From a virus, in the IMG/VR virus record IMGVR_UViG_3300042465_000486, positions 1 to 34,026 of that record: a stretch of 34,026 nucleotides of DNA; one strand, 5' to 3'. This document shows positions 1 through 34,026 of the stretch, piece after piece. The position numbers were made by a program, and so were the translations under genes. How positions within the stretch are numbered: the first letter of the stretch is position 1; each line of letters opens with the position of its first letter. The notes below the pieces were generated by a model. The model ran no database searches, was not told the origin of the DNA, and saw only the letters and a list, made by a program, of their open reading frames with translations.

Positions 1-1329
1 CGAGGTCGGGTACAGCCTTGACGTGAAGGAGATGGCAACCTCGCCCAGTGTCTGCTCGTCAGGAATAACTGACCTGACGGACATGATGTTCTCGCCTGTG
101 CCGATCTCAATGGGTCCTGACTGGGCATAGGGATTGACGGAGTCGTAGGTGAAACCCACCTCATGCTCGTAGATGTAGGAGTCTGCGCTGACCATAAGGG
201 GGTTTTTGAATACTCCCCTATCAGTGCCAGCCGTGCGAGATATGGTTCCAATCGCCCAGTGACCCTCACGGTAGTTGTACGTTACATAGGAATCATTCTC
301 GTTTGATGCACTTGACGGGTAGAACCAAATGACCTCGCCAAACGAAGAGTTGTGTACAGCGTAGACCTTTGATGACTGGTTGTAGTTGATGTTGTTGAAG
401 ACGTAGTCTGAGACGTCGCAGCTAATTGGCTTGACATAACCGTCGTACTGCCAAAAGCCCGACTTAGACATCCACATCGCCGCAGTGTCAATGGCCGCAA
501 TGGATTGGGAGGAGATCACCCCACAGCCCGAACCCGCCTTCTCAAACGAATAAATGAATGGCAGTCCAATGTAAGTGGCTGTATGTACATCCACATCTGT
601 AAACAAAATGTTTACACCTCGGACTCTTTTGCCTGCCTTCAGTGACCCGACTGTGGACAATTCAAAGTCGCCAGCCTGATTGGTTGATGCGGCAGTCCAT
701 ACTGTGTTGTCCTCTTGGTCACTCCAAGACACTTTGCGACCATTACCACCTGCACCTAACGCAAACATGATGCGCTCTGAAGTCACTAAAACGGCAGCGC
801 AACTCGTTGGCGCGTTGGTGATTACAGCCGCGACTGTCGGGGTAGTAAACCCCAATTGCCACTCATAGAGTTTGCCGTCCGTGTCGCTACACGCTACAAG
901 ATACTCGCCCCAAGTGTCTAGGCTCCATGTCGTTGCTGGTAAGACTGAACCGATGTCAGGACGTGCCACGCCATAAGAAAACGATCCATAGGTGTTGTAA
1001 CCGTAGCCTGTCCCGCTGACGGCATCAGCACGGCCAGTAGTAAAACCTGCTGGGGTGATGTCTTTTACAGTATTATTTTGATCCATTGCAAAGAGTTTTG
1101 ACTGTGTACCTGCCGCAACGTACCTTGCATTGCCATTAGTCACCCAAGCCAGCAACCCACGGCATACACCTGTGAGTTGCGTAGCGGACTTCTTACGCCA
1201 CCCACCAATGGGTCGTAGGGTGTTCTCATACCAGCGAACTAGGTTTGAGTCGTACCAGCGTCCCGCAGCCTGGTACTCAGTACCATTACGGTAAACGCCT
1301 GGGGGGATTTTGAGTGGTATGAGTGCCAT
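1..1329 (-). CDS. P22 gp10-like tail/stabilisation protein, partial (C-terminus off window)
   Basis: The frame is open from an ATG at 1329 to the window edge, 443 codons without a stop. The start reads MALIPLKIPPGVYRNGTEYQ and is followed by RWYDSNLVRWYE and a GWR motif. This opening is shared by tail proteins of many short-tailed phages that I relate to the P22 gp10 packaged-DNA stabilisation family, a neck/tail component. Trp/Gly-rich segments such as GFWQYDGYVKP and YREGHWAIG look like beta-propeller blades, as expected for that family. It is the last gene seen of the leftward structural run and starts 7 bases after the C1q-like gene. The family assignment comes from memory of sequence style, without a search. 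The C-terminus is missing because the window ends. Confidence 0.6.
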   Translation of the reverse strand, partial: MALIPLKIPPGVYRNGTEYQAAGRWYDSNLVRWYENTLRPIGGWRKKSATQLTGVCRGLLAWVTNGNARYVAAGTQSKLFAMDQNNTVKDITPAGFTTGRADAVSGTGYGYNTYGSFSYGVARPDIGSVLPATTWSLDTWGEYLVACSDTDGKLYEWQLGFTTPTVAAVITNAPTSCAAVLVTSERIMFALGAGGNGRKVSWSDQEDNTVWTAASTNQAGDFELSTVGSLKAGKRVRGVNILFTDVDVHTATYIGLPFIYSFEKAGSGCGVISSQSIAAIDTAAMWMSKSGFWQYDGYVKPISCDVSDYVFNNINYNQSSKVYAVHNSSFGEVIWFYPSSASNENDSYVTYNYREGHWAIGTISRTAGTDRGVFKNPLMVSADSYIYEHEVGFTYDSVNPYAQSGPIEIGTGENIMSVRSVIPDEQTLGEVAISFTSRLYPTS

Positions 1330-1336
1330 GACGAGA

Positions 1337-2002
1337 TTATGCTGTTTCTGTAGACAAATTGGACACGAACGACATGGTGGCAATCACCGAAGGAACTGAC
1401 GGGCGTGTCGGGGAGGTTCCAGCCGCAAAGGTTTCAATGGTTACCGCAACGTCGCTTGTCCTCCAAACGATCTGCACATAGTCATTAGCGACTAGGCTCA
1501 CAAAGAAATTAAGGGCAACAATCACATGAGACGGGTCGCCTGATGACTTCCTTGCCGAAATGCCAAACCTGCTGTTTGATTTGGCAATGTCAGTCCCATT
1601 CTTTCTGAACCAAAAGTCAATGTCTTGAGAACTGTTTGTCGTGTTCTTGATTTGGATGCTGAATTGCAGGTTGTAGATTCCTGGCTGCGAAACGTTAAGC
1701 CTTGACGAGTTTGACAATGTCACCCCGTTGCTGAAGTCTGTAGTATCAAAGGTTACAGGGTAGGCCGTGGTGGTGTTTGCCGCAGTCTGATTTGTACCGT
1801 CCTGAAACGCACCGTAGGGTATGTTGATGTACTTCCCTCCCCTCGGCCCGAACAGCGCAGCAATGATGCCTGTGACGCGCTGAAAGTACCCTCCCATATT
1901 GGCAAAGGTCTGGCTGAAGTATCTCTGCTCGTACTCATTCCCAGGCGTACCCGTGTTGGGTGCTGCCGGTGTCGTGAGTTGGCCGGTGTAGTTTGTTGCC
2001 AT
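1337..2002 (-). CDS. Virion protein with C1q/TNF-like jelly-roll domain
   Basis: A 221-residue protein. The first 60 residues are low-complexity and end in GPRGGKYINIPYGAFQDG. The rest reads as a beta-sandwich of the C1q/TNF type: AYPVTFDTTDFSNGVTL, then SRLNVSQPGIYNLQFSIQIKN, DIDFWFRKNGTDIA, and a VIVALNFFVSLVANDYVQIVW strand. The phrase 'pattern of G-I-Y-N-L-Q-F-S' followed by W-F-R-K-N-G is typical of phage C1q-like domains used in trimeric tail fibres or decoration proteins. Its start overlaps the endolysin stop by one base. It lies between the lysis genes and a tail gene, so a receptor-binding or tail accessory role is plausible, but that is inference. Confidence 0.6.
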   Translation of the reverse strand: MATNYTGQLTTPAAPNTGTPGNEYEQRYFSQTFANMGGYFQRVTGIIAALFGPRGGKYINIPYGAFQDGTNQTAANTTTAYPVTFDTTDFSNGVTLSNSSRLNVSQPGIYNLQFSIQIKNTTNSSQDIDFWFRKNGTDIAKSNSRFGISARKSSGDPSHVIVALNFFVSLVANDYVQIVWRTSDVAVTIETFAAGTSPTRPSVPSVIATMSFVSNLSTETA

Positions 2003-2433
2003 TATGTGAACTGTCTAACACCAGATTTATCAATAATCAATGCAGAGCCACGGGGTTCGACTCCATCCACGTTAGGGATGCTGATATGCGTCCAACGGTC
2101 AAACTCACGGATGATCTGATCAAATGGCAGATTGGCAGCAATCACAGCGCGGACTACCTCATCAGGGGTAACGCCGGGTACACGGAAGTCGGCAGCACAA
2201 CCGTGACGGTGTTGGCTGGAGTCCTTGCTGCCCACTGCATCATTGACCTGCTTGCATCGGAACGCAGAGTTAATCATCACGGGTTTGCCGCCCAAGGTAG
2301 ATTTGACCTGTTCTAGCAGTTGCGCCAAGCGTTGCAGGTTGCTGATTTCCTCTTGGGTCGGGCTATTGTCAAACTCTCTGTGGTCGGTGACGGTTAACTC
2401 AGCGAGTGTGAAGTGTTTACTTAGGTGTGCCAT
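2002..2433 (-). CDS. Endolysin, peptidase M15A-like (zinc D,D/L,D-peptidase)
   Basis: A 143-residue protein with the full M15A layout. An N-terminal HFTLAELTVTDHREFDNSP segment leads into a helical region and INSAFRCKQVNDAVGS. The zinc motif SQHRHGCAAD supplies His75 and Asp82, Glu110 is the probable catalytic acid, and WTHISI gives His116 as third ligand. M15A peptidases cut peptide crosslinks in peptidoglycan, and phages use them as endolysins. No signal peptide or membrane segment is seen, so export would depend on the holin. The gene overlaps the holin gene by 13 bases, the classic lysis-cassette order. The assignment is firm; exact bond specificity is not visible. Confidence 0.88.
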   Translation of the reverse strand: MAHLSKHFTLAELTVTDHREFDNSPTQEEISNLQRLAQLLEQVKSTLGGKPVMINSAFRCKQVNDAVGSKDSSQHRHGCAADFRVPGVTPDEVVRAVIAANLPFDQIIREFDRWTHISIPNVDGVEPRGSALIIDKSGVRQFT

Positions 2434-2840
2434 TTTTTACCCTTCATATCGGCTAATTTCTCAAGCGTTCTGCCGCCAAAGTACGCACCCATCACAAGCA
2501 TCCCCCACTGCCCAAGCAGCGTAACGTAAGACTCGGAAATCTTAAATCCAAGGCCATCCAAAATAGCCAGCGTAAGGTACGCCGTCAGGATATACACCAA
2601 GGTCATGGGGCGCACATTTTTAGACAGCCATGAATCCGAAGCCATGTCAGCAGTCCAGCGGTCTGTGGTGTTTTGCTGCTCTGCTTTGAACATCTCGGTC
2701 TCGTTTGCCATCTTTGCCAGTTCACCGTTTTGGGCAAGCGTAGCAAGTTCCAATTGGGCTTTGGCCTTGGCTTCAGGGTCGGGTATGAGTTTGTCGATGA
2801 TTTTGCCGCCTACTTGCAGCAGTCCTGAAATGTCAAACAT
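2421..2840 (-). CDS. Holin, GTA_holin_3TM-like
   Basis: A 139-residue protein. The N-terminus (MFDISGLLQVGGKIIDKLIPDPEAKAK) and the Gln/Glu-rich helix that follows are typical of the 'holin of 3TMs' family found in gene-transfer agents and phages. WLSKNVRPMTLVYILTAYLTLAIL begins the hydrophobic part near residues 69-92, and GQWGMLVMGAYFGGRTLEKLA follows near residues 110-130. Only two strong membrane segments are obvious by eye; the third in this family is weak. Holins form the inner-membrane lesion that lets the endolysin reach the wall. It lies directly upstream of the endolysin, with a 13-base overlap, and shares one base with the preceding gene. Strong on context and sequence. Confidence 0.85.
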   Translation of the reverse strand: MFDISGLLQVGGKIIDKLIPDPEAKAKAQLELATLAQNGELAKMANETEMFKAEQQNTTDRWTADMASDSWLSKNVRPMTLVYILTAYLTLAILDGLGFKISESYVTLLGQWGMLVMGAYFGGRTLEKLADMKGKKWHT

Positions 2841-3457
2841 TATTGTTTACTCCTAGATAACATAGTTGCGGCAATACTCAGCATGGTTCGTGCTGATTCT
2901 AAGTTTTCGGGTTCGGTTTCCCATCCCACGGTTATCTGCCCCACAAACCGCCCCGGCTCTGGTGGAACACTGATTCTGCAAGTATAGGTAACGCCCTTGT
3001 TGATGTACCAAATACCCATCTCAGACTGCGCTGTGCGGTACTCACCGCAAGGAATTTCGTTTGCCATCAGCTTCACAACGTCGGCGTTATTGGCTGCGTT
3101 GTTTGTAAACAGCCCTACATCCAGCCCGTCATTGGTTTTGTCTCTGCCGTCCTTGGCGTAGGCTCGGTACAGTACGCGAGTCCCGAACATCGGGTTGACT
3201 TTGAACACCGCAACGATAGTGGCGTTGGTGGTCTTAAACAGGTGGGCGGAGGCATCCTCAACCCTGTCTTCGGCAATGCTGGGTATCTTCTTGGATTCTT
3301 TGTAAGCCCCAATCAGCAAGTCTTGGTTTGTGTACACAAAATAACCAGCAAAAGCAACTACGCCCATGATAAGGATGGCAGCAAGTTTAAATGGCGAATC
3401 CACATACCCCAGAACTTTGTCAAGGGTTGAATTGGCGTTTAAAGTTCCTTCGCTCAC
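2840..3457 (-). CDS. Single-pass membrane protein of unknown function in lysis region
   Basis: 205 residues. One clear transmembrane segment lies at about residues 25-44 (FKLAAILIMGVVAFAGYFVYT). About 160 residues follow, including ATIVAVFKVNPMFGTRVLYRAY and GLFTNNAANNADVVKLMANEIPC. The soluble part alternates strands and helices in a way that reminds me of GAF/PAS-like sensory folds, but I cannot confirm this. It could also be a spanin-like envelope protein, given its place between a TM protein and the holin. The start overlaps the preceding gene by 4 bases and the end overlaps the holin start by one. It is real by operon context; the function is not recognised. Confidence 0.6.
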   Translation of the reverse strand: MSEGTLNANSTLDKVLGYVDSPFKLAAILIMGVVAFAGYFVYTNQDLLIGAYKESKKIPSIAEDRVEDASAHLFKTTNATIVAVFKVNPMFGTRVLYRAYAKDGRDKTNDGLDVGLFTNNAANNADVVKLMANEIPCGEYRTAQSEMGIWYINKGVTYTCRISVPPEPGRFVGQITVGWETEPENLESARTMLSIAATMLSRSKQ

Positions 3458-3927
3458 AGCTTACCTTTCATTGCAATTACACCCCAAGCCACCAGCATAA
3501 ATATGGCAGCGGCTACCAATATGCAAAGCCCCATCGTGATGGCCTCGTCAATCTCCTGCTTGCGGTTCTTAGCCGCCCTAGCATCTAATATCTCTTGCGT
3601 TCGTCTGCGTTGCACAATTGCGTTACGCTCCAAAAGAATCTGACTCCAAAGCTGGCTGTGGCCTTGGTTGATAAAATGCCACTTCAACTCTTCCTCGGCT
3701 TTATTCAGTTCATGCAGTTGCATGACGGTACTCATCGCTTGGCTGGTGTCTGAACTGTATTTCTTCTTTGGGTCCTTAACTGCTTCCTTGGCAACCTTTT
3801 CCTTTGCGTCGAAGAACTTCATCACATCGTTTGTGATGCCTTGGACATCCTTGCCCATCTTGATGGCTGCTTGGATGCCTTTGATAGCTCCTTGCGCTAC
3901 GGCAAAGGCCGTTATGGGATCGATCAC
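3454..3927 (-). CDS. Small C-terminally membrane-anchored phage protein, unknown function
   Basis: 157 residues starting at a GTG (3927) that overlaps the stop of the 53-residue gene before it in a GTGA junction. The N-terminus MIDPITAFAVAQGAIKGIQA is followed by a charged, largely helical region (FFDAKEKVAKEAVKDPKKK, then LNKAEEELKWHF, then QRRRTQEILDARAAKNRKQ). One strong transmembrane segment lies near the C-terminus, about residues 131-152. Proteins with this 'DPITA...' opening, a helical middle and a tail anchor occur near the lysis genes of many marine and freshwater podoviruses. A structural or lysis-timing role is possible. Function is not established. Confidence 0.65.
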   Translation of the reverse strand: MIDPITAFAVAQGAIKGIQAAIKMGKDVQGITNDVMKFFDAKEKVAKEAVKDPKKKYSSDTSQAMSTVMQLHELNKAEEELKWHFINQGHSQLWSQILLERNAIVQRRRTQEILDARAAKNRKQEIDEAITMGLCILVAAAIFMLVAWGVIAMKGKL

Positions 3928-4085
3928 TTTTTAGGCTCCAGCACCCACCGGCAGACTCTGCCGTCCTTATCTAAAAACTCGTTGGCTCCATACTTCTCTT
4001 GCGGCAGCACGACGCGGCACACCAGCACGATTTTTGTTTCCGTGTTGGGCCAAGGTATCTGTGCTGAAGCAATTGCATCTATCAC
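3924..4085 (-). CDS. Very small conserved-looking phage protein (53 aa)
   Basis: A short gene read directly from the minus strand. It starts with GTG at 4085, overlaps the stop of the 78-residue gene in a GTGA junction, and ends in TGA inside another GTGA junction with the next gene. The protein begins VIDAIASAQIPWPNTETKIV and continues LVCRVVLPQEKYGANEFLDK, then DGRVCRWVLEPKK. It has two Cys residues and no membrane segment. The perfect 4-base overlaps on both sides and the otherwise unfilled 160-base gap are the evidence that it is translated. Function unknown. The pattern 'VCRVVLP...DGRVCRWVL' suggests a compact beta-rich fold. Confidence 0.65.
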   Translation of the reverse strand: MIDAIASAQIPWPNTETKIVLVCRVVLPQEKYGANEFLDKDGRVCRWVLEPKK

Positions 4086-4318
4086 TTGAATCCATGATTC
4101 TTTGCGAAGTCAAATAAAAGGTATCCAAGCCCAGCCAACGCAGCCCACACCAAGCCGCCAAGTGTCTTCTCAATGATGGCCTGGCGTAATTTAATGGACT
4201 GCTCCTGCTTATGGATGGCCAACTTAACCCAACGCACCTCATCCTCGGATAGGTTAGACGATGCCTTGATCGCTGCCGTGATGTCAGCAATAAACTCAGC
4301 GCGTTCGGCTTGGTTCAT
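4082..4318 (-). CDS. Small membrane protein, possible second holin or antiholin
   Basis: 78 residues. An amphipathic N-terminal half (ERAEFIADITAAIKASSNLS, then EDEVRWVKLAIHKQEQSIKL) leads to one membrane segment at about residues 51-70 (LGGLVWAALAGLGYLLFDF). A short KNHGFK tail follows. This is the topology of small phage membrane proteins that act as holins, antiholins or pinholins. It sits at the head of the lysis stretch, two bases after the tail-fibre stop, and four genes before the 3-TM holin. The stop overlaps the following GTG start. The lysis role is inferred from topology and location only. Confidence 0.6.
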   Translation of the reverse strand: MNQAERAEFIADITAAIKASSNLSEDEVRWVKLAIHKQEQSIKLRQAIIEKTLGGLVWAALAGLGYLLFDFAKNHGFK

Positions 4319-4320
4319 GG

Positions 4321-5403
4321 TTATTTGGCCTCAAGTGCTGTGAGTCGAGTGGTCAGGGATGTGATGAGGGCTTGTTGTTCCTGAATTGCGGCTGTCAGTG
4401 TGGCGACAAGGAAGCTGGTGTCGATGCCTTGATGAATAGGGTTGCCGTCAGCATCCACCGCGTCTTTCTCGCCAGCAACGCAGCCGGGGACTACTTCTGC
4501 CAACTCATGGGCAATGAAGCCTTGACCATCAGAGCCGTCTACATTCCACTTGTAAGTCACAGGCTTGAGCAGGGCCACCTTGTCCAATGCACCTGTCATG
4601 GGGGCAATGGTGTTTTTCAGGCGGTAGTCAGATGATGTGACGTAGGAGGTGGAAGACCCATTAGCAGCGATATATCCTACTGCCCCATTGGGATTGAAGA
4701 ACTGAATTAACGCGTTTTCTGCCGTTGCAGTCGTTGACAACCGTAAAATTCTGCGAGAGTTGCTATCTGCGAAAAAGCAAGAACCGCCAGAACCTCCACT
4801 TACTACACTCGTAACCCCCACCAGCAAGTTGCCGCTGGAGTCGATACGCATACGCTCTAATGATGATGCACCAGTTCCAAATGTCATATTAGCAACGGAA
4901 AGCAACCCTAAATCTGTAATTGCACCACCGCTAATAATTGCATTAGCTGTTCCAATATATCCTCTATTTGTTCCGTTATATGCAAATCCCACATAAGTTC
5001 CAGTTGTATTATTAAAATTTCCAGTACCTTTTACATCTAATGTATCAGCAGGACTACTAGTACCAATCCCCACATTACCGCTGGAGTTAATACGCATAGC
5101 CTCCGCACCACCTTCAGCAAAAGCAATGGTGTCAGCCGCAGGGAAGAAGATGCCGGTGTTGGTGTCTCCTGTGGCTGTGATTGTTGGCGCAGCCGCAGAG
5201 CCTGCTGCATAAGATGCAATCCCGCCAACAGTCAAAACCTTACCAGAGCCAACATTAAGACCAACGCTAGTGCCTGTACCTGCCGCCGTAAAGATTGCAT
5301 CTACAGAGTCCAAGTCAGTATTGATCTTGGTTCCCCAGGTATCGGTACTTGCCCCAACTTCAGGTTTGGTAAGTAATAGGTTCGTCGTCGTTGTATCAGC
5401 CAT
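4321..5403 (-). CDS. Tail fibre/spike with C-terminal S74 intramolecular chaperone
   Basis: 360 residues. The N-terminus ([20 protein letters not shown]) is the usual virion-anchoring opening of such fibres. The middle is Gly/Ser/Thr-rich and holds repeats built on '[12 protein letters not shown]', seen at about residues 104-115 and again as [13 protein letters not shown] at about 186-198, typical of trimeric beta-stem fibres. The end carries the peptidase S74 chaperone motif [10 protein letters not shown]. In this family the serine (Ser258) and the lysine five residues on (Lys263) form the self-cleavage dyad, releasing the last ~100 residues after trimer folding. A coiled-coil-like tail ([12 protein letters not shown]) follows. 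This is probably the host-recognition fibre; the receptor cannot be read. Confidence 0.8.
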
Positions 5404-5413
5404 TTTTCACCTC

Positions 5414-6064
5414 TTATGCGGCCTCTTGCCACGTTGTTGAATTATCTGCAACTACAGTCCATGTCTCTGATGTATCGGAAATTTGTGTCCAAGTCTCTGA
5501 TGTATCAGGAACTGCTCCCCATCCGAATCCAATCAATGTGCCTACTGATGAATCAGTTTGTACGCCAATTATCGCAACAGAAACGACGCTTGTGGCAGTG
5601 CCTGCGGAGCCAGTCCCCTCAACTCCAGTAATGTCCTGGAACGTAATGACCTCTGACGGCATTGTCTCCACAGCACCCGTGGCAGAGTTTCCTGTAACGG
5701 CTCGCAGTCTGCTAGTTGTAACCGAGCCAACAGAGGTTGTTGACGCATTGCCAAATGCCTCAATGCTCAATACCTCCTGAACGCTGCCAATGGACAGGGT
5801 TGAGGAGTTGCCTGTAACGGCTTGGGCTGATGACGGGGATAGAGTGCCAATTGCACAGGTGGACGCATTGCCTGTGATGGCAATGGAGATAGACAGGCTG
5901 ACTGTTCCGACATTGCCTGTGGCAATTGTCCCGTCCTCTTGGATTGATCGGCCGGCCAGCAACGTGCCTATGGCAGAGGTAGACGAGTTGCCAGTTAGTG
6001 CGGCTCCCGCTTCTCCAAAGCCCCATGCTCCGTATCCGTACCTACCTGTGCCGTAAGCAGCCAT
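5414..6064 (-). CDS. Repeat-rich virion protein (TGNSST/SxGSV repeats, W-repeat C-terminus)
   Basis: 216 residues built mostly from a degenerate repeat of about 20 residues, roughly 'TGNSSTSAIGTL', seen at least six times (TGNSSTSAIGTL, TGNASTCAIGTL, TGNSSTLSIGSV, FGNASTTSVGSV, TGNSATGAVETM). The C-terminus has three copies of a short Trp motif (DTSETWTQI, DTSETWTVV, DNSTTWQEA). The N-terminus YGTGRYGYGAWGFGEAG is Gly/Tyr-rich. Similar repeat proteins precede tail fibres in many environmental podoviruses. It lies 10 bases before the fibre gene, so it may link or decorate the fibre. The function is inferred; the repeats are directly visible. Confidence 0.65.
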   Translation of the reverse strand: MAAYGTGRYGYGAWGFGEAGAALTGNSSTSAIGTLLAGRSIQEDGTIATGNVGTVSLSISIAITGNASTCAIGTLSPSSAQAVTGNSSTLSIGSVQEVLSIEAFGNASTTSVGSVTTSRLRAVTGNSATGAVETMPSEVITFQDITGVEGTGSAGTATSVVSVAIIGVQTDSSVGTLIGFGWGAVPDTSETWTQISDTSETWTVVADNSTTWQEAA

Positions 6065-6079
6065 GCCGCTGCTCCCGCG

Positions 6080-6535
6080 TTAAGCCAGCCGAATCAGGCC
6101 GGTGCTTGCGTCATTGACGGGCATTGTTAGAGTGAACGTGCCAGCCGTCACTGTCTGAGAGCCAAAGGTATGAACGCTTACTGCCTTATTGGATTGGGTC
6201 GAGTTGTAGATCAATACCGCGTCAAAGGCTGTGGAGAGAGTCACAGAAGAATAAGTAATGCTTGCGCTTGGGGTGACAAATGCTGTTGTTCCACTTGTGC
6301 TTGGAACAGTGCCAAACGTCACAGCAACACCGCCAGCCGTGTACCCAGTCCCTGATACCTCATCAGAGGCTGAGTAGGCTGTTGTGGCCGCATTGACTGT
6401 GGCAGATGCCAAGTACAAAGCTGCTTTGAATGAGTCAGCAGTTGTTGCAGCGCGTACAACACCAGTGCCAAAATTGTGATGGCCGACCAATAACTCGCCC
6501 TTGAACGAGGTACACATTGCCTGAGTATTTGCCAT
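6080..6535 (-). CDS. Phage structural protein, unknown (151 aa)
   Basis: 151 residues, rich in Thr, Ser, Ala and Val and predicted to be mainly beta. It opens MANTQAMCTSFKGELLVGHH and continues with SFKAALYLASATVNAATTAY. The final third (FGSQTVTAGTFTLTMPVNDA) resembles strand-rich ends of small virion proteins. Related proteins are commonly found between the head-tail adaptor and the fibre in podovirus genomes, so a tail or decoration role is likely. It follows the 63-residue gene with a 2-base gap. No enzymatic motif is seen. Confidence 0.6.
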   Translation of the reverse strand: MANTQAMCTSFKGELLVGHHNFGTGVVRAATTADSFKAALYLASATVNAATTAYSASDEVSGTGYTAGGVAVTFGTVPSTSGTTAFVTPSASITYSSVTLSTAFDAVLIYNSTQSNKAVSVHTFGSQTVTAGTFTLTMPVNDASTGLIRLA

Positions 6536-6537
6536 GA

Positions 6538-6729
6538 TTATCCTAAAGGTTGAGCAACGGCTAGTGTTGCAACGTTGCGTTTCAAAGTCATATCAACGGA
6601 ACGGTGAACAAGTTCATTGTTCTGCCAGTACTCGACCCACCGAGTTGTCTCGTTCTCAGTATCAATTATCCCCTCTTTTTTCTCAAGTAGGGAGTCATCC
6701 ATTTCGCCTTTGGTCGTGGTGATTAGCAT
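6538..6729 (-). CDS. Small conserved phage protein (63 aa), unknown
   Basis: 63 residues: MLITTTKGEMDDSLLEKKEG, then a Glu/Thr-rich stretch and WVEYWQNNELVHRSVDMTLK. The 'TTKGEMD...LEKKEG...WVEYWxxxELVHRSVxxxLK' arrangement is one I recognise from many uncharacterised podovirus genomes, always next to the adaptor gene. It is probably soluble and may act in tail or head assembly. It starts 2 bases after the adaptor stop. Function unknown. Confidence 0.6.
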   Translation of the reverse strand: MLITTTKGEMDDSLLEKKEGIIDTENETTRWVEYWQNNELVHRSVDMTLKRNVATLAVAQPLG

Positions 6730-6731
6730 TT

Positions 6732-7352
6732 CTACCCCAGTGTTCTTGCTCGTGCGGTCAGAGAGCCGCCCGATGTTGTGCTTCGATCATCTGCGAGTTG
6801 CAGTTGATCAAGTCCAGCCAGGTACAGCGCAGACCAAACAGAGATTCTTGCGTCATCCTGTAGGTAAGGCGCGGCCTGCAAGAGTGCGCCGTACAGGTAG
6901 ATGTCGGGGGATGAGGTCAACAGGAAGTTTGTTGCGACAGTACTTGATAACTTAGTTAACTTTGCGTAGTAGGTAAGTTCGCCTGTGTACGCTGTGTCAG
7001 GGGATGGGACAACGCGAATCTGACTCCCGACGATGCTGAAGTACGTTGGTTTGCCTGCCGCGTTTGTGCGTGATGCCAATATGTCCAATGAGTCCATAGT
7101 CTCAAACTGCATCGGAGTCACTGGGTTTGTATTTAACTTGAAAGACCTTGTCTCCAAAAAGTTGTCAGGAACCGCGCTGTACTCGCTGTTGATGTACGCA
7201 TCCGCACGGACAATCATCTGACGTGTACGCAAGTTGCGTTCAATCTGAGCCTCGGCCAGAGAGATAAAGTCAGGGATTGCAGCCGTCAGGTCGGCACGGA
7301 CAAGCCAGTCCGCTAATGATGCCTTGAGTTCGGTGTATGTCGTTAGAGCCAT
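6732..7352 (-). CDS. Head-tail adaptor (connector) protein, P22 gp4/SU10 adaptor-like
   Basis: 206 residues. It opens TYTELKASLADWLVRADLTA and then AIPDFISLAEAQIERNLRTR. This combination, a helix followed by 'DFI.LAE..I.R.LR.R', marks the adaptor that docks beneath the portal ring in podoviruses. The middle has YSAVPDNFLETRSF and YFSIVGSQIRVVPSPDTAYTG, giving a small beta domain, then YYAKLTKLS and the helical YLYGALLQAAPYLQDDARIS. It shares one base (TAATG) with the preceding glycosyltransferase gene. It acts in the virion neck. Good family match by pattern, not checked by search. Confidence 0.75.
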   Translation of the reverse strand: MALTTYTELKASLADWLVRADLTAAIPDFISLAEAQIERNLRTRQMIVRADAYINSEYSAVPDNFLETRSFKLNTNPVTPMQFETMDSLDILASRTNAAGKPTYFSIVGSQIRVVPSPDTAYTGELTYYAKLTKLSSTVATNFLLTSSPDIYLYGALLQAAPYLQDDARISVWSALYLAGLDQLQLADDRSTTSGGSLTARARTLG

Positions 7353-8008
7353 TAGGTAGCCTTTTCCTTTTCCTCAAGGTCACGCATGACCCATGTGTGG
7401 TCGTGCTTGAATTCAAACGTCCCAATGTGTCCAATTTCTTTAGACACATCGTGGTCAATCCATATCTTAAACCCTGCGGCCTGCGCCTTGCGGCAGAAGA
7501 AAATATCCTCACCAATGTAGCCACGTTTGTCGGTGCGCCAGGGAGTCTCGAACCAAGGCTCTGTCAATGCCTCAAAGACGTTACGCTTGATGAGCATTAC
7601 GCCCATCCCGATGCTGCCAACTTCCTCAACGCCTGTGGATTCGGGCATTGTGTAGACCAACTCGCGCTCTCCGTCAGGGCCGTACTTCTGAGCCGTTGGA
7701 CCTGTCGGCATCCTGCGACGTGCGCAGTTGGTGGCCACGATGTCAAGGTCGTGCTTGAGCAGCCGCTCAATCATGTCCTGCGGGAACGTCATGTCCGAGT
7801 CAACAAACAGGACGTGGGTGCAGTTCTCTCGCATCGCATCAAGGCAAAGGTCTGCTCGTTGGTTTTGGATCAGCGTACCCTGCATGATCTTCAGAGCAAT
7901 TGCGTCTGTGGTGTTCAGCGTGTGGTACGTGACCATGTTGACCAAACAATAGGTGTAATTTGCGTGGACCATGTCACGCGCTGGGGTGCAGACTGCAATG
8001 TAATTCAT
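7352..8008 (-). CDS. Glycosyltransferase-like protein (GT-A fold)
   Basis: 218 residues. The N-terminus MNYIAVCTPARDMVHANYTY is a GT-A nucleotide-binding strand. LIQNQRADLCLDAMRENCTH and VLFVDSDMTFP follow, the latter giving a DxD motif at Asp70-Ser-Asp72 for metal and sugar-nucleotide binding. A further acidic site (RGYIGEDIFFCRKAQAAGFK) matches the second acidic motif of family-2-like enzymes. GHIGTFEF lies near the end. The substrate is unknown: virion proteins, host surface sugars or DNA are all possible. It is embedded in the head/neck operon between a small protein and the adaptor, with overlaps on both sides, so a virion-linked role is attractive. Confidence 0.72.
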   Translation of the reverse strand: MNYIAVCTPARDMVHANYTYCLVNMVTYHTLNTTDAIALKIMQGTLIQNQRADLCLDAMRENCTHVLFVDSDMTFPQDMIERLLKHDLDIVATNCARRRMPTGPTAQKYGPDGERELVYTMPESTGVEEVGSIGMGVMLIKRNVFEALTEPWFETPWRTDKRGYIGEDIFFCRKAQAAGFKIWIDHDVSKEIGHIGTFEFKHDHTWVMRDLEEKEKAT

Positions 8009-8319
8009 ACTTGTCCTGGGCGAGTTCTAAAGTAACGGTTTTCAGGGTCGTTTAACCAGCGTTTCATGTACGCGTCATCGTCCAACTTACCCTGCGCCTT
8101 GAGTTCAAAATAGATACTCAAAGGAATGCTTGCAACCTTACTCCACTCGCCATACTTGGAGTGCTTCTCTTGCAGGTTGAAGTCCTGCTTGTTCTCTTCA
8201 ATGATTGCAGTGATGTCCTGGTTAGTCTCAACGGTAGCCTCGTCGGTTTCCGTGTTGTAGTGCCAAGTGCGCTTAATTCCCAAGGCATCATTGCTATCAA
8301 AATGTTTGGATTCAATCAT
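8005..8319 (-). CDS. Conserved phage protein of unknown function (104 aa)
   Basis: 104 residues, hydrophilic, opening MIESKHFDSNDALGIKRTWHY and ending MKRWLNDPENRYFRTRPGQV. The last segment, 'YMKRWLNDPENRxFRTxPG', looks conserved. It immediately follows the terminator behind the capsid gene: only two bases separate the U-tract from its ATG, and no Shine-Dalgarno sequence lies in the usual window. It overlaps the glycosyltransferase start by 4 bases. No recognised domain. Confidence 0.55.
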   Translation of the reverse strand: MIESKHFDSNDALGIKRTWHYNTETDEATVETNQDITAIIEENKQDFNLQEKHSKYGEWSKVASIPLSIYFELKAQGKLDDDAYMKRWLNDPENRYFRTRPGQV

Positions 8320-8320
8320 A

Positions 8321-8347
8321 TAAAAAAGAGCCAGGTTTCCCTGGCCC
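8321..8347 (-). terminator. Rho-independent terminator behind major capsid gene
   Basis: In minus-strand RNA an 8-pair stem (8340-8347 with 8328-8335, one G-U pair) closes a GAAA tetraloop and is followed by six U residues (8327-8322). It begins 16 bases after the capsid gene stop and ends just before the next start codon. It probably limits transcription of the downstream genes relative to capsid protein. Confidence 0.8.
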
Positions 8348-8362
8348 TTTCCCTTTTTACTT

Positions 8363-9325
8363 TTAAGAAGTAGTCAAGTCAGCAGCAATGCCGTGGGCAG
8401 TTTCTGCCAACACTTTGTGGCCGAACTCAACGATCAACATACGCTTCTCAGCGTCACCAGTCTTAGCCAACTCAACTTGTTGGTAAGGACGGAGGACGGT
8501 CATCTTCGCGTAATCAGGATCGATCACGAAAGCGTCACGCTCACGTTGGAAGCGGTTAGGCACAACTTGCACGTTACCGAAGTCGCTGACATAAACGTCT
8601 GCTGCGCCAACGATGGTGGCAGGCTTTGCGCCGCCATCAATGTTGAAACGAGAAGATGCAATGCCGGAGAAACCGGATACGCGCTGCTTGTTGACAGGAC
8701 CAACCATCAAGATTTTTGGAGTGCCGCCAGAAGTCCATACTTGCTGGATGACGTTCTTCAAAATTGTCTCAGTGAAGGTACGGACGTTGCCGTCTGTACG
8801 TGCGCTGCTTGGCAGGGTTGTGTACGATGGGCTAGCACCGTTAGTCTGCATATCGACGTTAGTCTTCAAGAACGCTTGCAAGGATGCAGTAGTACGAGCA
8901 ACGGTAGTGCTACCAGCGGCAGCAACTTGGCTGTTCAGAAAACTGAACTCTTGGTCACGCTTCAACTCAGAACCGCGCTTGGCGATCTGATAAGCCAACT
9001 CAGAACGACGGCCTGCTTTATTTACAGTCTCTTCAGTCGCGGACAAGATGATTGTCTTGCGAGAGATTTGAGCGTAGTTTTGCAGACGGACAGTGGCAGT
9101 CACTGCGTCGAACGAAGTAACGTCATCACCCTCCAACTGTGCATTGGCAGCGGCTGCGGCCAAGACGTCGGTTTGGTATTCAAACAAACTGTTAGAAACA
9201 TTCTCACGTCCAATGTTGGACATATAAGGTGTCTCTTCAGGGGAGATGTTTGTAATTACATTGGAAAGGTCTTCACGGATACCCTTTGCAGAGTAGGTGG
9301 TGAAGGTGTTAGCAACAATAGCCAT
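8363..9325 (-). CDS. Major capsid protein, SU10-like (DUF5309-type)
   Basis: 320 residues. The N-terminal MAIVANTFTTYSAKGIREDL, then ITNISPEETPYMSNIGRENV and LFEYQTDVL, is the characteristic N-arm of the SU10-type capsid family. The region QISRKTIILSATEETVNKAG and then ELAYQIAKRGSELKRDQEFS forms the long spine helix of the HK97 fold. KILMVGPVNKQRVSGFSGI, FGNVQVVPNRFQRERDAFVI and the closing EKRMLIVEFGHKVLAETAHG complete it. It is placed right after the scaffold gene with a 9-base gap and is followed by a strong terminator. There is no sign of an N-terminal protease-cleaved delta domain. Family identity is confident. Confidence 0.88.
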   Translation of the reverse strand: MAIVANTFTTYSAKGIREDLSNVITNISPEETPYMSNIGRENVSNSLFEYQTDVLAAAAANAQLEGDDVTSFDAVTATVRLQNYAQISRKTIILSATEETVNKAGRRSELAYQIAKRGSELKRDQEFSFLNSQVAAAGSTTVARTTASLQAFLKTNVDMQTNGASPSYTTLPSSARTDGNVRTFTETILKNVIQQVWTSGGTPKILMVGPVNKQRVSGFSGIASSRFNIDGGAKPATIVGAADVYVSDFGNVQVVPNRFQRERDAFVIDPDYAKMTVLRPYQQVELAKTGDAEKRMLIVEFGHKVLAETAHGIAADLTTS

Positions 9326-9334
9326 TTAAGTGCC

Positions 9335-10330
9335 TCATTTCAGTAGAAGTTCAATTGCGGCAGCCGCGTCTTGGACGCGACCGGTTTTTGCAAGACGCTT
9401 TTGTGCGAGAGCATTCCCAGTTGACTGTGAGACGCGACCTGCTGCACCAGGCTTGGCAGGGCGAGGGCCGTTGTTGATTACCGGTTTGATGTTGCCCCTT
9501 TTGGACATCATCTGTTCGTACAGGGCTGCTTTACGCAGCACCGATACGACTCGGTGGTCAAATATGTTCTTCAGTTCATCAGGTGCAAATCCGGCTTTTT
9601 GGCCAAACTCGATCAGCATAGACTTTTCGGCTTTTGCCTTCTCTGGATCGCTCCATTGAGGCAGTGCCTTCAGCAACAAATTCTGCTCATTGGCAAGAAA
9701 ATGCTGCATCGTCTGTGCTTGCTCCTGCTGTGAAATCTGATTGAGCCGTTGCTGTTCGGATTGAATAGCACGTGCCTTCTCTTGGTTTTCACGCATCACC
9801 TCTTTCTGCCGTACCCATTCGATGGGGTCCTCTTGGTAGAGGCGATCCCAGTCGATCTGTGGCTCGGCTGCTTGCTGAACTTGAACTTGCAACGCTCCAA
9901 GTAACTGAGCGTACTGACTACGCTCGGCACGGATTGCTTCAGCCTCTTGCTCGACTTGCTTTCGCACTTCGGCAATTTGCTGGGTCTTCCGTGTGTAGTC
10001 TTGTGTCCGTGAATAACCTTTTTGGAGTTCGTCCAATGTCACCGATACTTCTTGTCCGTCAACTTTGACGGTGAAGGTCTGTGGCTGGCTTTCCTCTTCA
10101 GATTCATCACTTTCTTCAGACTGTTCGTTGTTCGTTTCGTCATCGGCTGCGTCTGCACTATCCGATAATTCTTCGTCCAACGCCGCAGAGTCGGATTGCT
10201 CCTCCTCTATTTGCGCCTCGTCAATTGACTGTTCTCCCTCATCGGGCAGTATTGAAGAGATTGCATTCACCGCTTCGGTGATACTCATTGGCCCTGCTGG
10301 GACACTTCCTTGTGGGGTTGGTGTTGACAT
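9335..10330 (-). CDS. Capsid scaffolding protein
   Basis: 331 residues. Residues about 30-85 are extremely acidic (Glu/Asp/Ser), followed by a short beta element (FTVKVDGQEVSVTLDELQKG) and YSRTQDYTRKTQQIAEVRKQ. A long Gln/Glu/Lys-rich coiled-coil region spans about residues 115-220. A C-terminal basic tail (KRGNIKPVINNGPRPAKPG, then ALAQKRLAKTGRVQDAAAA) follows. This acidic head, coiled coil and basic C-terminal capsid-binding tail is the standard layout of podovirus scaffolds. It lies between portal and capsid genes as expected. The scaffold would guide procapsid assembly and then leave. Confidence 0.82.
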   Translation of the reverse strand: MSTPTPQGSVPAGPMSITEAVNAISSILPDEGEQSIDEAQIEEEQSDSAALDEELSDSADAADDETNNEQSEESDESEEESQPQTFTVKVDGQEVSVTLDELQKGYSRTQDYTRKTQQIAEVRKQVEQEAEAIRAERSQYAQLLGALQVQVQQAAEPQIDWDRLYQEDPIEWVRQKEVMRENQEKARAIQSEQQRLNQISQQEQAQTMQHFLANEQNLLLKALPQWSDPEKAKAEKSMLIEFGQKAGFAPDELKNIFDHRVVSVLRKAALYEQMMSKRGNIKPVINNGPRPAKPGAAGRVSQSTGNALAQKRLAKTGRVQDAAAAIELLLK

Positions 10331-10343
10331 GGCTGCTTTCTAA

Positions 10344-10598
10344 TTACTTACTGACACGCTCGATGGCACGTTGTGCCACCTTTGCGTTGTCCATCATTTT
10401 CGATAATTCTATTTTCAGATTCTCAATTGCCTTGAGCATAGACCAAGCGATCTCACGTTTGGCTGACTCCTCCGGCTTGGTAGACCTGAAAACCCAGACC
10501 TGATCTGCCTCCATCTTGTTGATGGCAGTGTTGAAGGATTCATCCTCCAAGAACTGTTTGGCTTTCAAGCCTTTGCGAACTACTTCTTCATCATTCAT
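10344..10598 (-). CDS. Small helical phage protein between portal and scaffold (84 aa)
   Basis: 84 residues, helical and charged: LKAKQFLEDESFNTAINKME, then a short WVFRSTKPEESAKREIAWSM segment and ENLKIELSKMMDNAKVAQRA. Its ATG directly abuts the portal stop. The pattern 'AKxFLEDESFxxAxxxM...W...S.....RE.AW' recurs in small proteins found at this position in podovirus genomes. An assembly role is likely, but no function is known. Confidence 0.6.
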   Translation of the reverse strand: MNDEEVVRKGLKAKQFLEDESFNTAINKMEADQVWVFRSTKPEESAKREIAWSMLKAIENLKIELSKMMDNAKVAQRAIERVSK

Positions 10599-12770
10599 TT
10601 ACGCCATTCCTGTAGGGTTGATGGGCGCAGCCATAGGTTGCATCGCCTGATTGACGATATTTGCCTGTTGCTGCAATACTTCTCGATCCATTGACTGCGC
10701 AGCCTTAATCTCCGCAGTACTGATCTGTGTGTTGTACTTTAACTCAAGTTCGTATTTCTTTAGTAGTCCATCTTGTGCCATTTGGTCACGACGGAAGTCA
10801 TCGTCACGAATCATCTGATCGCGCTTGAGTTCCAACTCAGCCGCCTTCTTCTGAATGTCGGCTTCAATTGACTTGGCTTGGACATCTGCCAGCACCTGTT
10901 CAGGTGTTGGTTTTGGCTCTGGGGCTGGTGGTGGCTGGTAGTCGGCAGGGATTGCGTTGAAGTACTGGCTGGTGTCGGCAAAGCCGGACATTTCCACAAT
11001 CTTGCGCAATGTGTAGGCGTACTGAGACGGGGTCACCAATGGGTTCTGTGGTCCGAGTTGGGTCAGAGCCTCCTGCTGCTTTCCAGAAATCATCATCAGT
11101 GCCTGCATACGCTCGTTCATGTCGCCGTTGCCAAGACCGATATTAATGTTTACGTCCATGTTGGCATTCCACGCACGGGGGTCAATCTCCACAAAGTCGT
11201 TGCGCAGGCGAATCATCCGAGGCTTGTCCTGGTGCGTAGTCATCAGGAACAGGATTCCCTTAAAGAGTTTCTTCATGCCCTCGGCCATCAGTCGTGCCGT
11301 CAGTTCAATCCGACCTTGGCTTGCGCTGATGGTGGCATTGACTGCCGCCTTAGTGCTGGATTGCAGTGCGTCAGCATTAAGACCCATAGCAGCCTTGCTC
11401 ATGCCGGTGCGGTCTTCTTTGATCTGGTCGATGTAGTCCAGCATCGGGAAGGCTGCCTGTCCGACAAATGGGGTGGAGAACGGCTGCACCATGCCAGGCG
11501 CACGCATACGAATCACTGCCCCAGTCTCGTTGTTCAGCACGTCATCCATGTTGACCTGACCCTCAACCACCGCAGTGCGGGGGTGAATGGCCTGCGCCAA
11601 AGAGTCAAGGGTGTTGCGCAAAATCTCGGACTTGATCTCTTGGATGTCGTGCGTGATGTCAAAGATGGACATCGCCTCAAGTGGGGATGTGTGTGGCTCT
11701 GGGTCGCAGGGGAAGTCCACGAATGGGTTGTAAGACGCGGGTAAGTTGCGGACAACCTTGTAACCTGCTCCGATACAGCAAATCTTGCGCAACTCAGGGA
11801 TGCCATCGCCGTCATAGTCAATCCGTGCATATGCCTCGATGTACAGGGCGCGGCGTTGCATTGGGTTGGCAGAGTCGTTGGTTCCAAAGGTAGTGGACAG
11901 GGGCTGGCGAGCCAAGTACTCCTCGTTGTTGTCCAAGTCGGTGGAACTCATGTTCTCCTCGATCTCGTCCTGGTCGTAGCCCATTGACAGCAACTCAGCA
12001 ACAGTTGCCATCTTTCGGTGGGCGATGATGCTGGCATCGTCAAAGGAACGTGCGCGGCGATCAAGCAATAACTCTTCGGGTGGGACGGCCATGATCTTGA
12101 TTCGGCCATCCTTCATCACGCGCTTGATCTGCACGTCGTGCAGCATCGGGAGTGGTGGAGCCAACATCTGACCCGACATCGGATCAATTTGTGGTGGCAA
12201 AACCATTACATTAGGGTCAGGGTACGAGACAACAATCTTGACCTCGGCTGCTTCCTGCTCAAGAATCTGAAGGGTCTGGTCATCGAGTCCGCTGTACTCT
12301 TCGATTCGGACGCTTTCGACCTCCTCCCACCAGTACTTTGCAATTCCGCACTTACGCACTAGTGCGTCTTTGAAAATCGCGTAGGTGGTCATGAAACCGT
12401 TGTTGTCCTTGGTAAAAATGAAGTTGGCGTAGTCGGTGGCCTGCTTGGAACTCTCTACGTCTTCAGGACCCTGCGGGGTGTACTCGACAACATTCTCTGT
12501 GCTGAAAAATACACGCATCAGGCTGGGCAGCATTGCGCTGACGGTGTCGCGGACTTCCATCGCCACGACCTGGGAACGCCCTTCTTCCTCATTCCCGAAG
12601 GGATCGCCACGGTAGTACTCAGTCCCACGGGCGCGGGTTGGAGAGATGTCGGTGTCGATATAACTGATTGCGTCGGTGATGTCCTGCGTAATGATCGCCT
12701 GCAACTCGTCATCGTCCATCGGCTCCTGCGCTGAGACATCGGTGCTGATTGGGAGTTCGTTCATGTTCAT
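10599..12770 (-). CDS. Portal protein, SU10/N4-type podovirus portal
   Basis: 723 residues. RARGTEYYRGDPFGNEEEGR, then EVRDTVSAMLPSLMRVFFST, is the diagnostic start of large podovirus portals. YANFIFTKDNNGFMTTYAIF and the DALVRKCGIAKYWWEE segment follow, then VPPEELLLDRRARSFDDASI, a DYDGDGIPELRKICCIGAGY strand pair and the pore-region motif EDRTGMSKAAMGLNADALQ. The last ~130 residues (ADVQAKSIEADIQKKAAELE onwards) are a long charged helix suited to the barrel domain. The ATG overlaps the methyltransferase stop (ATGA). As the dodecameric vertex ring it docks terminase, adaptor and internal proteins. Length fits the family. Confidence 0.87.
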   Translation of the reverse strand: MNMNELPISTDVSAQEPMDDDELQAIITQDITDAISYIDTDISPTRARGTEYYRGDPFGNEEEGRSQVVAMEVRDTVSAMLPSLMRVFFSTENVVEYTPQGPEDVESSKQATDYANFIFTKDNNGFMTTYAIFKDALVRKCGIAKYWWEEVESVRIEEYSGLDDQTLQILEQEAAEVKIVVSYPDPNVMVLPPQIDPMSGQMLAPPLPMLHDVQIKRVMKDGRIKIMAVPPEELLLDRRARSFDDASIIAHRKMATVAELLSMGYDQDEIEENMSSTDLDNNEEYLARQPLSTTFGTNDSANPMQRRALYIEAYARIDYDGDGIPELRKICCIGAGYKVVRNLPASYNPFVDFPCDPEPHTSPLEAMSIFDITHDIQEIKSEILRNTLDSLAQAIHPRTAVVEGQVNMDDVLNNETGAVIRMRAPGMVQPFSTPFVGQAAFPMLDYIDQIKEDRTGMSKAAMGLNADALQSSTKAAVNATISASQGRIELTARLMAEGMKKLFKGILFLMTTHQDKPRMIRLRNDFVEIDPRAWNANMDVNINIGLGNGDMNERMQALMMISGKQQEALTQLGPQNPLVTPSQYAYTLRKIVEMSGFADTSQYFNAIPADYQPPPAPEPKPTPEQVLADVQAKSIEADIQKKAAELELKRDQMIRDDDFRRDQMAQDGLLKKYELELKYNTQISTAEIKAAQSMDREVLQQQANIVNQAMQPMAAPINPTGMA

Positions 12771-13261
12771 ATCGGTACTTTCTTCAAGATCACGTACATG
12801 GAATCAACGGCGCGGGGTGTCCGCATCAATTCCTCTTGGGGTAATTCTAGGCTAGCACCGAACTTACTGAGCCGGCACTCAAGGTGGATCATCTCGAACT
12901 TGGTGTCCTTCCAGCCCAAGTACCACGACCACTCGCAGTAATAAACCCACGACTTCTCGTTGAAGGCGCGGACGTGCGTCGGGTCTTGCCAGGCTCCCAG
13001 GCTCAAGTCGTAGGGTACGTGGATGTGCATCTCGCCACCCATCTCCAACATATCCCTGCAATTCTTCATGGCCGCCACTAGGTCGGGCAGGTGTTCGAGT
13101 ACGTCGTTGGCAATGATCTGAGAGAACTGGCGGCTTGGCACTGGCTTGCAGATGTCCATCACCCAGTCGGCTCCGACATCATCACGGATGTCTGCGTTGA
13201 TACAACCCTCGCGCCGGTCTTTGCCGGAGCCGAGGTTAAGAATTAAACCAGTCTGCTGCAT
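12767..13261 (-). CDS. Class I SAM-dependent methyltransferase-like protein
   Basis: I place the start at the ATG at 13261 (164 residues), not at the longer upstream frame, because this begins just before the fold: MQQTGLILNLGSGKDRREGC. LNLGSG is motif I (SAM binding), INADIRDD gives the acidic motif II, and QIIANDVLEHLPDLVAAMKN is the motif IV region. EMHIHVPYD and a Trp-rich HVRAFNEKSWVYYCEWSWYL follow. This type is usual beside glycosyltransferases that modify sugars or lipids. It overlaps the glycosyltransferase-like gene by 26 bases and the portal gene by 4. The target is unknown. Confidence 0.7.
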   Translation of the reverse strand: MQQTGLILNLGSGKDRREGCINADIRDDVGADWVMDICKPVPSRQFSQIIANDVLEHLPDLVAAMKNCRDMLEMGGEMHIHVPYDLSLGAWQDPTHVRAFNEKSWVYYCEWSWYLGWKDTKFEMIHLECRLSKFGASLELPQEELMRTPRAVDSMYVILKKVPI

Positions 13262-13934
13262 AACGTGGCCTGTTTTCAATGATCCAAGGTTTGGCCTGGG
13301 CAGTAAGTTTTTCTCCGTCAAGGCCAATAGTTTGCGAACCGAGGTGGTGAACGTAGGATCGGGATAGGTAGTGCTGGAACCCAGCGGCTCGCAGGTCTTC
13401 ACAGTGGACATCGTCGGAGTACCAGTTCAGGGGTGGGAACTTGAACGTGTTCCACGCCTCGTCGCTGATCCACCCGAATATCGGGGAAAGGCACTGCATC
13501 GGGATGATGGAGTCCTCGTAGGGGTATTTGAAGTAATTCAGTTTTTCATTGAACGGGTTCGACCTGATGTTCTGCACAGGTCGGGCTGCGTCGCATCTTG
13601 CAGATACCCAGCCCAAGGGTTCCTTAAACTGCTTCTTGAGTTGCAGCACGTCTTCAAGCAGGTACTTGTAACTGGTGGGGGTTACAACAATGTCATCGTT
13701 GGCCACCACCACGGAACTGAAACCATCGGAGAACGCCTTGTCGATGATGGCGTTGTAGGCGTCACCGAAGTTGCTCTTGTCGCCCTCCATCTTGTAATCG
13801 GCCTCGAAGTGGCTGATGACGTGCAAAGGTCCGCGCAGGTAAACGGGAGCCTCTGGGCAGTACTCGTCGATACTTGCCAACATTACGGCAAGACCCTTGC
13901 CGGTAACGGTTGAGATGCAAATCGGAGAAATCAT
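13236..13934 (-). CDS. Glycosyltransferase-like protein
   Basis: The start is taken as the ATG at 13934, whose first bases overlap the previous stop (ATGA), giving 232 residues; a longer frame reaches 14003 but would run deep into the previous gene. MISPICISTVTGKGLAVMLA is a GT-A-like first strand. FGDAYNAIIDKAFSDGFSSV leads to VVVANDDIVVTP, a DxD-type site at Asn79-Asp-Asp81. SPIFGWISDEAWNTF, NWYSDDVHCEDLRAAGFQHY and YVHHLGSQT match acceptor-side motifs of phage family-2 enzymes. It pairs with the methyltransferase downstream. Substrate not known. Confidence 0.65.
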   Translation of the reverse strand: MISPICISTVTGKGLAVMLASIDEYCPEAPVYLRGPLHVISHFEADYKMEGDKSNFGDAYNAIIDKAFSDGFSSVVVANDDIVVTPTSYKYLLEDVLQLKKQFKEPLGWVSARCDAARPVQNIRSNPFNEKLNYFKYPYEDSIIPMQCLSPIFGWISDEAWNTFKFPPLNWYSDDVHCEDLRAAGFQHYLSRSYVHHLGSQTIGLDGEKLTAQAKPWIIENRPRYAADWFNS

Positions 13935-14221
13935 TTCGATTTGTTTCTCGCTGAGATTGCCTTTGCCTTTGACTTTGCGTCTGCCTTGCTGGACGCGCCC
14001 CAAGCGTTAAGGCTGAGTAGCAACCTTGTCGGCTTGCCGTCCTTGTACTCAGGTCCAGCGTTACCCGCCATCCGTGAAAGAAAACTCGCACGGCGCGGGT
14101 TGTCGCCTGACTTGACTGGCGGCTTGATGTCTTGGCCTGCCGCCTTTAGGCTGGCTCTGCCTTTTGCATTCAAGCCACCTTTGGCGTTTTGCCCCTCTTT
14201 GCGCTGCCAGGCTGCTGTCAT
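13931..14221 (-). CDS. Small basic phage protein (96 aa)
   Basis: 96 residues, rich in Lys, Ala, Gly and Arg: QRKEGQNAKGGLNAKGRASL, then DNPRRASFLSRMAGNAGPEY and NAWGASSKADAKSKAKAISA. The pattern 'GGLNAKGR...A...G..IK.PV......RR.SFLSRMAGNAGP' is one I associate with a family of small basic proteins in packaging/head operons, function unproven. Such basic proteins might bind DNA or be internal head proteins. It shares ATGA overlaps with both neighbours. Confidence 0.6.
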   Translation of the reverse strand: MTAAWQRKEGQNAKGGLNAKGRASLKAAGQDIKPPVKSGDNPRRASFLSRMAGNAGPEYKDGKPTRLLLSLNAWGASSKADAKSKAKAISARNKSK

Positions 14222-14388
14222 TTCTTCTTCATTGGCTTTTTGACTGTCTTGGCAGACTTCTTGAAGTCGGCTGCGCTGGGTGCTGCCTTGCTGCCGACCT
14301 TGTTCATCTTCTCGCCGCTGCCTGCCTTGATACGTGCTTGCTTGGCGTTAATTGCTGCGTACAAGCCTGGGCTACCTGGTTTTTTCAT
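14218..14388 (-). CDS. Very small basic phage protein (56 aa)
   Basis: Read directly from the minus strand between 14388 (ATG) and 14218 (TGA). The protein is MKKPGSPGLYAAINAKQARI, then KAGSGEKMNKVGSKAAPSAA and DFKKSAKTVKKPMKKK. It has ATGA overlaps with the HNH gene before it and with the 96-residue gene after it. The 'RIKAGSGEKMxKxGSKxAPxAxDFKxSAK' signature recurs in tiny basic proteins of many podovirus head operons. No function is established; DNA contact is plausible from charge. Confidence 0.7.
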   Translation of the reverse strand: MKKPGSPGLYAAINAKQARIKAGSGEKMNKVGSKAAPSAADFKKSAKTVKKPMKKK

Positions 14389-14882
14389 TTATATGCTCCA
14401 ACAGTAAGGTTTAATTTATCGTCACCCAAAAATTGGGCAACATCGCGGCACAAATTGTAAAACTTATCAAATTCAAAATCCGACTTCATTCGGTTAATAG
14501 CCTGACAAACCAAAATTGTGTTTTCTACGGTATATCCAATAGAACTATCAATTCTTTCAATTGACACAGTATTTAAACATCCTGCTTCAAGAGTCATTGA
14601 GCGACCACTATATGCACAAATTTCTTTCTGTTGTTCCCAGCACTCAACAATATCGTTTACGGTAAGACAAAAATCTTGCTGTCTTTTTGTCGCTGCTTTT
14701 CTTGCATTTTGTAAAAAGATTTTGGCTCGGCCCTCAATTGTTGAGTTTATTTTTAATCTAGATTTTTTACTACCTTCATTGCAACATTCTTTACACCAAC
14801 TATGGTATCCATCAGGTGTCTGCTTATGTGCAAAAAATAGTGAGAATGATTTCTCTGTTTTGCATTTAAAGCAGATTTTCAT
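14385..14882 (-). CDS. HNH-family endonuclease with N-terminal zinc finger
   Basis: 165 residues. A zinc-knuckle start (Cys4-x2-Cys7 and Cys30-x2-Cys33 with DGYHSWCKEC) is followed by a helical linker and an HNH-like core: CAYSGRSMTLEAG, SIERIDSSIGYTVENTILVC and QAINRMKSDFEFDKFYNLC. The 'SIERID...GY...N..LVC...N.MK' stretch is typical of free-standing phage HNH homing-type nucleases. The region is visibly richer in A and T than its neighbours, suggesting separate acquisition. Both ends overlap adjacent genes by 4 bases, so it sits exactly in the operon. It may be selfish DNA or contribute to packaging, since some phages use HNH proteins with terminase; I favour the selfish reading. Confidence 0.72.
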   Translation of the reverse strand: MKICFKCKTEKSFSLFFAHKQTPDGYHSWCKECCNEGSKKSRLKINSTIEGRAKIFLQNARKAATKRQQDFCLTVNDIVECWEQQKEICAYSGRSMTLEAGCLNTVSIERIDSSIGYTVENTILVCQAINRMKSDFEFDKFYNLCRDVAQFLGDDKLNLTVGAYK

Positions 14883-15376
14883 TCGTCTTCTTCCATAGTT
14901 TGTGAATCCATCTCTTCGTCTTCATCCTTGGCCTCGCCGGTGTTAGGGCCGCCAACAACCCACGCACGGCAACTGCGGCTGGCTGCGCACTTGAAGTCAA
15001 AGATTTCGCAGTAGCCAAGGTCGGCCAACTTGATGACGTCAGCGGGGTCAGCGTCGTTGCCGATGCCGTCAGCAATGCACTGCTTGATTGAGTCGGATAC
15101 GTTGAACGCCGCGCAGTTCCCGCAACGGCTTTTCTTTGCTTCCTCGGCAGACACGTCCCACTCGTCGCCCATGCGCTTCCAGTAAGCCTCGTTTGGCAGT
15201 TTGGGGTTCTCAGGACCATAGGCTGCGGTGGTGATCGCCTTGGCTCGGTTCTTGAGATTTAAGGTGATGTCTTGCGTGGGAAGTGGACAGTTTGATGTGT
15301 CGGTGTCTTCCTTCATCATCTGATCCATTGCGCCTTGATAGCGTGACGGGACGCTGCGGCTGGGTTGTGTAGCCAT
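14879..15376 (-). CDS. Cys-rich conserved phage protein (165 aa)
   Basis: 165 residues. A Cys array lies in the second half: RCGNCAAFNVSDSIKQCIAD, then LADLGYCEIFDFKCAASRSC and RAWVVGG. The 'CxNCAAF...C...GYC....FKC...R.C.AW' layout occurs in a widespread phage family near the terminase and suggests a bound metal or Fe-S centre, recalling small iron-sulfur proteins. The C-terminus is strongly acidic (EDEEMDSQTMEEDE). It lies between terminase large subunit and the HNH gene, with an AAGGATAGG ribosome site before its ATG. No function is established. Confidence 0.65.
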   Translation of the reverse strand: MATQPSRSVPSRYQGAMDQMMKEDTDTSNCPLPTQDITLNLKNRAKAITTAAYGPENPKLPNEAYWKRMGDEWDVSAEEAKKSRCGNCAAFNVSDSIKQCIADGIGNDADPADVIKLADLGYCEIFDFKCAASRSCRAWVVGGPNTGEAKDEDEEMDSQTMEEDE

Positions 15377-15405
15377 TACCTATCCTTTCAAAAGTGAATG
15401 CCCAA

Positions 15406-16926
15406 TTATGCAACTCTTGGAATATTTCGGCGCAGGGGTTTGTTCCAAACGGAACTCGCGGCCGAGCCGTACATTCCCATGATGGCGTCGCTGGCAAATG
15501 TAAGACAGAATGCATCACCCCTATCTGGCGAGGCTAAGCCACGCTTGCGAATCTCGTCTTTTCCCTCAATTTGTATTTTCCCCGAACTAGTGAACGAGTA
15601 CCTCACGGCAGCCAACTCAGCAATCAGGGACTCATCCTTGGGCATCTTGCAGTCCCGCTGCTCCAACCAAGCCTTGGCCTTGTGCCACAACTCAGCCTTC
15701 AGGTTTCGGTAGGTGGCTCCCATCGCCGGTGACTCTGAGACGTTGATGCCACGCGCTGGCAGCTTCAACTCTCGCAGCCTGTCAACCACTCCAGCACCCA
15801 AACCGATGCTATCCACAAGAATCTCATGGGGTCGCTGGCTCGGTTGCAGGGCCTCGTACTCTGCCACGACTGCACCTGTCAGTTGCATCAGGTCGAGGTT
15901 CTTCCAAGTCTTGACGGGTTCTAGGACGGCGTTACCCTGACGCTTACACAGGGCTGACCTGTCGGAGCCGAACCGCGCAACGTCCAAGCCCCACACCAAA
16001 CGGGCGTGCGCGGAGGGTTCAACGTCACGATTCATGGCCATTTCTAGCAATTCCATCGGGATAACGGTGTCATCGTCTGAACGCGGGAACTCTCCAAGTA
16101 CGCGAATACGGAAGGCGTTTGACTCCTCGCCGTATCTACCTCTCATCTCATCAACGTAAGCCTCTGACACTCGCGGGGAGTCGGTGCAGTTGACCCGCAT
16201 CGTGATCCAGTCATCCTTCAGGCGGTTGTGGGTGTCGTAAAAGAACCCCGAACTGCGCACAGGGTTGCCCAGCAACAGGGTCACGGCAGAGTGACCCGAC
16301 ATGGATCCAGCCGCAGCCTCGAATACCTGTTCAGGGATACCCGATGCCTCGTCAGCCACCAGCATCACGTTCTCTGAGTGGACACCCTGTAGGGCTTCGG
16401 GCTGCTCGGCTCGTGATGTCCGTGCTGAGATAAACGCCTCGTTGGGGGCTTCTTTGACCTCGATACGGTCCTGCTTGACTTCGAGTTGATCTCTCAGGGT
16501 CTCGGGCAGAGCCTTCACCCAACGCTTCAACTCAGCGAATAGGGCGTCGTACAGTTGGCTGGATGTGGGAGCCGTCAAGACGATTTTCACTGGGAACCGT
16601 AGGAACAGATACCAAAGGATCGCCCATGACGCTGCTGTGGACTTACCCACGCCGTGGCCTGACCTGACGCTGATTCGTCGGTTTCCGTCCGCGATGTGGG
16701 CAAGGAACTCTTTCTGCCAGTCATCGGGCTGTGTGTTGAGTACCTCCTGGACAAACAGGGTCGGGTTGTGCTTGTAGCGTTTCACGAACGCAATGAACGG
16801 GTTCTTGTCTTCGGCTGCGGACATGGCCGCAATCTGTTCTATTGCGTCAGTAGTCAATTCCACATTTTTTTTATTTTTTTTTGGGAGAGGGGCGAGTTCC
16901 ATAGTGGGGGTGGGGGGTGTGGTCAT
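15406..16926 (-). CDS. terL: Terminase large subunit
   Basis: 506 residues. Walker A is SVRSGHGVGKSTAAS (about 87-100, Lys95). The adenine/coupling region includes IVLTAPTSSQLYDALFAELK. Walker B is VMLVADEASG (Asp192, Glu193). The nuclease domain shows VWGLDVARFGSDRSAL (Asp315), EILVDSIGLGAGVVDRL (Asp372) and PDRGDAFCLTF (an acidic site at Asp468). It packages DNA into procapsids through the portal by ATP-driven translocation and cuts concatemers. Near the N-terminus an A9-T-A8 run encodes KKNKKN. An upstream MT start gives this frame; the next Met is well inside. The small subunit is upstream, across a 242-base spacer. Confidence 0.92.
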   Translation of the reverse strand: MTTPPTPTMELAPLPKKNKKNVELTTDAIEQIAAMSAAEDKNPFIAFVKRYKHNPTLFVQEVLNTQPDDWQKEFLAHIADGNRRISVRSGHGVGKSTAASWAILWYLFLRFPVKIVLTAPTSSQLYDALFAELKRWVKALPETLRDQLEVKQDRIEVKEAPNEAFISARTSRAEQPEALQGVHSENVMLVADEASGIPEQVFEAAAGSMSGHSAVTLLLGNPVRSSGFFYDTHNRLKDDWITMRVNCTDSPRVSEAYVDEMRGRYGEESNAFRIRVLGEFPRSDDDTVIPMELLEMAMNRDVEPSAHARLVWGLDVARFGSDRSALCKRQGNAVLEPVKTWKNLDLMQLTGAVVAEYEALQPSQRPHEILVDSIGLGAGVVDRLRELKLPARGINVSESPAMGATYRNLKAELWHKAKAWLEQRDCKMPKDESLIAELAAVRYSFTSSGKIQIEGKDEIRKRGLASPDRGDAFCLTFASDAIMGMYGSAASSVWNKPLRRNIPRVA

Positions 16927-17168
16927 TGGCGGCTTTCTATGGGTTGTGGTCGGTATTTCTTAGGGGCAGCATCAGTCCCGCCCCCGCCGCCAGCACGAAG
17001 GGGGGGGGTCAGCCGCCCGACGGCCAGAATCCAGCCCCAGACAGGCAGGATTCCACGATGCGGAACTGTAATTGATACAGTGTTCATTATGTTAATAGGA
17101 TTGCCACTTACGCACAGGTTATACATGGATTGTGTGTCTGTTTGGTACTTATGCACAGGTTATTGTGA
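16927..17168. other. Intergenic spacer between terminase genes
   Basis: The 242 bases hold no convincing gene. The half next to the large subunit is GC-rich, with a C-rich block at 16977-16994 and a run of nine G at 17000-17008. The half next to the small subunit is A/T-richer and contains the direct repeats listed separately. On the minus strand the C-rich block reads as several closely spaced G tracts that could form a quadruplex. It is a candidate for packaging-site or origin functions because of its position and composition. Confidence 0.6.
17106..17163. repeat. Pair of 17-base direct repeats containing DnaA-box-like 9-mers
   Basis: Copies at 17106-17122 and 17147-17163 differ at one base (ACTTAYGCACAGGTTAT), starting 41 bases apart, about four helical turns. 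The second contains TTATGCACA, a match to the general DnaA box TTATNCACA; the first has TTACGCACA. A third near-match (TTGTCCACA on the minus strand) lies at 17187-17195, inside the end of the terminase small subunit gene. The sites could bind host DnaA or the terminase small subunit. Confidence 0.55.
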
Positions 17169-17603
17169 CTAAGTGGACAATTTGGGTGTGGACAAGTCCT
17201 CTAGCACCTCGACGTGGCGCAGCGCGTCCATGCGCATACCTTGGATGTTGATGCTGACCTGCTGACCCTTCTGCTGCGCGTAAGCAGGTGCATTCCACCT
17301 CTCAGCAGTCCAGTGGCGCGTTTGGATGCGTAGTTTGGCTAGGTTGACCTCCTCGATGGACGCTGAGTCCGCGATGTCCAGCGCATCGGACACCATCAGA
17401 TCAGCCGCCCTCACACGCGCACGCGAGACCAATTCTACGTTCTCTGGCTTGCTTAACCACACATTCATAGCCGTCCGACCCACGCCTAACGCCATACATA
17501 CCCGCGTAATCGACTTGCCCTCCTCCAGCATCACGATGATCTGTTCCTGCGGAATTTGATCCAATTTAATCAAGTCCTCCTTACGTTTCGGTCTACCAGC
17601 CAT
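17169..17603 (-). CDS. terS: Terminase small subunit
   Basis: 144 residues. A basic start (MAGRPKRKEDLIKLDQIP) is followed by an HTH-like segment at about residues 31-52 (SITRVCMALGVGRTAMNVWL). RARVRAADLMVSDALDIAD and the conserved VNLAKLRIQTRHWTAERWN follow; this 'KLRIQTRxWxAERW' piece is a hallmark of Sf6/P22-type small terminase subunits. The C-terminus is short (SINIQGMRMDALRHVEVLED). It binds the packaging site and regulates the large subunit. Ribosome-binding sequence AGAAAGGG lies upstream of the ATG. It precedes the large subunit across a repeat-bearing spacer. Confidence 0.85.
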   Translation of the reverse strand: MAGRPKRKEDLIKLDQIPQEQIIVMLEEGKSITRVCMALGVGRTAMNVWLSKPENVELVSRARVRAADLMVSDALDIADSASIEEVNLAKLRIQTRHWTAERWNAPAYAQQKGQQVSINIQGMRMDALRHVEVLEDLSTPKLST

Positions 17604-17670
17604 TTCTAAGCCCTTTCTAAGCGTTTTAGTCTATCCAAGCACCCAACCTATCACCGTACCCATTTTCTCG

Positions 17671-18324
17671 TCAAATTGAGGCATTCCTGCCAGCCTCAGC
17701 CAGTTCCGTGTTGAACTTCTTTGGCAGCGTTGACGATTTGCTGAAGTCCAAGTCACTCTCCATGTCATCGAACCCGCTGTCACCGCCCACCTTCACCATC
17801 GTGGCTCCAGCATCCAACTGCTTAATTTTGATGACCTCTCGCATAACCGCACCGGCCATCATCGTCTCGATCTCTTCCATGTTCCAGATGTGCCGTCCTT
17901 GCACCTCGGGTCGGAACTGCTGGTATAGCAACGCATCAGCCTTCGTTTTGACAATGACCATCACCGAACCGTCGGCCATCTCATGCTCAATCGCCGCAAT
18001 GTCAGGCATCGGGTTGATCCCGTTCGCAACCGCGTACCGCTCCAAAGCGTCGTAACCCGCAATCATTCCCTTGACTGCCTTCTCCAACCTTTCCTCGTCC
18101 CGATTCTCTTGAGCCAACCAGACCCGTTCCATCTGATTCCAGAACTTAGTCCTGAGTTCGGCATCCACCAAGTTAATCAAACGATCAGTACCCCACACCG
18201 CAGTGTGGTCTTTGTTCCGATTGCTAATCGACAACAGCAACGAGTTCAACTTAACCTTGAACGGGTCTGCTGGAAAACTCGGCTGATCAATCTTTGCCTC
18301 GACTCCACGTTTCTTTGTAACCAT
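17671..18324 (-). CDS. Unknown phage protein upstream of terminase (217 aa)
   Basis: I choose the ATG at 18324, which has AGAAAGG seven bases upstream; the longer frame to 18405 would run through the large palindrome. The protein starts MVTKKRGVEAKIDQPSFPAD. It continues with FKVKLNSLLLSISNRNKDHT, AELRTKFWNQMERVWLAQEN and RDEERLEKAVKGMIAGYDAL, and then ALLYQQFRPEVQGRHIWNME and AVMREVIKIKQLDAG. It is mostly helical, hydrophilic and without membrane segments. No domain is recognised. The gene lies between the CAAATGG repeat block and the terminase genes, and could be a regulator or replication accessory; this is only positional inference. Confidence 0.6.
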   Translation of the reverse strand: MVTKKRGVEAKIDQPSFPADPFKVKLNSLLLSISNRNKDHTAVWGTDRLINLVDAELRTKFWNQMERVWLAQENRDEERLEKAVKGMIAGYDALERYAVANGINPMPDIAAIEHEMADGSVMVIVKTKADALLYQQFRPEVQGRHIWNMEEIETMMAGAVMREVIKIKQLDAGATMVKVGGDSGFDDMESDLDFSKSSTLPKKFNTELAEAGRNASI

Positions 18325-18360
18325 TTCAAACCTTTCTAATTTCTTACGGGTTCTTCCATA

Positions 18361-18416
18361 TCGTCCTACAAATGGTGCGGCATCCCTAAAGGGATTTGCC
18401 CGCATTTGTAGGACGA
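18361..18416. repeat. Large palindrome (26-base arms, 4-base centre)
   Basis: The outer 14 bases (18361-18374, TCGTCCTACAAATG) are perfectly inverted at 18403-18416. The inner five bases (ATCCC/GGGAT) also pair around a TAAA centre at 18387-18390, with a mismatched middle. No U-tract follows on either strand, so it is not an ordinary terminator. It shares the CCTACAAATG core with the repeat block next to it. Confidence 0.75.
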
Positions 18417-18629
18417 TTTATCCTACAAATGGACTCCATTTGTCTACCATTTGTCTACCATTTGTAGGACAGATTGCTTCTTTTCTGCTTAAATAACAAG
18501 CAGTTTTCTCATTTCTGATCTTCCATTTGCGTACCATTTGTAGGATTTTCTGCATCAAAACTGCTCTTTTGGCTCATCTTTGAACACAACCCAAACGTAA
18601 TCCTTGAAGATTTCCACTCCATTTGCGTA
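18361..18629. repeat. CAAATGG-core repeat block upstream of unknown gene and downstream of primase-helicase
   Basis: At least nine copies of a CAAATG/CATTTG core appear in both orientations. TCCTACAAATGG lies at 18364-18375 and 18421-18432, with inverted forms at 18402-18413 (one base different), 18458-18469 and 18534-18545. CCATTTGTCTA occurs in tandem at 18436-18446 and 18447-18457. CCATTTGCGTA lies at 18523-18533 and at 18619-18629, the last copy inside the 3' end of the primase gene. The tandem spacing is 11 bases, one helical turn, as in protein-binding iterons. The stretch 18325-18554 has no convincing gene. Confidence 0.75.
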
Positions 18630-20609
18630 CAGAAATTCGCGTTTATGGCGGCTAAATTCGTTCGATATTTGCTTGGGTGTCTTACCGTGACCCCACACTT
18701 GGGTAAACTTTTCAAGCCAATAATCAATCTTCACGGCCTTGTTTCTCTTGCCATCCAAGTCCCTCATCTCACCAAATTCCTTGATCGCCTTGTGCAAAGA
18801 GTCAAGACAGATTTGCTGGTTCTTACCAACACCTGACCTGCTTGGCGGCTTTTTCTCCTTCTTTTCCGTGTCCGCCATGACCCTCGTTGCCTCATCCGAA
18901 GGGTTAACGGCAAGGCTGATGACGGGTTCCAAGCCCAAACTGGACGCTGATAACTGCACCTCGACCATCTCGAATCCGATCTTGATGTTGTCCGCGCCGT
19001 CCTTTTGCTTGCTGATAGTTAGCAGTCCCGAACCCGCAATCCCGTCACGCCGGCCACCTTCCATCTTCAGCAGTTCCAATTGCGTGTCCACGGCTCCGAG
19101 TAGCGATGAGTGGCCGCGCAGCCCTCTGGTGGCATCCTTCCCACTGTGGTGCAAGATCATGATGGTGCAGTCCAGCATCCTCTGTACCCGTCCAATATTG
19201 GTGATGAACGCGCCCATGTCTTGTGAGTCGTTCTCGTTGCCGCCGCCGAAGGCTCGTGCCAAGGTATCTATTTGCAGCAGGCTGAACTCCACGCCCGTCT
19301 CGTTGATGAGTTGCTGGATGGACAGCATCAGGAGGTTGAAGTCCTCCTCACTCGATCTCAGGTTGAGTTGGTGTCTGATGACGTAGATTTCCGCGCCCTG
19401 CTGGGTGTTGTTGTGTATCTTGCAAGCCCTGATCCTTGCCCCAATACCGCCATGTCCCTCTCCGCATATATATAGGACTGCGCCTGGAGTCTTGATCTCG
19501 TTACCCATCCACGTCCTGCCCGTCGCCACCGCCTCTGCAATGTCCAAGGCAATGAAGGACTTGTATGAGCCTGGCGGTCCGTACAGGGCGACAAACGACT
19601 TCTTGGGTATGACCTTCTCGATCAGCCATTCCACTGGCTCGTCCTGAATCGTGTCCCATGACTCGATGTTCAAGAACAAAGGCTTGGCCTTGGTTGACTC
19701 CTCGTGCATAGGCGCGTTGGAGTCGTAGTCATCCTGTGATGTATTTTCGCTGTGCGAGTCGTACTGTTCGCTGTTCGTTGCGGTATCCGTTTCCGTGATG
19801 GCTGGGAGTTTCTTTGCAAGGTCTGCGAGTTCAGCCCTCGTGCCTCCCATCTTCACCCACTCGAAGGCATCATCGCCAGGGAACGGAAGGTCCAAGTCCA
19901 AGTACCTGATGGACTTGGCCACCGGCAATAGGTTCTTGATTACCTTCTTGGCGTACTCCTGTCCCGCCTTGTCGTTGTCTGGCACGACCACCACGTTTGC
20001 CCCTGCGAAGTACTGCGTAATCTCAGCAGGCCAATGCCCAGCCCCAGCGTGTGACGTTGTGGCTATGGCTCCGATGGACACCAGCGCATCCGCTGCCTTC
20101 TCACCCTCCACTAAGTAGATAGCTCTGCCTGCCGTCTTTGCGTCCAGTAGTTCGGGGAATCGGTACGGCACGATGCGGACATCTCCAAGGCGCGAGTGCC
20201 TTCTGCCGAGTGCGTCAACCCTGACCAGCCTGTAGTCCTTGCCCTTCTCCGTGTTCGTCTTGAACCTCTGCTTGATGAACAGGGTGTTCCTGTCCTCGTC
20301 CATGTACTCCCACTCCTGCTCCAACGTCATGGGCTGCGGAGCGAGCGTGGCCAGGCTGCTGAATATCTCCTCGCGTTTAGGTAGTTCCGGCAAAAGACCC
20401 CTGTCCTTGATCGCGTTGAACACGTCCTGCTGGTCGCACCCGCCGTGGCAGTGGAACAGGTACTTCCCGTCCTGGGACTCTGTGATCGATAGGCTTGGGT
20501 TCTTGTCCCCGTTGCCCTTACCGTGCGATTGGACTGGGCAAGATGCCAGCCACGATCCGTTTGCTTGCTTTGCGTTGCCTAGTGCCTGCGCTATTTGTTC
20601 GGCTTGCAT
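18555..20609 (-). CDS. Primase-helicase (Zn/Toprim primase fused to RepA-like helicase)
   Basis: 684 residues. Residues 1-75 form a zinc-binding primase domain (CPVQSHGKG..., FHCHGGC, with Cys24, His29, Cys54 and Cys58 as likely ligands). A Toprim domain follows, with YLVEGEKAADALVSIG (Glu169) and VVVVPDNDKAGQEYA (Asp211, Asp213). After an acidic linker (about 270-310) comes a RecA-fold helicase of the RepA/AAA_25 type: Walker A is GPPGSYKS (344-351), Walker B is LLQIDTLARAFGGG (Asp448), and the sensor is IMILHHSGKD. The fusion supplies priming and DNA unwinding for phage replication. Its 5' end overlaps the glycosyltransferase gene by 19 bases. Strong assignment. Confidence 0.9.
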   Translation of the reverse strand: MQAEQIAQALGNAKQANGSWLASCPVQSHGKGNGDKNPSLSITESQDGKYLFHCHGGCDQQDVFNAIKDRGLLPELPKREEIFSSLATLAPQPMTLEQEWEYMDEDRNTLFIKQRFKTNTEKGKDYRLVRVDALGRRHSRLGDVRIVPYRFPELLDAKTAGRAIYLVEGEKAADALVSIGAIATTSHAGAGHWPAEITQYFAGANVVVVPDNDKAGQEYAKKVIKNLLPVAKSIRYLDLDLPFPGDDAFEWVKMGGTRAELADLAKKLPAITETDTATNSEQYDSHSENTSQDDYDSNAPMHEESTKAKPLFLNIESWDTIQDEPVEWLIEKVIPKKSFVALYGPPGSYKSFIALDIAEAVATGRTWMGNEIKTPGAVLYICGEGHGGIGARIRACKIHNNTQQGAEIYVIRHQLNLRSSEEDFNLLMLSIQQLINETGVEFSLLQIDTLARAFGGGNENDSQDMGAFITNIGRVQRMLDCTIMILHHSGKDATRGLRGHSSLLGAVDTQLELLKMEGGRRDGIAGSGLLTISKQKDGADNIKIGFEMVEVQLSASSLGLEPVISLAVNPSDEATRVMADTEKKEKKPPSRSGVGKNQQICLDSLHKAIKEFGEMRDLDGKRNKAVKIDYWLEKFTQVWGHGKTPKQISNEFSRHKREFLYANGVEIFKDYVWVVFKDEPKEQF

Positions 20610-21502
20610 AGTTGTTCTTTCTTGTGTAGTGTTTCTAAATCTACAAGCGTCAATCCATAATTGTTTATTTTTGGAAGTTGGTTTGTATTAATGATTTTTA
20701 TCAACTTGTTATTCTTAAATTGAGAGTAATCAACGTGGTGATGCCACCTATTAAATTTAAATACAACCTTAGAGACATCAGGGTGCATATCAACTAACAT
20801 TTGACTCTTTGGTAAAGTCCCTTCTGAATCGTAAAAATCAGCACTGTTACCACCACGCATTCTTTGTGTGGTTATTTTTCCGCAAAGAAAAGCATTAAAT
20901 TGGATTGTGCAAAGTCCATCTTTTAAAACCCTAAGACTAAGATCGGTATCCTCGTTGTAACGTCCACGCCAACGGTAACCGGAAGCGTTTTCAATCAGAA
21001 GACAAGAATAGATTCTGGTGTTTAAGATATAAGGTGGAACTGGGTCAGTCTTTTTACAAAAAGAGTAGTAGTTCAAGCCAGAAACTGGGACATTGGAATA
21101 CCTACAAACAAAGTCCTCCGCGGCTTTTAGAGTGGCTCCAGTTCTTACTTCAAATTTTTCATTTTTGTTGAGGTAGTGAAAGGCATCGATGTTGTCATCC
21201 ATGACCCAATGACGAGCAAAACCAAGCCATATAGAGTGATCTATGCAAAAGTTGCGAGCAGGGCCAGGCCCCGTGCTTTTCCCAAACCCAAGTTCATCGC
21301 AAAGTTCGTACTCAGCCTTGTATATTGGTGGAAGGATTAGCAACTCTCCGTAACAACGCCCACCACGATACAAATCAACCTCATCCTCCTCAACCACAAT
21401 AAAATGTGGAACACCCATCTCATACAAAGCACGAGTCGTTAATCCATTGTCATAGCGTCCTTTAGACACGATGTAAACAGGGAAATTAGGTAGCATCGAC
21501 AT
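20591..21502 (-). CDS. TET-associated-type glycosyltransferase (putative DNA base glycosylation)
   Basis: 303 residues. The diagnostic set is present: VYIVSKGRYDNGLTTRALYE, FIVVEEDEVDLY, LLILPP, STGPGPARNFCIDHSIWLG (about 76-94), HWVMDDNIDAF (Asp102-Asp103), GRYNEDTDLSLRVLKDGLCT (about 180-199), FNAFLCGKITT and MRGGNSADFY. I recognise these as motifs of the TAGT family, GT-A-like enzymes proposed to attach sugars to hydroxymethylated pyrimidines made by TET/JBP oxygenases in phage DNA. No TET/JBP gene or pyrimidine hydroxymethylase is visible here, so the acceptor is open. It is AT-richer than the neighbours and overlaps the primase and the 78-residue gene. Confidence 0.78.
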   Translation of the reverse strand: MSMLPNFPVYIVSKGRYDNGLTTRALYEMGVPHFIVVEEDEVDLYRGGRCYGELLILPPIYKAEYELCDELGFGKSTGPGPARNFCIDHSIWLGFARHWVMDDNIDAFHYLNKNEKFEVRTGATLKAAEDFVCRYSNVPVSGLNYYSFCKKTDPVPPYILNTRIYSCLLIENASGYRWRGRYNEDTDLSLRVLKDGLCTIQFNAFLCGKITTQRMRGGNSADFYDSEGTLPKSQMLVDMHPDVSKVVFKFNRWHHHVDYSQFKNNKLIKIINTNQLPKINNYGLTLVDLETLHKKEQLCKPNK

Positions 21503-21722
21503 ATACTTTTTTCGATAGTCCCCAATGGGACTTAAATGGATGCCAAATGCTCTTGGTCTTAACGGTAAGTTTTTGGTTAATCAATTCTCCAAAATCTTTG
21601 TAATCTTGCTCTGTTTCAAATCGAACCATTAACTCTTTGTACGGTTCTTTTTTATCTTGAGTGAACTCAGGCATTCCTACCCACTCAGGATGTTTATCAA
21701 ATAAATCGTTGCTGCTTGTCAT
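21486..21722 (-). CDS. Small protein linked to the glycosyltransferase (78 aa)
   Basis: 78 residues: SNDLFDKHPEWVGMPEFTQD, then KKEPYKELMVRFETEQDYKD and FGELINQKLTVKTKSIWHPF. The 'PxWxGMPEFxQ...PYxxLxVRFETExDYxxFxxLINQxLTxKTKSIWxP' form is one I recognise from small phage proteins that often lie near DNA-modification genes. It overlaps the glycosyltransferase by 17 bases, suggesting a joint function, for example target recognition or regulation. No catalytic motif is visible. Function is inferred from linkage only. Confidence 0.62.
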   Translation of the reverse strand: MTSSNDLFDKHPEWVGMPEFTQDKKEPYKELMVRFETEQDYKDFGELINQKLTVKTKSIWHPFKSHWGLSKKVYVDAT

Positions 21723-21748
21723 TATTTTTCTATCTTTATTTTTAGGGG

Positions 21749-21778
21749 AAAAAAAAGCCGAGGCTGTTACACCTCGGC
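21749..21778 (-). terminator. Rho-independent terminator after SSB-like gene
   Basis: In minus-strand RNA, a perfect 7-pair stem (21772-21778 with 21757-21763, GCCGAGG/CCTCGGC) with an 8-base loop is followed by eight U residues (21756-21749). It lies 16 bases after the stop of the SSB-like gene and before the small protein/glycosyltransferase pair, so it separates the recombination operon from the primase block. Confidence 0.9.
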
Positions 21779-21793
21779 GTTCGGGACTACAGA

Positions 21794-22357
21794 TTAAAAC
21801 ATCTCGTCTTCGTCTTCCACTACAGCCGCCTTCGCCGGTGCTTGACGCACTGGCTGCGGTGCTTGCTCAACAGGAGCCGCCACAGCATCCATTCCTTCAG
21901 GACGCGCTACCCAGTTCACTAACTCAAAGTTGGGGATACGAGTCGTACCCTTGCCGATCTTTTCCAACTTAGAACCCTTGTACTCAACCACGGGCAACTT
22001 GCCAGGGTTTGCAGCGCGTTGCGCGTCGCAGGTCTTGTACAACTGCTCCAAGCCCATGTTGGGTCCGACTCCGTTGCTAGACCACTCGGCTGCGCCGATC
22101 TCTTTGTTGTACAGCGTGACCATAAACCCGCGCTTGTGTTCAGGCGTTGGCTGCGGACCCTTCTTGCCGAGAGACACGTCAGGGTTCCACTCACGCTGAC
22201 CAACGGCCAGCAAGAGCCAGCCTGTCTGCACGTTGTCGATGTCGAAGACCACCTTCTTGAGTTGGATTTCCTCGTTGTTTGAGTTTGTCCAAGCGTTGGC
22301 TTGGGGTGAGAAACGGATGTAGTTACCAGAGCCGCCGGAGGATGAGAGATTTAGCAT
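21794..22357 (-). CDS. Putative single-stranded DNA-binding protein
   Basis: 187 residues. The N-terminal 140 residues are strand-rich (YIRFSPQANAWTNSNNEEIQ, KKVVFDIDNVQTGWLLLAVG, RGFMVTLYNKEIGAAEWSSN), compatible with an OB fold. A low-complexity Ala/Pro/Gln linker follows (VAAPVEQAPQPVRQAPAKAA), then a short acidic tail VVEDEDEMF. That linker plus acidic, aromatic-ended tail is how SSBs recruit partners. The gene lies between a terminator and the DUF2800-type nuclease in a recombination/replication operon. Likely SSB from architecture; no sequence motif proves it. A general phage ssDNA-annealing or modulator role is the alternative. Confidence 0.55.
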   Translation of the reverse strand: MLNLSSSGGSGNYIRFSPQANAWTNSNNEEIQLKKVVFDIDNVQTGWLLLAVGQREWNPDVSLGKKGPQPTPEHKRGFMVTLYNKEIGAAEWSSNGVGPNMGLEQLYKTCDAQRAANPGKLPVVEYKGSKLEKIGKGTTRIPNFELVNWVARPEGMDAVAAPVEQAPQPVRQAPAKAAVVEDEDEMF

Positions 22358-22407
22358 TTAGCGTTTTGCTTTCAAGGTTATGTGACTAAGTAGTCACGGG
22401 GAGGTGA

Positions 22408-23475
22408 TTATTGTCCAAGTCCAACCGCTTTGGCAAGCGTTAATCCTGAACTTTCTTTTTTCGTAATATCCTCAAGGACGTGTTTCTTTTCCTTACCCAA
22501 GAGTTTCTCTGCCACCGCAGGGGAAATGATCTCGGTAAGCATGAGTTTGCTGTGTTCGATACCCGCAGCCTCAAGCGCAGCAACGGCTGCCGCCTCATCT
22601 ATCCACTTGCGCGTTGCGCGTTTGGGTGACAGTTGCCAGCCTGACAGGACACCGCCATCTTCCAAGACCTTGGTGGCGTGTTTGCGCAACGCCGCGATAA
22701 AGTCCTCGACCATCTCAGACCGAGCCAACAGGTCGCTGACCACTTCAGGCGCAAGGGTCTTGACATCCAACTTGACGGGTATCAGTTCCAACGCCTTAGT
22801 CTGCGCGGGACAGATCACCTTGGCAGGGCAGTAACGGCACGCGTTAGTAGATGGCTTTGGCTGGGCGTCCCTGTTAGCAGACTCAGCGATGGCAGGCAGC
22901 AGCACGTCAGCCTTCCAACTGTTTAACTCTTCCACCGTCATGGTGTGTGTACGTGTATCTCCTGAGTGGGGCTGGATGATGGACAGCCTGACAGTCTCGA
23001 CGGGTTTCTTGATCTTGGCCAGCGTACCCAGCGCGTAAATCTTCATCTGACTGCTGTCTGCGTCCACGTAAACGCGACCCGTCTTTAGGTCTGCGATCTC
23101 AAGGATGCCGTTACCGAACCCGATCACGTCAGCAGTCCCGCCCAACTTCACAGCGGGAGTATCAAAGACCGTCACGTACTGCTCAACCTTTACAGCCCCA
23201 AGTTCAGATTTGAGATTTGTAATGTGGTCAATGTGAGCCTGGGCAAACTCGATGTTCTCCTGAGTCATCGTGATGCCCTCGACTTGTTTGCCAAGGTAGG
23301 CATCAGCCTTCTCACCCGTGCCAAAGCACTTCTCGGCCAAAGCATGGATGGCAGTACCGATCTGCGCTGCCTCACCTGATGGTTCAAAGGGAACGCCTTC
23401 AGAGAGTCGTGCAGACGCTGGGCAGGCGATCCAACGTGAGGATGCACTTGCACGTAAAGTTATTTTGTTCGCCAT
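22408..23475 (-). CDS. PD-(D/E)XK nuclease with Fe-S Cys cluster (DUF2800/Cas4-like)
   Basis: 355 residues. It opens TLRASASSRWIACPASARLS, the typical SxxxxWxxCPxS start of this family (Cys18). GTAIHALAEKCF supplies the first helix (His44). The nuclease core is KLGGTADVIGFGNGILEIAD and then LKTGR, giving Asp116, Asp129 and Lys131 of the D...(D/E)xK motif. Three more cysteines (ACRYCPAKVICPA, about 213-222) complete a four-Cys Fe-S cluster as in Cas4/AddB. Such proteins are phage exonucleases for recombination or host DNA processing. It runs in the operon with RuvC and the SSB-like protein, and overlaps the small ORF by 16 bases. Confidence 0.8.
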   Translation of the reverse strand: MANKITLRASASSRWIACPASARLSEGVPFEPSGEAAQIGTAIHALAEKCFGTGEKADAYLGKQVEGITMTQENIEFAQAHIDHITNLKSELGAVKVEQYVTVFDTPAVKLGGTADVIGFGNGILEIADLKTGRVYVDADSSQMKIYALGTLAKIKKPVETVRLSIIQPHSGDTRTHTMTVEELNSWKADVLLPAIAESANRDAQPKPSTNACRYCPAKVICPAQTKALELIPVKLDVKTLAPEVVSDLLARSEMVEDFIAALRKHATKVLEDGGVLSGWQLSPKRATRKWIDEAAAVAALEAAGIEHSKLMLTEIISPAVAEKLLGKEKKHVLEDITKKESSGLTLAKAVGLGQ

Positions 23476-23681
23476 TGTTTTCTTTCGTTGTCCGTGTCAT
23501 GGATAAGGATTTGGTAAGCCAACTTGCGCACCTCGGTGCTGACAGCGTGTCCCAAGTCTTCGGGGTCAAGCATCCGTTTCAGCAGCACGGTCTTCTGACC
23601 CGACTGGTGACGTTCTGTCTCCAATTGAGTGCCTAAGTAGATGATGTGGTCACGCATTGTTTTGAGTTCTTCTGTTGTCAC
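23460..23681 (-). CDS. Small phage protein in recombination operon (73 aa)
   Basis: I start it at GTG 23681, which overlaps the resolvase stop in a GTGA junction and has GGGAG nine bases upstream; a TTG start at 23705 would be less likely. The protein reads VTTEELKTMRDHIIYLGTQL, then ETERHQSGQKTVLLKRMLDP and EDLGHAVSTEVRKLAYQILI, ending HDTDNERKQWRTK. It is helical and hydrophilic. It overlaps the nuclease gene by 16 bases. No domain is recognised. Confidence 0.6.
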   Translation of the reverse strand: MTTEELKTMRDHIIYLGTQLETERHQSGQKTVLLKRMLDPEDLGHAVSTEVRKLAYQILIHDTDNERKQWRTK

Positions 23682-24151
23682 TTGGTCAACTCCCTCAAGT
23701 ACCAAAAGCCGATCAGCACAGCGTCAGCCCTGCCATCGTCCTTGGCGCGAGCAAACTCTTTTTGGTGTGATGGGTACAGTTCCATTGCGCGGCTGCGGGA
23801 TGCGTCCTTGCCAATCCCGCGTGTGATGGCTCTAGTCCACACCGCCGGCTGCACAAAGGTCTGCGGAACCATCAGCGCGGCCAAGACTCCCTCAATCACT
23901 CCAGCACTACGGCCAAAGGAAAACATTGAACTCACGCCCTGGCATGGCATGGCTGAAACCTTCTCAATTACTGCGTGGTCTGCCTTTAGGTCAATGATGA
24001 GAGTCGCCAGCCCCTGCGCAGACACCTGACGTTTCTGAGTCTTACCGCGCATGATGCTGACCACCGGCATATCCGTCACGGACTCCAAGGCTCCGTCAAC
24101 GTGCAGCGCGACGGCTCCACTCAGACCAGGGTCAATAGAGATGATTCTCAC
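23678..24151 (-). CDS. RuvC-like Holliday-junction resolvase
   Basis: 157 residues. MRIISIDPGLSGAVALHV carries the RuvC signature with Asp7. HAVIEKVSAMPCQGVSSMFS gives Glu63 and the RuvC-like 'QGVSSMFSFGRSAG' helix. RAKDDGRADAVLIGFWYL supplies the last acidic residues (Asp138/Asp139, Asp143). The retroviral-integrase-type nuclease fold resolves branched DNA before packaging or during recombination. Length and order match RuvC. It sits in a compact operon with the HTH gene before it (4-base overlap) and the small ORF after it. Strong assignment. Confidence 0.9.
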   Translation of the reverse strand: MRIISIDPGLSGAVALHVDGALESVTDMPVVSIMRGKTQKRQVSAQGLATLIIDLKADHAVIEKVSAMPCQGVSSMFSFGRSAGVIEGVLAALMVPQTFVQPAVWTRAITRGIGKDASRSRAMELYPSHQKEFARAKDDGRADAVLIGFWYLRELTK

Positions 24152-24387
24152 TTGACGGCCTCTTCCATGTCCTTGGCCAACTGCGTCATGCGTGCAGAGA
24201 TCAGCGCGTCAACGGCCTCGTTCAACTTAATGATTGATGAGTACAAAGGCACTGTCTTGCCGGTTGCCCAGCGTGAGAGTTGGGCTGGGTCAATGTTGGC
24301 AACCCTGCCCACGTCGGAGAGCCGAAACCCTGCCGACTTTGCGCGATCTCGGATCGCCTTGATTGCTTGCTGTGTAGAAGTTTCCAT
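24148..24387 (-). CDS. Small HTH regulator (Cro/CI-like)
   Basis: 79 residues. METSTQQAIKAIRDRAKSAG leads into a helix-turn-helix at about residues 21-42 (FRLSDVGRVANIDPAQLSRW, then ATGKTVPLYSSIIKLNEAVD). This is the XRE/Cro type, with 'LSRWxxGKTxP' after the recognition helix. No dimerisation domain beyond the helix at 50-75 is obvious. It is first in the leftward operon and faces the plus-strand early operon, the classical position for a switch repressor. There is no clear Shine-Dalgarno sequence before the ATG. A weak TTGCGC-17-TTAACA promoter candidate lies just upstream on the minus strand (24424-24396), so a near-leaderless transcript is possible. Confidence 0.72.
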   Translation of the reverse strand: METSTQQAIKAIRDRAKSAGFRLSDVGRVANIDPAQLSRWATGKTVPLYSSIIKLNEAVDALISARMTQLAKDMEEAVK

Positions 24388-24432
24388 GATTGCGATGTTA
24401 AACTAAAGTTGATGAACAGCGCAAGTGTACAT

Positions 24433-24460
24433 AAAAAAGGGGAGAGCGTGAACTCTCCCC
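24433..24460 (-). terminator. Rho-independent terminator, minus orientation
   Basis: An 8-pair stem GGGGAGAG/CTCTCCCC (24439-24446 with 24453-24460) has a 6-base loop. It is followed, for minus-strand RNA, by six U (24438-24433). It lies upstream of the HTH gene, so it would stop leftward antisense transcripts of the early operon or act as a leader attenuator. Confidence 0.8.
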
Positions 24461-24470
24461 GAAGGCAACT

Positions 24471-24491
24471 GCGGGGGAAACAATACCCCGC
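24471..24491. other. GC hairpin without strong U-tract
   Basis: GCGGGG (24471-24476) pairs with CCCCGC (24486-24491) around a 9-base loop. On the plus strand a loose T stretch (GTTATTTTAC) follows seven bases on, so plus-strand termination would be weak. Function uncertain. Confidence 0.5.
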
Positions 24492-24510
24492 GCTGTTATT
24501 TTACAACGTA

Positions 24511-24522
24511 TTAGTTGACTAA
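24511..24522. promoter_or_regulatory. Candidate operator palindrome TTAGT-TG-ACTAA
   Basis: TTAGTTGACTAA is a 5-base inverted repeat with a 2-base centre. TTGACTA recurs exactly 20 bases downstream (24515-24521 and 24535-24541), so the second copy covers the -35 element. This is the position expected for binding by the neighbouring HTH protein; binding itself is inference. Confidence 0.5.
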
Positions 24523-24534
24523 AATGCTTAGGTA

Positions 24535-24564
24535 TTGACTACTTGTGCAAATCTGTGTTATTCT
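24535..24564 (+). promoter_or_regulatory. Plus-strand early promoter, sigma70-like
   Basis: TTGACT at 24535-24540 is a near-consensus -35. TATTCT at 24559-24564 (18-base spacer), or TTATTC with a 17-base spacer, is a plausible -10. The first early ATG is at 24610 with AAGGA eight bases upstream. Strength is unknown. Confidence 0.6.
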
Positions 24565-24609
24565 CCTAATCAATGACAAACCGTCAGATGGCAACTAAAG
24601 GAAACAAAG

Positions 24610-24768
24610 ATGACTGAACAAGAAGAGAAAAAACTCACAGAGCAAGTCGAAGACCTTGCCCAACTCATGCGCGAACTGGCTATCGAACGCCGCCAGGTAA
24701 TGGAGCAAAATAGTTTTCTCCGAGCCATTGGCTCACTTAACGATGGAGTACGACATGAATTCATTTAA
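24610..24768 (+). CDS. Small coiled-coil early protein (52 aa)
   Basis: The first early gene: MTEQEEKKLTEQVEDLAQLM, then RELAIERRQVMEQNSFLRAI and GSLNDGVRHEFI. It is highly charged and helical, with a heptad-like pattern over residues 5-38, so a small coiled-coil dimer is expected. It has a good ribosome site (AAGGA, 24597-24601). It overlaps the next gene by 14 bases. Too short for confident function; an early host-directed protein is possible. Confidence 0.6.
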   Translation: MTEQEEKKLTEQVEDLAQLMRELAIERRQVMEQNSFLRAIGSLNDGVRHEFI

Positions 24769-24838
24769 GGACTACGCCTTAGCTGTTGCCATCGGCATCG
24801 CATTGGCAGCGTCACTTGTTCAGTGGTGGTCAACATGA
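24755..24838 (+). CDS. Tiny membrane protein (27 aa)
   Basis: A 27-codon gene: MNSFKDYALAVAIGIALAAS, then LVQWWST. Residues 8-23 form one hydrophobic helix flanked by a charged start and a Trp pair. It starts inside the previous gene's end and its stop overlaps the next ATG (ATGA). The overlap pattern is the main support. A single-span early membrane peptide; function unknown. Confidence 0.5.
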   Translation: MNSFKDYALAVAIGIALAASLVQWWST

Positions 24839-25101
24839 GCGAGCCAATGCAAAAGGAGATTGATGCCATCGTTGCGATGATGGCTCCACCGCCAAGCAGC
24901 ACGGGACTGCTCACCGCCCGTGACGTGCAGGACATCGTCAGACGCGCAGCCTCGAAGGGTGCTTTGGTCGGGTGGCTGGCCGCTGAGAGGGATGTCAAGG
25001 AACGCGCCGGCCGCGCCCTTGCCCAACTTGAGTACGAGAACCAAAATAACAAGGACAGAATCAAAGAACTTGAACTTGAGATCATTGGGTTGCAGCAGTG
25101 A
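24835..25101 (+). CDS. Early protein with C-terminal coiled coil (88 aa)
   Basis: The ATG at 24835 overlaps the previous TGA; a start 12 bases earlier would run through the small membrane gene. The protein opens MSEPMQKEIDAIVAMMAPPP, then GLLTARDVQDIVRRAASKGA and WLAAERDVKERAGRALAQLE, ending YENQNNKDRIKELELEIIGL. The last ~40 residues show heptads. No enzyme motif. Its stop overlaps the following GTG. Function unknown. Confidence 0.6.
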   Translation: MSEPMQKEIDAIVAMMAPPPSSTGLLTARDVQDIVRRAASKGALVGWLAAERDVKERAGRALAQLEYENQNNKDRIKELELEIIGLQQ

Positions 25102-25568
25102 GAAAGCGCAGCAAGTACAGGCCAAAGCCGCAACTGCCTGACCCATTGGCGTGGGTCCTGAACGGACTCAAGCCGGTGGCAGAGGCTGGGATTGTGGATG
25201 TGCAGATCAAGAACCACAGCGCAATTGATGCCCTGAGACGCGGAGTTGCCACCCGCCTTGACATCGACTACATCATTGAGGCATTCAACGTGATGGAGGC
25301 ACTGTCTCGGCTTGGGGTTGCGTCCGAGTACAAGGACGAGATCAAGGCAGCCCAAGACGCACTCTACGCCGCAGCAAAGCGTGGTGTGGATGCTGGGTAT
25401 CGGTTTGTGCTGAAGGCTGCGGAACTGAACGCCATCAATCTCGGAATGGAGATACACGATGCCCAGGTCGAGGTGACATCCATTGCCACGATGGAGAAGG
25501 CTATGGACATCGTCCTTGGAGAACTCAAACAGAAACGTATGAGAGTAATTTTGGAGAAAACAACATGA
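25098..25568 (+). CDS. Conserved phage early protein (156 aa)
   Basis: 156 residues starting at GTG 25098 within a GTGA overlap. MRKRSKYRPKPQLPDPLAWV, then NGLKPVAEAGIVDVQIKNHS and AIDALRRGVATRLDIDYIIE form a recognisable conserved opening: 'RKRSKYRPK', 'IKNHxAxxxLRxGxATxxDID'. The remainder is helical (AFNVMEALSRLGVASEYKDE, GYRFVLKAAELNAINLGMEI). I associate this family with early regions of many proteobacterial phages; its function is unknown. Largest of the early proteins except the 174-residue one. Confidence 0.68.
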   Translation: MRKRSKYRPKPQLPDPLAWVLNGLKPVAEAGIVDVQIKNHSAIDALRRGVATRLDIDYIIEAFNVMEALSRLGVASEYKDEIKAAQDALYAAAKRGVDAGYRFVLKAAELNAINLGMEIHDAQVEVTSIATMEKAMDIVLGELKQKRMRVILEKTT

Positions 25569-25774
25569 GCAAGATAAAAATTCAATTGGTTGAAGACGAA
25601 GAAGAAACCCCGACAGTGTTCGAGCGGTTTTGGGACAACCTAATGGTGTTTGTTAAATGCGTGGGCGTGTTTGCCGCCATCTGCTTTGCGATTGGCTACT
25701 TCAGCAACACCGAGGCACAGACCAAACAATGCGAACCCACCAAGACTGTTTTAACAAGGAGCATATTTAAATGA
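25565..25774 (+). CDS. Single-pass membrane early protein (69 aa)
   Basis: 69 residues. An acidic start (MSKIKIQLVEDEEETPTVFE) is followed by FERFWDNLMVFVKCVGVFAA and ICFAIGYF, a clear membrane helix at about residues 27-46. A hydrophilic tail with a Cys follows (TEAQTKQCEPTKTVL). It has ATGA-type overlaps on both sides. Possibly an inner-membrane protein affecting the host; function unknown. Confidence 0.6.
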   Translation: MSKIKIQLVEDEEETPTVFERFWDNLMVFVKCVGVFAAICFAIGYFSNTEAQTKQCEPTKTVLTRSIFK

Positions 25775-26061
25775 ACCAAGAAGACATTATCCGTATGGCG
25801 CGGGAGGTTGGTTTATGGCCTGCCGTAACTGACAACTTTTCAAAAGAACTAGAAGCCTTTGCCAAACTAGTAGCAGCAGCCGAGCGCAAAGATATACGAA
25901 AGGGTTTTGCTGGTGTAACGCTGTGGCTTGGGGATGGGGAAGTAACGCAGCTTGTTACTGAAACGCAAATCAAGTATGAACGGAATCAAGGCGATGCACT
26001 GACGGAAGCTGCGCAAAAGTGCCTTGATATATACGCTGGAGCAAGAGGAGACACAAAATGA
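25771..26061 (+). CDS. Small conserved phage early protein (96 aa)
   Basis: 96 residues: MNQEDIIRMAREVGLWPAVT, then DNFSKELEAFAKLVAAAERK and DIRKGFAGVTLWLGDGEVTQ, ending CLDIYAGARGDTK. The 'EDIIRMAREVGLW...LEAFAKLVAAAERK' start is a common one in small phage proteins, usually of unknown role. It overlaps the previous stop by 4 bases and the next start likewise. No catalytic motif. Confidence 0.65.
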   Translation: MNQEDIIRMAREVGLWPAVTDNFSKELEAFAKLVAAAERKDIRKGFAGVTLWLGDGEVTQLVTETQIKYERNQGDALTEAAQKCLDIYAGARGDTK

Positions 26062-26270
26062 ACCACTTAAAGAACGTATGGGCATGGCTAATCAATCACT
26101 GGGTCATGCCAACGCCAGCCGAACTTATCGCCGAGGAACTTATACAAGCGCAGCGCACCAAGCTACGCCATCAATCAAGCATGGAGTACCACACCGCGAT
26201 CGTGGCCTACAACGTGGCACGGATTAAACGCTTGGAAGGATTGACCGCAAAGCAGGAGGTGATGGAATGA
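26058..26270 (+). CDS. Small early protein (70 aa)
   Basis: 70 residues: MNHLKNVWAWLINHWVMPTP, then AELIAEELIQAQRTKLRHQS and SMEYHTAIVAYNVARIKRLE, ending GLTAKQEVME. The Trp-rich first 17 residues may sit at a membrane surface; the rest is helical. It overlaps neighbours by 4 bases at both ends. It resembles short phage proteins with the 'AELIAEELxxAQxxxL' stretch. Function unknown. Confidence 0.6.
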   Translation: MNHLKNVWAWLINHWVMPTPAELIAEELIQAQRTKLRHQSSMEYHTAIVAYNVARIKRLEGLTAKQEVME

Positions 26271-26791
26271 AAGAAGCATTGAAACTTGCGCTTTATGCGT
26301 TGAAATTAGGTGATACGGTTTTTTATCCGCAAACAAGCATTGCAATTGCAGCCATTGAAGCAGCCTTGGCACAGCCAGCACAAGAGCCTGTGGCGTGGCT
26401 TGATGAAGAAAAGAAAATTATCTATTGGCACAACACACATGAGACTGATGATTACCACGGGTTTAAGCGTACAACACCTCTCTACACCACCCCACAGCCA
26501 GCACCCTTGCCGTACATGCACAGCCAGTGGCAAGAGACGATTGCGGGAATACCTGTAACTTTCGAGTCCGAAGCGGATGCAAAGCGTTTTCTGGCAGCAC
26601 AGCCAGCACACGTCATAAGTGAAAAAGAGCAGTTGAAGCAGTGGATTGCAACAACGAATTACTACAGAGCAAAGCGAGAATATGAGCCGGACGCAGCACA
26701 GCCAGCACAAGAGCCTTGGTACATGAAAATGAACGGCTGCAAAACCAAGTGTGAAGATTGCCCCGATGAGCCAGCACAGGAAAAAACATGA
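26267..26791 (+). CDS. Early protein with AQPAQEP repeats (174 aa)
   Basis: 174 residues. MKEALKLALYALKLGDTVFY is the common 'ALKLALxAL' opening of a family of phage/prophage proteins that carry AQPAQEPVAW segments. AQPAQEP occurs at about residues 35-41 and 143-149, with partial copies (AAQPAHV, EPAQEK). Underlying DNA repeats are near-identical (see findings). The middle holds CxxC-like cysteines near the end (NGCKTKCEDCPDEPAQEKT). The repeats are probably linker modules; function not known. The stop overlaps the next ATG. Confidence 0.6.
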   Translation: MKEALKLALYALKLGDTVFYPQTSIAIAAIEAALAQPAQEPVAWLDEEKKIIYWHNTHETDDYHGFKRTTPLYTTPQPAPLPYMHSQWQETIAGIPVTFESEADAKRFLAAQPAHVISEKEQLKQWIATTNYYRAKREYEPDAAQPAQEPWYMKMNGCKTKCEDCPDEPAQEKT

Positions 26792-26901
26792 GCCAGTACA
26801 AGATATGCGCCAAGTGCCTGGAGTTAAAGCCGCACGATGGTGGGGTGGATATGTCACCCGTCAGGTGGATATGCCAGCACTGCTGGCTGCTTAGAAAATG
26901 A
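26788..26901 (+). CDS. Tiny zinc-ribbon-like protein (37 aa)
   Basis: A 37-residue gene: MSQYKICAKCLELKPHDGGV, then DMSPVRWICQHCWLLRK. Two CxxC pairs (Cys7/Cys10 and Cys29/Cys32) predict a zinc ribbon or knuckle. ATGA overlaps with both neighbours support translation. A DNA- or protein-binding accessory is likely; the partner is unknown. It precedes a winged-helix-like gene, so the two may act together. Confidence 0.65.
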   Translation: MSQYKICAKCLELKPHDGGVDMSPVRWICQHCWLLRK

Positions 26902-27260
26902 AGAGGCGAGACAGGGTGATAGAACTCATCACAGCCAAGGCCATGACATCTGTGGAACTGTCAAAGGTGATCCACTGCGGACTGCGCGGGACTCAGATCA
27001 TCATCACGAAGTTGCGCAAGGCAGGGCTGATACACATACAGGGCTACAGAAGGCAGAAGGCTGGCATTGCTGCGATGTGGCGTTACGGGATAGGGGTAGA
27101 TGCTACCAAGCCGCCTCCAGTCCCCTGCGCAGAGCGTTCACGCAAGTGCCGTGATGGTCAGGGTGTCGAGGAACACGCCTTTGCTTTGGCAAGGCAACGT
27201 GCAAAGAAGTGGAAGATTAAACGCGACCCGTTGGTGGCCGCGTTCTTTGGGAGTAATTGA
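26898..27260 (+). CDS. Winged-helix-like DNA-binding protein (120 aa)
   Basis: 120 residues. MKRRDRVIELITAKAMTSVE, then LSKVIHCGLRGTQIIITKLR and KAGLIHIQGYRRQKAGIAAM form a winged-helix pattern: helix, LSKVI-turn-recognition helix, then the 'KAGLIHIxGY' wing. A basic tail follows (RQRAKKWKIKRDP). It resembles small transcription regulators in phages, and being in the early operon a regulator of later genes is plausible. The start overlaps the tiny zinc-ribbon gene by 4 bases. Confidence 0.68.
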   Translation: MKRRDRVIELITAKAMTSVELSKVIHCGLRGTQIIITKLRKAGLIHIQGYRRQKAGIAAMWRYGIGVDATKPPPVPCAERSRKCRDGQGVEEHAFALARQRAKKWKIKRDPLVAAFFGSN

Positions 27261-27448
27261 TGAAGAAATTAGAAGACATGACGCAAGAAGAAAAAATAGA
27301 AGCCTTCAATACGCTTCAGATTTTTATTGAGTCAGCAGTTGAGTCCGAACAAGACGAACCAAAACTATTTAAACTTGAGACAGAACTAAGGATTAATTTG
27401 GTTCTTGTCACTCTAAAAGAGATTTTTGGTTTGCGAGATACTGCATAA
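27260..27448 (+). CDS. Last early gene, small acidic protein (62 aa)
   Basis: I take the ATG at 27260, which shares a base with the previous stop (TGATG); a TTG one codon upstream is unlikely. MKKLEDMTQEEKIEAFNTLQ, then IFIESAVESEQDEPKLFKLE and TELRINLVLVTLKEIFGLRD. Acidic and helical. Its 3' end overlaps the oppositely directed 421-residue gene by 41 bases. Function unknown. Confidence 0.6.
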   Translation: MKKLEDMTQEEKIEAFNTLQIFIESAVESEQDEPKLFKLETELRINLVLVTLKEIFGLRDTA

Positions 27449-28673
27449 CTCCATCAAGCCATTCTTGATTTGTTGGCTGGATTGGTTTTGACAATTGGAA
27501 TGAGCGTACATCTCCACTTATTGGCGTATTAGCCATCCTGCGTTTTTTATACCAATCAGGGAACAAAGTCTCCTTTGGAAGTGACTGCTCAAGGCCACCA
27601 AAATACTCTCCTGCCAATTGCGTGTCGTATGTTTTATGTGGTGATACTGGATTTGTAATCAAGTCAGCACCAGGTTTCATCTTGCCAATTGCAAGGCCAC
27701 CAGAATACATTGGCTCATTGAGTAGCAATGGGTCTGTGATGGCGTAGCGAGTGTAGGCAATGTTTGGGAAACCTGCATTTTGGAATTCATCCAACTGCAT
27801 ACGGTCTACAAATGCATGACGCAATGCTCCGTTTGACTCAAGTTGTGCGCGAGATTCAGGATGCATCACGCCTTTCCACTCAGGCCGCAATGCCTTAACC
27901 TGTTTATCAAAAGATGCAATATCTTTCTTAAAGATTTTTCCTGCTTTCATTTGCTCAAGCAATGCATCAGACATCATGGTATTGAAATTCATCGACTCCG
28001 GACCCATTGCTGAGTACACGCCAAAAACATCACCCTTTCCAATCCTTGCGGCCTCATCAACTGCGTTTTGCAATGCTGTAGAAGCACCTTTTTCTGATGC
28101 CCAAATTGACCCAGTTGGTGACTGCATTCGCATGAAGTCATATCCACCCTCAAGTGGAACTGGTGTTTGGAATTTAACGTTACCAATGCCAAGTAGATTT
28201 TGACCTGCCGCAGATCGATCACCAACAAATGGAACGATTGCGCCACCCTGCATATTTTCTGGTGACGCAATAATCTTTTGAGGTAGATTTGCAATGGGTT
28301 GCAAGTCCATCTTCATCTGTGATACTGGTATCGGCAACTTCTTGCCAGCACCAATGTCGTGCCAATATCCTAATGCTTCTGCTTGGGCAGCACTCATTCG
28401 AGGTGCTTTTATAACTCCAGCAGGTGCAAATGACATTGCACCAGACATTGTCATATCTGTTAAATCAGATAATGCACTTTGATCGGTGACCTTCATTGGG
28501 TTTTTAGGATCACCAAATGCTTTAGCGTAAAGTTCTTGGTACTTCTTATCGGTATCAGATATTGCACTTAACCCAGAAGATAGCAGTCCACCAATACCTT
28601 GCATTTGCTGCGTTCGCAATGGACTTTTCATCCATCCAAGTGCATCTCCAAGCAAACCAGTAAATTCAGCCAT
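27408..28673 (-). CDS. Internal virion/ejection-type protein, polyvalent-like domain (421 aa)
   Basis: 421 residues. The N-terminus is soluble (MAEFTGLLGDALGWMKSPLR) and a Gly/Ser-rich segment follows (GIGGLLSSGLSAIS). Then comes a conserved block: ALGYWHDIGAGKKLPIPVSQ, GGAIVPFVGDRSAAGQNLLG, TPVPLEGGYDFMRMQSPTGS, GDVFGVYSAMGPESMNFNTM and IAYTRYAITDPLLLNEP. This resembles domains I have seen in phage ejected proteins and 'large polyvalent' proteins. HPESRAQLESNGALRHAFVD and LAGEYFGGLEQ complete it. The order after the other internal proteins fits a protein delivered with DNA. No enzyme motif is certain. Confidence 0.5.
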   Translation of the reverse strand: MAEFTGLLGDALGWMKSPLRTQQMQGIGGLLSSGLSAISDTDKKYQELYAKAFGDPKNPMKVTDQSALSDLTDMTMSGAMSFAPAGVIKAPRMSAAQAEALGYWHDIGAGKKLPIPVSQMKMDLQPIANLPQKIIASPENMQGGAIVPFVGDRSAAGQNLLGIGNVKFQTPVPLEGGYDFMRMQSPTGSIWASEKGASTALQNAVDEAARIGKGDVFGVYSAMGPESMNFNTMMSDALLEQMKAGKIFKKDIASFDKQVKALRPEWKGVMHPESRAQLESNGALRHAFVDRMQLDEFQNAGFPNIAYTRYAITDPLLLNEPMYSGGLAIGKMKPGADLITNPVSPHKTYDTQLAGEYFGGLEQSLPKETLFPDWYKKRRMANTPISGDVRSFQLSKPIQPTNQEWLDGVMQYLANQKSLLE

Positions 28674-28685
28674 GTCTGTACCCTT

Positions 28686-30635
28686 TTACTTTTGTTGTGT
28701 TGGCTGAAGGCGACCTGCACCGATCTGAGTGACTGCCCCAGGCGCGCCGACTGCTACCTTGTAGGATAAACGCTTAATGGTGTCCTGTAACGCAGCCATC
28801 GCGCTCTCATCAACCAAAGCATTGCGAACAACTTGAGGGTTTTGAGATACAAGAATTCTTGCGATTTGATCTGACTGCGCATCTGTCAAGTTGCCGGTGT
28901 TCTGTCCCACCAACTTGCGCAGGACTCGGTATCCCGACATGAAGTTACCGCCAAGTGCGCTGGTGACCTCTTCGGGGGAGATGTTCATCCCGATACGCTT
29001 ACCTTGCTGTAAGTTTAATGCTGTATTAGAACCGCCAAGAACTCCGGTGGCTGCACGTTGAGAGCCAGCGGCCACGTTGACGGCTCCAAGCAAACTGTCT
29101 AACTGATCTTGAGGGAACACACTGCGCAAAATCTGACCCTCTTTACGTTCTTCATCGGCAAACTGCCCCATCACGCTCTTGCGTGATCCAGTAGCCATAC
29201 GAGCGCGCGTTGCGTCCATCAGACCTGACCGATACGCCTGCTTTGCGGCAGGAGACATAGACTCAAACTCTACAGCGACTTCGTCCGCGCTCTTGGTGAA
29301 CGCCTTGCGTCCCTCTTGGAACGCGTCACGCGCAGACCGAGTCTGTGCAGCCGTCTGTCTAGCAGTAGCCAAAGCCGGAGATGACTGGTTAAGGGAGTTT
29401 CGCAACTGCAACTCAACGTCCTTGAGGGCAGAACCAACGCCTCCAGCACCCTGGGAGAACGCCTTGTTTGCCTCGTCCTGAATACCGCGACGGACAATCT
29501 CCATGTCCTCAATGTTAGGGGTTCGGCTGTACTCAATGTTCCCGTCCTTGAACGTAAAGAATGGGGCCTTGCCTGTTGTGGCTCGGTACAGTTCATTGAT
29601 CTTAGTAGCGGCCTGTGGAGCGCGTTGCAGGGCCGCTGAGAAGGCATCAAGCATTGGCTTGTCAACTACACCGCCCTGCTCAAATGCGGCGTTGTACATG
29701 GCGTTCTCTGCGATCTTAATGTCTTCCTCATCCATTTTGTACTGGCGCAGGACATTTTTATCTCCCTTTGGATACAACCCAGCGCGCATCTGCTTCATCG
29801 CCGCATCACGCATTATGTTGGGGCGCGTAGTGAGTGCCTTTTTTATTGTGGCTGACGCAGGACCGCCTTGGGTGTACATAGTGCGAACCATTGACTCCAA
29901 GGTGGCGTTCTCTGCCATGATCTCGCCCTTGGCTATCCTGTCCACGATCTCGTCAGTGGTAAGCCCTGACTCTGTGGCTAAGCGTTGGATTTCAGTCTCA
30001 ACAGCCTTTGCGCCACGGCCTCCAATGGTGCGCCTTGTAAAGTCAATCAGTTTATTGGCCACTGCGCCACCGCCAGTGAGAAGCGTAGTCCCGACTGGGC
30101 CAGCAACTGTTCCAACAGCCATGCCAGGAACAACACGCCCTGACCTTTCAAAGAAGTCACCCTCACCAGTTGCAAACCCAGTCAGTCCACCCTGCAAGGC
30201 TCCAACGCCAGCGGCGCGAGCCAATAACGCAGGGAGTGCGACTGGGGCAGCAGCACCACCCGTTAAGGTTGTGGCCGCGATTGCAGGCAATATTGCGCCA
30301 CCAGCCTCATACGCAAGAGCCTCGTAAGGGCTGTCTTTCCTGTACGCCTCTAACTTTGATCTGATGTCTGCAACTGCCGCGTCGTAAGGTACACCGGCCA
30401 AAGATTGAAGGTACGCCTCCAACTCATCGGAACTGCCAAAGGTAATACCCTGCGCAAGAGAACGCAGTCTCTGACTTGGAGTCTCACCTTGAGGTGCTTG
30501 TGGTGCTGGTGCGAGCGCGGCCTGCACTGCCTGCAACTTTGGCAGCGGGATGGCGTTGTTGTTACCCGCCTTGAGTGCTTGCAACTCCTCGACGGTGAAG
30601 GTATCAAGAACCTGTTGCAGATCAGTTTGTGCCAT
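28686..30635 (-). CDS. Internal virion (DNA ejection) protein (649 aa)
   Basis: 649 residues. The N-terminal 60 residues (LQQVLDTFTVEELQALKAGN) are soluble, with FGSSDELEAYLQSLAG next. A long Gly/Ala/Val-rich segment follows (ILPAIAATTLTGGAAAPVAL, GVGALQGGLTGFATGEG, AVGTVAGPVGTTLLTGGGAV), which looks able to enter membranes, as in P22/T7 internal virion ejectosome proteins. The middle and C-terminus are helical (ATKINELYRATTGKAPFF, LKDVELQLRNSLNQSSPALA). It follows the 475-residue protein with a one-base overlap (30635). An ejection-channel role is inferred. Confidence 0.62.
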   Translation of the reverse strand: MAQTDLQQVLDTFTVEELQALKAGNNNAIPLPKLQAVQAALAPAPQAPQGETPSQRLRSLAQGITFGSSDELEAYLQSLAGVPYDAAVADIRSKLEAYRKDSPYEALAYEAGGAILPAIAATTLTGGAAAPVALPALLARAAGVGALQGGLTGFATGEGDFFERSGRVVPGMAVGTVAGPVGTTLLTGGGAVANKLIDFTRRTIGGRGAKAVETEIQRLATESGLTTDEIVDRIAKGEIMAENATLESMVRTMYTQGGPASATIKKALTTRPNIMRDAAMKQMRAGLYPKGDKNVLRQYKMDEEDIKIAENAMYNAAFEQGGVVDKPMLDAFSAALQRAPQAATKINELYRATTGKAPFFTFKDGNIEYSRTPNIEDMEIVRRGIQDEANKAFSQGAGGVGSALKDVELQLRNSLNQSSPALATARQTAAQTRSARDAFQEGRKAFTKSADEVAVEFESMSPAAKQAYRSGLMDATRARMATGSRKSVMGQFADEERKEGQILRSVFPQDQLDSLLGAVNVAAGSQRAATGVLGGSNTALNLQQGKRIGMNISPEEVTSALGGNFMSGYRVLRKLVGQNTGNLTDAQSDQIARILVSQNPQVVRNALVDESAMAALQDTIKRLSYKVAVGAPGAVTQIGAGRLQPTQQK

Positions 30636-32062
30636 TATCTTGTCTTCCGTTTGATTGCTTCGTCAATAGCATTATTCACTCGAAGGTTCCCACTAAGGTC
30701 AGTCTGCGAGGTGTACGGAATCACCTGATACATTACTCCAACATCGCTAAAGCCAGGAACCTTCATGGCAGTTGCGTAAGTATCTTGGTGTTCTTTTATG
30801 CGCTGGTTAGCAAGTTTTTGCATAGCCGCCATACCAGTACGCAACTCAGCCGCTGTCATTGTCTGATCTCCGGCTGCTGTACGTTTTATCAAGGAACGCT
30901 CATTTTCAGTAATAGCACCCTGACCTCTCATTGAAGCCGCAGCAGCAAGTTCAGACTGTGCAAGACCCTGAACTACTTGACGTGTGTCTTGCAGAGTCTT
31001 CTCAGCATCAGGTCCGGCAATATTTAACTGCTTGGCAACACGTAGCATTGAAGTTCTGTAATCAGCGGCTGGTCCAAGAACTGCGGTATCAAGAGCAGGG
31101 GCAATCATGTCAATATTTCGCAAAGTATCGTTAGCACCTTTTGCTGCAAAAAGAGTACCTTTTAGAATTTCAATTGCACCAGTTCCACCGGCTGTAGCCA
31201 TGCTGTTTGGTCCAGGTGGTAACTTGACTACAGTGTTAGGGGCAATTTGAGAACGATACTGTCCTAATGCCGCTGTGCCTTCTGCCCCAGTTCCACCAAG
31301 TGGACGGCCTTGTAAGTATTCAACTGCGCGAATGTCAGATGACTGAGCCTCATAAGGTTGCGCGTCACTAACAATTCTGCGCTGTCCTTGCTTGTTGTAC
31401 TGGACAACAACAGGCTTATTTCCAATCATTAGGTTCTGTGGTGCGCCATACTCTTGCGACGCAGTGATAACGTCAGTCATTGACTTTGCAAGTTGATCCG
31501 CTGGAAGGAGAGACATCAACGCCCTTTGCTCCCGACTTAAATTAGCAAATGGGCTGCTTTGCTGTGCTTGCTGCATAGGCTGAACCTGTGCCTGCGTTGG
31601 AAGTTGTCCAATCATGTTAGCGCGATCCACTGTAGGACCGGCAGGCATATTAGGTACTGCGAGTGACTGTTCAGGTGTAATGGCAACACCGGCAGTTGGC
31701 ATTGAAGTGACTGGCACTCCTTGGCCGTAATCACCCATAAGCATTTTCTGCATACCTGAAAGCAAATCCCTTGAACGCTTGGCCTCATCCAACTTCTGTC
31801 TCGTGGCGATGTTGGCAATAGCACCTTGTTGCGCCTGCTGATAACCTTGCTGCCCAGCACCGTAAGCCTCACCCAAAGCCTGTCCAATCCCGATTGGGAC
31901 TGCGCTTGGACCTGATGACTTGAGAAGGGACGCGGCCAACGCCATGATCCCCTGATTGTTCATCCTTGCGCGTTGCTCTTCGGTGAGATACTCCTCAAGA
32001 CCAGTATCTCCACCGCCAAACATATTGGAGCCAAGAAGACCACCAAAATCAAAAGTTGCCAT
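30635..32062 (-). CDS. Internal virion or tail-associated protein (475 aa)
   Basis: 475 residues. Opening: FDFGGLLGSNMFGGGDTGLE, then EYLTEEQRARMNNQGIMALA and GPSAVPIGIGQALGEAYGAG. Gln/Ala-rich helices follow (QQGYQQAQQGAIANIATRQK). The later part is a helical domain with IDMIAPALDTAVLGPAADYR, VVQGLAQSELAAAASMRGQG and ENERSLIKRTAAGDQTMTAA. The 'MRGQGAITENERxLxxxxA' element is common in phage structural/ejection proteins. It is one of five right-arm virion genes in a row. A specific role cannot be read from the sequence. Confidence 0.58.
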   Translation of the reverse strand: MATFDFGGLLGSNMFGGGDTGLEEYLTEEQRARMNNQGIMALAASLLKSSGPSAVPIGIGQALGEAYGAGQQGYQQAQQGAIANIATRQKLDEAKRSRDLLSGMQKMLMGDYGQGVPVTSMPTAGVAITPEQSLAVPNMPAGPTVDRANMIGQLPTQAQVQPMQQAQQSSPFANLSREQRALMSLLPADQLAKSMTDVITASQEYGAPQNLMIGNKPVVVQYNKQGQRRIVSDAQPYEAQSSDIRAVEYLQGRPLGGTGAEGTAALGQYRSQIAPNTVVKLPPGPNSMATAGGTGAIEILKGTLFAAKGANDTLRNIDMIAPALDTAVLGPAADYRTSMLRVAKQLNIAGPDAEKTLQDTRQVVQGLAQSELAAAASMRGQGAITENERSLIKRTAAGDQTMTAAELRTGMAAMQKLANQRIKEHQDTYATAMKVPGFSDVGVMYQVIPYTSQTDLSGNLRVNNAIDEAIKRKTR

Positions 32063-32070
32063 GATTCACC

Positions 32071-32799
32071 TCAACCAAAAAGACTAAGAAGACCGCCGAT
32101 GCCAGCACCAACTGGTCCTCCGAGTTGATAGCCAGCCAATGCACCGCCCAATGCTCCTGAACCTACATTACGAGAGTAAGGCGTTGTGGTAGACATACCA
32201 AGGTTTGGGATGTTGCCGCCCAATGCGCCGGTAGAGACACCCAACTTCTCCATACCGATATTGCGGATAGCATCCAACTGCTGCTGATCGAACGCTTGAC
32301 GCGCACCGCCCAAGGCCATCACGTTCTGACCACCTTGGATGTTCTGACCCCTAGCGTACTGAGCCAAGTTTGCTGCTTGTCCGTAACCCTGCTGACGCAT
32401 ATTCGCTGACAGGTCAGCGGCCTGCTTGAGTGCAGCAGCGTTAGTGAGGCTAGACTGCACACCCTGACGTGTTCCACCAAACGCCTTGGCTTGTGTAGCG
32501 GCCTGACGATCTCTGAGGTCTGCCATCTGACGGCTTGACTCAATGTCGCCCAGGCTGCGATCAATTACGTCTTGCTGGTACGGGTTCATGAAGGCGTTGA
32601 TGTCCTGACCCGTAAATGGAGTTAAGGACTGGTTAACGATCTGCTCTTCACCCGCCGTGTACATTGGGTTAAAGCCAGCAAACTGGCGCACTCCCAGTGC
32701 GTTTGCGACTGATTTACCCTGACCCAAGTTCTCAAGGTACGCAGCCTTTAACTGCGGGTCGATGGCTTGGGTTGATGTTGTGGAACCGCCTTTTGACAT
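32071..32799 (-). CDS. Internal virion protein, Gln/Ala-rich (242 aa)
   Basis: 242 residues. The N-terminus MSKGGSTTSTQAIDPQLKAA is followed by NPMYTAGEEQIVNQSLTPFT and NAFMNPYQQDVIDRSLGDIE. A Gln/Ala/Arg-rich helical middle (QAATQAKAFGGTRQGVQSSL, AALKQAADLSANMRQQGYGQ) and a Gly-rich C-terminus (GALGGALAGYQLGGPVGAG) complete it. The 'FMNPYQQxVIDxxLxDI' motif is widespread in phage internal/structural proteins. A hydrophobic glycine-rich end could aid membrane entry. It starts 11 bases after the preceding gene's stop. Confidence 0.62.
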   Translation of the reverse strand: MSKGGSTTSTQAIDPQLKAAYLENLGQGKSVANALGVRQFAGFNPMYTAGEEQIVNQSLTPFTGQDINAFMNPYQQDVIDRSLGDIESSRQMADLRDRQAATQAKAFGGTRQGVQSSLTNAAALKQAADLSANMRQQGYGQAANLAQYARGQNIQGGQNVMALGGARQAFDQQQLDAIRNIGMEKLGVSTGALGGNIPNLGMSTTTPYSRNVGSGALGGALAGYQLGGPVGAGIGGLLSLFG

Positions 32800-32810
32800 T
32801 TTGTATCTCC

Positions 32811-33914
32811 TTACGCTTCGAGCAAGCCGCGAAGTTTGCCCTTTGAAATCTTGCCTGCGTTGATGGCGTTCATCAACTCAATGCCGTACTTACCAACGGA
32901 CTTGGCGTTGATAACGTACTCTCCGTCATCCAATCCACCGTAGCCGTCATCTGGACCCATTGGGTTCGGACCCTGTAGGCGATCCATTGTGACCTTGCCG
33001 CCTTTGGCGTATCCACCTCCACGCCCCCATCCACCCCTGTCGCCTCCGGGTTCGCCTCGGCCTTCAGGACCGTTAGGGCCATCACTTCTACCAGATGTGT
33101 CAACACCAACATTACCACCTGTTGGGCTAAGACTGCCATCTGGGTTTGATGTATAAGATACTCCACCAGCCGCTATTGCGTCTTTTGTTGCTTGTGCATT
33201 TGCAGCATCTGTCATCGCTTGGTTTGCTGCTGCCGCTGCATTCGCTGCATTCATGGATTGCTGTCCTTGTGCTGTAGCTACATCATTACCCATTGAGTTT
33301 GATGCAATGCCTGCTCCTGTGGGAGATGTAACCCCGTAGCCACCGTTTGCAACTGAACTACCGTAACCGCCGCCACCGTATGTTGGGTCTGCTGCAATCA
33401 AACTAGCAAGACGCTCTTGATTTGCTTTTGCTTCGTTTGTTGTTGCGTATGGAAGCATTGCCTGAGATGCATATTGGGCTAAAAATCCACTAGGTAAAAG
33501 TCCACCGAGTGCATTTCCATAGGCATCTAAACCTAACGCTAGATTACCCATAAAGGTTGATGGTCCTGGTCCCGCCATTGGGCTTTCACTTCTAAAGCCA
33601 CCTTGTTGTGATTCGCCCCGTCCACCGCCACGGTTCGTATTATTCAAAGCCTGCAATCGAAGAAGTTCATCGTATGCGCTTGATGATCCAGAAGATGGTG
33701 CTGCTACTGGGTAAGCATTGAACCCACCAGTGTAGGTGGAGTTGTTCATGGCATTGCGTCTGCGCATCAACTCCATGATCTGCGAATACTTGTCGTTGCC
33801 AACAATTTGTGGGGTTCTACCAAATTCTTTTGGGAACTGGTCTTGGTATGACATTCCACCTGACCCTCTGTCAGGGAATGGTTGGGTATAAATGTTTCTG
33901 CCACCTAAACTCAT
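32811..33914 (-). CDS. Gly/Asn-rich virion protein (367 aa)
   Basis: I place the start at ATG 33914, which overlaps the previous stop (ATGA) and has AAGGAATT upstream; a longer frame to 33941 adds only nine residues inside the previous gene. 367 residues: MSLGGRNIYTQPFPDRGSGG, then SYQDQFPKEFGRTPQIVGND. The middle is low-complexity (Ala/Asn/Gly/Ser), with GRGGGYAKGGKVTMDRLQGP near the end. The C-terminus DDGEYVINAKSVGKYGIELM, then NAINAGKISKGKLRGLLEA is a conserved-looking domain with the 'DGEYVINxxSVxxYGxxLMNAINxGKI' form common in phage structural proteins. Likely a tail/internal protein. Confidence 0.6.
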   Translation of the reverse strand: MSLGGRNIYTQPFPDRGSGGMSYQDQFPKEFGRTPQIVGNDKYSQIMELMRRRNAMNNSTYTGGFNAYPVAAPSSGSSSAYDELLRLQALNNTNRGGGRGESQQGGFRSESPMAGPGPSTFMGNLALGLDAYGNALGGLLPSGFLAQYASQAMLPYATTNEAKANQERLASLIAADPTYGGGGYGSSVANGGYGVTSPTGAGIASNSMGNDVATAQGQQSMNAANAAAAANQAMTDAANAQATKDAIAAGGVSYTSNPDGSLSPTGGNVGVDTSGRSDGPNGPEGRGEPGGDRGGWGRGGGYAKGGKVTMDRLQGPNPMGPDDGYGGLDDGEYVINAKSVGKYGIELMNAINAGKISKGKLRGLLEA

Positions 33915-34026
33915 GATAATTCCTTGCTTAAAATGAACCACTTAGGTTCGTAACCCTCATCCTTTAAGAACGTCTTCTGCCAACCCTGACGGCCAGCAAG
34001 AGATACTCGACTGCAACCCAACTGCT
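33911..34026 (-). CDS. C-terminus of a phage acetyltransferase-like protein, partial
   Basis: Only 37 codons before the TGA at 33911 are in the window: QLGCSRVSLAGRQGWQKTFL, then KDEGYEPKWFILSKELS. The ending 'GRxGWxKxFxxxGYEPxxxxLxKEL' matches the last strands of small GNAT-type acetyltransferases encoded by many podoviruses beside virion genes. The stop overlaps the next ATG (ATGA). The 5' part lies beyond the window, so the family call is tentative. Confidence 0.45.
   Translation of the reverse strand, partial: QLGCSRVSLAGRQGWQKTFLKDEGYEPKWFILSKELS

What the first reader, a model, noticed from the sequence alone, without database searches (positions are those of the whole stretch)
20591..21502. 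Orphan TET-associated glycosyltransferase: possible glycosylated base in the phage DNA
The protein carries the set VYIVSKGR, GPGPARNF, MDDNI, NEDTDLSLR and GGN that I associate with the TAGT family, which is proposed to glycosylate hydroxymethylpyrimidines in phage DNA. No TET/JBP oxygenase, thymidylate-synthase-like hydroxymethylase or base-modifying kinase is visible in this window. Either the partner lies elsewhere in the genome, or this enzyme uses a base made by another route. The gene is next to the primase-helicase, as expected for modification during replication.
Basis: partly seen in the sequence, partly recalled or inferred. Interest (0 to 1): 0.62.

Follow-up and report, generated by a model that had tools for sequence, protein, structure and literature searches.

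The report
TAGT sugar-transferase with conserved small partner
This phage gene really belongs to a family of enzymes that put sugars on phage DNA, but instead of the usual partner that prepares the base it travels with a small uncharacterised protein (and, in relatives, a DNA-clamp-like ParB domain), so what it decorates is open and can now be tested.

Summary
The 303-aa product at 20591-21502 (-) is a TAGT-family (PF20691) GT-A glycosyltransferase (E 4e-47) with all the motifs named, overlapping the primase-helicase gene. No TET/JBP or thymidylate-synthase-like gene is in the 34-kb window, which is probably a fragment.

It is not simply an orphan. Directly upstream, overlapping by 17 nt, is a 78-aa gene (21486-21722) carrying an uncharacterised 'WxxMPEF' domain. 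In 116 of 121 related loci this domain is fused to the TAGT or encoded beside it (control: 1 of 455 other ORFs). In about half of the bacterial loci it carries an N-terminal ParB domain. A second TAGT clade, about 24% identical, has ParB alone (63 of 71), including viruses of archaea and E. coli prophages (885 of 5426 complete genomes). Homologous ParB domains elsewhere are fused to DNA methyltransferases, and two otherwise syntenic Lactobacillus phages carry TAGT or a methyltransferase in the same slot.

Best reading: a recruiter-plus-transferase cassette that sugar-modifies phage DNA without a phage-encoded TET or, in small phages, hydroxymethylase. The DNA target is inferred (about 0.6); the acceptor group and sugar are unknown. 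Orphan TAGTs have been noted in print; I found no description of the partner cassette.

The parts
20591..21502 (-). TAGT-family glycosyltransferase, 303 aa, predicted GT-A fold
   Evidence: PF20691 4.1e-47; PHROG 842 4.8e-51; AlphaFold2 mean pLDDT 92.2, pTM 0.90; Foldseek best matches are GT-A enzymes COLGALT1 and GnT-I
21486..21722 (-). 78-aa 'WxxMPEF' partner protein, end of gene overlapping the TAGT start by 17 nt; fused to TAGT or to ParB in relatives
   Evidence: 116 of 121 TAGT loci (14 fused, 102 adjacent, 95 of them overlapping); control 1 of 455 other ORFs; reciprocal search by partner 68 of 72; no hit in Pfam, PHROGs or NCBIfam
21757..21778 (-). terminator-like hairpin (8 pairs, 6 GC) followed by T8, just upstream of the partner gene; start of the pair's transcription unit or read-through control, not shown
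   Evidence: pattern scan, 3 found against 1.9 expected by chance in the region; sequence
18555..20609 (-). primase-helicase, downstream neighbour, overlaps the TAGT gene by 19 nt; context only
   Evidence: AAA_25 5e-38, weak Toprim; PHROG primase/helicase families
17169..17603 (-). terminase small subunit; context only. The cassette lies between replication and packaging genes, as in many relatives
   Evidence: PF20901 3.5e-14; terminases are the commonest downstream neighbours and AAA_25/DnaB helicases the commonest upstream

Best explanation
A two-part DNA-modification cassette. The TAGT is the catalytic half: a GT-A glycosyltransferase that would move a sugar from a nucleotide-sugar through its metal-binding DDN motif and the ED and R/H motifs. 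The WxxMPEF protein is a small non-enzymatic subunit that binds the TAGT and brings it to its substrate; in relatives it carries a ParB domain, a DNA clamp in well-studied ParB proteins. The target is probably phage DNA after replication or before packaging, in the slot that other phages fill with ParB-linked DNA methyltransferases. The acceptor is not supplied by TET and, in small phages, not by a recognisable hydroxymethylase; it is either made by an unrecognised or host enzyme or is a group already present on DNA. Shown: family, motifs, partner linkage, ParB linkage, exchange of slot with a methyltransferase, absence of TET in the records searched. Inferred: DNA as target, recruiter role of the partner, protection from host defence as purpose. 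Unknown: acceptor atom, sugar.
For: TAGT family. Partner linkage: 14 fused plus 102 adjacent of 121, 95 overlapping, control 1 of 455; reciprocal 68 of 72. ParB-WxxMPEF proteins with 21 of 47 bacterial TAGTs, and a ParB-WxxMPEF-TAGT triple fusion in L029. Second TAGT clade with ParB directly upstream in 63 of 71, and in HHTV-2, an archaeal virus. These ParB domains match PHROG 498, 'DNA methyltransferase' proteins with an N-terminal ParB region (E 1e-42 to 1e-47). Natural swap: phages jlb1 and Lj771 share syntenic DNA on both sides (77% up to the ParB N-domain, 85% from the terminase on), but jlb1 has TAGT and Lj771 an N6_N4 DNA methylase between. In some relatives a DNA methyltransferase lies between partner and TAGT (L126, L155, L165). 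T6 TAGT (PF20691, 4.8e-11) sits beside dCMP hydroxymethylase, the P12024L TAGT beside TET and a DNA methylase. No TET in 50 records, with working control.
Against: No member of the WxxMPEF or ParB-only clades has, to my knowledge, been tested biochemically. No acceptor-making enzyme is identified, and O-glycosylation of DNA needs a hydroxyl that ordinary bases lack. Petrov et al. 2010 note that T4 relatives lacking gene 42 probably lack major cytosine modification, some being cut by type II enzymes that fail on T4 DNA (PMC2993671); Aeh1 and 65, with related TAGTs, are among those lacking it. The nearest solved structures act on protein or glycans (COLGALT1, GnT-I), but the fold is generic. ParB is common near phage terminases in any case.
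Confidence: 0.58

Rival explanations
1. Conventional hypermodification with a missing part: the TAGT glycosylates 5-hydroxymethyl-C or -U made by a hydroxymethylase in the unsequenced part of this phage or by an unrecognised phage enzyme.
For: The window is probably a fragment. PF00303 genes occur in 5 of 50 related records, including the four large phages 65, Aeh1, PTm1 and Kuja. T6 and P12024L TAGTs work next to base-oxidising or hydroxymethylating enzymes.
Against: 45 of 50 records lack PF00303 and all 50 lack TET. Phages 1.076.O, 1.124.O, jlb1, c5 and an E. coli prophage record lack both, as far as searched (TET was not searched in the E. coli record). Gene 42 is reported only from phages other than Aeh1 and 65 (PMC2993671).
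Confidence: 0.2
2. Protein glycosyltransferase: the TAGT modifies a protein, such as ParB, the WxxMPEF subunit, a virion protein or a host DNA-binding protein, and ParB positions it on DNA-bound proteins.
For: Best structural matches are protein-glycosylating or glycan-extending enzymes (COLGALT1, GnT-I). No base-making partner in small phages. GREB1, a eukaryotic relative, carries a TAGT domain (PMC6163654) and has been reported to glycosylate a protein (own knowledge, not read here).
Against: Exchange of slot with a DNA methyltransferase and methyltransferases inside the cassette point to DNA. The only biochemically assigned phage member known to me, T6, acts on DNA (PMC13216743). Foldseek matches at TM 0.4-0.5 say only GT-A.
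Confidence: 0.16
3. RNA or another target, for example phage or host tRNA, or a surface glycan.
For: Aeromonas phage 65 carries its TAGT gene among tRNA genes. Phage glycosyltransferases often alter host surface glycans (discussed in PMC7029224).
Against: The tRNA neighbourhood is not shared by the other loci read. Top neighbours are replication and packaging genes, and ParB linkage is hard to explain this way.
Confidence: 0.06

Closest known systems
T-even beta-glucosyl-HMC-alpha-glucosyltransferase (T6/T2 TAGT, PF20691)
   Same: Same Pfam family (T6 4.8e-11, window 4e-47), similar size; the 2026 NAR paper predicts a GT-A fold for T6, as found here.
   Different: T6 gene sits beside dCMP hydroxymethylase and acts on already glucosylated hmC; no WxxMPEF domain found in T6; not found by tblastn with the window protein even at E 10.
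TET/JBP-TAGT pairs, e.g. Nonlabens phage P12024L gp26-gp27
   Same: PF20691, small phage, replication-region neighbourhood; a DNA methylase follows.
   Different: TET (5.9e-27) takes the place directly upstream where the window has the WxxMPEF protein; about 23% identity; no WxxMPEF in that genome.
Solitary TAGTs of phages (288 of 753 genomes, PMC13216743)
   Same: TAGT without alpha- or beta-glucosyltransferase; the window looks like one of these.
   Different: That paper's main text does not mention ParB and treats them as potentially novel transferases; the partner cassette is the added finding.
ParB-linked DNA methyltransferases of phages (PHROG 498)
   Same: Homologous ParB domain, and in the jlb1/Lj771 pair the same slot before the terminase.
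   Different: Effector is a methyltransferase, not a glycosyltransferase; this window has the WxxMPEF domain without ParB.
ParB-TAGT ('GREB1-related protein') module of E. coli Rac-type prophages
   Same: TAGT overlapping an upstream recruiter-type gene, next to terminase; at least 80% of the module in 885 of 5426 complete E. coli genomes.
   Different: ParB-only clade without WxxMPEF; separate branch of the TAGT tree.

Membership tests
TAGT (PF20691) | full-length profile match above curated cut-off | tested here: met
   161.2 bits against 27.5, profile 1-205/205
TAGT (PF20691) | GT-A fold with conserved DDN/DDD, ED and GG motifs | tested here: met
   AlphaFold2 pLDDT 92, GT-A neighbours; invariant residues across 49 sequences; motifs also shared with jlb1, c5, P12024L
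TET/JBP-TAGT DNA hypermodification system | TET/JBP oxygenase gene with the TAGT | tested here: not met
   0 in the window and 0 of 50 related records; control P12024L found. The window is a likely fragment.
T-even hmC glucosylation system | dCMP hydroxymethylase (PF00303) in the genome | tested here: inconclusive
   not in the window; 5 of 50 related records have a PF00303 gene, four of them large phages, TS or HMase not resolved
T-even hmC glucosylation system | alpha- or beta-glucosyltransferase (PF11440/PF09198) in the genome | not tested
   no such family among the window proteins scanned, but the related records were not searched for them
DNA glycosyltransferase | transfers sugar to DNA | not testable with these tools
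   needs nucleoside mass spectrometry or an in vitro assay
ParB-linked DNA-modification modules | ParB domain in or beside the modification gene | tested here: not met
   the window's partner is the 78-aa WxxMPEF domain alone; ParB is present with 22 of 47 bacterial TAGTs of the clade but with only 1 of 81 viral ones

The most novel reading that the evidence does not exclude
The WxxMPEF-TAGT and ParB-TAGT cassettes glycosylate phage DNA directly, at a site needing no hydroxymethylated precursor, or sequence-selectively through the recruiter. That would be a branch of sugar-based DNA modification distinct from both the T-even and the TET routes, spread across bacteriophages, archaeal viruses and E. 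coli prophages.
Probability: 0.28. Interest if true: 0.88.

Novelty: new variant of a known kind. Interest (0 to 1): 0.6.

Why it matters
A 2026 paper counts 288 phage genomes with TAGTs that lack the usual glucosyltransferases and calls them potentially novel transferases (PMC13216743). The linkage to a WxxMPEF/ParB recruiter, the absence of TET and the exchange of slot with a DNA methyltransferase turn that open question into a specific hypothesis. The ParB-TAGT module in Rac-type prophages of hundreds of E. coli strains would allow a test in ordinary laboratory strains. If DNA is the target, hosts and defence systems face a sugar mark that searches for TET or hydroxymethylase would miss.

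Tried and rejected
Generic GT family PF13692 in the window: no match. Mycobacterium phage Myrna as a TET control: negative; replaced by P12024L, positive. Class-wide sample of 274 genomes for TAGT: only the centre genome, so TAGT is rare in that sample. Plasmids: no match to the L009 TAGT. NCBIfam: no model for TAGT or partner. Genes between partner and TAGT in a few loci (methyltransferases, a possible second glycosyltransferase in L023, an unassigned protein in L175) were considered as acceptor-makers, but they are sporadic. Neighbour survey for a hidden base-making enzyme: none recurrent among 212 sequences scanned. Iyer et al. 2013, which proposed the TAGT family, is not held, so whether it already noted ParB or the small partner could not be checked.

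Full report
What was checked. It matches Pfam TAGT (PF20691) over the full profile at E 4.1e-47, far over the cut-off, and PHROG 842 at 4.8e-51. Among 49 relatives the motif residues are invariant. AlphaFold2 gives a confident model (pLDDT 92, pTM 0.90), and its best matches in the PDB are GT-A glycosyltransferases, led by collagen hydroxylysine galactosyltransferase and GnT-I. The same profile finds the characterised T6 enzyme at 4.8e-11, next to dCMP hydroxymethylase, and the P12024L enzyme next to TET. The family call therefore stands.

The surroundings. The window is an IMG/VR virus record, linear without end repeats and probably a fragment. The genes around the locus run on the minus strand. 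In transcription order: exonuclease (DUF2800/PDDEXK), a 187-aa unknown, a terminator-like hairpin, the 78-aa partner, TAGT, primase-helicase, a 244-aa unknown, terminase small and large subunits, and further on portal, scaffold and major head protein. The partner overlaps the TAGT gene by 17 nt and the TAGT gene overlaps the primase by 19 nt (coordinates). No TET/JBP and no thymidylate-synthase-like gene is in the window.

The partner. The 78-aa protein has no Pfam, PHROG or NCBIfam match. Its signature is W-x-x-M-P-E-F, then an RF.....D...F.....Q segment and ..KTKSIW.P; in a 42-sequence alignment W14, M17, P18 and P62 are invariant. With few conserved polar residues it does not look like an enzyme (inference). 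In related loci (L001-L127 and the window) 121 TAGT genes have enough upstream sequence: 14 are fused to this domain, 102 have it on an adjacent gene (95 overlapping) and 5 lack it. Of 455 other ORFs of at least 250 aa in the same loci, 1 has it directly upstream. Many of these loci are related and not independent. A search started from the partner instead found TAGT close downstream in 68 of 72 loci. Of the other four, L154 stops at its contig end and L165 has a TAGT 2.7 kb further on.

ParB. In bacterial (prophage-like) loci the partner domain is often the C-terminal part of a ParB-domain protein, and L029 is a ParB-WxxMPEF-TAGT triple fusion. By an HMM built here, 22 of 47 bacterial TAGTs of this clade have ParB directly upstream or fused, against 1 of 81 viral ones. 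A second, distant clade of TAGTs (phage jlb1 type, about 24% identical) has ParB upstream in 63 of 71 cases and never the WxxMPEF domain. The ParB-TAGT pair also occurs in a haloarchaeal virus, HHTV-2, and in Rac-type prophages of E. coli (the Rac assignment rests on the ynaK and trkG genes). There, 885 of 5426 complete genomes hold at least 80% of the two-gene module, while a K-12 MG1655 record matches only over 212 bp in ynaK.

Link to DNA modification. The ParB domains of these cassettes match PHROG 498, 'DNA methyltransferase' proteins with an N-terminal ParB region, at E 1e-42 to 1e-47. Phages jlb1 and Lj771 are a natural exchange. Their DNA is alignable on both sides, at 77% identity up to the ParB N-domain and 85% from the terminase onward, but between these points jlb1 has the ParB C-terminus and TAGT and Lj771 an N6/N4 DNA methylase (PF01555 3.6e-27). 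In Lj771 the ParB region is not an intact annotated gene. In some relatives of the window a DNA-methyltransferase-like gene lies between partner and TAGT. These facts make DNA the most economical target, but they are circumstantial.

The missing base-maker. TET/JBP was found in 0 of 50 related records, while the same search rings in P12024L at 2.8e-29. Thymidylate-synthase-like genes were found in 5 of 50: the four large phages 65, Aeh1, PTm1 and Kuja, and one IMG/VR record. Small relatives 1.076.O, 1.124.O, jlb1 and c5 have neither; the E. coli prophage record lacks PF00303 and was not searched for TET. For Aeh1 and 65, with TAGTs 50-66% identical to the window's, Petrov et al. 2010 list no gene 42 and no gene 56 (PMC2993671). 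The control works: the PF00303 search finds T6 gene 42. Caveats: most records are fragments, and an unrelated hydroxylating enzyme would have been missed.

Tree. In a maximum-likelihood tree of 44 TAGTs the WxxMPEF-associated proteins form one side of a branch (93/93) and the ParB-only proteins fall on one side of another (98/74). T6 and P12024L have very long branches and their positions are not reliable. The window protein groups with L063, 1.076.O, 1.124.O and phage 65 (100/99).

Interpretation. The evidence favours a recruiter-plus-transferase cassette acting on phage DNA near replication and packaging, without TET. What is shown is linkage, domain exchange and absence of TET in the records searched. 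What is inferred is the DNA target, the recruiter role and a protective function. The acceptor and the sugar are unknown. The main rivals are a missing hydroxymethylase, mainly for large phages, and a protein acceptor.

Prior knowledge. Solitary TAGTs have been reported (288 of 753 genomes; PMC13216743), and a 2021 paper lists an Aeh1 glucosyltransferase with 'unknown base', citing Iyer et al. 2013 (PMC8056088). Iyer et al. is not held, so prior mention of ParB or of the small partner could not be ruled out. NCBI annotates some of the E. coli genes as 'GREB1-related protein', a term found in no held paper.

Noticed in passing
window 7352-8008 (-): A second glycosyltransferase-like protein (Anp1 PF03452 1.9e-8, over cut-off; PHROG glycosyltransferases 3e-9) lies among head and tail genes, so the phage carries two GTs of different families.
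   Followed up: partly
window 12767-13411 (-): Methyltransferase-like protein (PHROG 6636 5.6e-6, Methyltransf_23 3e-5, below that model's Pfam cut-off) directly upstream of the portal gene; type unclear.
   Followed up: no
window 28686-30635 (-): 649-aa protein matching only PHROG 5880 (unknown function, 5.9e-43); neighbours 27408-28673 and 30635-32062 have no Pfam or PHROG match.
   Followed up: no
L023 4899-5981 and L175 6185-7237: Other genes lie between the WxxMPEF partner and the TAGT: a possible glycosyltransferase in L023 (PHROG 4356, E 0.0016) and an unassigned 351-aa protein in L175; they might add further sugars.
   Followed up: partly
L134 (Vibrio phage Kuja) 2581-5269; L005 5944-7859: Tandem pairs of TAGT genes in one operon.
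   Followed up: no
E. coli genomes, e.g. NZ_CP023820 1563311-1564985; K-12 ynaK: Rac-type prophages carry a ParB-TAGT module in 885 of 5426 complete E. coli genomes; in K-12 only a 212-bp match within ynaK remains.
   Followed up: partly
L008 1895-4309: Large terminase next to a ParB-TAGT cassette carries intein/Hint domains; L035 2253-4826 has an intein-like insert in DnaB.
   Followed up: no
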